Assembly (NCBI GenBank): GCA_903915655.1
Contig: CAIWTU010000136.1
Coordinates: forward strand, 1 to 43,193
From: an uncultured Geobacter sp.
GTDB taxonomy: Bacteria > Desulfobacterota > Desulfuromonadia > Geobacterales > Geobacteraceae
Reading direction: 5' to 3'
DNA length: 43,193 nucleotides
Below are positions 1 to 43,193 of the stretch, one piece after another. The stretch's first letter is position 1. Each line of letters begins with the position of its first letter. Both the position numbers and the translations under genes were made by a program. The notes below the pieces were generated by a model, which was given only the letters and a program-made list of their open reading frames with translations, had not been told where the DNA came from and did no database searches.

Positions 1-484
1 ATCTTTTTGGTTCTTCCGCAGAATTTGTGGGTAGAATTCAGTTTCAGGAGGTCTGAGCAGCTACCCGGTCATTAATAAATAGAGCATCCCGTCTTCGAGT
101 CTGTCATTATGGGTTTCCACCAAGAAATCCAAGAGAGACGAGGAAAACGGGATGCCACTAAAGTCGGTTCTTCCGCAGAATTTGTGGGTATACCTCCTAA
201 ATCTGAAGATTTGACGTAAAGATGGGGGCATTGGCATCAAAACTATTGATAGAGGAGTTCAGATTAGCATATGGAGAGAACAAAATGGAGGAATCAGTAA
301 TTTCGAAAAGAGAATAAATCTTGATATTGTCACCCCCTGGCTTTTTACTCGAAATTTATTGCATCCGTTTTTTCACACGCTCCTCATTATTTTTTGCAAT
401 GGGTTGCAGGATGATGCACGCTTTTCTGATTTTACCAAAACAAACGGATGCAAAAACGGAGGTAAAACCAAATAAGATAAGAAA
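1..484. other. Gene-poor left edge with transposon-end-like repeats
   Basis: I see no convincing gene here. The stretch holds two identical 25-bp direct repeats (9-33 and 166-190), an imperfect palindrome between them (arms 84-92 and 147-155) and a 12-bp inverted repeat (359-370 and 442-453). Short reading frames at 109-219 and 222-317 lack good ribosome binding sites and were not called. The base composition and repeats suggest decayed mobile DNA abutting the tRNA gene and its terminator. Confidence 0.6.
9..190. repeat. 25-bp direct repeat pair, ISL3-like terminus
   Basis: The copies at 9-33 and 166-190 are identical over 25 bp and begin GGTTCTTCCGCAGAATTT. They lie in the same orientation, 157 bp apart. 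The GG(C/T)TCTTCCG start resembles terminal repeats of ISL3-family insertion sequences as I recall them. No inverted copy or transposase is visible in the window, so these are probably left-end remnants of one or two elements rather than an intact element. Confidence 0.5.
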
Positions 485-513
485 AAGGGGTTAGGCATAC
501 TGCCTAACCCCTT
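485..513 (-). terminator. Rho-independent terminator of tRNA-Gly
   Basis: This is a perfect 13-bp inverted repeat (485-497 and 501-513) with a 3-nt loop. Read on the minus strand it follows the tRNA by 8 bases and runs into a T-rich tract (CCCCTTTTTCTT). It is the natural end of the tRNA-Gly transcript. Confidence 0.9.
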
Positions 514-521
514 GAATTTAT

Positions 522-596
<75 letters not shown>

Positions 597-613
597 TCAA
601 CCAGAAGGCTAAT

Positions 614-2029
614 CTATATTATCGGCTCCTTTTTTGTCAACAGGTTTTTCTTTAAAAATTCCCGGGCCTCTTCTTTGTCGTTTATCAGACCGGCCGATTC
701 AGCTTTTTTTAGGAGTTCGACCGCCTCACCCACCTCTCGGCCCTGACCGATACCAAGTATAGCCATAATCTCGCCACCAGATAGAAGAATGTCGTCATAA
801 ATTTTCGGGAATTCTTGGAAATAGAAATCGATCAGCTGCTCAGCAAGGTCACGAAAAATATCCCCCCTAGCCGATGTCAGAATCAGCAAGGCAACACCGG
901 CAGGTTCCCGATCCGCAAAGAATCTGTACATGCTTCGTTTGGTCGTATTTCGTCCAGACAGATTAAATAAATTCACGGTTCGTCCAGAGAGCAGTACAAG
1001 GATTCTCCTGGCCTTGACACCGATCCGCAGCCTGGCGGCGACTTTTGCCGCCAACAACCCCGGGTTGTCTCCCTCTCCAAGGAAGGCAGCAAGCTTGAGG
1101 AGAGAGAAGATCGATACGCCTCCCTCTACCTCACGTTGAAGATAGTCGCGTAGCTCTGCCGCATTTTTGCTGCATGAGACTATATGTTCAGCATCAACGG
1201 CATTCCCTATCCGTTCCTTGAAGGCAACCCCTCTTTTTTCAAAAGAAGTGCAGAAATTTTCAGGGAAGAAACCCGCAGTGAGAACCTTGTCGAGAAGCCC
1301 TGATTCATGTAATTTTTCCAGAGATGCGCCAACGCCGGGTGCGGTCAGAATCTGGAAAAATTCGTCCCTTACCCTCTCAGGCGACACCTTTTTCAGAAGA
1401 TCAGCTTTTTCGGACAATCTCATCCAAGTAGCATCTTCTATGTCAAAATCAAGAGTAGCAGCAAAACGTATTGCACGCAGAAGGCGCAACGGGTCATCGT
1501 CAAATGAGTTTTCATAACAGGCCCTGATCACCTTCCGGCTAAGATCACCTTTCCCCTGAAAGGGATCGATAAGAGAGATATCCATCCCCACAAGAGGCAG
1601 AGCAAGGGCATTGATAGTGAAATCACGTAGCTGCAGGTCTTTTATTATTTCTTCTCCCCGCAGGGGGACAAAATCAAATACCAGGTCGCCGGAACCGCTC
1701 TTCTCCACGACCCTGGAGTGACATCGTTGCCGGTCCAGCCAGAAAAAGGTTCCCCCGATTGCTCGCGCAAATTCCACCGGCACCTCTTCAGCTCCGGATG
1801 AGAGGGCAAAATCGAAGTCTTTTATATTTCGTCCCATCAGGAAATCTCGGAGGCCACCCCCCACGAAATAGGCGTCAACCTGTCTCCTTGCGGCTAACTC
1901 CCCGACCAGAATCAGATATTCGTTGTTCAGCAATGGATAGAGTTCCTCTATTTTCACAAGACGATATCCTTTAACCGGGTGCGGTTGAACAACTGTACGT
2001 TGCGCATTATTTGACCTGTTTGCTCCCAT
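614..2029 (-). CDS. Class II tRNA nucleotidyltransferase / poly(A) polymerase family protein
   Basis: This protein (471 aa) adds nucleotides to RNA 3' ends. It is either a CCA-type tRNA enzyme or a poly(A) polymerase. The class II nucleotidyltransferase motifs are visible: GGGLRD at 57-62, the metal-binding pair in DFDF at about 71-73, and DDDPLRLLRAIRFA at about 177-190. The nucleotide-selecting motif, usually RRD, reads LRD at 134-136. In Geobacter sulfurreducens these activities are known to be split among separate CC-adding, A-adding and poly(A) enzymes, so homology alone does not fix the specificity here. The start is the ATG at 2029; its ribosome binding site is weak. The gene lies just upstream of the tRNA-Gly gene on the same strand. 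Confidence 0.85.
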   Translation of the reverse strand: MGANRSNNAQRTVVQPHPVKGYRLVKIEELYPLLNNEYLILVGELAARRQVDAYFVGGGLRDFLMGRNIKDFDFALSSGAEEVPVEFARAIGGTFFWLDRQRCHSRVVEKSGSGDLVFDFVPLRGEEIIKDLQLRDFTINALALPLVGMDISLIDPFQGKGDLSRKVIRACYENSFDDDPLRLLRAIRFAATLDFDIEDATWMRLSEKADLLKKVSPERVRDEFFQILTAPGVGASLEKLHESGLLDKVLTAGFFPENFCTSFEKRGVAFKERIGNAVDAEHIVSCSKNAAELRDYLQREVEGGVSIFSLLKLAAFLGEGDNPGLLAAKVAARLRIGVKARRILVLLSGRTVNLFNLSGRNTTKRSMYRFFADREPAGVALLILTSARGDIFRDLAEQLIDFYFQEFPKIYDDILLSGGEIMAILGIGQGREVGEAVELLKKAESAGLINDKEEAREFLKKNLLTKKEPII

Positions 2030-2062
2030 GGCTCAATAGTTTCCATCCGGAATTTACGGATG

Positions 2063-2191
2063 AGCCTTTTGCAAAAGTCCTTATCACCCTTCAACAAGCT
2101 GAGGGCGAACTGACTTTACTCCGATAACTGGTTGATATCCCGTTCGTGGTGAGCTTGTCGAACCATGAACGGGATACTTTTGCAAGAGGCT
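2063..2191. repeat. MITE-like palindromic repeat, 129 bp
   Basis: The ends are AGCCTTTTGCAAAAGT (2063-2078) and its inverted copy at 2176-2191, matching at 15 of 16 positions. Inside lies a second perfect inverted repeat (2137-2145 and 2167-2175). The internal text (CAACAAGCTGAGGGCGAAC and its relatives) resembles dispersed intergenic repeats found in many bacterial genomes. It encodes nothing and fills the gap between two same-strand genes. Confidence 0.65.
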
Positions 2192-2205
2192 AGGATGAAA
2201 ACGAG

Positions 2206-3375
2206 TTAAAATAATTTCGAGTCTATACGCCGGAAATATTCTTCACGGCACCAGTTTTCCACCTCCACAAGGGAGTGGAACGCCTCGGCAAAACCGGTTT
2301 TCCCGGTTGTAAATACCCCATGGCCGTAAACCACCGCCCTACCGGGTCCGGCTATGACGGGGGGGACTCGCCTGGCAAGGCCGCCGACGCCAATTTCTCC
2401 GGCGACCAGAGGGGTATTCCCCAGAAAGCGGATCTTTGAACACTCTTTCCAGCAGTCACTGATCGGACAATTCTGCTCCTCACACAACAGGCTCATGATA
2501 ACGGCAAATTTGGGATGCGCATGGAGAATAACCCGGGCGCTGCTTGTTTCGTAAATCCTGCGATGGGCCGGCAGTTCGCTGGAAGCGGTAATACCGGCGG
2601 TGGATGAATTATCAATCGGCACCGGATCGATACACCCCTCCAGTTCATCCAGACTCGAGCCGGTCTGGGAAATATAGATGGTATCATCAGATAAACAGGA
2701 GATATTACCGAAACAGGAATCCACAAGTCCGCATTCCACCGTATACCGCCCGACTGTCGCCATTTCCTCCGTTATCACATGCTTATCCGCCAGTGCAAGG
2801 GAGGGTCGGAAAAGAAGAGCCGCGACACTCAGGGGGTGGAGCCAATTGGCACGGAAATCATGCAGACCTTGCTCCTCATCGGCTAACAGTAACCCGTCCC
2901 GTAATATATCAAGAAGATACTTGACAAAAGTCGCATGGAAAATGGAAGAATAGTTGATATATGCCTGCTCGACTGTCATCGCACCCAGGGCAAAGATACC
3001 AACACCTTCTACCAGGAGACCCTTGCGTTGTTTCAGGAGGGAGACAATACGGGAGGGCAAATCAGTCGACTGTTCTCCCTTGCGGATAAAAGGAATATCA
3101 TGCAGGAAAGTGCGTGTTTCCGTGTCACCGGGGAGTATAAGTGATTCACCTACCGGAGAGCGTCGCACCAGGAAATCAGCAAATGGCAGGGAAGGCCTGG
3201 CTGCCACCAGAGCCTGAGCATTAAGCAAAGAGAGAACTTGTCCGGCAAGGTGGCCCAGTGCGGGGCTCCCTTCCGCAATCATCACATCGTCCTGGGCCGC
3301 GAATGCTATCCCGTTACAGGAAGCGGAGCGGTCGGCCAGCAGTTTTTTCGTATATTTGGCTATTTGGTCAAACAA
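2206..3375 (-). CDS. Class II aldolase/adducin family protein, two-domain
   Basis: This is a probable zinc-dependent sugar-phosphate aldolase or epimerase of the fuculose-phosphate aldolase fold (389 aa). The active-type domain is in the C-terminal half: SSELPAH (Glu 267), HAHP (His 285 and 287) and GHGVF (His 352) supply the expected catalytic acid and three metal ligands. The N-terminal half (LVEGVGIFALG at about 121-131) looks like a second, degenerate copy of the same fold without the histidines, so the protein is longer than the usual 210-230 residue enzyme. It is 40 bp downstream of the aldehyde oxidoreductase gene on the same strand, which suggests cotranscription and a role with aldehyde substrates or products. 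The substrate is unknown. Confidence 0.75.
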   Translation of the reverse strand: MFDQIAKYTKKLLADRSASCNGIAFAAQDDVMIAEGSPALGHLAGQVLSLLNAQALVAARPSLPFADFLVRRSPVGESLILPGDTETRTFLHDIPFIRKGEQSTDLPSRIVSLLKQRKGLLVEGVGIFALGAMTVEQAYINYSSIFHATFVKYLLDILRDGLLLADEEQGLHDFRANWLHPLSVAALLFRPSLALADKHVITEEMATVGRYTVECGLVDSCFGNISCLSDDTIYISQTGSSLDELEGCIDPVPIDNSSTAGITASSELPAHRRIYETSSARVILHAHPKFAVIMSLLCEEQNCPISDCWKECSKIRFLGNTPLVAGEIGVGGLARRVPPVIAGPGRAVVYGHGVFTTGKTGFAEAFHSLVEVENWCREEYFRRIDSKLF

Positions 3376-3415
3376 TCTTGTCCTCTGCGATCACTTTTAC
3401 TGCAAATCTTTTATT

Positions 3416-5155
3416 TCATGGTTGTTCGTCAAGAAAAGCGATATCTTCAAAGGTCCCCCCTGGAGTCAGCCCACGGATACGATAATATTTCTGCAATTCC
3501 TCATCAAACCGTCTCCTGTCGATTGGAGGTATTTCGACACCCTCCCCGCCTGAGCCCGACTCCCGGTAGAATCTTTCCGGCAGAGAATCATCTTTAACTT
3601 CAAAGCCATTGGCTGCATTGTAGAATCGTTCGGTCAAATGAATCCGTGCGCCTGCCTGTTGGAGTTCCCCTGCAGTCTGTTCGATCCCGATAACCGCTGC
3701 AAGCATTTCGCCGTATTCCTCCAGTGACGCCCCTAGGAGTGCGAGCCTGCAGACGCCGATGGAATCGCCAGCCGCGTAGGTATCCTCTGCTATTGCTATG
3801 ATGCGGGCTTTCCCCGAAAATGAAAATCTGTCGGTGGGAACCGGTTTACGAAGAATTTCATGGGAAACGGGATAGGCACCCAGGTAACATCCGCCCCGAT
3901 TGCTCGTGCAGTACGCCAGGGCTGTACCATAAGAACCGCGAGGGTCACAGGCCGGCAATTCAAGAGATTTAACGCTCATCGATAACTCCGGGCGCCCAAG
4001 AACGGCCATCGCTCGCCTCGACCCCTCGGCCAGCAGATCCCCTTCACCCCTTCGCATCGCAAGATCCAGAATGAGCCGGGGTAATTCCCCGGCTGAAGGG
4101 AAACTGCCTCGCCACTCGCCCCAGGCGGAGAGAGTAGCGGCGGTTGAAACAGCATCCATCCCGAGCTCGCTGCAGAGGGCATTTGCCTTCACGATCGATT
4201 CAAGGTTGCCATTTCCTATAAGCGCGCCGAAATGGGAAACGGCATCGTATTCCGGCAGTAGCAAACCATTATCCGATATTTTCCCGCATTTAATGGGGCA
4301 GTCACAATAGTCTGATTTTATTGCCTTGTAAGCACGGCGGATTGCCGGTCCGGAATAATTGCGCGAACAGGGGAAAGAGCTCTTCCTGAAGTTCTCGGTC
4401 GGAGTCACTCGACGGAGCTCCATCAGGTCGACCAGGGCCGGAGTCCCGTATTCGTTGACCCCCATCTCCCCAAAGAGAAAGGGTGAGGCTCGGAAGAGGC
4501 GCATACCATTCTCACCCGCCTGCAGAAGGCGTTTTTCGTCGGCAACTGCGGTTTTTATCCCACCCTTTGCAACTACAGCCTTGAGACGCTTGCCCCCCAT
4601 GACTGCGCCTAAACCGCCCCGCCCGGCGTTAATGCCACGCCCTGAAGTGATGCCGGCAAACAGCACTCTGTTCTCTCCCGCTGGACCTATAGCCGCAACA
4701 TTGCCGCTGCCGGCAAGCGCTGATAAAGTCTCCCCGGCGGTCCGGCCCCAGAGGGTTTCGGCTGCAACTATAGCCACGCCGTCAGGGGTGATTGTTATAA
4801 TAACCGGTCGTTCACTCTCTCCGGTAATAAACAGGGCATCATATCCGGCGTTTTTGAGGCCTGCCGCAAAACTGCTACCGCTGGATGAAGAGGAGATTGT
4901 TCCGGTAAGGGGTGAGCGGGAGACTATCGACAGAATTGAGGAGGCGGGTGCAACCGTGCCGCAGAGGGGGCCAACGACAAAGATAAGGGGTAGTTGAGGG
5001 TCGAAAGGATCAAGCCGGAAATGGTCACGCATCAGACGTACACCAAGACCGCGCCCTCCCAGGTAGGAATGGAGGAGCTCGGAGGGAATTTGCTCGCTCC
5101 AGGAGTCGCCTCGCGTAAGGTCAACCTTAACTATCCTTCCTGTCCAGCCGTACAT
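3416..5155 (-). CDS. Aldehyde:ferredoxin oxidoreductase (tungstopterin family)
   Basis: This is a cytoplasmic enzyme (579 aa) that oxidises aldehydes to carboxylic acids with ferredoxin using a tungstopterin and a 4Fe-4S cluster. The family start is clear (GWTGRIVKVDLT, then YLGGRGLGVRL), as are the glycine-rich pterin regions (GRGGLGAVMGGKRLKAVV at about 179-196, CDPRGSYG at 403-410). Cluster cysteines are Cys 286 and 290 (DCPIKC) and Cys 469 (GVCRLALLG). The remaining ligand is odd: the nearest cysteine, 284, gives C-x-C-x3-C instead of the usual C-x2-C-x3-C. The gene sits 18 bp after a HAD phosphatase gene and 40 bp before the class II aldolase gene, likely one operon. The natural aldehyde is not evident. 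Confidence 0.9.
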   Translation of the reverse strand: MYGWTGRIVKVDLTRGDSWSEQIPSELLHSYLGGRGLGVRLMRDHFRLDPFDPQLPLIFVVGPLCGTVAPASSILSIVSRSPLTGTISSSSSGSSFAAGLKNAGYDALFITGESERPVIITITPDGVAIVAAETLWGRTAGETLSALAGSGNVAAIGPAGENRVLFAGITSGRGINAGRGGLGAVMGGKRLKAVVAKGGIKTAVADEKRLLQAGENGMRLFRASPFLFGEMGVNEYGTPALVDLMELRRVTPTENFRKSSFPCSRNYSGPAIRRAYKAIKSDYCDCPIKCGKISDNGLLLPEYDAVSHFGALIGNGNLESIVKANALCSELGMDAVSTAATLSAWGEWRGSFPSAGELPRLILDLAMRRGEGDLLAEGSRRAMAVLGRPELSMSVKSLELPACDPRGSYGTALAYCTSNRGGCYLGAYPVSHEILRKPVPTDRFSFSGKARIIAIAEDTYAAGDSIGVCRLALLGASLEEYGEMLAAVIGIEQTAGELQQAGARIHLTERFYNAANGFEVKDDSLPERFYRESGSGGEGVEIPPIDRRRFDEELQKYYRIRGLTPGGTFEDIAFLDEQP

Positions 5156-5173
5156 TGGAATTTTCCACCCCTT

Positions 5174-5824
5174 TTACCTGAAAATCGGCAGTTCAAGCAG
5201 CTCGGCTACCGCATCGATAAGGAAATCCGCATCCTTCAGTTCAGCAGGGTTGCCATAGCCGTAGGTGCAACCAACCGTTACGATACCGGATGCCTTTCCT
5301 GCGGCAATATCGTTGATACTGTCACCGATTATCACCGCATTGGCCGGCTTAACGCCATATTCACCAAGGAGCTTCAGTACCGGCTCCGGCGAAGGTTTGC
5401 GGAAAAGGGTTGAATCAGCGCCAAGGAGTGAGGTGAAAAATTCCTCCAGATGAAGGGTATAGAGAACCTTGCGACAGAGAGAGACGTTCTTGTTGGAAAC
5501 GACAACCAGCTGGCGCCCCTGCCGGCGCAGCACTTTCAAAGTATCGACGACCCCAGGATAGAGTTTTGTTTTATCTGCAATATGCTCTTCGTTAAAAGCG
5601 AGGAAAAGAGTGAGACCCAGTTCAATTTCCTCTGGGGAAGCGTCCGGCACGGCCCGCTCCACAAGCCTTCTCGCACCTTGACCGATAAGTTCCCGCACCT
5701 GGTATTTTGACAGATTCCCCCTCCCCAGTTCGGACAGCATATAATTGGTAGCTGCCTCCAGGTCATCAAGGGAATCTATGATTGTCCCGTCCAGATCGAA
5801 AATAACCAGCTCAACAGAGGTCAT
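5174..5824 (-). CDS. HAD-family phosphatase, phosphoglycolate phosphatase-like
   Basis: This is a small-molecule phosphatase (216 aa) of the Gph/PpaX type. HAD motif I is DLDGT near the N-terminus, motif II is VVVSN, motif III is the lysine of FRKPSPEP, and motif IV is IIGDSINDI. A helical cap lies between motifs I and II. I chose the ATG at 5824 because AAGGA lies a few bases upstream; the longer reading from 5857 has no such site. It is the first gene of a probable three-gene unit with the aldehyde oxidoreductase and class II aldolase. The substrate could be phosphoglycolate or another sugar phosphate. Confidence 0.8.
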   Translation of the reverse strand: MTSVELVIFDLDGTIIDSLDDLEAATNYMLSELGRGNLSKYQVRELIGQGARRLVERAVPDASPEEIELGLTLFLAFNEEHIADKTKLYPGVVDTLKVLRRQGRQLVVVSNKNVSLCRKVLYTLHLEEFFTSLLGADSTLFRKPSPEPVLKLLGEYGVKPANAVIIGDSINDIAAGKASGIVTVGCTYGYGNPAELKDADFLIDAVAELLELPIFR

Positions 5825-5865
5825 CTTTTCCTTTTTCATTAATGCCAGGTTCCACACCCTTCATA

Positions 5866-5913
5866 CAAAAAAGGGCTAAAGACGCTCTTTACTTCCGCAG
5901 ACCTTTAGCCCTT
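5866..5913 (-). terminator. Terminator after guaA
   Basis: The 11-bp inverted repeat AAGGGCTAAAG (5871-5881 and 5903-5913) is followed on the minus strand by a T run (CCCTTTTTTG). It lies 17 bp beyond the guaA stop codon and separates guaBA from the HAD phosphatase gene. Confidence 0.8.
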
Positions 5914-5929
5914 CCTATAACCGCAAAAT

Positions 5930-7480
5930 TTATTCCCACTCAATGGTTGACGGTGGCTTCTGGCTGATGTCGTACACGACCCGATTTACCCCCTTCACCT
6001 CGTTTATGATACGGGATGAGATACTGCCGAGAATTTCGTAAGGGAGCTTCACCCAGTCGGCGGTCATCCCGTCAAGCGAGTTTACCGCACGGATGGCAAT
6101 AGTGAAATCATATGTTCTGGCGTCACCCATGACACCAACGGTTCTTATCGGCAGCAGCACCGCAAAGGACTGCCAGATTTCCCGGTAAAGACCGGCCTTG
6201 CGAATTTCATCCAAAACGATTGCATCCGCTTCGCGGAGGATATCCAGGTTCTCCCTGGATATCGCGCCGATGCAACGGATGGCCAGACCGGGGCCGGGAA
6301 ACGGCTGGCGATAGATAACTTCATCGGGCATTCCGAGTTCCTTGCCAAGGAGACGGACTTCATCCTTGAACAGTTCCCTGACAGGCTCGAACAGCTTGAG
6401 ATTCATCTTCTCCGGAAGCCCGCCGACATTGTGATGGCTCTTGATTACTGCCGACGGCCCATTGACGGAAACCGACTCTATCACGTCCGGGTAGAGGGTC
6501 CCCTGGGCCAGATAATCTACCTGCCCCAGTTTGCGCGCCTCTTCCTCAAAGAGAAAGATAAACTCGTTGCCGATAATTTTCCGTTTCTGTTCCGGGTCGG
6601 TAATCCCTGACAGTTTATCGAGAAAACGGTCGGTAGCATCTACGTAATCAAGGTTGATCCTGAAATACTTGGTGAAAAGGTTGACAACCTTTTCCGCCTC
6701 ATTCTTGCGGAGCAGACCGTTATTGACGAAGATGCAGGTAAGCTGGTCACCTATCGCCTTGTGCAGCAGCACCGCGACGACGGAAGAATCGACTCCACCG
6801 GATAGAGCACATATGACCTTGCCATTGCCAACCTTGCGCCTGATATCTTCGATCGCCAACTCGATAAAGTTCGCCATCGTCCAGAGGGGACGGCAGCCAC
6901 AGATGGCAAAGAGAAAATTGCCGAGCATTTCTTCGCCACGAGGAGTGTGGACTACTTCAGGATGAAACTGTACGCCAAAAAAGCGACGATTTTCGTCCTT
7001 CATTGCAGCTGCCGGGCAATGTTCCGTATGCGAGATCCGCTGAAAGCCCTGGGGGATAGTCTCGATCCTGTCACCATGTGACATCCAGACCTCGGTAGTC
7101 CCCTTAAACCCTGCAAACAGATCGGAAACATCATCAAGCGCCATACTGGCACGGCCATACTCGCGCTTTTCGGACTTTTCCACTTTGCCGCCAAGCTGAT
7201 GAGTCATCAGCTGCATCCCGTAGCAGATGCCGAGGATCGGGATACCAAGTTCAAAGAGCCGCGGGTCGGAATGGGGAGCACCCTGGTCGTAAACGCTGGC
7301 AGGGCCCCCGGAAAGGATAATCCCTTTCGGGGCAAATTCCACTATCCTGTCAAACGGGATGTTGTAAGGGTGTATCTCACAATAAACGCTCTGTTCCCTT
7401 ATTCGCCGGGCTATCAACTGGGTAACCTGGGAGCCAAAATCGAGTACGAGAATTCTTTCCTGATGAATACCTTCTGTCAT
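5930..7480 (-). CDS. guaA: GMP synthase (glutamine-hydrolysing)
   Basis: This enzyme (516 aa, normal length) converts XMP to GMP with glutamine and ATP in the cytoplasm. The N-terminal class I glutamine amidotransferase carries the Cys 86 nucleophile (GICYGMQL) and the His 173/Glu 175 pair (QFHPEV). The ATP-pyrophosphatase P-loop is SGGVDSS at 227-233, and the C-terminal dimerisation domain ends in the typical KPPSTIEWE. The gene begins 2 bp after the guaB stop codon, so the last two steps of GMP synthesis are translationally linked. Confidence 0.98.
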
Positions 7481-7482
7481 TT

Positions 7483-8964
<1,482 letters not shown>

Positions 8965-8988
8965 TTATACATAAAATATTAACTTTGT

Positions 8989-9017
8989 AATATATTACAA
9001 CAGACTGGACAGGTCAA
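8989..9017 (-). promoter_or_regulatory. Sigma-70-type promoter of guaBA
   Basis: On the minus strand, TTGACC (9012-9017) and TATATT (8989-8994) are separated by 17 bp. The -10 lies inside the AT-rich near-palindrome TTGTAATATATTACAA, which could also serve as a repressor site. The guaB start is 37 bp downstream of the -10. Confidence 0.7.
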
Positions 9018-9115
9018 GAAAAAGGATTAAGCAAAAGAAGGAAAACAGACCTTGTCATACTGAGAAAAGTTAACTTCCCGAAATCAACTTTTCACGATCG
9101 GACCCCTTGAAGTTA

Positions 9116-10186
9116 TCAGCAAGGGATAAAAAAGTTGCGGTCAGTTATCCGGTAAAGCGCTTTAACAATCAGCTGCACAGCATTATCCAGATCGGAGAGG
9201 GAAAGAACCTCAACGGGGGTGTGCATGTAGCGGAGGGGGATTTTTACCAGAGCGGTTGCCACTCCGGAACGGGATATCTGCATTACATTTGCATCGGTCC
9301 CCGTCGCCCGGGGCAACCCGGTAAACTGTACGGAGATCTTCTCCTCTCCGGCTGTAGCGGCAAGCAACTCGAAGAGCGCCGGATTGATGTTTGCCCCCCT
9401 GGGGAGGATAGGACCCTTCCCGAGCCGCACATCTCCGGCACTCTTTTTATCCATGTCGGGGGTATCTGTGCTGAAATCGACTTCCACACAGATACCCACG
9501 TCGGGATTGATCGAGTATGCGCTTGTTTTACCACCCCGCAAACCGACTTCTTCCTGTACGGAAGAGACACCGTACAGATCGATTTGAAGCTTTTGCCCGG
9601 AAGCGGCAATCTGCCGGAGAACTTCGGCAACGACAAAGCTCCCCGCTTTGTCGTCAAAACCGCGGGAGGTGACCCTGTCGCCGCTCAATCTTTCCAAAGA
9701 TTCCGTAAAAGTAACAGGGTCGCCGATCCTGACCAGTTTTTCTGCCTCCTCTTTACTGGAAGCGCCCAGATCTATATATTGCGCCTCAAGCTTTGGAACA
9801 GTTTCACGCTCTTTGGCCTCGATAAGATGAATCGGCTTCCTTCCGATAACTCCCGTCACAACCCCTTTCCCGGAATGGATTGCGACCCTCCGCCCCTGTG
9901 TCACCTGCGGGTCCACACCCCCTACCGCTCCGAAGTAGATGAAACCGTTTTCATCGATAAAGCGAACCATAAAACCTATTTCGTCCGAATGAGCTACCAG
10001 CATGACCTTCGGCCGATTATCACCTTTGCCGGCAATAAAGCCTATGACATTCCCGAGCATATCACTGGAAACCTCGGTGAAAGGAGCAATATAATCCCTG
10101 AATACCCTCTGGGCGGGCTGCTCATACCCTGATGGACTCGGTGCAGCCAACAGCTCCTCAAAAAAACTTAGCGACTCTTCACGCAT
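9116..10186 (-). CDS. M42 family metallo-aminopeptidase
   Basis: This is a cytosolic dinuclear-metal aminopeptidase of the M42 (TET/FrvX/YsdC) family (356 aa). Motifs in order are AHSDEIGF (His 66, Asp 68), RGFDDKAG (bridging Asp), SVQEEVGLRG (catalytic and ligand Glu at 212-213), CVEVD (ligand acid) and RYMHTPVE (His 322). Members usually form large dodecamers that trim short peptides. I chose the ATG at 10186, preceded by GGAGGT; the GTG 12 bases earlier is part of that ribosome binding site. The neighbours, guaBA and miaB, suggest no particular pathway. Confidence 0.9.
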   Translation of the reverse strand: MREESLSFFEELLAAPSPSGYEQPAQRVFRDYIAPFTEVSSDMLGNVIGFIAGKGDNRPKVMLVAHSDEIGFMVRFIDENGFIYFGAVGGVDPQVTQGRRVAIHSGKGVVTGVIGRKPIHLIEAKERETVPKLEAQYIDLGASSKEEAEKLVRIGDPVTFTESLERLSGDRVTSRGFDDKAGSFVVAEVLRQIAASGQKLQIDLYGVSSVQEEVGLRGGKTSAYSINPDVGICVEVDFSTDTPDMDKKSAGDVRLGKGPILPRGANINPALFELLAATAGEEKISVQFTGLPRATGTDANVMQISRSGVATALVKIPLRYMHTPVEVLSLSDLDNAVQLIVKALYRITDRNFFIPC

Positions 10187-10240
10187 AACTACCTCCACTT
10201 TTTTTATGGTTCCGCCGTTGCATCGATCTCTTTTACCGCA

Positions 10241-11560
10241 TCAAGGCAAGAGAGCCTGCAGGTAATTCTGCTCTGCTTTCGTAATCCGGACCGTAACCAG
10301 GCTCCCGACCAGAAAGGGATCCGCCGGGCAATGCACCATCCTGTTGCCTCCGGTCCGACCGTAGAACTGCTCTCCCCGCCTGCTTTTCCCCTCTATCAGT
10401 ATCTCCTGGAACGTTCCGGCAAAGCTTCTGTTCCTCTTCAGGGTCATCTGGCGCTGCAGTCCCTGCAGCCGGTCCAGCCTCTCAAGTTTTGCCTGATACG
10501 GCAAATCATCAGGAAAACCAGCGGCCTTGGTTTCGGAGCGGACCGAAAAAACAAAAGAAAAGAGATCTGCGTATTCCACCTCTTCCATCATGGAAAGAGT
10601 CTGCTGAAAGTCTTCTTCGCTCTCACCCGGGAAACCGGCAATCATATCCCCGGTAATCAGGATATCGGGGCGTGCTCTCTTCAGGTTAGCGATGCTTTTC
10701 AGATAGTGCTCACGGCTGTAGCCCCGCTCCATTCTGGCCAGAACCGCATCGCTCCCCGACTGGGCGGGAAGATGTATATGACCGCAGAGCTTCGGCAATT
10801 CGGCAAAACAAGCGATAAGGGAATCGGAGATGTCCTTTGGATGAGAGGTGGTAAATCGAACCCTCTTTATCCCTTCGACAGCAGCAACCTCATGGAGCAA
10901 AGCCGGAAAATCGAGTTCACCGGGGGTCTTGAGTCCGTACGAGTTTACATTCTGGCCGATGAGTGTGACCTCGACGACTCCCTTCTCAGCCAACTGCCTG
11001 ACTTCATCAATTATCTCACCGGAACGCCGGCTGACCTCCCGTCCCCGCACATACGGCACCACACAATAGGAACAGAAATTGTCACATCCCTGCATTATAG
11101 TGACAAACCTGGAGACGCTTCCGTTATCTTCGCCCTTGGGGAAGAGATCAAGCCTCGCCTCATTATCGAGGAAATCGACATTGGCCATCCGCTCACCCTG
11201 TTCGGCGGCGCGAACCATCTCGGGAACAGAGAAAAGGGTGTGAGTGCCGAAAACCATGTCGAGATAAGGAAATCTCCCCAGGAGACGCCTCCCTTCCTGC
11301 TGGGCAATACAGCCGCCGACAGCAATAATGAGACGCTTGTTCTGCTTTTTAAGCCCCTTCAATCTCCCTAAATAGCTGTAAAGCTTCTGTTCCGCTTTGG
11401 CCCTTATACAGCATGTGTTCAGAATTATCAAGTCGGCGGCGGATGGGGTTTCAGTTTGCTGATAGCCGACCTCTTTCAGCATGGAGATGATTTTCTCGGA
11501 GTCACTGACATTCATCTGGCAACCGAAGGTTTCCAGATAAAGTAGTTTTTCATTTTTCAT
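10241..11560 (-). CDS. miaB: tRNA-2-methylthio-N6-dimethylallyladenosine synthase MiaB
   Basis: This radical-SAM enzyme (439 aa) methylthiolates N6-isopentenyladenosine 37 of tRNAs reading UNN codons. The UPF0004 domain has the three auxiliary-cluster cysteines (in TFGCQMN, NTCCIR and VGGCIAQ). The radical-SAM triad is CDNFCSYC at about 159-166, and a TRAM RNA-binding domain ends the protein. The start at 11560 (MKNEKLLYLETFGC) is preceded by CAGGAAAAC; the ATG 18 bases upstream has no ribosome binding site. Confidence 0.96.
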   Translation of the reverse strand: MKNEKLLYLETFGCQMNVSDSEKIISMLKEVGYQQTETPSAADLIILNTCCIRAKAEQKLYSYLGRLKGLKKQNKRLIIAVGGCIAQQEGRRLLGRFPYLDMVFGTHTLFSVPEMVRAAEQGERMANVDFLDNEARLDLFPKGEDNGSVSRFVTIMQGCDNFCSYCVVPYVRGREVSRRSGEIIDEVRQLAEKGVVEVTLIGQNVNSYGLKTPGELDFPALLHEVAAVEGIKRVRFTTSHPKDISDSLIACFAELPKLCGHIHLPAQSGSDAVLARMERGYSREHYLKSIANLKRARPDILITGDMIAGFPGESEEDFQQTLSMMEEVEYADLFSFVFSVRSETKAAGFPDDLPYQAKLERLDRLQGLQRQMTLKRNRSFAGTFQEILIEGKSRRGEQFYGRTGGNRMVHCPADPFLVGSLVTVRITKAEQNYLQALLP

Positions 11561-11786
11561 AAGGTTTTCCTGATCCATATTCGATAGAAAATAATATGCA
11601 ATTCAAACATTTCAAGTCAACCGCTTTGCGGTGCCGCGGCCAATCTTCCGGGGTGGAAAACCGTCGGCAGAGAAACGCTTTCTTGGGAAAGCAGGTGACA
11701 GGAATGTAGCGACAGAGTCGGATATCGGTAAAAGACGGATAAGTTTTTCAGCAACCTGTCAAAGAGGAAGGTGAAGCATCGGAAAT

Positions 11787-11803
11787 CAGGTGAACTTCAC
11801 CTG
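11787..11803. promoter_or_regulatory. Palindrome CAGGTGAA-C-TTCACCTG, possible operator
   Basis: This is a perfect 8-bp inverted repeat around a single central base, between divergent miaB and the LysR gene. A related word, AAGGTGAAG, lies about 20 bp upstream. It is placed as a protein binding site would be, but the cognate protein is unknown and it does not have the T-N11-A form typical of LysR sites. Confidence 0.4.
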
Positions 11804-11921
11804 TTATCCGGAGAGGGAGGAATTCCCTTACTTTGGAGGATAGTAACAGATTATTTCAGCTGATGTCAAATTTCCGCCGGGTCTCGACCTTTATTCATCT
11901 TCCTTGGAACGATTATACTCT

Positions 11922-11950
11922 TTGACAGAGTCCCCCCAAATTGATAATTT
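11922..11950 (+). promoter_or_regulatory. Promoter of the LysR-type regulator
   Basis: TTGACA (11922-11927), a 17-bp spacer, then TAATTT (11945-11950). The ATG of the regulator follows 44 bp later. Confidence 0.6.
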
Positions 11951-11994
11951 AATAAAATGTGCAACGACAATCCATATTTTCGACCGGCGACCCT

Positions 11995-12912
11995 ATGAAC
12001 TTGAAACAACTGGAAGTTTTTCTTGCGGTAGCGGAGAGCTGCAGTTTTTCGCGTGCTGCGGAAAAGAGCTTTCTCACCCAATCTACTGTCAGCCAACACA
12101 TTTTTTCGTTGGAAAACGAGTTCGCACTGAAGCTGTTCGACAGAACCGGCAAGGGGGCTCTTCTTACCGAGGCAGGCAGGCTCCTCCTTTTGCATACCAG
12201 GCGCGTAATCGCCGAGGCAGGTCAAATACCGATCATCCTGAACCGTTTCAAAGGCCTCGAGGAGGCCCTCCTGAGGCTCGGCGGCAGCAATATCCCGGGG
12301 AGTTACATGATCCCCGATTTTCTGCCTTACTTTCAGCGGAAACACCCTGGGGTCACCATCATCCTCTCTCAGGGTGACAGCCGCGAAACTATCGAAAGGT
12401 TGAAAAGAGAAGAAGTGGAACTGGCAATATTAGGGAGTAGATTTTATGGGGAAGAACACGTATACACCCCTGTAACAGTCGATAAAATAGAGCTGGTGGT
12501 AAACTCGGGCCATAGATGGAACAGAACAGAAAAAATTTCCCTGGAAGATCTCATCGACGAATCGTTTATTTTCAGAGAGCCTGGATCCGGAACGGACAGA
12601 ACGGTCCGTGCTGCGCTGACCGCAGCCGGTTTTGCCGTTGAAAAGTTAAACTGCAAAATTTTTCTCGGCAGCAATGAGGCCGTCAAGCAGGCGATCCGAA
12701 GCGGCGCAGGAATATCCTTCCTTTCACGGATGTCGGTAAAAAATGAATGTGAACAGGGTGAATTACGGATGGTCAAGATCGAAGGGTTGAACATATCCCG
12801 TCATATTTACCTGGCAACTCTACAGGGGAGGGAACTCTCACCAGCGGCAAAAGCCTTCAGCGCACTTATTACGGACCATTATCTTGCTGAAGAGGAAAGA
12901 GAAGAGGCTTGA
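11995..12912 (+). CDS. LysR-family transcriptional regulator
   Basis: This is a DNA-binding regulator (305 aa) with the standard architecture. An N-terminal winged helix-turn-helix (MNLKQLEVFLAVAESCSFSR, then STVSQHIFSLE) is followed by a periplasmic-binding-like effector domain (from about residue 90; SQGDSRETIERL, ELAILGSR, GAGISFLS). Sequence flavour is closest to CysB/CysL-type regulators, but the effector is unknown. I chose MNLKQLEVF as the start because it aligns with the family N-terminus; the frame is open 12 codons further upstream. It is divergent from miaB and convergent with corA, so no target is indicated by context. Confidence 0.85.
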   Translation: MNLKQLEVFLAVAESCSFSRAAEKSFLTQSTVSQHIFSLENEFALKLFDRTGKGALLTEAGRLLLLHTRRVIAEAGQIPIILNRFKGLEEALLRLGGSNIPGSYMIPDFLPYFQRKHPGVTIILSQGDSRETIERLKREEVELAILGSRFYGEEHVYTPVTVDKIELVVNSGHRWNRTEKISLEDLIDESFIFREPGSGTDRTVRAALTAAGFAVEKLNCKIFLGSNEAVKQAIRSGAGISFLSRMSVKNECEQGELRMVKIEGLNISRHIYLATLQGRELSPAAKAFSALITDHYLAEEEREEA

Positions 12913-12958
12913 TAAGGGAGCGAGCCGCCCCTCCTTCCCCTGAGATCTGGCTGGTCAT

Positions 12959-13912
12959 CTACAACCAACCCCTCTTTTTGAAGATGTAAATAGGGAGTAC
13001 CGCGGAAATGATGATCAGGGCAAGCGCTACCGGGTAACCCCAGGCCCATTCCAGTTCCGGCAGGAACCGGAAGTTCATGCCGTAGATGCTGGCGATAAGG
13101 GTCGGCGGCAGAAAGATAACCGACATGACTGTGAATATCTTGATTACCTTGTTCTGCTCGATCCCGAGACGGTTCAGGAACATATTCTGCAGGTAGTCGA
13201 GCCGCTCGAAGTTGAAATTCGCGGAGGTGACCAGGGAGTTGACATCTTTGATCATGATACCGAATTCTTTTTTCTGTGCCTCGGAGATGGTGGTGCTTCT
13301 CAGCAACGAAGAGAGGAGCCGGAGCTTGTCGGTCAGGTTCTCTCGAATGGTGATGTTACTGTCTTCAAAGACAGTGGTACTCTCAAGAAAAAGTCGGGGG
13401 CTCTCGAATGACTGGAGGTTGTTACGACCAAGGTTGGAGATCTCCTTGGAGAGCACCTCGAGTATATCCGCGTCCATGTCGACCCGCATGGCCAGGATGC
13501 CGGAAAGGATATCGGTCCCTTCCTTGAATACCCTCGGGCTGAGGCGAAGCTTCCGGGAGAATTCGGTGAAGATACGATGATCGCTGAAGCGAATGGTAAC
13601 GACGAAGTTGTCCCGAAGGATAAAGGAGACCGTCTCGTTCTGAAACTTTCCATCCTGCCGGACAAGGAAGTAGGTGTTGATATCGACACCGCTCTTGTCT
13701 TCCCAGAAGCGGGAACTGAATTCGATCTCCTCTGACTCCTGACGGGTCGGCAGTTCGATCCGCAACGACTCCTCAACGGCAGCAAGATCATCCGGTGTGG
13801 GGAAAAGGATATCGAGCCAGACCAGTGCGGAACGGTCCAGGGTGGAAAGCTGGTCGGTCTCCACGATTACTGGGGTAAATGTCTCATCTTTTCGCAAAAA
13901 AGCTCTGATCAT
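12959..13912 (-). CDS. corA: CorA-family magnesium/cobalt transporter
   Basis: This is an inner-membrane divalent cation channel (317 aa), pentameric in characterised members. A large soluble N-terminal domain precedes two C-terminal transmembrane helices (about 260-277 and 293-310). The selectivity signature YGMNF lies at 277-281 between them, and the C-terminus is basic (KKRGWL). It stands alone, convergent with the LysR gene, with 46 bp between stop codons. Confidence 0.93.
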   Translation of the reverse strand: MIRAFLRKDETFTPVIVETDQLSTLDRSALVWLDILFPTPDDLAAVEESLRIELPTRQESEEIEFSSRFWEDKSGVDINTYFLVRQDGKFQNETVSFILRDNFVVTIRFSDHRIFTEFSRKLRLSPRVFKEGTDILSGILAMRVDMDADILEVLSKEISNLGRNNLQSFESPRLFLESTTVFEDSNITIRENLTDKLRLLSSLLRSTTISEAQKKEFGIMIKDVNSLVTSANFNFERLDYLQNMFLNRLGIEQNKVIKIFTVMSVIFLPPTLIASIYGMNFRFLPELEWAWGYPVALALIIISAVLPIYIFKKRGWL

Positions 13913-14044
13913 GGAGCACCCTGTTTCTTAAGTGAAGCCGGTCGGGAAAAGACCGTTTCCGGACGAAAACGATCTCCCTTAACATGAAGGTTTATAGCAG
14001 ATAAAAGGCCCCATCTCAATGGGAATAATAGCAGTCACTTTCGG

Positions 14045-15988
14045 TTATTTGAGGGAAGCGCCGCCATGTTCCGGACAGTACCCTGTCGGCTGGGTCCCAT
14101 TTATATAAAATTCTACCCGTTTAAGAGGACAGGCTGCTGTCGCCAGAGAGCCTGTCGAAGGGTCAATCGAAACGGAAACCACCATGTCAGGTTTCGGGAA
14201 GTCAACAACCGGTTTGCCTGCCAGAACCGAGCTCATGAATCGCCCCCAGATAGGTGCGCTGACCGCCCCTCCGGTGAAACCCTTCCCACCCGGCCTCGGC
14301 CTGTCGTAACCTACCCAGACGCCGGTTATCAGCTGAGGGGTATAGCCGATAAACCAGGCATCCCGATAGGCATCGGTGGTGCCGGTCTTTCCTGCGGACG
14401 GTCGTTCCCTGCTGAATTTTTCAAGCGATTTGGCGGTACCATAAATCAGTACGTCTTTTAGCATCTCCGTTGTAATATAGGCGGTGGCCGGTGAAAGAAC
14501 CGGGGTAACTGATGTAGGAATTTCCGTCCAGGCATTACGATTCCGTTCATAAATACGGATAATGCTCCTTGCCTCGGGGCGCAAACCTCCGTTGGCAAGG
14601 GGGGCATAAGATGTAACCAGCTCATTCAGAGTGACCTCTTCCGTTCCAAGGGCTAGGGAGAGATCGTTACGAGCACGCAGTGTAAGGCCGAGAGTTGCGG
14701 CAAAATCGGTAAAATAGGGTACCCCTATCGTCTCCAGCAATTTTACCGTGATGACATTATTCGAATGCGCAAGGGCCTGCCTGAGGGTAAGATTCCCATA
14801 CTGTTCACCTCCATAATTAAGAGGTTGCCAAACATCATTATTCCCTCGATTGTAGGCTACCGGCGTATCGTTCATAAGAGTCCCAGGGGTAAACCCTTTT
14901 TCCAGAGCTGCCGAATAAATCAGAGGCTTGATGGCTGAACCGGGCTGACGCTTGGCATAGAAGGCCCTGTTATAAGAACTCTTGGTGAAATCGACCCCCC
15001 CCACAACCGCAAGCAGATCACCGGTGTTGGGGTCAAGACACAAAAGAGCTCCCTGAAGGTCGGGTGAAATACGTCTTACTCCGTCACGCAAGACCTTTTC
15101 CGCCATCTTTTGCATATTCAGATCCATGGCCGAGGTTACTTCCAGGCCGCCCTGTTCGATAATATCCGGTCCGTACCGATCTATCAGTTTGTTCCGGATA
15201 TGGGCCATATAATAGGGCGCTTCCCCCGGTCTCATCGCTGTAACCGGACGGACCATCAGGGCCTGTTTCTGCCGGCGGGTGATCATCTTGAGTTCCGACA
15301 TCCGCTTGAGGACCTGATCCCTCCGACCTCTGACCTGGGCAGGCTTTCCCAGCGGATTGTATCGGGCCGGGGCCTTGGGGATTCCGGCCAAAAGGACGCA
15401 CTCGGCTTCGGTCAACTGCTCGGGGTTTTTATCAAAATAGAGACGGGCAGCCTGGACAATGCCCCAAGCCCCATTCCCGAAATAGATCTGGTTAAAATAC
15501 ATCTCCAGAATCTGCGCCTTGGTGTATTTATGTTCGTATTCCATCGCCAGTCGGGCTTCCTTGAGCTTCCTGTCGATAGTTTTCTCCCCTGACAAAAGTT
15601 TGTTTTTTATCAGCTGTTGGGTGATGGTAGAGCCCCCTTCGGCCATTCTCCCCTTGGCTACATCCTTCACCAGAGCCCGGGCAATCCCCCGAAGATCGAT
15701 ACCGCCATGATCATAAAAACGGGCGTCTTCAATGGCCACCAACGCCTTTTGGAGGAACTTGGGAATCCGGTCAATCGTGGCCCAGTATTTCCCCTCAGCC
15801 GGTATCCGGCCGACGAAACGCCCTTGATTGTCAAAGACTTTTATCGAAGTATAGCCTGTCGATAGAGGTGGGTAAGTTGCAAATGTTTCACGGGCCAGGG
15901 CCGATGAAACAGGAGTCAACGCCAGAGGAAAGACGAGGATGGCAATATAAGCAGATTTTTTCAGAAATGAGTGGAGAATTGAAATCAA
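14045..15988 (-). CDS. Class A penicillin-binding protein (PBP1A family)
   Basis: This bifunctional peptidoglycan synthase (647 aa) acts on the periplasmic side of the inner membrane. The glycosyltransferase 51 domain shows AIEDARFYDHGG (Glu 87), EGGSTITQQLIKN and EARLAMEYEHKYTK. The transpeptidase domain has Ser 351 in GSAIK, SNN at 409-411 and KTG at 534-536. The N-terminal hydrophobic stretch (about residues 10-30) ends in SSALA-RE, which resembles a cleavable signal peptidase site rather than a plain anchor. The protein is shorter than E. coli PBP1A because it lacks the ODD insert. It lies downstream of two sugar epimerase genes. Confidence 0.93.
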   Translation of the reverse strand: MISILHSFLKKSAYIAILVFPLALTPVSSALARETFATYPPLSTGYTSIKVFDNQGRFVGRIPAEGKYWATIDRIPKFLQKALVAIEDARFYDHGGIDLRGIARALVKDVAKGRMAEGGSTITQQLIKNKLLSGEKTIDRKLKEARLAMEYEHKYTKAQILEMYFNQIYFGNGAWGIVQAARLYFDKNPEQLTEAECVLLAGIPKAPARYNPLGKPAQVRGRRDQVLKRMSELKMITRRQKQALMVRPVTAMRPGEAPYYMAHIRNKLIDRYGPDIIEQGGLEVTSAMDLNMQKMAEKVLRDGVRRISPDLQGALLCLDPNTGDLLAVVGGVDFTKSSYNRAFYAKRQPGSAIKPLIYSAALEKGFTPGTLMNDTPVAYNRGNNDVWQPLNYGGEQYGNLTLRQALAHSNNVITVKLLETIGVPYFTDFAATLGLTLRARNDLSLALGTEEVTLNELVTSYAPLANGGLRPEARSIIRIYERNRNAWTEIPTSVTPVLSPATAYITTEMLKDVLIYGTAKSLEKFSRERPSAGKTGTTDAYRDAWFIGYTPQLITGVWVGYDRPRPGGKGFTGGAVSAPIWGRFMSSVLAGKPVVDFPKPDMVVSVSIDPSTGSLATAACPLKRVEFYINGTQPTGYCPEHGGASLK

Positions 15989-16140
15989 GATAAGTACAGC
16001 TCCTTCAGTAGAGGATAACCGGGATGGAACCGGTTGACGGATACGGTATATTGCAGTTCAAAGGCGGTATCTGAATGCGTAGCGGTGGCTTTATACTGAT
16101 CGGGCAACTGCAATACTGGAATTGCCGAGGGGATGAAAAA

Positions 16141-16165
16141 AGAGCCTGAAGATATCGCTTGCTCT
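16141..16165 (-). terminator. Possible terminator after galE
   Basis: Minus-strand AGAGC...GCTCT (5-bp stem, 15-nt loop) followed by TTTTTT lies directly beyond the galE stop codon. The stem is short, so this is a weak call. Confidence 0.35.
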
Positions 16166-17152
16166 CTACACTTTTGTCTTCGCCAGTTTTTGTTCCCAAC
16201 GCCAGGCATCTGCGATAATTGTTTCAAGGTTGTCATATCCTGGACGCCATTGGAGGAGATCACGAATCCGGTCGGCTCTGGCGACCAGGGTGGCTGGATC
16301 GCCGGGGCGCCGTGGTCCTTCTATCGCCTGGAAATTCACGCCGCTCACCTGACGCACCATCTCGATCACTTCCCGTACAGTGCTCCCCTGACCATAGCCG
16401 ACATTCAGCGTTGTCGAGGGATATCCCTTTTCCAGATAGCGGAGGGCGCCGAGATGTGCAGCGGCCAGATCTTCTATATGGATATAATCGCGGATACCGG
16501 TCCCGTCATGCGTGGGATAATCGGTCCCAAAAATAGAGACCGAAGTCCGCTTTCCAAGAGCCGCCTGGCAACAGACTTTAATCAGATGGGTGGCCTCGGG
16601 TGTACGTTGCCCCATTCGGGCCAGCGGATCAGCACCGGCTACGTTGAAATAGCGCAACGCTACATATTTCAATCCATGGGCCAGAGCAGTATCACGCAAC
16701 ATCCATTCACTCATCAGCTTAGAAGTCCCATAGGGATTAATCGGGTCCGTACGGCTTTCTTCATCGGCAAACCCGGCCGCTGGCATACCATAGACCGCAG
16801 CTGTAGAGGAAAAGATAAATTTACTTATACCACCACGCACAGAGGCCTGCAACAGATTCAATGTATTGCGGGTATTGTTTGAATAATACTTGAGGGGGAG
16901 ATCAACCGACTCCGGAGCGATGATTGACGCGGCAAAATGCAGTACGGTTTTGCAGCCAAAACGCTGGATAACCGCTTCGAGAGCTGCCGTATCGGTCAGG
17001 TCACCAACTACCAGTTCCTCATCATGGATCAGAGAGTCGGCGGAACCCGTGGAGAGATTATCATACACCAGAACAGAATAGCCTGCCTCCGACAACTGCC
17101 TCACCACATGACTCCCTATATATCCTGCCCCACCGGTAACCAGTATTTTCAT
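16166..17152 (-). CDS. galE: UDP-glucose 4-epimerase
   Basis: This NAD-dependent enzyme (328 aa) interconverts UDP-glucose and UDP-galactose for surface polysaccharides. It is an extended short-chain dehydrogenase with GGAGYIG at 7-13, the SSTAAVYG strand, and the catalytic YGTSK (Tyr 141, Lys 145). The ILVTGGAGYIGSH start and NPYGTSKLMSE are diagnostic of GalE. It follows another nucleotide-sugar epimerase on the same strand after 63 bp, which suggests a sugar-precursor pair. Confidence 0.93.
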   Translation of the reverse strand: MKILVTGGAGYIGSHVVRQLSEAGYSVLVYDNLSTGSADSLIHDEELVVGDLTDTAALEAVIQRFGCKTVLHFAASIIAPESVDLPLKYYSNNTRNTLNLLQASVRGGISKFIFSSTAAVYGMPAAGFADEESRTDPINPYGTSKLMSEWMLRDTALAHGLKYVALRYFNVAGADPLARMGQRTPEATHLIKVCCQAALGKRTSVSIFGTDYPTHDGTGIRDYIHIEDLAAAHLGALRYLEKGYPSTTLNVGYGQGSTVREVIEMVRQVSGVNFQAIEGPRRPGDPATLVARADRIRDLLQWRPGYDNLETIIADAWRWEQKLAKTKV

Positions 17153-17215
17153 AAGAGGTACTCCTTTTAATCGGCTATAGCGTCCATCAGACGCCTGTTC
17201 CTTCTCCCCTCTCCC

Positions 17216-18187
17216 TTACAACCTGATATCCTTCAACCAGCTCTTGTTCTCCAGATACCAGTCAACCGTGCGGCGCAAACCTTCATCCAGACCAATTTCC
17301 GGCTCCCATTCAAGAAGGGTTCCCGCCTTTCTGATATCAGCCCAGGTCTCCTTGATATCGGCTTTATGGAACGGTTTTTGATCCGTGCTCGCTTTTTTGC
17401 CGAGGTATTCTTCGATTTTCCTAATCACATACTGAATGGATATAGGGTTTTGGCCACCACCGAGATTTATAATCTGATAGCCTACATCGCGTATCGCCAG
17501 GATCGTTCCGCGTGCAATATCATCCAGATAGGTGAAATCCCTTGACTGGGAACCGTCGCCAAAGAGCTCTATCGGGACCCCTTCGTCAATCCACTTGATA
17601 AACCTGAAGACACTCATGTCTGGCCGACCGGCCGGACCGTAGACCGTGAAATATCTGACTACGGAAATATCAAGGGAAAAGAGATGATGGTAGGAATAGG
17701 CCATGACTTCCGCACCCTTTTTGGACGCAGCATAGGGGGAGATCGGTGTATTTACGGGGAGATCTTCCGAAAAGGGCATCTTCTGTCCGGCATAAAGGGA
17801 CGAGGTCGAGGCAAGAACCATCTTGTTCACCTCATATTTTCTCATCATCTCAAGCAGATTCAAGGTGCCGTGGCTGTTTGTGGTCATGTAGACATGGGGG
17901 TTCTCCAGACTGTAACGGACACCCGCCCGGGCAGCAAGATTAAGAACCGTTTTGAAGCGATGCGCCTTGAAGAGCTCCTCCAGTGTCGCAATATTCTCAA
18001 TGTCCCCGGGGAAAAATGTAAAATTCGAATTTTGCTGCAAGGCCTGCAGGCGATGCTGTTTGAGGCGGACATCGTAATAATCGTTCATATTGTCCAACCC
18101 GACGACTGCAAAGCCCTGATCTAGTAAAAGGGCTGCGGTCTTAGAGGCGATAAAGCCGGCTGCACCCGTCAACAAAACTGTTTCCAT
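17216..18187 (-). CDS. NAD-dependent epimerase, UDP-glucuronate 4-epimerase-like
   Basis: This probable nucleotide-sugar epimerase (323 aa) supplies precursors for capsule or lipopolysaccharide. Features of the CapI/UDP-glucuronate 4-epimerase branch are visible: LDNMNDYYDVRLKQHRL, NLAARAGVRYSLENP, and FTVYGPAGRPDM. The catalytic pair is Tyr 152 and Lys 156 (PYAASKKGAE). The dinucleotide loop reads GAAGFIA, with alanine at the third glycine. It is upstream of galE. The exact substrate is inferred from family resemblance only. Confidence 0.85.
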   Translation of the reverse strand: METVLLTGAAGFIASKTAALLLDQGFAVVGLDNMNDYYDVRLKQHRLQALQQNSNFTFFPGDIENIATLEELFKAHRFKTVLNLAARAGVRYSLENPHVYMTTNSHGTLNLLEMMRKYEVNKMVLASTSSLYAGQKMPFSEDLPVNTPISPYAASKKGAEVMAYSYHHLFSLDISVVRYFTVYGPAGRPDMSVFRFIKWIDEGVPIELFGDGSQSRDFTYLDDIARGTILAIRDVGYQIINLGGGQNPISIQYVIRKIEEYLGKKASTDQKPFHKADIKETWADIRKAGTLLEWEPEIGLDEGLRRTVDWYLENKSWLKDIRL

Positions 18188-18362
18188 GATAACACCGCAC
18201 TGTAGAGATAGAAATATTTCCGAATCGGAAACGATAGTTTTTTATCCGGAGTTTCCTGATGGAAACTATTCAAGGAACCCCGACGGGTAAAGAATTTACA
18301 AGAATGAACAGTTCCCGAAATCCATAGTTATACAAAACGGATCCCTTTACAAGTTAAAAAAA

Positions 18363-18383
18363 AGGAGCGTATCAAACGCTCCT
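18363..18383 (-). terminator. Strong terminator downstream of glyA
   Basis: The perfect 8-bp inverted repeat AGGAGCGT (18363-18370 and 18376-18383) has a 5-nt loop and is followed on the minus strand by eight T residues. It ends the fab-rpiB-glyA transcription unit and isolates it from the epimerase genes. Confidence 0.85.
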
Positions 18384-18429
18384 CTTAAAGAGGCTTTAGA
18401 ATTTCTTGCAAAACTCTAAAAATGTCTAT

Positions 18430-18476
18430 AAAAGCCCCCTCCCGTTAAGGAAAGCATGGTTTTACAGGAGGCTTTT
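18430..18476 (-). terminator. First terminator-like hairpin at the glyA stop
   Basis: Minus-strand AAAAAGCCTCC pairs imperfectly with GGAGGGGGCTTTT about 20 bases later and ends in a short T tract. It overlaps the glyA stop codon and forms a tandem with the stronger hairpin at 18363-18383. Confidence 0.5.
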
Positions 18477-19723
18477 TACAGTAATTTATTCGCATAAAGC
18501 GGATATCTGTTCATAAGGTCGTGAACCCGTTTTTTGATCGCTGCAAGCGCGGTTTCGCTTTCCGTGTTATTGAGTGCTTCAGCTATAAACCCGGCTACCA
18601 ACTCCATTTCCGGCTCTTTCAGTCCGTGTGTGGTCGCAGCAGGGGTACCGATACGGATTCCTGACGTAACAAAAGGAGAACGGGTTTCAAATGGGATCGT
18701 ATTTTTGTTCACAGTGATACCGGCCTTGTCAAGAGCCTCCTCCGCGACTTTTCCGGTCAATCCTGTCGAGGTAAGGTCCATAAGCATCATATGGTTATCT
18801 GTACCCCCGGATGTCAGCCTGAAACCTTTACTGACAAGCGCTGCCGCAAGCGAACGGGCATTTTTCAATATCTGTTCCTGATAAATCTTGAAGTCAGGTT
18901 GCAGCGCCTCTTTAAACGAGACCGCCTTGGCAGCTATCACATGCATCAGCGGACCACCCTGAATCCCAGGGAAGATGTTTGAATTAAGGGATTTTGCATA
19001 CTCGCCCCGGCAGAGGATCATTCCCCCGCGAGGGCCACGAAGGGTTTTATGGGTAGTCGTGGTCACAAATTCCGCATGGGGAACCGGACTCGGGTGCAAA
19101 CCTGCCGCTACCAGGCCGGCAATATGCGCCATATCGACCATTATCATTGCGCCAACCTTGTCGGCAATCTGCCGAAATGCGGCAAAGTCTATAATACGAG
19201 GGTACGCACTGGCCCCTACCACAATCATTTTCGGTTTGTGTTCCAGAGCAAGACGTTCCACCTCGGCATAATCTATCGTTTCAGTTTCTCTGGAGACACC
19301 ATAGAAGACAACATTGTATAACTTGCCGGAAAAATTGGCCGGACTCCCATGGGTCAGGTGCCCACCGTGTGAGAGGTCCATTCCGAGCACCGTATCCCCC
19401 GGCTTCAAAACAGAAAAATATACCGCCATATTTGCCTGGGAGCCGGAATGGGGCTGGACGTTGACATGATCGGCACCGAACAGTTCTTTTGCCCTTTCAA
19501 TGGCCAGATTTTCAACCAGATCGACGTGCGAACAACCGCCGTAATAACGCTTTCCGGGATACCCTTCAGCGTATTTGTTGGTCATAACCGACCCCTGAGC
19601 CTCCATTACCGCTTCAGAGACGAAATTCTCCGAGGCAATAAGTTCCAGATTATACTCCTGACGCTCAGTCTCAAGCCTTATGGCAGCCGCAACCTCAGGA
19701 TCAAACGTTTTTAGTACCGACAT
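18476..19723 (-). CDS. glyA: Serine hydroxymethyltransferase
   Basis: This PLP enzyme (415 aa) interconverts serine and glycine, charging tetrahydrofolate with one-carbon units. The Schiff-base lysine is Lys 226 in [26 protein letters not shown] and [12 protein letters not shown] near the N-terminus are diagnostic. The start is [10 protein letters not shown] at 19723, preceded by AAGGAG; the longer reading frame would run back through a terminator hairpin. It is last in the fatty-acid/rpiB gene string. Confidence 0.97.
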
Positions 19724-19746
19724 TTTTTCTCCTTCCCGATTAATAG

Positions 19747-19779
19747 AAAAAAACACGGTACCTTTCCAGTCCCGTGTTT
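19747..19779 (-). terminator. Hairpin terminator in the glyA leader
   Basis: Arms AAACACGG (19751-19758) and CCGTGTTT (19772-19779) are 8 bp and perfect, followed on the minus strand by a run of T. It lies between rpiB and glyA and ends about 25 bases before the glyA start. It would stop or attenuate readthrough from the fab-rpiB operon into glyA. Confidence 0.75.
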
Positions 19780-19831
19780 AATAAGCTCTTTCCCTGAAGA
19801 GGATTCGTGGGAAAATCCGGTGCAAATCTGG

Positions 19832-20278
19832 CTAGCGGTAAAGCGTCTTCTCCAGTTCGGCAATCTTGTCCAGCCGTCCCTGATGACGCCCCCCCTCGAA
19901 CGTGGCGTCAAGCCAGACAGCAACCATTCCCTTCGCGGTTTCACGATCAAGGGTACGCCCGCCCAGAACCAGTATGTTGGCGTTATTATGTTCTTTCGCC
20001 AGCCGTGCCATCTGATTGTCAACAACAAGAGCGGCGCGGACACCTGGAAATTTGTTGGCAACAATAGACATGCCGATACCGGTGCCGCATACAAGTATCC
20101 CCTTCTCGGCCTCACCGTTAGATACCATGCGCGCAACCTTTTTGCCAAAATCGGGGTAATCAACCGAATCCCCGCTATCCGTCCCTTGATCTTCTACCAG
20201 TATCCCTCTCTCCGCAAAAAGTTCGATTATCGACCTCTTTAATTCGTAACCACCGTGATCACTTGCAAGCGCAATCAT
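19832..20278 (-). CDS. rpiB: Ribose-5-phosphate isomerase B
   Basis: This enzyme (148 aa) interconverts ribose 5-phosphate and ribulose 5-phosphate in the pentose phosphate pathway. ASDHGGYELK at the N-terminus (Asp 7, His 8) and the catalytic Cys 64 loop (VCGTGIGMSIVANK) identify the RpiB/LacAB family, and its length is typical. It starts 11 bp after the fabF stop codon and precedes glyA, an arrangement I recall from Geobacter relatives. Confidence 0.95.
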   Translation of the reverse strand: MIALASDHGGYELKRSIIELFAERGILVEDQGTDSGDSVDYPDFGKKVARMVSNGEAEKGILVCGTGIGMSIVANKFPGVRAALVVDNQMARLAKEHNNANILVLGGRTLDRETAKGMVAVWLDATFEGGRHQGRLDKIAELEKTLYR

Positions 20279-20289
20279 CTCTCCCCCAT

Positions 20290-21522
20290 TTATATTTTCC
20301 TGAAGAGGAGCGAAGCATTTGTCCCGCCAAAACCAAAAGAGTTGCTCATTGCATACTCTATTTTAGCATCTCTCGCAGTATTGGGGACATAGTCAAGATT
20401 ACACTCCGGATCCGGTTCCTCGTAATTGATAGTGGGAGTTGCAATACCCTTATCGATTGATAACAGGGTGAAGACAGCCTCGACGCCGCCAGACGCCCCG
20501 AGGAGATGACCTGTCATCGATTTCGAGGAAGTTACCATCAGTTTTGGCGCATGGCTGCCGAAAGTTTTATTAATAGCCATTGTCTCGAATAAGTCGTTAA
20601 ATGGGGTTGAAGTGCCGTGTGCATTTATGAAATCTACCATACAGGGGTCTACTCCCGCATTTCTGAGTGCCATCTGCATACAGCGGGCAGCCCCCTCTCC
20701 TTCGGGCGCCGGCGCAGTCAGATGATAGGCGTCTCCGGTCAGACCGTAACCAACCACCTCTGCATAAATCTTGGCGCCACGTTTTTTGGCAGCTTCATAT
20801 TCCTCGAGAACAACAATGCCGGCCCCTTCCGAAAGGACAAAACCGTCCCTGTTTTTTTCGAAAGGACGGGAAGCCCCTGCCGGGTCCTCGTTACGTGTGG
20901 ATAGAGCCCGCATTACTGCGAACCCACCGACGGCGAGGGGGGTTACCGTAGACTCCGTCCCACCGGCGATCATGGCGTCGGCATCACCGCGCCTGATAAT
21001 GTGATAGGCGTCACCTATGGAATGAGTGCCGGTTGCGCAGGCGGAAACGGATGAGAGATTTGGCCCTTTGGCGCCATATTTTATCGAGATATGACCAGGC
21101 GCCAGATTTATTATCAGCATCGGTATAAAGAACGGGGATATTTTTTTATACCCGCCGCCAAGGAGCGACTCGTGATAACGCTCTATGGTCGGCAGTCCGC
21201 CAAGACCCGCGCCAACAAGGACCCCTACCCTTTCAGCGTTCTCTTCTGTAACAACCAGCCCGGAATCTTCCATGGCAAATTGGGCGGCGGCCAGTGCATA
21301 CTGGATGAAGAGGTCCATCTTTTTGATTTCTTTTTTTTCTATGAAATCCTCTGGATTAAAATCCCTCACTTCGCCGGCTATCTTGACCGGAAAACCTGAC
21401 ACGTCGAATCGGGTTATCATCCCTATACCTGATTTACCCGCAACCAGCGCATCCCAATTTTTCTGGTTACCCGTTCCCAGAGGAGATACAACGCCGACTC
21501 CCGTTACCACCACTCTTCTCAT
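20290..21522 (-). CDS. fabF: Beta-ketoacyl-ACP synthase II
   Basis: This condensing enzyme (410 aa) elongates acyl-ACP with malonyl-ACP in type II fatty-acid synthesis. The active-site Cys 162 lies in [13 protein letters not shown], with the two histidines in [11 protein letters not shown] and [11 protein letters not shown]. The length is normal. It follows acpP on the same strand after 92 bp. Confidence 0.97.
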
Positions 21523-21614
21523 AGGTTAAAGCTCCTTAAGGCAAATATCCGCTACTTCTCCCGGTGGTCTCCTGATCGATACTCGCCCGAGAGACCTTTC
21601 TACCTGCCGACAGG

Positions 21615-21848
21615 CTAGGTATGATCGGCGATATAGTCAACGGCATCCTGTACTGTCTGAATCTTTTCGGCGTCTTCATCGGAAATCTCGATATCAAATT
21701 CTTCTTCGAGCGCCATGACAAGTTCTACGGTATCAAGTGAGTCGGCGCCAAGGTCATCCATGAAAGAGGCCTCTCCGGTTACCTGCGTTTCATCCACACC
21801 AAGTTGTTCAGCAATGATTTCCTTCACTTTTTTGTCTATTGATGACAT
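21615..21848 (-). CDS. acpP: Acyl carrier protein
   Basis: This small acidic carrier (77 aa) holds growing acyl chains on a 4'-phosphopantetheine attached to the serine of [10 protein letters not shown]. The start [10 protein letters not shown] is preceded by GGAGGAAATAAGA; the five codons upstream in the open frame include that ribosome binding site and are excluded. It lies between fabG and fabF, as in many bacteria. Confidence 0.97.
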
Positions 21849-22107
21849 TCTTATTTCCTCCATTTGGTTGTTTAACCTTTTTCAAATTATCAGTCTTTTC
21901 ATCCATGCTTATTAGCATGAAACTCGGAAATTGCAAAAGCATTTCTGCCTGACTTTTGCAAAGTTCTTACAATTGGGGCTCTTCCAAAATGATTGTCGTC
22001 CCCGAATGTCTTTATCAAAGATCCACTCTTTTCAGTCAGTTAAAATCAGGATCCCGGCCAAAAGCCTGCCGGAATAACAATTATTTCGCCTTTTTCAAGA
22101 GGCTCAA
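21849..22107. other. fabG-acpP spacer
   Basis: This 259-bp gap has no reading frame I would support. The only structure seen is a short stem CATGCT-TATT-AGCATG at 21904-21919, too weak for a terminator call. It may carry a separate acpP promoter, which would fit the high expression ACP needs, but I found no convincing hexamer pair. Confidence 0.4.
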
Positions 22108-22848
22108 TTACATATGCATTCCGCCATTAATCGCAAGAACATGACCCGTTATGTAACTACCCATTTCCGAAACCAGAAAATAGACAGCGTTCGCAATGTC
22201 ATCAGGCTTTCCGAATCTGCCAGCCGGTATCTGTTTCAGTAACTCTTCCTTTACGCTATCCGAAAGAACGCCGGTCATATCAGTTTCGATAAATCCGGGA
22301 GTTATCGCGTTTACGGTAATATTGCGTTTGGCATATTCCCTGGCTACAGCCTTGGAAAAGCCGATAACACCGGCTTTGCTCGCACAGTAGTTCGCCTGCC
22401 CGGCATTACCCATTTCCCCCACAACGGAACTGATATTTACTATTCTGCCACCCTTTGACTTGACCATCAGCTTTACTGCCTCGCGGGTGCAGGTAAAGGT
22501 TCCTGTAAGGTTTACATCTATGACCTCGTTCCAGTCCGCCTCTTTCATTCGCATAAGGAGACCATCGCGCGTAATCCCGGCATTATTCACAAGGATATCA
22601 AGCCTGCCAAAGGTTTCAACCACTTTTGAAAAGAGGGCTTCCACCTCGGCAATGATAGCTACATTAACCTTCACCGCCAGAGCCCTTCCGCCGATCACGG
22701 TTATTTCATCTGCTGTCTTCTGTGCCCGTTCGAGAGACGTCGCGGTTACCACCAGCGCTGCGCCTTCAGCTGCCAGCTTCAGAGCCACAGCTCGTCCAAT
22801 CCCGCGAGAAGCGCCCGTTACCAGCGCCACTTTTCCAGTCAGACTCAT
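22108..22848 (-). CDS. fabG: 3-oxoacyl-ACP reductase
   Basis: This NADPH-dependent short-chain dehydrogenase (246 aa) reduces beta-ketoacyl-ACP. The cofactor loop is TGASRGIG at 11-18. The catalytic triad is Ser 141, Tyr 154 and Lys 158 (ISSVVGEMGNAGQANYCASK). NNAGITRD is also typical. Its ATG overlaps the fabD stop by 4 bp, so the two are translationally coupled. Confidence 0.96.
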   Translation of the reverse strand: MSLTGKVALVTGASRGIGRAVALKLAAEGAALVVTATSLERAQKTADEITVIGGRALAVKVNVAIIAEVEALFSKVVETFGRLDILVNNAGITRDGLLMRMKEADWNEVIDVNLTGTFTCTREAVKLMVKSKGGRIVNISSVVGEMGNAGQANYCASKAGVIGFSKAVAREYAKRNITVNAITPGFIETDMTGVLSDSVKEELLKQIPAGRFGKPDDIANAVYFLVSEMGSYITGHVLAINGGMHM

Positions 22849-23780
22849 AATACCTCCTGCACAAAAGCCTTGATACCCGCCAGGTCCTCAATATTTTTTG
22901 TTACGACTGTTTTGTCAATCCGCTTCACAAGGCCGGATAGAACCTTACCGGGGCCAATTTCAACAAATAGTGTTACGCCCAGATCTACCATTTTTATGAC
23001 AGACGCATCCCAGAGAACCGGCGAACTCAACTGCTCTACCAGCAACTTCTTCACCCGATCACTATCGCTGTTAGGAGTTCCCTCCACATTGGTGACAATC
23101 GGGATCGAAAAAGGAGCTGCCGTAATCTTTTCAAGAACAGTGGCGAGTCGTTCAGCAGCCGGAGCCATGAGCGTACAATGAGACGGAACACTCACCGGCA
23201 AGAGGAGTGCTTTCCTGAAACCACGGTTTTTGGCTATCTCGATGGCACGCCGCACTGCCTCGGCATGCCCCGCAATGACAATTTGTCCAGGTGAATTATA
23301 ATTCGCAGGGACAACTATTTCCCCTTGAGCGGCTTCATTGCATATTTCAGTCACAACAGCCGATTCAGCCCCTAGAATGGCAGCCATGGCGCCGACACCG
23401 ACCGGGACCGCTTCCTGCATGAACGTGCCACGCATACGGACCGTACGGAGCATATCCGCAAAGCCGAAAACCCCCGCAGCTACAAGCGCACTGTATTCCC
23501 CGAGTGAGTGGCCGGCCAGGTAATCGGGACGGATCCCGGTTTCAGAGGCCAGGACCTTCAGTACCGCATAACTTGTGGCAAGTATCGCCGGCTGGGTATT
23601 CGAAGTCAGCTTCAGTTCTTCATCCGGCCCCTCATAACAAAGCTTCGAGACCTTCCAGCCGAGCGCATCATCCGCTTCCTCAAATACTTCCCTTGCAATC
23701 CGGAAATTCTCTGTCAGTTCTTTTCCCATGCCAGGGTATTGAGACCCCTGCCCCGGGAAAACATATGCTGTTTTACCCAT
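22845..23780 (-). CDS. fabD: Malonyl-CoA:ACP transacylase
   Basis: This enzyme (311 aa) transfers malonyl groups from CoA to ACP. The nucleophile is Ser 92 in AGHSLGEYSALV, the partner His is in VPSHCTLM near residue 200, and the N-terminus has FPGQGSQYPGMG. It sits 17 bp after fabH and overlaps fabG by 4 bp. Confidence 0.97.
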   Translation of the reverse strand: MGKTAYVFPGQGSQYPGMGKELTENFRIAREVFEEADDALGWKVSKLCYEGPDEELKLTSNTQPAILATSYAVLKVLASETGIRPDYLAGHSLGEYSALVAAGVFGFADMLRTVRMRGTFMQEAVPVGVGAMAAILGAESAVVTEICNEAAQGEIVVPANYNSPGQIVIAGHAEAVRRAIEIAKNRGFRKALLLPVSVPSHCTLMAPAAERLATVLEKITAAPFSIPIVTNVEGTPNSDSDRVKKLLVEQLSSPVLWDASVIKMVDLGVTLFVEIGPGKVLSGLVKRIDKTVVTKNIEDLAGIKAFVQEVL

Positions 23781-23797
23781 TACACACCCTTCTATAT

Positions 23798-24778
23798 TTA
23801 CCAGCGTATAAGCGTGGAAGCCCAGGTAAGGCCTCCACCAAAGGCATCAAGAAGGACAATATCACCCTCCTTCATACTCTGATTCCGGTTGATTTCGTCC
23901 AGCGCTATCGGTATTGAAGCGGAGGAAGTATTCCCGTAGCGTTCGAGATTGATAACAAGCTGGCTGTCGAGCAGCCCTAGACGCTTTCCGATGGCGTCAA
24001 TAATTCGTCTGTTTGCCTGGTGCGGTATGAAAAAATCTATATCGGAGGCTTTCAGATTGTTCGCCGACAATGCCTCATGGGCAGCATCTTCCATTGCCCT
24101 GACAGCGAGTTTGAACACCTCGTTCCCCTGCATTTTCAGGAAGACCAGACGTTCATCCAATACTTTATGCGATGCCGGATTTCTGTTGCCGCATCCCGGT
24201 TGATGGAGCAGCTCCCAGTAAGTGCCGTCGCTGTGTATATGCGTGGACAGGATACCGCTTTCTCCCCCCTCCGCAGTGATAACCACTGCCCCGGCGCCAT
24301 CACCAAACAAGACGCATGAATTCCTGTCAGACCAGTCGACTATCCTTGACAGGACCTCGGCGCCGATAACAAGAGCCTTCTTCGCCCCACCCGACTTGAT
24401 GAATTTATCGACTACCGATAATCCATACAGAAACCCGGAACATGCTGCGGCAATATCAAAAGCAGCAGCATTGACTGCCTTCAGATTATTCTGTACAAGG
24501 CAGGCTGTCGCAGGGAAGGGAAAATCGGGGGTCACAGTGGCAACAACGATCAGATCTATCTCTTCCGGTCCGATGCCAGCCATCTGTAAAGCCTTCTCGG
24601 CTGCGATCGTAGCAAAAGTCGAGGTATATTCTCCTTCGACAGCAACACGTCTTTCCCTGATACCGGTTCTGGTGATAATCCAGTCATCTGAGGTATCAAC
24701 GATCTTCACGATATCGGAGTTGGTCAATATCTTTGCCGGAACGGCTGATCCGGTTCCTCTAATACGAGAAAGCATCAT
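23798..24778 (-). CDS. fabH: Beta-ketoacyl-ACP synthase III
   Basis: This enzyme (326 aa) starts fatty-acid synthesis by condensing acetyl-CoA with malonyl-ACP. Cys 113 lies in AAACSGFLYG, His in IPHQANRRI and Asn in YGNTSSAS, completing the Cys-His-Asn triad. The start is one of the adjacent ATGs at 24775-24778, behind GGTGGAGAT. It lies between plsX and fabD. Confidence 0.96.
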   Translation of the reverse strand: MMLSRIRGTGSAVPAKILTNSDIVKIVDTSDDWIITRTGIRERRVAVEGEYTSTFATIAAEKALQMAGIGPEEIDLIVVATVTPDFPFPATACLVQNNLKAVNAAAFDIAAACSGFLYGLSVVDKFIKSGGAKKALVIGAEVLSRIVDWSDRNSCVLFGDGAGAVVITAEGGESGILSTHIHSDGTYWELLHQPGCGNRNPASHKVLDERLVFLKMQGNEVFKLAVRAMEDAAHEALSANNLKASDIDFFIPHQANRRIIDAIGKRLGLLDSQLVINLERYGNTSSASIPIALDEINRNQSMKEGDIVLLDAFGGGLTWASTLIRW

Positions 24779-24796
24779 TATCTCCACCTCAATACG

Positions 24797-25798
24797 TTAT
24801 CTGGTTTCCGTCCGCAAACGGTTTTTCTCCGCCATCTTCTGGTTGACCCCTTTCAGGGCGTAGTCGTGGGCAAAGTGGATGGCATTTTTTATTGCCTTGG
24901 CATTCGAACCACCATGGCATATCATTGCCACACCGTCAATCCCGAGTAGTGGTGCGCCACCATACTCCGCGTAATCGACCTTTTTCTTGAAGTGCTTCAA
25001 AGCCCCACGTGCCAGTAGAAAACCGATTTGAGCCGGAATACTCCGTTTTATCTCTTCCTTTAGCATTTGAAAGATCGCTTCAGCGAGACCCTCGGAAAGT
25101 TTCAATACAACGTTGCCGACAAAACCGTCACAAACTACCACGTCAACCGAACCGTCAAAGATGTCGCGCCCTTCGATATATCCCGCATAGTTGAAGGAAG
25201 CGTTTTTCAGGATGGAATTTGTCTCACGGGTAAGTTCATTCCCCTTGCTCGATTCTTCACCGTTTGAAAGAAGACCGACTTTCGGGTTGTCTACATCCAT
25301 GACATACCGCGCATAAACCTCGCCCATGATGGCAAACTGAACAAGGTGCGCCGGCTTGCAGTCAACGTTCCCGCCGACATCCAGCACCAGAGTCCTTCCT
25401 CGCAATGTCGGGAAGATAGTTGCAATTGCAGGTCGTTCAATCCCATGCAGACGTTTCAGGACAAACATCCCGACTGCCATGGTTGCCCCTGAATTGCCCG
25501 CACTGACAACCGCATCTGCCTCGCCATTTTTGACAAGATTAAAAGATACTCTTATCGAGGAATCCTTTTTCTTTCGGACTGCGTCCGAAGGTGAATCATG
25601 CATGCCAATCACTTCAGCGGCATGCTTCACCGAGACATTAAGGCCCTTGCAGTCATGTTTGGCAAGTTCCTTGCTGAGCCGCTCACTGTCACCAACGAGA
25701 ATCACCTGTATGCCGAATTCCCTGGCTGCAGCAACGGCCCCCTCTACCTCGATTGCAGGAGAGTTGTCCCCCCCCATAGCGTCGACCGCGACTCTCAT
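24797..25798 (-). CDS. plsX: Phosphate acyltransferase PlsX
   Basis: This enzyme (333 aa) makes acyl-phosphate from acyl-ACP, the first step of phospholipid synthesis in most bacteria. [14 protein letters not shown] at the N-terminus, [18 protein letters not shown] and [17 protein letters not shown] are family hallmarks. It is placed between rpmF and fabH, the classic yceD-rpmF-plsX-fab order. Confidence 0.96.
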
Positions 25799-25843
25799 AG
25801 AACACCCTGTGGAAATATCCTCATATACCGGTTGATATGGAAA

Positions 25844-26026
25844 TTAAATCTCCTTGGCATCCAACACTTCTTTACCCTTGTAAGTCCCACAGGAGCCGCA
25901 AACGCGATGCGGAAGCTTTGCCGCTTTGCATTGAGGACAGATGGAAATTGCCGGAGCAGTAAGAAAGTCATGTGCCCTTCTGGTATTCTTGCGTGCTTTC
26001 GAAGTCTTTTTCTTTGGTACTGCCAT
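25844..26026 (-). CDS. rpmF: 50S ribosomal protein L32
   Basis: This 60-residue ribosomal protein begins [19 protein letters not shown] and holds a C-x2-C...C-x2-C zinc ribbon (Cys 30, 33, 43 and 46). A strong ribosome binding site (AAGGAGA) precedes the ATG. It lies 13 bp after yceD. Confidence 0.97.
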
Positions 26027-26039
26027 TGTATGTCTCCTT

Positions 26040-26585
26040 CTATTTAATTACTTTAAAGTTCCTTAAAGCGGAAAATTTCAGACCGGTTTCGTTACGATTA
26101 CAGCTGCAATCATCGGAATTCAGGTCGGCGCCACAATTGCTGCAAAGCCCGAGGCAATCCTCTTTACAAAGAGGTTTTAACGGGATTTCCATTAAAACAT
26201 GTTCGGTGATTTCAGCAGTAAAGTCAATATAATCCCCGTCATAAGAAGCGGAATCAAGTTCATCGCCAGCCAATTCCAGTTCTACGTCCAAAGGAACAGC
26301 CGATCCTTTATTATAAAAGAGTGTAAACGAAGAGCTAAGAGCCGTTTCATATTCCACAAGACATCTGGAGCAGGTCAAACGAACCTCTGTCTCTACCTGA
26401 CCGTTAACCCTGATATGATCATATTCCCTGAAAGCAGTAATCTCTATCTTTATAGGGGCAATGAATTCAGATTCCCTGGCTTTACTTAAAGCCAGAAGCA
26501 CCGGGTAATTTTCCAGCGACTCCTCTGCGAGGAGTCTTGTTTCCCTCTCCGTAATTCCTTCAACCCTAATTCTCAAAGCCGGCAT
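26040..26585 (-). CDS. YceD/DUF177 family protein
   Basis: This protein (181 aa) belongs to the YceD (DUF177) family, whose bacterial and plastid members are linked to 23S rRNA accumulation. The family core [11 protein letters not shown] is present. The C-terminal cysteine cluster [13 protein letters not shown] suggests a zinc site. The start is [10 protein letters not shown] at 26585; the ribosome binding site is poor (ATAAGG directly adjacent). A strong promoter lies upstream and rpmF follows. Confidence 0.88.
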
Positions 26586-26611
26586 CCTTATACTATTAAT
26601 CAAAGCAATCT

Positions 26612-26639
26612 ACTATAAAGATGCCTGATTATTTGTCAA
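26612..26639 (-). promoter_or_regulatory. Promoter of the yceD-rpmF-plsX-fab operon
   Basis: Minus-strand TTGACA (26634-26639), a 16-bp spacer, then TATAGT (26612-26617). The yceD ATG is 27 bp downstream of the -10. This is one of the best sigma-70 matches in the window. Confidence 0.75.
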
Positions 26640-26739
26640 GGAAAATATAATTTCAGACCCGCCAAATGTCCTTCAAAACCGGGGTCTCTCTAATATCGCA
26701 TTATTTCTTTTTTTGCAAGCGGAAATAAAGATCTGCGGA

Positions 26740-27573
26740 TCAGGGGCCAAATAGAACCGTTTCGCCACCGGCGAGGGCCTTGGTGAGGATGGCAAATTCA
26801 TCAAGGGACAAGGTTTCACCCCGTCTTCCCGGATCGATGCCGCTTCGCCTGAATGCAAGTTCCAGCTCTTTATCACCTATCCCAAGGGCGTCCCCCTTAA
26901 GGCAGTTCCACAAGGTCTTCCGCCGCTGTCCGAACGAACTCTTTACCAGAGAGCGGAATAAAGATGGATCACCCACATCAACCCTCGGAGTCGGCAGAAG
27001 ACAAAATTTAAGAATCATGGAGTCAACTTTGGGAATCGGCCGGAAAGAACCCGGCTTAACAATAAACTGTTTGCTGATATCAAAATAGAGTTGGCAGAAG
27101 ACCGACAATATCCCATATTGCTTGCACCCAGGGGGTGCAATCAGCCTTTCGCCGACCTCTTTTTGCAGCATCAGCAGCAATTCGGAAAAGTATTCCCGGT
27201 TTTCCATGAATTTAAAAAGAACCTGTGACGAAATATTGTACGGCAGGTTTGCGACAACTTTCCATCTCCCCGCACTCCGGGCGGAAAGGATTTGAGGAAG
27301 GTCCGTCCGCAGAATATCATCACGTATTATTTCGACATTATCAGTCTGAAGAAATTTATGCCCAAGGTATTCCACAAGCCGGTTATCCAGCTCTACGGCA
27401 AGGACCTGCCTTGCTTTTTTTGCCAGAAGTTCTGTAAGAGCCCCTTTCCCTGGACCTATTTCCAGGACCATCTCTTCCTGATCTATGCCGGCTGCGGTAA
27501 CAATACGCGAAAGGACATTCCCATCAACGAGAAAATTCTGACCAAGAGATTTTTTTGCATAGAGCTTTTCCAT
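26740..27573 (-). CDS. rsmA: 16S rRNA dimethyladenosine transferase (KsgA)
   Basis: This SAM-dependent enzyme (277 aa) dimethylates A1518 and A1519 of 16S rRNA during small-subunit assembly. KKSLGQNFLVD near the N-terminus, the SAM motif LEIGPGKGALT at about 37-47 and the catalytic NLPYN near residue 107 are diagnostic. Its ATG overlaps the tsaD stop codon (TAATG), so the two genes are coupled. Confidence 0.96.
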   Translation of the reverse strand: MEKLYAKKSLGQNFLVDGNVLSRIVTAAGIDQEEMVLEIGPGKGALTELLAKKARQVLAVELDNRLVEYLGHKFLQTDNVEIIRDDILRTDLPQILSARSAGRWKVVANLPYNISSQVLFKFMENREYFSELLLMLQKEVGERLIAPPGCKQYGILSVFCQLYFDISKQFIVKPGSFRPIPKVDSMILKFCLLPTPRVDVGDPSLFRSLVKSSFGQRRKTLWNCLKGDALGIGDKELELAFRRSGIDPGRRGETLSLDEFAILTKALAGGETVLFGP

Positions 27574-28604
27574 TATCCGAGCCTTTTCAGCGTCGCCGAA
27601 ACCGTATCAAGGGGCCACGAGGCTCTGGCATCGAGTTCAAGCCCTTCCTTCAACCCCTTTTCTAGGTAGTAATTACCCGGAACTGCGATCATCGCTGCGT
27701 TGTCGGCGCACAAAAGGGGGGAGGGGATATTCAGCTCTACCCCTTCCTTTAGCGCCATCCGGTTCATCTCCCTGCGCAGACCGCTGTTGCAGGCGACCCC
27801 TCCGGCCACGACCAGGCGTTTAATCCCTGTTTTCCGGAGGGCAGCTGCCGTTTTAGTAACGAGTACTTCAGAGACAGCCTCCTGAAACGAAGCGCAGAGA
27901 TTATGGAGCATGGAGTCATTGCCGGCAACCGGATTCTTTTGCAGATAAGTCAAAACTGACGTCTTGAGCCCGCTGAAACTGAAGTTGAAGCTCCCGTCGC
28001 GGAGCAGGGGTCGCGGCAACTTTATGCTACGCGGGTCTCCCAAGGGAGCAAGCCGGTCGATTTCCGCTCCGCCGGGATAGGGAAGCCCCATCAACTTGGC
28101 GACCTTGTCAAAGGCCTCGCCGGCAGCGTCATCCAGGGTCTGTCCCAGTATTTCATACTCGCCAAACCCACCGACCTTGTAGAGATGTGTATGCCCGCCG
28201 GAAACCACCAGCGCAATAAAAGGGAATGAGACCGGCCGTTCCAGAAAAGAGGCAAACAGATGTCCCTCGATATGATGCACCCCGATCAAGGGTAGATTCC
28301 TTGCGTAGGCTATTGCCTTGGCGGTGGAAACACCAACCAGCAGTGCGCCCGCAAGCCCGGGACCGTGGGTCACGGCAATTCCCTCAATTTCAGCAAGGGT
28401 AACGGAAGCCTTCTGCAAGGCCTCTTCGATAATAAAGGTTATCGCCTCCAGATGTTTGCGTGAGGCAATTTCAGGCACAACACCGCCATACTCGGCATGG
28501 ATGCTGACCTGGGAGGCAATGATATTGGACAAAATTATCCGCCCGTCTTTTACGACAGCGGCGGCGGTTTCGTCGCAGGATGATTCGATAGTAAGCAGCA
28601 GCAT
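27573..28604 (-). CDS. tsaD: tRNA N6-adenosine threonylcarbamoyltransferase TsaD
   Basis: This metalloenzyme (343 aa) makes t6A37 in ANN-decoding tRNAs with TsaB and TsaE. The iron-binding motif HIEGH lies at 111-115, with IESSCDETAAAVV at the N-terminus, VVSGGHTHL, and SFSGLKTS further on. I chose the ATG at 28604 because it matches the family length and N-terminus; a 32-codon longer frame would translate a hairpin and has no family support. It is coupled to rsmA. Confidence 0.95.
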   Translation of the reverse strand: MLLLTIESSCDETAAAVVKDGRIILSNIIASQVSIHAEYGGVVPEIASRKHLEAITFIIEEALQKASVTLAEIEGIAVTHGPGLAGALLVGVSTAKAIAYARNLPLIGVHHIEGHLFASFLERPVSFPFIALVVSGGHTHLYKVGGFGEYEILGQTLDDAAGEAFDKVAKLMGLPYPGGAEIDRLAPLGDPRSIKLPRPLLRDGSFNFSFSGLKTSVLTYLQKNPVAGNDSMLHNLCASFQEAVSEVLVTKTAAALRKTGIKRLVVAGGVACNSGLRREMNRMALKEGVELNIPSPLLCADNAAMIAVPGNYYLEKGLKEGLELDARASWPLDTVSATLKRLG

Positions 28605-28617
28605 ATATTTAAATACC

Positions 28618-28640
28618 AAGGGGGTGCAAAACACCCCCTT
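28618..28640. promoter_or_regulatory. GC-rich hairpin in the tsaD leader
   Basis: Perfect 9-bp arms AAGGGGGTG (28618-28626) and CACCCCCTT (28632-28640) enclose a 5-nt loop, 13 bases upstream of the tsaD ATG. There is no following T run on either strand that would make a good terminator, so it may influence tsaD translation or mRNA stability instead. Confidence 0.5.
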
Positions 28641-28916
28641 CATCACCTTTCCTGTATGGTACCAAGTTGCAGGGTTCGCACCTTTCCCGGCATGTGGCAA
28701 CGTAATTGCGGAGAGTTATCGGCCACGGGGGCGATATCGCGTCACAACTTAACAAAAACAACCCAGTTATGCTAGAGAAACTTTTATTATCAGAAGAGCC
28801 TCAATCCAAAGGTTATCTCCTCTTCCCGCCAGATCAGCGGCGCAAACCGGTGCAAGGAGGGGGGACAAGGGATGTTAAATCTGGCGAATGGCAGAATCAG
28901 GGTGAATATCAAAATA

Positions 28917-28993
28917 AGGGCGAACAGAAGGTTCGCCCCTACAAATCAAAACCAAACATCACAAACCGTAGGGGCGAATCTCGTATTCGCCCT
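28917..28993. repeat. Nested palindromic repeat element, 77 bp
   Basis: The outer arms are AGGGCGAA and TTCGCCCT (28917-28924 and 28986-28993). The inner arms are TTCGCCCCTAC and GTAGGGGCGAA (28932-28942 and 28968-28978). Each half is also its own hairpin. The sequence resembles short dispersed intergenic repeats seen in many bacterial genomes. Confidence 0.6.
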
Positions 28994-29069
28994 GTACGTA
29001 ATATCATCACATATTCAATTCAGAAAGTTGTGTCAAGCGGTAAGGAGGCTATCCGGTCCGGCCGCCAAG

Positions 29070-29097
29070 TTGACAAGTTATCAAATTGATGTATCAT
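29070..29097 (+). promoter_or_regulatory. Promoter of eutBC
   Basis: TTGACA (29070-29075), a 16-bp spacer, then TATCAT (29092-29097). The ATG lies 74 bp beyond the -10. Confidence 0.55.
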
Positions 29098-29171
29098 CCC
29101 GACATTGAACACAAATCTTGAATTGCTTGGTCGATCTCAAGATAACAAACTCGTATAAAAGGGTGTCCACC

Positions 29172-31502
29172 ATGGAAAGGCGAGATTTTTTGAAACTGTG
29201 CACCATTGCGGCCATAGTCCCGTCCGTAATTAATCTGGAGAAAGCATTGCCACAAGAGCTCCCTGTCGTAGGCGCCCCATCCATTACCGATATAAAACAG
29301 GGTGAGGATCTGTTCGCCTACATCACCCGGGTGAAGGGGAACTTTGATCAAACGCTCTACCGGCAGGTGATCGGCGCAGCGAATGCATTCAAGGAGGGGG
29401 ACCTGACCATCGGCGTTGGGGCCAAGGATGAAACAACGCGGCAGAATGCGCGTATCCTCATCTCAAACACAAGGATCAAGGACCTCTACGAGCATCCCCT
29501 GCTGGTTGACGACCTGCAGAAGCTTATCTGGAAAACCACTGACCATCCACAGTACGAGAAAATCAAAGGGTGGAGCATGGGAGAGTTGAAAAACTTCCTG
29601 CTGACCAGATCAGAGACGGAGATCAAGGGTATCATGGCCGGTCTGACCAGCGATACGATAGGATGTCTCCCCAAGCTGATGAGTAATAAAGAACTGATCA
29701 ACTTCAACCAGAAAATATTCAATGTCATGCCCGGCACCAAAATGGGGGCAAAGGGCTATCTTAGCGCCCGCATCCAGCCCAATTCCCCTACAGACGACCC
29801 TGATGACATCGTCTGGCAGACCTTTGACGCCTTTTCCTATGCAACCGGCGATATCGTCATCGGGACAAATCCGGTAGACAGCCAGGTCGAGAACGTGGCC
29901 AAGGTGGAGAAGGCGCTCATGGACGTAGTCGAAACCTTCAAGCTCCAAGATATCGTCCCCTGGTGCGTCCTTTCCCATATCGATCTACAGGCGGAGGTTG
30001 AGAGGAAGTACCCTGGCACGGTCGAAACCATGTTCCAGAGCTTGGCAGGAACCGATGACTGCAACAAGATCTTTGATGTCACGGTCGATAAGATAGTGAA
30101 TTATGCGAAAGGCAAGAAGGGAAAGCGGTACGGGCTCTACTTCGAGACGGGGCAGGGCTCCGAATTCACCAACGGCGCGGCCAACGGCGTGGACATGATG
30201 GTGCTGGAATCCAGAAAGTACGGCTTTAGCAGGGCGGTGCAGACGGAACTGGCCAAGGTCCAACCGAAGGGTCCGTGGCTCCATATCAACGATGTCGCCG
30301 GTTTCATCGGCCCCGAGGTCTTCAGGACCAAGGAACAGCTGGTGCGGTGCTGTCTGGAAGATATCGCAATGGGCAAGCTGCACGGCCTGACCATCGGTCT
30401 CGATATCTGTTCCACCCTGCACATGACCGTCAGCCTCGAAGACCTTGATTGGTGCCAGGACCAGATCATGCCGGCCGAACCGGCCTATCTTATTGCCCTT
30501 CCGACCAAGAACGACCCGATGCTGAGCTACCTGACAACTTCGTTCCAGGACCATGTCCGCCTGAGAGAAAAGTTCAAACTGAAAGTCAATGATGCCATGT
30601 GGGCTTTCTACAAACGGATCGGGATCGTTGACGAGAACAACAGGTACACAGCACATTACGGCGACCCGCTCTGGGTATACTACCAGTTTCGCCTCGCCAA
30701 GGGCGACAGGCGTTCCGAGGAAATAATCTATGACGAGGGGAGGAAGAAGATCAAGGAAGTTGAAGGGAGAGGCGTTGATCTTGCCATCGGTCATGGAAAG
30801 AATATCTGGGATCTGAACCCGAAACTGGAGAAGAGTGTTCTGGCCCTCTACAATGATGCCAAGGTATCGCTCAAGTCCGAACTAACCCAGGCATTTATCG
30901 CGACCATTCCCAGTGTGGTGCAGGTAAATACCCTCTCCAGGAATCGGGAGGACTATATTCTCCATCCGGCCACTGGTGAGAAGCTGAGCCGGAATTCCAT
31001 CGCCGCGCTGGAAAAGCTTAGAGGGTCATGGTCGGGCAAGGAGACGAATGGCTATATCGTGATCTCCGACGGCCTGAACGCCAGGGCCATCATGGATGAA
31101 GGGCATCTCATCCCCTACGTGGAAGAGATCCGGAGGCTCTTGACCGAAAATGGCGCGGTCATGAGCGACAAGAACATCGTGGTCATCAACGGCAGGGTGC
31201 GGGCCGGGTACGAGATCGGCAACATACTTTTTGAAAAATCCGATAATCCAAACAGGCTATATGGGATTGTTCACATTATCGGGGAACGCCCCGGAACCAT
31301 GCACCATTCATATTCGGCATATATCTCCGTTGCCAAGGCGAGCGTCTGGGCCTCCAGGAAAATGGATCACGACTTGACCAAACTGGTGTGCAACATAGCG
31401 GATACAGCCCTGGCGCCGAAACAAGCGGCCCAAGAAACGCTCGGCATCGTAAGGGAAATCAAGGCAAAGCTGGCTCCCACCAACCGCCCACCATCCCACT
31501 GA
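29172..31502 (+). CDS. eutBC: Fused ethanolamine ammonia-lyase EutB-EutC with Tat-like signal
   Basis: This single 776-residue chain contains both subunits of the adenosylcobalamin-dependent lyase that splits ethanolamine into acetaldehyde and ammonia. The EutB part (about 45-490) keeps residues aligned with the E. coli active site: Arg 200 and Gln 202 in SARIQPNSPTDD, Asn 233 in GTNP, Glu 325 in YFETGQGS and Asp 411 in GLDICST. The EutC part (about 575-770) has ISDGLNARAI, NGRVRAGYEIG and the cobalamin-side GERPG. Normally these are separate proteins of about 450 and 295 residues. The N-terminus, MERRDFLKLCTIAAIVPSV, matches the twin-arginine export motif. The start at 29172 is behind AAAAGGGTG. 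No eutA, eutD, eutE or microcompartment shell gene is near. Substrate and export are inferred. Confidence 0.85.
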   Translation: MERRDFLKLCTIAAIVPSVINLEKALPQELPVVGAPSITDIKQGEDLFAYITRVKGNFDQTLYRQVIGAANAFKEGDLTIGVGAKDETTRQNARILISNTRIKDLYEHPLLVDDLQKLIWKTTDHPQYEKIKGWSMGELKNFLLTRSETEIKGIMAGLTSDTIGCLPKLMSNKELINFNQKIFNVMPGTKMGAKGYLSARIQPNSPTDDPDDIVWQTFDAFSYATGDIVIGTNPVDSQVENVAKVEKALMDVVETFKLQDIVPWCVLSHIDLQAEVERKYPGTVETMFQSLAGTDDCNKIFDVTVDKIVNYAKGKKGKRYGLYFETGQGSEFTNGAANGVDMMVLESRKYGFSRAVQTELAKVQPKGPWLHINDVAGFIGPEVFRTKEQLVRCCLEDIAMGKLHGLTIGLDICSTLHMTVSLEDLDWCQDQIMPAEPAYLIALPTKNDPMLSYLTTSFQDHVRLREKFKLKVNDAMWAFYKRIGIVDENNRYTAHYGDPLWVYYQFRLAKGDRRSEEIIYDEGRKKIKEVEGRGVDLAIGHGKNIWDLNPKLEKSVLALYNDAKVSLKSELTQAFIATIPSVVQVNTLSRNREDYILHPATGEKLSRNSIAALEKLRGSWSGKETNGYIVISDGLNARAIMDEGHLIPYVEEIRRLLTENGAVMSDKNIVVINGRVRAGYEIGNILFEKSDNPNRLYGIVHIIGERPGTMHHSYSAYISVAKASVWASRKMDHDLTKLVCNIADTALAPKQAAQETLGIVREIKAKLAPTNRPPSH

Positions 31503-31564
31503 GGGGGAAGATTTGGCCGGCATGATGACTACAGGGGAGGCTATTGGGGGAGGGGGTTTTTAAG

Positions 31565-32710
31565 TTACCGCTTTTTGATTATATTTTGCAAGGCGCTGAG
31601 CAGGGTTTCGATCTCTTGTTCCGTGTTAAAAAAACCCGGACTTACCCTGATTGTCCCTTCCGGGTAGGTACCGATTGTTTTATGCGCATCGGGCGCGCAG
31701 TGGAGGCCAACCCTCACAAAGATGTCATGTTCCCGGTCCAGGGTAAATCCGACCAGAGCGGGATCAATCCCCTCGACGGTGAAAGAAACCGCTCCACCCT
31801 GCAGAGCCGGCTTCTCCGGTCCGTGGATGGTAATCCCGGGTATAGGCCCGAGCCCCTGAACCAGCATGGAGACGAAATAAGACTCTCTCTTCCGAATATT
31901 TTCCAGACCGGCTGCAAGTATAAAATCGATTCCGGCCTTCAACCCGGCTATTCCGGGGGTATTCAGTGTGCCGCTTTCATATCGTTCGGGCATGGCGTCG
32001 GGCTGGGAGGAACTGCTGGAATAGCCCCCCGTACCTCCGACAAGTAACGGCTCAAGCTCCAGACCCTCCGCGACATAAAGCACCCCCGTCCCCTGAGGCC
32101 CATAGAGCCCTTTGTGCCCCGGAGCGGCAAGCAGATCTATCCTGTATTCATTGACATCTATAGGAATAAGACCGGCGCTCTGCGCCGCATCCAGAAGAAA
32201 AACTATCCCCGCCTCCCTGGCAAGACGACCGATCTCCGCAACAGGCTGAACGGTCCCCGTCACATTCGAGCAGTGTGAAAGGGCGATCAGCCTGGTATTC
32301 CGGCGAATAGAGGCAGCAACCCGGGCAGGATCGACAAAACCGTGCCGGTCGCAACCAACCCAGGTTATCTCTACCCCCTCCCGCGCTGCCCTGTGCAGCG
32401 GACGAACCAGGGAATTGTGTTCCATGGTTGTCGTAATTACATGGTCACCCGGACGCAGCAGTCCTGCAACGGCAAGATTGAGCCCCTCAGTGGTACTGTG
32501 AGTGAAAATAAGGCGGGATGAATCCTTGATGCCAAAAAAGGCCGAGAGCGTTTCCCTCGCCTCGAAAACGAGCCGGGTTGCCTCCAGCCCCCGCCGGTAG
32601 CCCCCTCTCCCCGGTCCGACGCCGACCTCCCTCATGGCATGGTCTACCGCCCGGTAAACCGGTTCAGGCTTCGGATATGATGTGGCCGCGTTGTCAAGAT
32701 AGATGGACAT
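31565..32710 (-). CDS. Class V aminotransferase, cysteine desulfurase-like
   Basis: This PLP enzyme (381 aa) resembles the EF2568 subfamily of cysteine desulfurases. The Schiff-base lysine is Lys 200 in APGHKGLYGPQG, the PLP-binding aspartate lies in LLDAAQSAG, and a catalytic-type Cys 338 sits in VGLHCAPDAHKTIGT. YLDNAATSYPKP at the N-terminus is typical. It would release sulfur from cysteine for thiolation or cluster assembly, but there is no IscU-like scaffold nearby and the physiological role is unknown. It is convergent with eutBC, 62 bp apart. Confidence 0.85.
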   Translation of the reverse strand: MSIYLDNAATSYPKPEPVYRAVDHAMREVGVGPGRGGYRRGLEATRLVFEARETLSAFFGIKDSSRLIFTHSTTEGLNLAVAGLLRPGDHVITTTMEHNSLVRPLHRAAREGVEITWVGCDRHGFVDPARVAASIRRNTRLIALSHCSNVTGTVQPVAEIGRLAREAGIVFLLDAAQSAGLIPIDVNEYRIDLLAAPGHKGLYGPQGTGVLYVAEGLELEPLLVGGTGGYSSSSSQPDAMPERYESGTLNTPGIAGLKAGIDFILAAGLENIRKRESYFVSMLVQGLGPIPGITIHGPEKPALQGGAVSFTVEGIDPALVGFTLDREHDIFVRVGLHCAPDAHKTIGTYPEGTIRVSPGFFNTEQEIETLLSALQNIIKKR

Positions 32711-32751
32711 GGGGAGAAATTAGCATTTAAGTGGTCCGATGGCAACTGCTT

Positions 32752-33987
32752 TCAGGGGGTGACTACAGGTTTGTATTCCAGGATAGGGAGGTAGTGGACC
32801 CTGCCGCCTGAAGAACTGCTCAAACCATATATCCGTCCCGCCAGATTCTGGGGCTTAAGATCACCCCACCAGTTGCCGATAGCGATGAAATTTTCCGATC
32901 CGGCATTATAGAGGTCATACTGTCCATTGGCAGCTATCGCATTACCCCAGGCGATCCCTTTGCCATCGGCGACCCGGATGCCGATTACCCCGTTATCCGT
33001 AATATCGTTGTTGCTGACCTTTATCCTTGAACCTGTCAAAGATATGCCATAATTCATATTTTTATCAAGTTTGTTCCGGGATACCACCCCCTCACTAAAG
33101 GAGAGAGTGATGCCGCTGCCGTTTTGCCTGATCGAGCTCTCACTCACTGTTACCCTGGAATCTACGGCTCTGATCGCTTCCCCGGTGTTTTCCGAAACAA
33201 CGCTTCCCGACAGGGTCAGAGAGGATTTTTGAACCGCTATCCCGATCCGGTTACGGGAGAAGTCCGCACCCGTGACATCGGCCTCGCTGTCGTACAGGTT
33301 CAGCCCCAGATCGCATTTGCCCGCCCCTCCTCCCGAAATGCGGACGGAAGAGTCCTGGAACCTCATGCCGGTTTGACAGGAACTAAAGAGGGAGTTTTTC
33401 AGGACAACAGTCGAATATAGACCGGAGATACCGGTTAGCGCCCCTTCCACCCGGCAGTGCTCCAGGAGGTTTTTCTTTTCGCTTGCAAGAAAAACTATTC
33501 CCTGCCAATCACCAGCTTCAGCCACGCGGAAAGTCGAACGGAATACGACCGGTTTGTCGCTCGTTCCATTTGCTACAAGGCGCCCCTGGACCAACATGAT
33601 TGCGGCGCTTTGCTCATCTGCCGGTGGATAAAATCTGACCAGCGTTCCCGGTGCGATGGTCAGGGTAGCCTGCTGCGCCACGGTTAAAGCCCCCTCAAGA
33701 GTTACATTACCGTACCACTCAGTATCCTCCGTCAAGGTAGCATTTTGATAGGAGAAGCCGGGAAATGCGGCAGGTACCCCCTCGTCATCCCGGGGACGTA
33801 ATCTGGCATCCGCAGGGTTTGGCTCGCGGGGGAGTTTTATTGCCGATGAGGAGAGATCACTGTCAGAGGGTAGAGAGAGTGCCCCCTTGAGATCCTTTCC
33901 GGATAGCCCCGGTGTGCAAGCACCCGACAGTGCCAGTACGGAAAAAAGCGCCAGTAGCGGAAAGAAGCTGAAACCGGTTTTTTCCAT
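32752..33987 (-). CDS. Right-handed parallel beta-helix lipoprotein
   Basis: This probable secreted or membrane-anchored protein (411 aa) starts at MEKTGFSFFPLLALFSVLAL, a signal sequence ending SGAC. The cysteine suggests lipidation, though position -3 is serine rather than leucine. From about residue 90 come beta-helix repeats (GNVTLEGALTVAQQATLTIAPGT, then NxIxxNGxGI-like rungs such as NDITDNGVIGIRV), as in NosD/pectate-lyase-like proteins. It has no recognisable catalytic motif. The start at 33987 has GGAAAG in front; a longer frame begins nine codons upstream. It lies downstream of nrdJ's divergent promoter region. Confidence 0.75.
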   Translation of the reverse strand: MEKTGFSFFPLLALFSVLALSGACTPGLSGKDLKGALSLPSDSDLSSSAIKLPREPNPADARLRPRDDEGVPAAFPGFSYQNATLTEDTEWYGNVTLEGALTVAQQATLTIAPGTLVRFYPPADEQSAAIMLVQGRLVANGTSDKPVVFRSTFRVAEAGDWQGIVFLASEKKNLLEHCRVEGALTGISGLYSTVVLKNSLFSSCQTGMRFQDSSVRISGGGAGKCDLGLNLYDSEADVTGADFSRNRIGIAVQKSSLTLSGSVVSENTGEAIRAVDSRVTVSESSIRQNGSGITLSFSEGVVSRNKLDKNMNYGISLTGSRIKVSNNDITDNGVIGIRVADGKGIAWGNAIAANGQYDLYNAGSENFIAIGNWWGDLKPQNLAGRIYGLSSSSGGRVHYLPILEYKPVVTP

Positions 33988-34130
33988 CTTTCCAATCCCC
34001 TCTGAAAAAGTCATGTCGAACCTTCCTCATGCTCATCCCTGCGGGAAGAGAGCTGTGAAATGATAGTGATGCGGAGAGCTTTCTATCTTATCGGAACCGT
34101 TAATTCTGCACAGGTCGTCATTTCAATACG

Positions 34131-34143
34131 TTAGATATACTAA
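34131..34143. promoter_or_regulatory. Upstream palindrome, possible second NrdR-type site
   Basis: TTAGATATACTAA is a 4-bp-armed palindrome around an AT core. Its centre is about 32 bp (three helical turns) upstream of the centre of the palindrome at 34162-34177, the spacing reported for paired NrdR boxes. Its outer bases fit the NrdR consensus poorly, so the call is tentative. Confidence 0.35.
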
Positions 34144-34154
34144 TTATATATTTC

Positions 34155-34183
34155 TTGACAACCCATACATATTGTGGTTAATT
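34155..34183 (+). promoter_or_regulatory. nrdJ promoter with NrdR-box-like operator
   Basis: TTGACA (34155-34160), a 17-bp spacer, then TTAATT (34178-34183). The spacer contains CCCATACATATTGTGG (34162-34177), which matches 11 of 16 positions of the NrdR box consensus acaCwAtATaTwGtgt as I recall it. A repressor bound there would block RNA polymerase. nrdJ begins 113 bp downstream of the -10. Confidence 0.5.
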
Positions 34184-34296
34184 TTCCCCCAAGCCACTAA
34201 ATGTTGTATCTGTACCCTGTGCGAAGGGGATGATTCGATAGATTCGTTTCCGGACGGAAACTGCTTGAATACTATACTAAAATGAGGAGATAAGCC

Positions 34297-36522
34297 ATGA
34301 AAGAAGCGAAGAGTCAGCAAAATATCCCGAAACTGTCTGGAAATGCCAGGACGGTCCTTGAAAAAAGATACCTTAGAAGGGACAAAGAAGGCAAAATACT
34401 GGAAGCGCCCGAGGATATGTTTCGCCGGGTTGCCAAAGCAATTGCTGCAGCCGACAGGAATTTTGACGCCAGCGCCGACATAGAATCTGATGCAGAGAAA
34501 TTCTACCAAATGATGATAAATTTCGAGTTCCTCCCCAACTCCCCTACCCTTATGAACGCAGGACGAGAATTGGGACAGCTCTCGGCATGCTTTGTTCTCC
34601 CGGTCGGAGACTCCATGGACGAGATCTTCGACGCCGTCAAATATACCGCTCTTATCCACAAATCCGGCGGTGGCACAGGCTTTTCCTTTTCCCGGCTCCG
34701 CCCGGCCAATGACGTTGTCATGTCGACAACCGGCATCTCCAGCGGTCCGATCTCGTTCATGCGTGTCTTCGACATCGCCACTGAAACCATAAAGCAGGGT
34801 GGGACAAGACGCGGGGCAAATATGGGTATCCTCCGCGTAGATCATCCCGACATCATGGACTTTATCATGTGCAAGGCAGACCAGAAACAGCTCAACAACT
34901 TCAATATTTCGGTCGGCCTGACTGAAGCCTTCATGAAGGCGGTTGAAAAGGATGAAGATTACAACATAGTGAACCCGAGAAACGGAGAGGTTGCCGGCAC
35001 GCTGAACGCCAGCAAGGTATTCCACCGTATAGTAAAACAGGCCTGGATTAACGGGGAACCTGGTATAATTTTCCTGGACCGGCTGAACAACGATAACCCG
35101 ACTCCCCATGTAGGCGAGATCGAGTCGACCAACCCCTGCGGCGAGCAACCGCTCCTCCCGTACGAATCGTGCAATCTCGGCTCCATCAACCTCGGAAAGA
35201 TGGTCGAAAAAGGGGAGATCCGCTGGAAACGCCTTAAAGAGGTTGTCAAGTCGGCGGTACTCTTCCTTGACAACGTGATTGAAGTAAACAGTTATCCGCT
35301 ACCCCAGATCGACGAAATAACCAAGACCAACCGAAAGATTGGACTTGGTGTCATGGGGTGGGCCGACATGCTCATTTTCCTCGGCATTCCCTACAACGCT
35401 CCGGAAGCGATCGCCCTCGGCGAAAAGGTCATGTCGTTTATCAACGACGAAGGACATGCCGCCTCGAGAGAACTGGCCGCTAAGAGAGGGGCTTTCCCGA
35501 ACTTCATCGGCTCTGTCTTCGACAAAAAAGGGACCGGCATCATAAGGAATGCCACGGTAACAACGATTGCCCCCACCGGGACCATTTCCATCATCGCCAA
35601 TGCATCCTCAGGCGTTGAGCCGTTGTTTGCCGTCTCCTTTGTGCGCCAGGTGATGGACAATAATATTCTCGTCGATGTAAACCCTCATTTCGAGAGGATC
35701 GCAAAGGAGCAGGGGTTCTATTCCGTGGAGTTGATGCAGCGAATAGCCGAACATGGAACGGTACAGGACATAGCGGAGGTACCGGAGGAAATACGCAAGA
35801 TATTTGTTACCGCTCATGACATAACACCTGAGGTCCATATAGAGATGCAGGCAGCCTTTCAAAAATATACCGACAACGCAGTGAGCAAGACGGTCAATTT
35901 CCCGAATGATGCCAGCATTGAAGACGTGGAGAAGGTCTTCCGCCTGGCCTACAAGATGGACTGTAAAGGTGTAACCATCTACCGGGATGGATCCCGTGAC
36001 ATGCAGGTCCTTTCCACCGGCAAGAAAGAGGAGGTAGCGCCACCCCCGATAGACGAGAAGAAACTGATCAAGCGGGAGAGGCCAAAGGCCTTGAAAGGTT
36101 GGACCTACCAGATGCAGACCGGCTGCGGTCCCCTTTATGTAACAGTAAACGAGGACAAATCCGGGCTTTTCGAGCTTTTCACCACCATGGGCAAGGCTGG
36201 CGGTTGCGCTGCTTCCCAGTGCGAAGCTATCGGCCGCATGGTTTCGCTGGCATGGCGCAGCGGCGTCCAGGCGCGCCAGGTCGTCAAGCAGCTCTTGGGG
36301 ATCTCCTGCCATGCCCAGTCCGGCTTCGGAGACAACAAGGTTCTCTCCTGCGCAGACGCTGTTGCCAAGGCGATACAGACCCATCTTAAACTTTCCGGCG
36401 TCGATGCGGATTTTGATCAGAAATCTTTTGATAGAGGGGCCTGCCCCGAGTGCGGCGGCGTTGTCGAACACGAAGGGGGATGCTCGGTCTGCAGGGTATG
36501 CGGGTACAGTGAGTGTCAGTAG
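34297..36522 (+). CDS. nrdJ: Vitamin B12-dependent ribonucleotide reductase (class II)
   Basis: This enzyme (741 aa) reduces ribonucleotides to deoxyribonucleotides using adenosylcobalamin and works with or without oxygen. The active-site loop NPCGEQ is at about 279-284 (radical Cys 281, Glu 283), and the partner cysteine is Cys 98 in SACFVLPVGDSM. GGGTGFSFSRLRP and APTGTISIIANASSG are typical. A TSCPD domain follows (TGCGPLYVTV to ASQCEAIGRM), then a cysteine-rich tail from residue 716 (CPECGG...CSVCRVCG) that likely forms a zinc ribbon and redox relay. The start has GAGGAG upstream. A strong terminator follows. Confidence 0.96.
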   Translation: MKEAKSQQNIPKLSGNARTVLEKRYLRRDKEGKILEAPEDMFRRVAKAIAAADRNFDASADIESDAEKFYQMMINFEFLPNSPTLMNAGRELGQLSACFVLPVGDSMDEIFDAVKYTALIHKSGGGTGFSFSRLRPANDVVMSTTGISSGPISFMRVFDIATETIKQGGTRRGANMGILRVDHPDIMDFIMCKADQKQLNNFNISVGLTEAFMKAVEKDEDYNIVNPRNGEVAGTLNASKVFHRIVKQAWINGEPGIIFLDRLNNDNPTPHVGEIESTNPCGEQPLLPYESCNLGSINLGKMVEKGEIRWKRLKEVVKSAVLFLDNVIEVNSYPLPQIDEITKTNRKIGLGVMGWADMLIFLGIPYNAPEAIALGEKVMSFINDEGHAASRELAAKRGAFPNFIGSVFDKKGTGIIRNATVTTIAPTGTISIIANASSGVEPLFAVSFVRQVMDNNILVDVNPHFERIAKEQGFYSVELMQRIAEHGTVQDIAEVPEEIRKIFVTAHDITPEVHIEMQAAFQKYTDNAVSKTVNFPNDASIEDVEKVFRLAYKMDCKGVTIYRDGSRDMQVLSTGKKEEVAPPPIDEKKLIKRERPKALKGWTYQMQTGCGPLYVTVNEDKSGLFELFTTMGKAGGCAASQCEAIGRMVSLAWRSGVQARQVVKQLLGISCHAQSGFGDNKVLSCADAVAKAIQTHLKLSGVDADFDQKSFDRGACPECGGVVEHEGGCSVCRVCGYSECQ

Positions 36523-36577
36523 TACATCTATAGTGTAAAGATAACTAGTCTTATTTAGCTTTACCAAAAGCTATAAT

Positions 36578-36613
36578 AAAAGCCCTACAGAGTTGATTCT
36601 GTGGGGCTTTTTT
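36578..36613 (+). terminator. nrdJ terminator
   Basis: AAAAGCCCTACAGA pairs with TCTGTGGGGCTTTT around a short loop, followed by a T run. It closes nrdJ and marks the last core-like sequence before the recombinase module. Confidence 0.85.
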
Positions 36614-36752
36614 AGTTTTTGAAGTATTTTTGTTCTAAGCCCAAATCTTTATTTTCCAATTGACTTTGCACACTTTTTGGTATTATTATAATGTTAAGTT
36701 ATAGTCAGCTGTTTTTGATAGGTTTTCCACTAAATAACTTTACAGGTTGATT
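36614..36752. other. AT-rich junction before the recombinase module
   Basis: This 139-bp AT-rich stretch contains no gene. It should include the left boundary of the recombinase-bearing element and its promoter (for example TTGACT at about 36660 and TATAAT at about 36687). I could not find terminal repeats shared with the right side of the window. Confidence 0.4.
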
Positions 36753-37976
36753 ATGGATTCTAGCCTTTACGACATACGCAGGGATTACAGAATACCCTCT
36801 TTCATGGTAGGAGAGCGACCGCGCTTTATCTTTGAAAATACCATGACGCTGGTACCGTCCGTTGCGGTTTCGTTGTACGAACAATACCTGAGCTATAAGA
36901 AAGGTTCGTACAATAGCGTTAATGACGATTTGGATAAAATAGCATATCTCTACACCTGGGCCAATCGCGAGAATATTGATATCGAAGAATTACTTCTCAA
37001 TGGATATGCACCACAACCGATACAGGTTCGGGCATTTGCGTATTGGTTATCTCAAATCGACAACATTTCACTTTCCACATACAATCGTGTTCTTGACGTA
37101 AGTGCGGCAATATTTGTCTGGTTCATAATGCATTACGGAGAATTCGAGGGCCGCGGAAATAAGCATCAATTAGACCGGGAAAAAGTGGCTTCATCTACGC
37201 AAGCCCTTTTCCGCAATCATAAAAAACCAGACCGCAAGAAACGTATTGCCGAGGACATGTCGGAAGAAGATATTGCAACTATTGAAAACTATCTTAAACC
37301 AGAAAACAGAGCTGCCGGCGTAGATGAAGCAACCGCTAAGAGAGACTATTTAATGTGGCGGCTGGCAATCGAATTTGGATTCCGAGCTTCGGAAATCTTG
37401 GCACTCCGGCTCTGCGATTGTCCACACGGGAAGCAACAGTTCATAAAAATAGTTCGGATTGAAGAACGCGGGAAGGACTACCATGACCCTCGCGGGCCGA
37501 GAATGCCACGACCAAAGACGTTAAGCAGGGATTTGGGGTTTCTTATTGAAAACTCACCTATTCCCGAATTGATAAGTGATTATGTTAGTGAGTATCGTAG
37601 TATAGTTGTTCTTCGTAATGGCAAAATCACGAAGCAACCGGTACTCAAACACGAATTCCTCGCTATTTCTCATATGCGGAAATCGGGGGCTCCATTATCT
37701 GAATCCGGAATGCAACGGGTAGCACAGCGGATTTCCGAAAAGACCGGGGTTACTTTTCATTGGCACTTGGCGAGACACGCTTTTTTTAACCGGGCCTACT
37801 TGTCCATCGTGAACCACCCTGAGTTAAAAGACAAACTCCTCGACCTCGTGTACTGGGGCGGATGGTCTGATGAGAAAAGTCTGCAACTGTATGTAAACCG
37901 GGCGCGAAGGCATAGAGCAACAACAGCACTGGTTTTCTGGCAAACTGGAACTAACACATGGGACGCACTGAAATGA
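36753..37976 (+). CDS. Tyrosine recombinase 1 of a tandem trio (TnpA-like)
   Basis: This site-specific recombinase (407 aa) has a SAM-like N-terminal core-binding domain (about 30-140) and a C-terminal catalytic domain. The catalytic set is complete: Arg 211 (GFRASEILAL), Lys 255 (RPKTLS), His 338 and Arg 341 (HWHLARH), Trp 371 (GGWSDEKS) and the nucleophile Tyr 380 (LQLYVNR). The start is the ATG at 36753; a TTG two codons earlier is less likely. It overlaps the next recombinase gene, as in Tn554-type operons. Codons are AT-richer than in nrdJ next door, consistent with transfer. Confidence 0.85.
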   Translation: MDSSLYDIRRDYRIPSFMVGERPRFIFENTMTLVPSVAVSLYEQYLSYKKGSYNSVNDDLDKIAYLYTWANRENIDIEELLLNGYAPQPIQVRAFAYWLSQIDNISLSTYNRVLDVSAAIFVWFIMHYGEFEGRGNKHQLDREKVASSTQALFRNHKKPDRKKRIAEDMSEEDIATIENYLKPENRAAGVDEATAKRDYLMWRLAIEFGFRASEILALRLCDCPHGKQQFIKIVRIEERGKDYHDPRGPRMPRPKTLSRDLGFLIENSPIPELISDYVSEYRSIVVLRNGKITKQPVLKHEFLAISHMRKSGAPLSESGMQRVAQRISEKTGVTFHWHLARHAFFNRAYLSIVNHPELKDKLLDLVYWGGWSDEKSLQLYVNRARRHRATTALVFWQTGTNTWDALK

Positions 37977-39529
37977 CAGAAAAAATGACCTATAATCCTG
38001 AGACCGATGTATGGGAGAACGGGGCTGGAAGAACTTACATCAAAAATGAGTTTCTGCCTGAGAGCCCCTATTGGATTGATATTTCAACAGAATCCTGGAA
38101 TATATCCACTGGTGGCGTGTATCTTATCATTGACTGGTGGCCGCTTAGGAATAAACCGCAATTTTTGACGGCATTGCAAACTGTTGCAAAAATGAAGTTA
38201 AGAAACCAATCACCCTCTTATGCCGGTAAAATCAGGCAATTAGTAATTAATATTGTGCCGTTTCTTGATAAAGCCTGGACAGACTTCGGAGATATTTCTA
38301 CCGATGATTTCACGTACATATGGGATGAATTAAATAACTCCAATCGAATCACTCTACGTGAGTTTTATCAACAGATGGTTGCGCTTGAAATTGGCGGAGC
38401 GCGAAGCGATGTTGCCTACGAACTGAAGCATTGGAAAGCGAGGAACGATACCCTCGTGTTGAGAGATGTCCTCCAATGGCATGAAACGAAAGGAGCACTG
38501 ACATCGACAGAAGAAAAGATTTTGCGGGAAGTGCTTCGCACCACTGGCATTGGATATGAGACTGATAAAGAAAATGCGACCAGAATATTTGGGTGGCTTC
38601 TTCTGGATACACTTAAGCGAGCATCTCAGGTTTTGGGTATTCGGAAGGACGGGTTGAAAGAAGTCGTAAACAACGATGGCACAAGCGAATGGTTCGTAAA
38701 AATCAAACCCGTAAAATTCCAGACAGGTCTACCAGAACGCTGGTGGCGGGTTTCCGAAGAGTTGGCACAAGAAATAATTGAATACAGTAAGCGGGAACAG
38801 ATTGCTGTATTACAGGAAAAATACGACCGATTGATTGTCTGGGACGTCCCCTGTCTTTTTGAACATGGTGTAATTGGGCCTGGGGACGCCAAAGGAACTT
38901 TGACCTACTATATTTATAAACGTGGGGCTATCAGCCATAGAACTGGGAAGCCGTTGCATGTCACTCCCACAAGAATCCGGCACACAGGGGCAACGAGACT
39001 GGCTTTTCAAGGTGTTTCGAGAGACCTGATTTCAGAAATTTTGGAGCATGACAACAAATATTCAGCGCAGGCGTACATTGACGCGGTCGGTTCCGAAATT
39101 GTTCCAGCAATCGAAAAAGCTGACCGCCTCATGGGAAATCTGTTCTTTGAGCTCAATAAGGGCTATTTCCAAGGGAGGGTTGTCAAAGATTTGGAAGACA
39201 AACCACCCGTGGTTGTGCCGGAGTTCAATGCTACCCCCATTATCGTAGGGACATGCGGCAGGGATACTCTGAAGGATGGAGTATGCCCAAAACACCCATT
39301 TCTGACGTGCTACGATGGCTGTAACTGCTTCTTTGCGTGGGACAACCCTGACCCCCATGGCAAGGCGCTAAAATACTTTGAGAAGGAAATTCAGCGGTGG
39401 GAAAAATCAATTGAAGCTGCTGAGCAGAAGTCCGTATCCCATCTGATTGCTGACCGTACATTGCAGAGTTACCAGCGGGCAGCAGGAGCCGTCAAAGAGA
39501 TACTGGGCCAGATTACCAAAGGCGAATAG
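37973..39529 (+). CDS. Tyrosine recombinase 2 of the trio
   Basis: This is the second recombinase (518 aa). The catalytic pieces are Arg 216 (LKRASQVLGI), Arg 336 in TPTRIRHTGATR, His 359 (ILEHDNKYS) and Tyr 368 (AQAYIDA). The first box II position, usually His, is Thr 333. A cysteine-rich tail (GTCGRD...CPKHPFLTCYDGCNC) may bind zinc and is followed by a helical segment. I chose the ATG at 37973, which overlaps the previous stop as ATGA; an ATG at 37958 is an alternative. It ends TAG with the next gene's ATG directly adjacent, so translation is probably coupled along all three. Confidence 0.85.
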   Translation: MTEKMTYNPETDVWENGAGRTYIKNEFLPESPYWIDISTESWNISTGGVYLIIDWWPLRNKPQFLTALQTVAKMKLRNQSPSYAGKIRQLVINIVPFLDKAWTDFGDISTDDFTYIWDELNNSNRITLREFYQQMVALEIGGARSDVAYELKHWKARNDTLVLRDVLQWHETKGALTSTEEKILREVLRTTGIGYETDKENATRIFGWLLLDTLKRASQVLGIRKDGLKEVVNNDGTSEWFVKIKPVKFQTGLPERWWRVSEELAQEIIEYSKREQIAVLQEKYDRLIVWDVPCLFEHGVIGPGDAKGTLTYYIYKRGAISHRTGKPLHVTPTRIRHTGATRLAFQGVSRDLISEILEHDNKYSAQAYIDAVGSEIVPAIEKADRLMGNLFFELNKGYFQGRVVKDLEDKPPVVVPEFNATPIIVGTCGRDTLKDGVCPKHPFLTCYDGCNCFFAWDNPDPHGKALKYFEKEIQRWEKSIEAAEQKSVSHLIADRTLQSYQRAAGAVKEILGQITKGE

Positions 39530-41671
39530 ATGCTTAAACCCAAGAAAGACATATTCAGCGATATCAGAGAATACCCGGCAAGCGAAGCTTTATTGGAGCT
39601 GATGCCGAACTTCTCTGTGCAATTACCTGATGGTGTCAATTTTGAAGATGATACCTGGAACATCCTTGACTGGAAAACAAGAAAGGGCAATTCGAAGGTA
39701 TTTAATATTGATTTCGGAGATTTCAGTAATAATGAATTGAAATTCCTGGCAAAAGTTTTTTTACTTCATAAACGGCTGGAAAAGAATTTTGGTACCCAGG
39801 CAGCATACAACTATGTCAGCACAATTAAACATCTGGATAAAATAATATGGCGTAAGAGTGTTAAAAATATAATAAATGCTGATTTTTACCAGGCTGAAAT
39901 GCTGATTAAGAATACAAGCGGTTCTGCTCACCGGTTATGTAAGTTTCTGTCAGGCTTTGGCGAGTGGCTGAATGCCAGAATCGGTTTGCCTGTCAGTTAC
40001 GCTTCATCCATACCAGAGGTTCACAAGCATGGCCGGAAGGGTACAGAGGAAGGTCGCCAGAGCAAATTAATAAACACCCTCGTTATCCGAGACATGGTGG
40101 AAATGAATGCACGTACCGACCTATCCGATAAAGACCGATTCTACCTGTCCGTCTTTGTACTTTTTGTGGCGACCGGATTTCGCATTAATGAGCTTGCGAC
40201 ATTACCCAAAAACTGTCTTGAAAACCGGTCGGGGGAATACAACATTCAGTATTATGCTGAAAAGAATCGCAATCTTCAGGTCCGCTTCATTCCAAGGGCT
40301 ATGTTACCGGCTGTTCAAGCTGCACTTGGCCATATTATCCGGATAACTGAACCTGGGCGGGAAGCGGTACTGAATCTCAAAATGAATCCAGGGCTGGATT
40401 GGAGTGGCATTTTAGACGACAAGCTAGCGACTGAATATTTCGTCAGGAAATTTGCCCATGAGTGGACTTCGCAGCCTCGTAATCTGATGATTAATCCTGA
40501 TGGTGTATGGCTTGAGAAGGAAAAGAGAATCGTTGACATCATTGCGATTATGGAAGAAACCGGCTCTAAATCGGCGGCAGCACGACAGCTTGGAGTAACA
40601 AGGGCAACTGTTGATGGGCTTTTCGTCGCACAGAATAACGCACGTATGGGGCTACTCCCTTGCACTATTGCAAGCAGGGGGAAGGATACCCGAACCGATT
40701 GGGATACGGACGCCCGTGTAATATCATTACTCAAATTCATGAACTATTGCGGTATTCGTCAAAATAATAATGAAAAGAAAGATGTGTTTCGACCTATTAT
40801 CGAAGAGGCACAACAGCTTCAGCTGAGAGGTAAAATATACCCTGCCCCGAAAAAAGAGCGGGATTTAGAAGAAAAATATGTTCGGACAATTCGCCCGGTT
40901 GTGGAGGATTATGATGGTAAAGCCCTACTTGAACCAGAAAATGCCCTGTTCATTATCCCAAGGTACTCATTTTCAGAGGCACGAGCAACAAAGGACGAAG
41001 ATTATCGTCTGATATCGGATAAGGCCATTAGCCGCTGGTTTACGGGGGAATTGCGTTCTGTCGGAACATTAAATCACGAGGATAATTGTTTCAACCGGCT
41101 TGGTATCATAGACCCCGGCACAGAGAAACCAGCAAAGTTCTCTTCGCATGATGTCCGCCATTGGCTCGACACAACATATGCTGAGGGCCACATGGATGAA
41201 GAGACAATAGCTCTGATATTTAGCCGGAAAATGGGAGCAAACCACACATACGACCAGATAAGTAAAATGAAGCGGCTGGAAAACATCCGACAGGCTATCC
41301 GCGATGGAAAATCCGTAGGGCATGTTTCGCAGAACTATAACAACCTGGCAAAATATAGCCGGGAAGATGCTGAACAGTATCTTTTGGCCGGAACACGCAT
41401 GGTCAACATTATGCCTCACGGAGCTTGTACGTTGAGTTGGGGAATGGAAGCATGCCCAAACCACTTATCCTGCTTTGCAGGCGGCGGTAAAGGCAAGGGC
41501 TGTTGTGAGCACCTCCAGATTGACATGGCAGATACGGAGCAAATCGAAGAGGTTCAGCGCATAAAGCGGGAAGTATCAGTAACGCTGGAATACATGATGG
41601 AAGAATCTCCGCAATATATCCACTTCAGAAACATCAAGTGGAATATTGAAAGTCTCCTGGGTTTCAAATAA
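39530..41671 (+). CDS. Tyrosine recombinase 3 of the trio, with internal HTH (TnpB-like)
   Basis: This large recombinase (713 aa) has box I Arg 218 in TGFRINELATL, box II His 540 and Arg 543 in SSHDVRHWLDT, and a candidate nucleophile Tyr 574 in GANHTYDQI. Between the boxes, at about 335-365, is a helix-turn-helix-like insert (SAAARQLGVTRATVDGLF). The tail is cysteine-rich (HGACTLSWGMEACPNHLSC...GCCEHL), as in the second recombinase. It begins directly after the previous stop codon. It is somewhat longer than Tn554 TnpB (about 630 residues as I recall), to which it seems closest. Confidence 0.82.
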   Translation: MLKPKKDIFSDIREYPASEALLELMPNFSVQLPDGVNFEDDTWNILDWKTRKGNSKVFNIDFGDFSNNELKFLAKVFLLHKRLEKNFGTQAAYNYVSTIKHLDKIIWRKSVKNIINADFYQAEMLIKNTSGSAHRLCKFLSGFGEWLNARIGLPVSYASSIPEVHKHGRKGTEEGRQSKLINTLVIRDMVEMNARTDLSDKDRFYLSVFVLFVATGFRINELATLPKNCLENRSGEYNIQYYAEKNRNLQVRFIPRAMLPAVQAALGHIIRITEPGREAVLNLKMNPGLDWSGILDDKLATEYFVRKFAHEWTSQPRNLMINPDGVWLEKEKRIVDIIAIMEETGSKSAAARQLGVTRATVDGLFVAQNNARMGLLPCTIASRGKDTRTDWDTDARVISLLKFMNYCGIRQNNNEKKDVFRPIIEEAQQLQLRGKIYPAPKKERDLEEKYVRTIRPVVEDYDGKALLEPENALFIIPRYSFSEARATKDEDYRLISDKAISRWFTGELRSVGTLNHEDNCFNRLGIIDPGTEKPAKFSSHDVRHWLDTTYAEGHMDEETIALIFSRKMGANHTYDQISKMKRLENIRQAIRDGKSVGHVSQNYNNLAKYSREDAEQYLLAGTRMVNIMPHGACTLSWGMEACPNHLSCFAGGGKGKGCCEHLQIDMADTEQIEEVQRIKREVSVTLEYMMEESPQYIHFRNIKWNIESLLGFK

Positions 41672-41681
41672 AGGAGGATTT

Positions 41682-42179
41682 ATGGTCCAGTTACGCGGTG
41701 AAAAAGTTAAGGAACTCATTCGTGATGGGTTGAATAAACTGTCATTGGCTGCCGGTGTCGAAGGGAAAAGGTTAACCTACAACGCCAGCGAGCTATCTGC
41801 GCTAATCGGCGTATCCCGCCCTACCCTTTACAAATATTCCGAGTTCATTGACGAGGTGTTAAAAGACCTCTCTGCGGACAAAAAGAATGCTCAGGGGCTA
41901 GCTGTGATAGGTTTTATGCGGGAAAAGATGGAAAGGCTTGAAACAGAAAAGTCTCTGTTAAAAAAAGAAGTCGATGTGCTGCGGAAGCATCATGCGAAAC
42001 TGTACGAGACTCTATATTCTCAGTCAGCAAAACTTGCACCCCTTATTAAACCTATTGTTGCACAGGAAAACAAGGAAGCAGGCCGTTGCATTCTGTGTAA
42101 CCATGTGATTGATGCGGATGCGAAACCGGCCAGGTCAAACAAGGTGGTTTCGTTTCCAGTGAGAGCCAAAAAAGAGTGA
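41682..42179 (+). CDS. Small HTH/coiled-coil partner of the recombinases (TnpC/DUF6262-like)
   Basis: This 165-residue protein has a helix-turn-helix-like segment at about 32-50 (LTYNASELSALIGVSRPTLY), a probable coiled coil at about 75-115 rich in Lys, Glu and Leu, and a CxxC pair near the C-terminus (Cys 136 and 139, RCILCNHVI). It occupies the position of TnpC in Tn554, an accessory protein that influences efficiency or orientation of transposition. The ATG at 41682 is behind a perfect AAAGGAGG. It is the last gene of the recombinase operon, followed by a terminator. Confidence 0.75.
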   Translation: MVQLRGEKVKELIRDGLNKLSLAAGVEGKRLTYNASELSALIGVSRPTLYKYSEFIDEVLKDLSADKKNAQGLAVIGFMREKMERLETEKSLLKKEVDVLRKHHAKLYETLYSQSAKLAPLIKPIVAQENKEAGRCILCNHVIDADAKPARSNKVVSFPVRAKKE

Positions 42180-42209
42180 TTCAAAAGAACATCCCCTTCT
42201 AAAGCCAAT

Positions 42210-42233
42210 GGCCCTTTACGGGCCTTTTCTGTT
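42210..42233 (+). terminator. Terminator of the recombinase operon
   Basis: GGCCC-TTTAC-GGGCC followed by TTTTCTGTTT, 30 bp after the small partner gene. It also touches the stop codon of the convergent orphan gene. Confidence 0.75.
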
Positions 42234-42691
42234 TAACTCGCGTGATAAGACTTCTGCTCCAGATTTGATAGATTGGAGGACTCACTGCATAACATCTTTA
42301 CAAGCAATAATGCTGTGTGTATTTGACAAAACACGCGAGATGGGTTTTGTCGGGACACCCACCTTCTCATCACTACATTTTTCTGCATGCGGAAAAAATA
42401 TGGGTATTCGTCGCCGATTAGGTCGGTGTTGACGTTGCCGTCAGGAAGGATGTAGGGATGTGGATTTAGTCGCAATACCTCGCCACCTGCTCTACAGTGG
42501 ATGGAAAACTCTACTTTGACCTCGTAGCTCTTCACTGGGCCGTGCCGGCGTGTGGCAGTTTCGTGCATGGTCAAAGTGGGCTCACTGCGAGATATCCACA
42601 TGGACAAACCAGGCGGAATGTTCGTGATAGGGAACTGCTTGGGGAGCTCAGAGATAGCAGCGATTGCTTCGATATATTGTTTTTCAAGCAT
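42233..42691 (-). CDS. Hypothetical protein, possible cargo of the mobile element
   Basis: I do not recognise this 152-residue protein. It is a soluble, basic protein without a signal peptide or membrane segment. The N-terminus is helical (MLEKQYIEAIAAISELPKQ), and the middle looks beta-rich (VKSYEVKVEFSIHCRAGGEVLRLNPHPYILPDG). The start at 42691 is preceded by AAAGGAGG. The frame is open to an upstream ATG at 42727 that would include the ribosome binding site. A promoter-like TTGACA lies at 42775-42780. The gene is convergent with the recombinase operon. The ribosome binding site and continuous open frame support a real gene; its function is unknown. Confidence 0.55.
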   Translation of the reverse strand: MLEKQYIEAIAAISELPKQFPITNIPPGLSMWISRSEPTLTMHETATRRHGPVKSYEVKVEFSIHCRAGGEVLRLNPHPYILPDGNVNTDLIGDEYPYFFRMQKNVVMRRWVSRQNPSRVFCQIHTALLLVKMLCSESSNLSNLEQKSYHAS

Positions 42692-42692
42692 A

Positions 42693-42738
42693 AAAAACCT
42701 CCTTTTCAGCCTTAAAAAAAGACGCATAGGAGGTTTTT
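42693..42738 (-). promoter_or_regulatory. Hairpin masking the ribosome binding site of the orphan gene
   Basis: In the minus-strand transcript, AAAAACCTCC (from 42738 back to 42729) is perfectly complementary over 10 bases to GGAGGTTTTT (42702-42693), which is the Shine-Dalgarno of the gene starting at 42691. The loop is 26 nt. Pairing would hide the ribosome binding site, while an in-frame ATG within the loop region (42727) offers an alternative entry. Confidence 0.55.
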
Positions 42739-43054
42739 GAAGCGAAACCTAAAATGTCATGAATCAATTCTTGATGTCAATATATTTTTGGCGCAATTGA
42801 TAACATACTGAAATCATATGTTATTATGCTGTTATCGTGTTAGGTATTTTCACAAACTCACTTCTAGGCAGAGTAGCAATGATTATGCGGTGCTTGCGGA
42901 ATACTGTAACCAGTTCTGGCCGGCGCAAAGATGACATTTGCAGAATTTGAAAAGTTACGGAAGGAAAGACCGGATAGAAAGAAGTAATCATGGCGCGGCA
43001 ACTAACAATTCTACGCATTCTTGGGCCTGAATTCGGCCAAATTGCATCCAAGTC
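42739..43054. other. Small-ORF region truncated by an insertion sequence
   Basis: This stretch of about 316 bp has only short frames: 42931-42987 (18 codons, MTFAEFEKLRKERPDRKK) and one from 42990 (MARQLTILRILGPEFG...) that meets the insertion sequence end at about 43055 after 22 codons. The second may be the start of a gene disrupted by the insertion. I do not recognise either. A minus-strand frame (42824-43051) is also open but unsupported. Confidence 0.4.
42757..42780 (-). promoter_or_regulatory. Probable promoter of the orphan gene
   Basis: Minus-strand TTGACA at 42775-42780 lies upstream of a weak -10 candidate near 42752-42757 (CATTTT). A palindrome, ATAACATA...TATGTTAT (42800-42807 and 42817-42824), sits just upstream of the -35 and could bind a regulator. 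Confidence 0.4.
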
Positions 43055-43193
43055 GAGGGTGTAAAAAGGTTTGTGTAAATGGCCATTAGTGGGTACACCA
43101 AGTCACCCTAAGGAGTTTACATGACCATTAACACCGACGTAATCGACGAACTACTCAAACATTACAAAACCCCCGAAGAAATTCTGGGTGAGA
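43055..43193 (+). mobile_element. IS256-family insertion sequence, left end (partial)
   Basis: The element appears to start at GAGGGTGTAAAAAGGTTTGT (43055-43074), which looks like a terminal inverted repeat of IS256-family elements. It is followed by a transposase start typical of the family. The right end lies beyond the window, so the target duplication and exact boundary cannot be checked. Confidence 0.7.
43121..43193 (+). CDS. IS256-family transposase, N-terminal fragment (window edge)
   Basis: Only the first 24 codons are in the window. MTINTDVIDELLKHYKTPEE is characteristic of IS256-family (mutator-type) DDE transposases. AAGGAG lies 5 bases before the ATG. The gene is cut by the window edge, not visibly damaged. 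Confidence 0.85.
   Translation, partial: MTINTDVIDELLKHYKTPEEILGE

Follow-up and report, generated by a model that had tools for sequence, protein, structure and literature searches.

The locus examined here raises the question of whether ethanolamine ammonia-lyase (EAL), a vitamin-B12-dependent enzyme usually known as a two-subunit enzyme inside the cell, can occur as a single fused chain that is carried out of the cytoplasm. The window analyzed is a 43,193-nucleotide stretch of DNA from an uncultured Geobacter sp. (contig CAIWTU010000136.1). An earlier note had described a gene in this window as a 776-residue fusion of EutB and EutC with a twin-arginine (Tat) leader and conserved active-site residues, and had considered Tat export of a folded B12 enzyme to be unusual. 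We found that the fusion, the Tat-like leader and the conserved active site stand, and that the protein belongs to a clade in which predicted export leaders are the rule. The features of the locus are as follows.

29172..31502 (+), gene for the fused EutB-EutC protein with its leader, 776 aa
29172..29270 (+), predicted Tat-type leader, residues 1-33 (MERRDFLKLCTIAAIVPSVINLEKALPQELPVV)
29175..29195 (+), twin-arginine motif ERRDFLK, residues 2-8
29358..30653 (+), EutB (large subunit) domain, residues 63-494
30654..30866 (+), linker between the two domains (the gap between the Pfam matches), residues 495-565
30867..31466 (+), EutC (small subunit) domain, residues 566-765, with SDGL, GRV and GERPG motifs

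The open reading frame is intact, with an ATG at 29172 and a stop codon ending at 31502. Pfam searches matched EutB (PF06751; 477 bits, E 6.6e-143) and EutC (PF05985; 94.5 bits, E 8.2e-27), both over their cut-offs. The NCBIfam EutB model scored 630.5 bits, over its cut-off of 554, while the EutC equivalog scored 67.6, below its cut-off of 230. An 84%-identical relative (loci L013/L002) uses the same ATG, preceded there by GGAGG. Between the window gene and L013, dN is 0.096 and dS is 0.75 (ratio about 0.13), so the chain is under purifying selection; over the first 35 codons the ratio is about 0.27, although this is based on few sites. The gene stands alone. Genes that by eye look like fabH, plsX, ksgA and tsaD lie upstream on the other strand, and a class V aminotransferase, also on the other strand, lies downstream. 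No cobalamin or ethanolamine gene was found beside it, and no riboswitch was found near it. An imperfect inverted repeat (26-base arms, 85% complementary, 25-base gap) lies upstream of the gene at 28917-28993. Elsewhere in the window, three tandem ORFs resembling tyrosine recombinases (36747-41671, +; Pfam Phage_integrase 30.4 bits, over the cut-off, for the first, and 24.9 and 22.6, below it, for the others) are followed by a small ORF at 41646-42179 without a Pfam match.

The leader, MERRDFLKLCTIAAIVPSVINLEKALPQELP, has the layout of a Tat signal, with twin arginines followed by a moderately hydrophobic stretch (ERRDFLKLCTIAAIVPSVINL; maximum 12-residue mean hydropathy 2.39) and then a polar region. 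Read alone, however, it would only be suggestive. The residue before RR is E rather than S or T, the TIGR01409 profile scored 13.8 bits against a cut-off of 16.7 (E 0.06), Pfam's TAT_signal was not reported for the window at E up to 1, and by eye there is no clear A-x-A cleavage site, although L013, which has KRRDFLK (as does L002), has VFA followed by E. These profiles are not sensitive for this family. Of 29 members of the alignment designated A1, of which 28 look Tat-type, TIGR01409 reported only 10 and TAT_signal only 8 at E up to 1. As a base rate, 55 of 1304 other ORFs of the same loci have RRx[FLIVM] near the start, and 30 of these are followed by a hydrophobic stretch.

Relatives were collected from 58 related genomes (10 with a match, one of which, G037, is an ordinary EutB), a pattern-based scan of GTDB species genomes (43 loci), plasmid records (149 with a match, of which 4 were retrieved), 247 phylum-level genomes (20 with EutB) and 277 class-level genomes (60 with EutB). 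The loci read are a part of what these searches matched. From them we compiled 88 distinct sequences of the window's clade, from Geobacterales, Syntrophotalea-like genomes, Syntrophaceae, rhizobia including S. meliloti pSymA, Bacteroidota, Ignavibacteriota and Verrucomicrobia. Of these, 48 have Tat-type leaders, 39 have Sec-type leaders and one (L038) is cut before the leader. The sorting rule gave 49 Tat, 38 Sec and 1 truncated, and L132 was moved to Sec by eye; L140, counted as Sec, starts at a contig edge inside a hydrophobic stretch, leaving 86 of 88 with a full-looking leader of either type. Many rhizobial leaders are textbook Tat signals, such as ISRRDLLVMAGTAAATLASYGHTARA in L052, while Sec-type rows are classical, such as MKRFLLIAALLCFGLFGFSTYSGA in L106. 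Two leaders (L014 and L048) end by eye in a lipobox-like LxGC and may belong to Tat lipoproteins, with L048 having RK for RR, and L126 has a Tat motif but no ATG, GTG or TTG in the frame read upstream of it. A start downstream of the leader is disfavored by the relatives. Shine-Dalgarno-like matches of 5 or more bases precede the best candidate start in 75 of 87 rows, against 6% of random positions, although taking the best of several candidate starts overstates this contrast; the window itself scores 4, and in L048 the best-scoring start lies inside the leader.

On a quick maximum-likelihood tree of 126 EutB domains, in which long branches were flagged, the 88 sequences form one clade (SH-aLRT 100). 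Its nearest relatives are seven leaderless fusions (L080, L127-L129 and L144-L146) that are about 36% identical to the window protein, with ordinary EutB and two further leaderless fusion groups lying beyond. Leaderless fusions L066, L067 and L141-L143 lie with or near ordinary EutB, so the fusion may have arisen more than once. Leader presence requires one change on the tree, and Tat against Sec requires two. Tat leaders occur in two places: the window-plus-rhizobia branch (38 rows plus the truncated L038) and a branch of ten that includes Saonia, a Melioribacteraceae genome and a Verrucomicrobia genome. The earlier note had proposed that homologues lacking the leader would count against it, and this comparison came out in its favor, as the window's 39-row branch is Tat-type except for the one row truncated before the leader. 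Exchange of one export tag for another that works by a different mechanism is hard to explain unless export matters.

Conservation of the active site was assessed in the 86 rows at least 45% identical to the window protein with at least 640 aligned residues, aligned with E. coli EutB and EutC. E. coli residues R160, Q162, N193, F258, E287, V326, F329 and D362 are identical in 86 of 86 rows; R200, Q202, N233, E325, F378 and D411 of the window protein match R160, Q162, N193, E287, F329 and D362. These are taken to include substrate and radical-site residues (for E287, PMC4413051). On the EutC side, SDGL and GRV are identical in 86 of 86 rows and GERPG in 84 of 86, the other two being gapped there. 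Position 392 is M in 52 rows, as in E. coli, and I in 34, the window among them, while position 295 is T in 86 of 86 rows but S in E. coli. An AlphaFold2 model built from 29 sequences has a mean pLDDT of 82.0, with residues 1-33 below 50. Foldseek ranked E. coli EAL first, with TM scores by target length of 0.87 for 3abo_A and 0.69 for 3abo_B.

The genomic context was then examined. TatC was found in 9 of 9 genomes, including the window's, and a CobA-type adenosyltransferase in 4 of 4, the window's again included, whereas a PduO-type adenosyltransferase was found in 0 of 4. A ribonucleotide reductase large chain at 34297-36522 (+) of the window is, by its TSCPD domain, probably of the adenosylcobalamin-dependent class, so the coenzyme should be available inside the cell. 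The window's genome has one EutB only. The BMC domain was found in 0 of 9 genomes, the window's included, and EutH in 0 of 10. The EutA model gave only matches of 45-47 residues in 8 of 9 genomes (46 residues in the window's), with similar matches in control genomes such as B. subtilis, and the ORF under the equivalent hit in G001, another of the genomes searched, looks like FtsA by eye. Of 7 other loci searched for riboswitches, one (L115) has a cobalamin riboswitch, lying downstream of eutBC before the next gene but one.

Interestingly, the two export routes differ in their gene neighborhoods. Ten proteins of the Sec-type locus L121 were used as queries against loci over 9 kb (25 of 32 Sec, L121 included; 42 of 47 Tat; 8 of 8 leaderless). 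At E up to 1e-5, the 25 Sec loci matched a solute-binding protein in 22, an outer-membrane protein in 19, an unknown membrane protein in 23, an ABC ATPase in 17, a BtuF-like protein in 17, a BtuC-like protein in 17, MoxR in 16 and DUF58 in 16. Of the 42 Tat loci, none matched any of these except the BtuD-like ATPase query (16, all distant), and of the 8 leaderless loci none did except the ATPase query (1); none of these ATPase matches reached 35% identity over 150 residues. An earlier clustering gave somewhat different counts (24 Sec loci: solute-binding protein 21, membrane protein 21, BtuF-like 14, BtuC-like 13). The ATPase and permease score best against corrinoid/BtuC models but below their cut-offs, so a corrinoid importer is likely, not proven. 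The unknown membrane protein (L121:11549-12331, +, and equivalents) looks multi-pass, has no Pfam match, is absent from the whole genomes of the window and G001, and is present in 8 of the 8 Sec-type genomes searched. The corrinoid-type transporter genes are followed (L121:15311-19998 and equivalents) by a MoxR ATPase, DUF58, a 531-aa protein (14 of 25 Sec loci) and a VWA protein (9), a possible maturation or reactivation module. This partition is what one would expect if Sec-exported enzyme must meet its cofactor outside and Tat-exported enzyme need not, but it rests on only two changes on the tree and is therefore suggestive.

Other neighbors were noted. Of 46 loci within L013-L059 other than Sec, 21 carry an alcohol dehydrogenase of the AdhP cluster, 15 a phosphoketolase and 15 a large glycosyl transferase. 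Tat-type EutBC (L056 and L058 among others) occurs on the large plasmids (pSymA type in ml56) of many Sinorhizobium meliloti strains, next to glycosyl transferase, glucoamylase-family, phosphoketolase and adhP genes. L013 and L046 sit beside RND-efflux-type, DUF3300, DUF2950 and AI-2E-permease-type genes, with DUF3300-like and DUF2950-like genes immediately upstream of EutBC in these two different genomes (L013:7072-9442 and L046:7696-9917).

A functional hint is provided by genome G408 (one contig of 3,665,893 bases), which has two fused copies 70.8% identical to each other, in a gene order like that described for Pelobacter carbinolicus eutBC1 and eutBC2, whose identity is given as 70% (PMC3543383). 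We infer that G408 is that genome. These are its only EutB matches, and both have Sec-type leaders. Strains of the species are reported to grow on ethanolamine (PMC3543383). If so, an organism that lives on ethanolamine has only exported forms of the enzyme.

Taken together, it is hypothesized that the gene encodes a single-chain, adenosylcobalamin-dependent EAL that is carried across the inner membrane and works in the periplasm without a microcompartment, EutA or EutH. We place the probability of this reading at roughly 0.65, as localization, cofactor loading, activity, substrate and role are inferred and no experiment on localization, cofactor state or activity was found. In the window's lineage, the Tat leader would export an already folded enzyme, so adenosylcobalamin is most simply loaded in the cytoplasm first. 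Outside, the enzyme would cleave ethanolamine, from the medium or from lipid head groups, to acetaldehyde and ammonia, keeping the aldehyde out of the cytoplasm, and the products would then enter by diffusion or transport. Relatives with a Sec leader would have to take up the cofactor after export, and most of their loci carry a BtuF/BtuC-like transporter. The earlier note had supposed that the cofactor would be loaded before export or obtained in the periplasm, and the 39 Sec-type relatives, which it could not have known of, make this question sharper.

A more far-reaching possibility, which we hold only tentatively, is that a widespread lineage of adenosylcobalamin radical enzymes works outside the cytoplasm, with Tat forms leaving with the cofactor in place and Sec forms being assembled with adenosylcobalamin in the periplasm. 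The latter would be helped by a dedicated module consisting of a BtuFCD-like transporter, solute-binding protein, outer-membrane protein, unknown membrane protein and, in many loci, a MoxR-DUF58-VWA set that might replace the EutA reactivase. It would be a compartment-free way to handle acetaldehyde. Adenosylcobalamin radical enzymes otherwise appear to be cytoplasmic, and an exported one, spread over several phyla and present on symbiosis plasmids of rhizobia, would mean that bacteria place or assemble coenzyme B12 in the periplasm.

Three other explanations were considered. The one that survives best, although we regard it as unlikely, is that the protein is exported but is not an EAL in practice, acting instead on another small amino alcohol or serving as a periplasmic corrinoid-binding or sensing protein. 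The BtuF/BtuC-like transporter encoded next to it in most Sec-type loci (17 of 25) would also fit corrinoid capture, the window gene has no ethanolamine genes beside it, and position 392 varies. However, the E. coli substrate and radical-site residues are unchanged in 86 of 86 rows, which a mere binding protein would not need, and G408 (P. carbinolicus by inference) has no other EutB. Less likely still is that the N-terminal stretch is not an export signal, or does not act as one, and that the enzyme is an ordinary cytoplasmic lyase, perhaps tethered to the inner membrane. The sub-threshold Tat score, the lack of a clear cleavage site, the few A1 members reported by TIGR01409, the 4-base Shine-Dalgarno-like match at the window's start and the best-scoring start of L048 favor this view. 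It is countered by the leaders of 86 of 88 clade members, while the seven nearest leaderless fusions and the ordinary EutB proteins read start at the enzyme domain, and by the swap of two mechanistically different signals within one clade. Targeting of the N-terminal helix to a bacterial microcompartment, in which ordinary EAL may be packed and to which short N-terminal helices may direct cargo, is very improbable, as no BMC domain was found in the 9 genomes searched while the E. coli control was found, and SRRxFL and classical n-h-c signal peptides do not resemble amphipathic targeting helices.

With respect to known systems, the fusion itself is already in print, contrary to the earlier note's view that EAL is known as separate subunits, whereas no paper that by title or abstract reports an exported EAL was found among the open-licence papers searched; the eutBC of a rhizobial study (PMC10228743) denotes ectoine-degradation genes and not this family. 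The closest system is EutBC1/EutBC2 (Pcar_0491, Pcar_0467) of Pelobacter (Syntrophotalea) carbinolicus, likewise a single-chain EutB-EutC fusion and of the same clade as the window protein if G408 is this genome. That report notes no eutA, nearby periplasmic binding and membrane proteins, and a corrinoid-type transporter (PMC3543383), and the unknown membrane protein of the Sec loci seems to be the equivalent of Pcar_0490/Pcar_0466. The P. carbinolicus fusion differs in having a Sec-type instead of a Tat-type leader, no leader on EutBC being mentioned in the parts of the paper consulted, and in sitting in a large cobalamin gene cluster, whereas the window gene stands alone. Canonical EutB/EutC of E. 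coli (PDB 3abo) shares both domains, the fold, as predicted here, and the active-site residues, but is encoded by two separate genes without a leader and is used together with Eut microcompartment proteins, whose BMC domain was not found here. The leaderless EutB-EutC fusions nearest to the clade have the same domain order in one chain, but have no leader and, in the 6 of these loci plus 2 other leaderless loci examined, none of the Sec-type neighbors except one distant ABC-ATPase match. Reductive dehalogenases (PceA/RdhA) provide a precedent for a corrinoid enzyme moved to the outer face of the cytoplasmic membrane by Tat (PMC10624902), although they are unrelated enzymes, apparently with iron-sulphur clusters and electron transfer chemistry rather than adenosylcobalamin radical chemistry.
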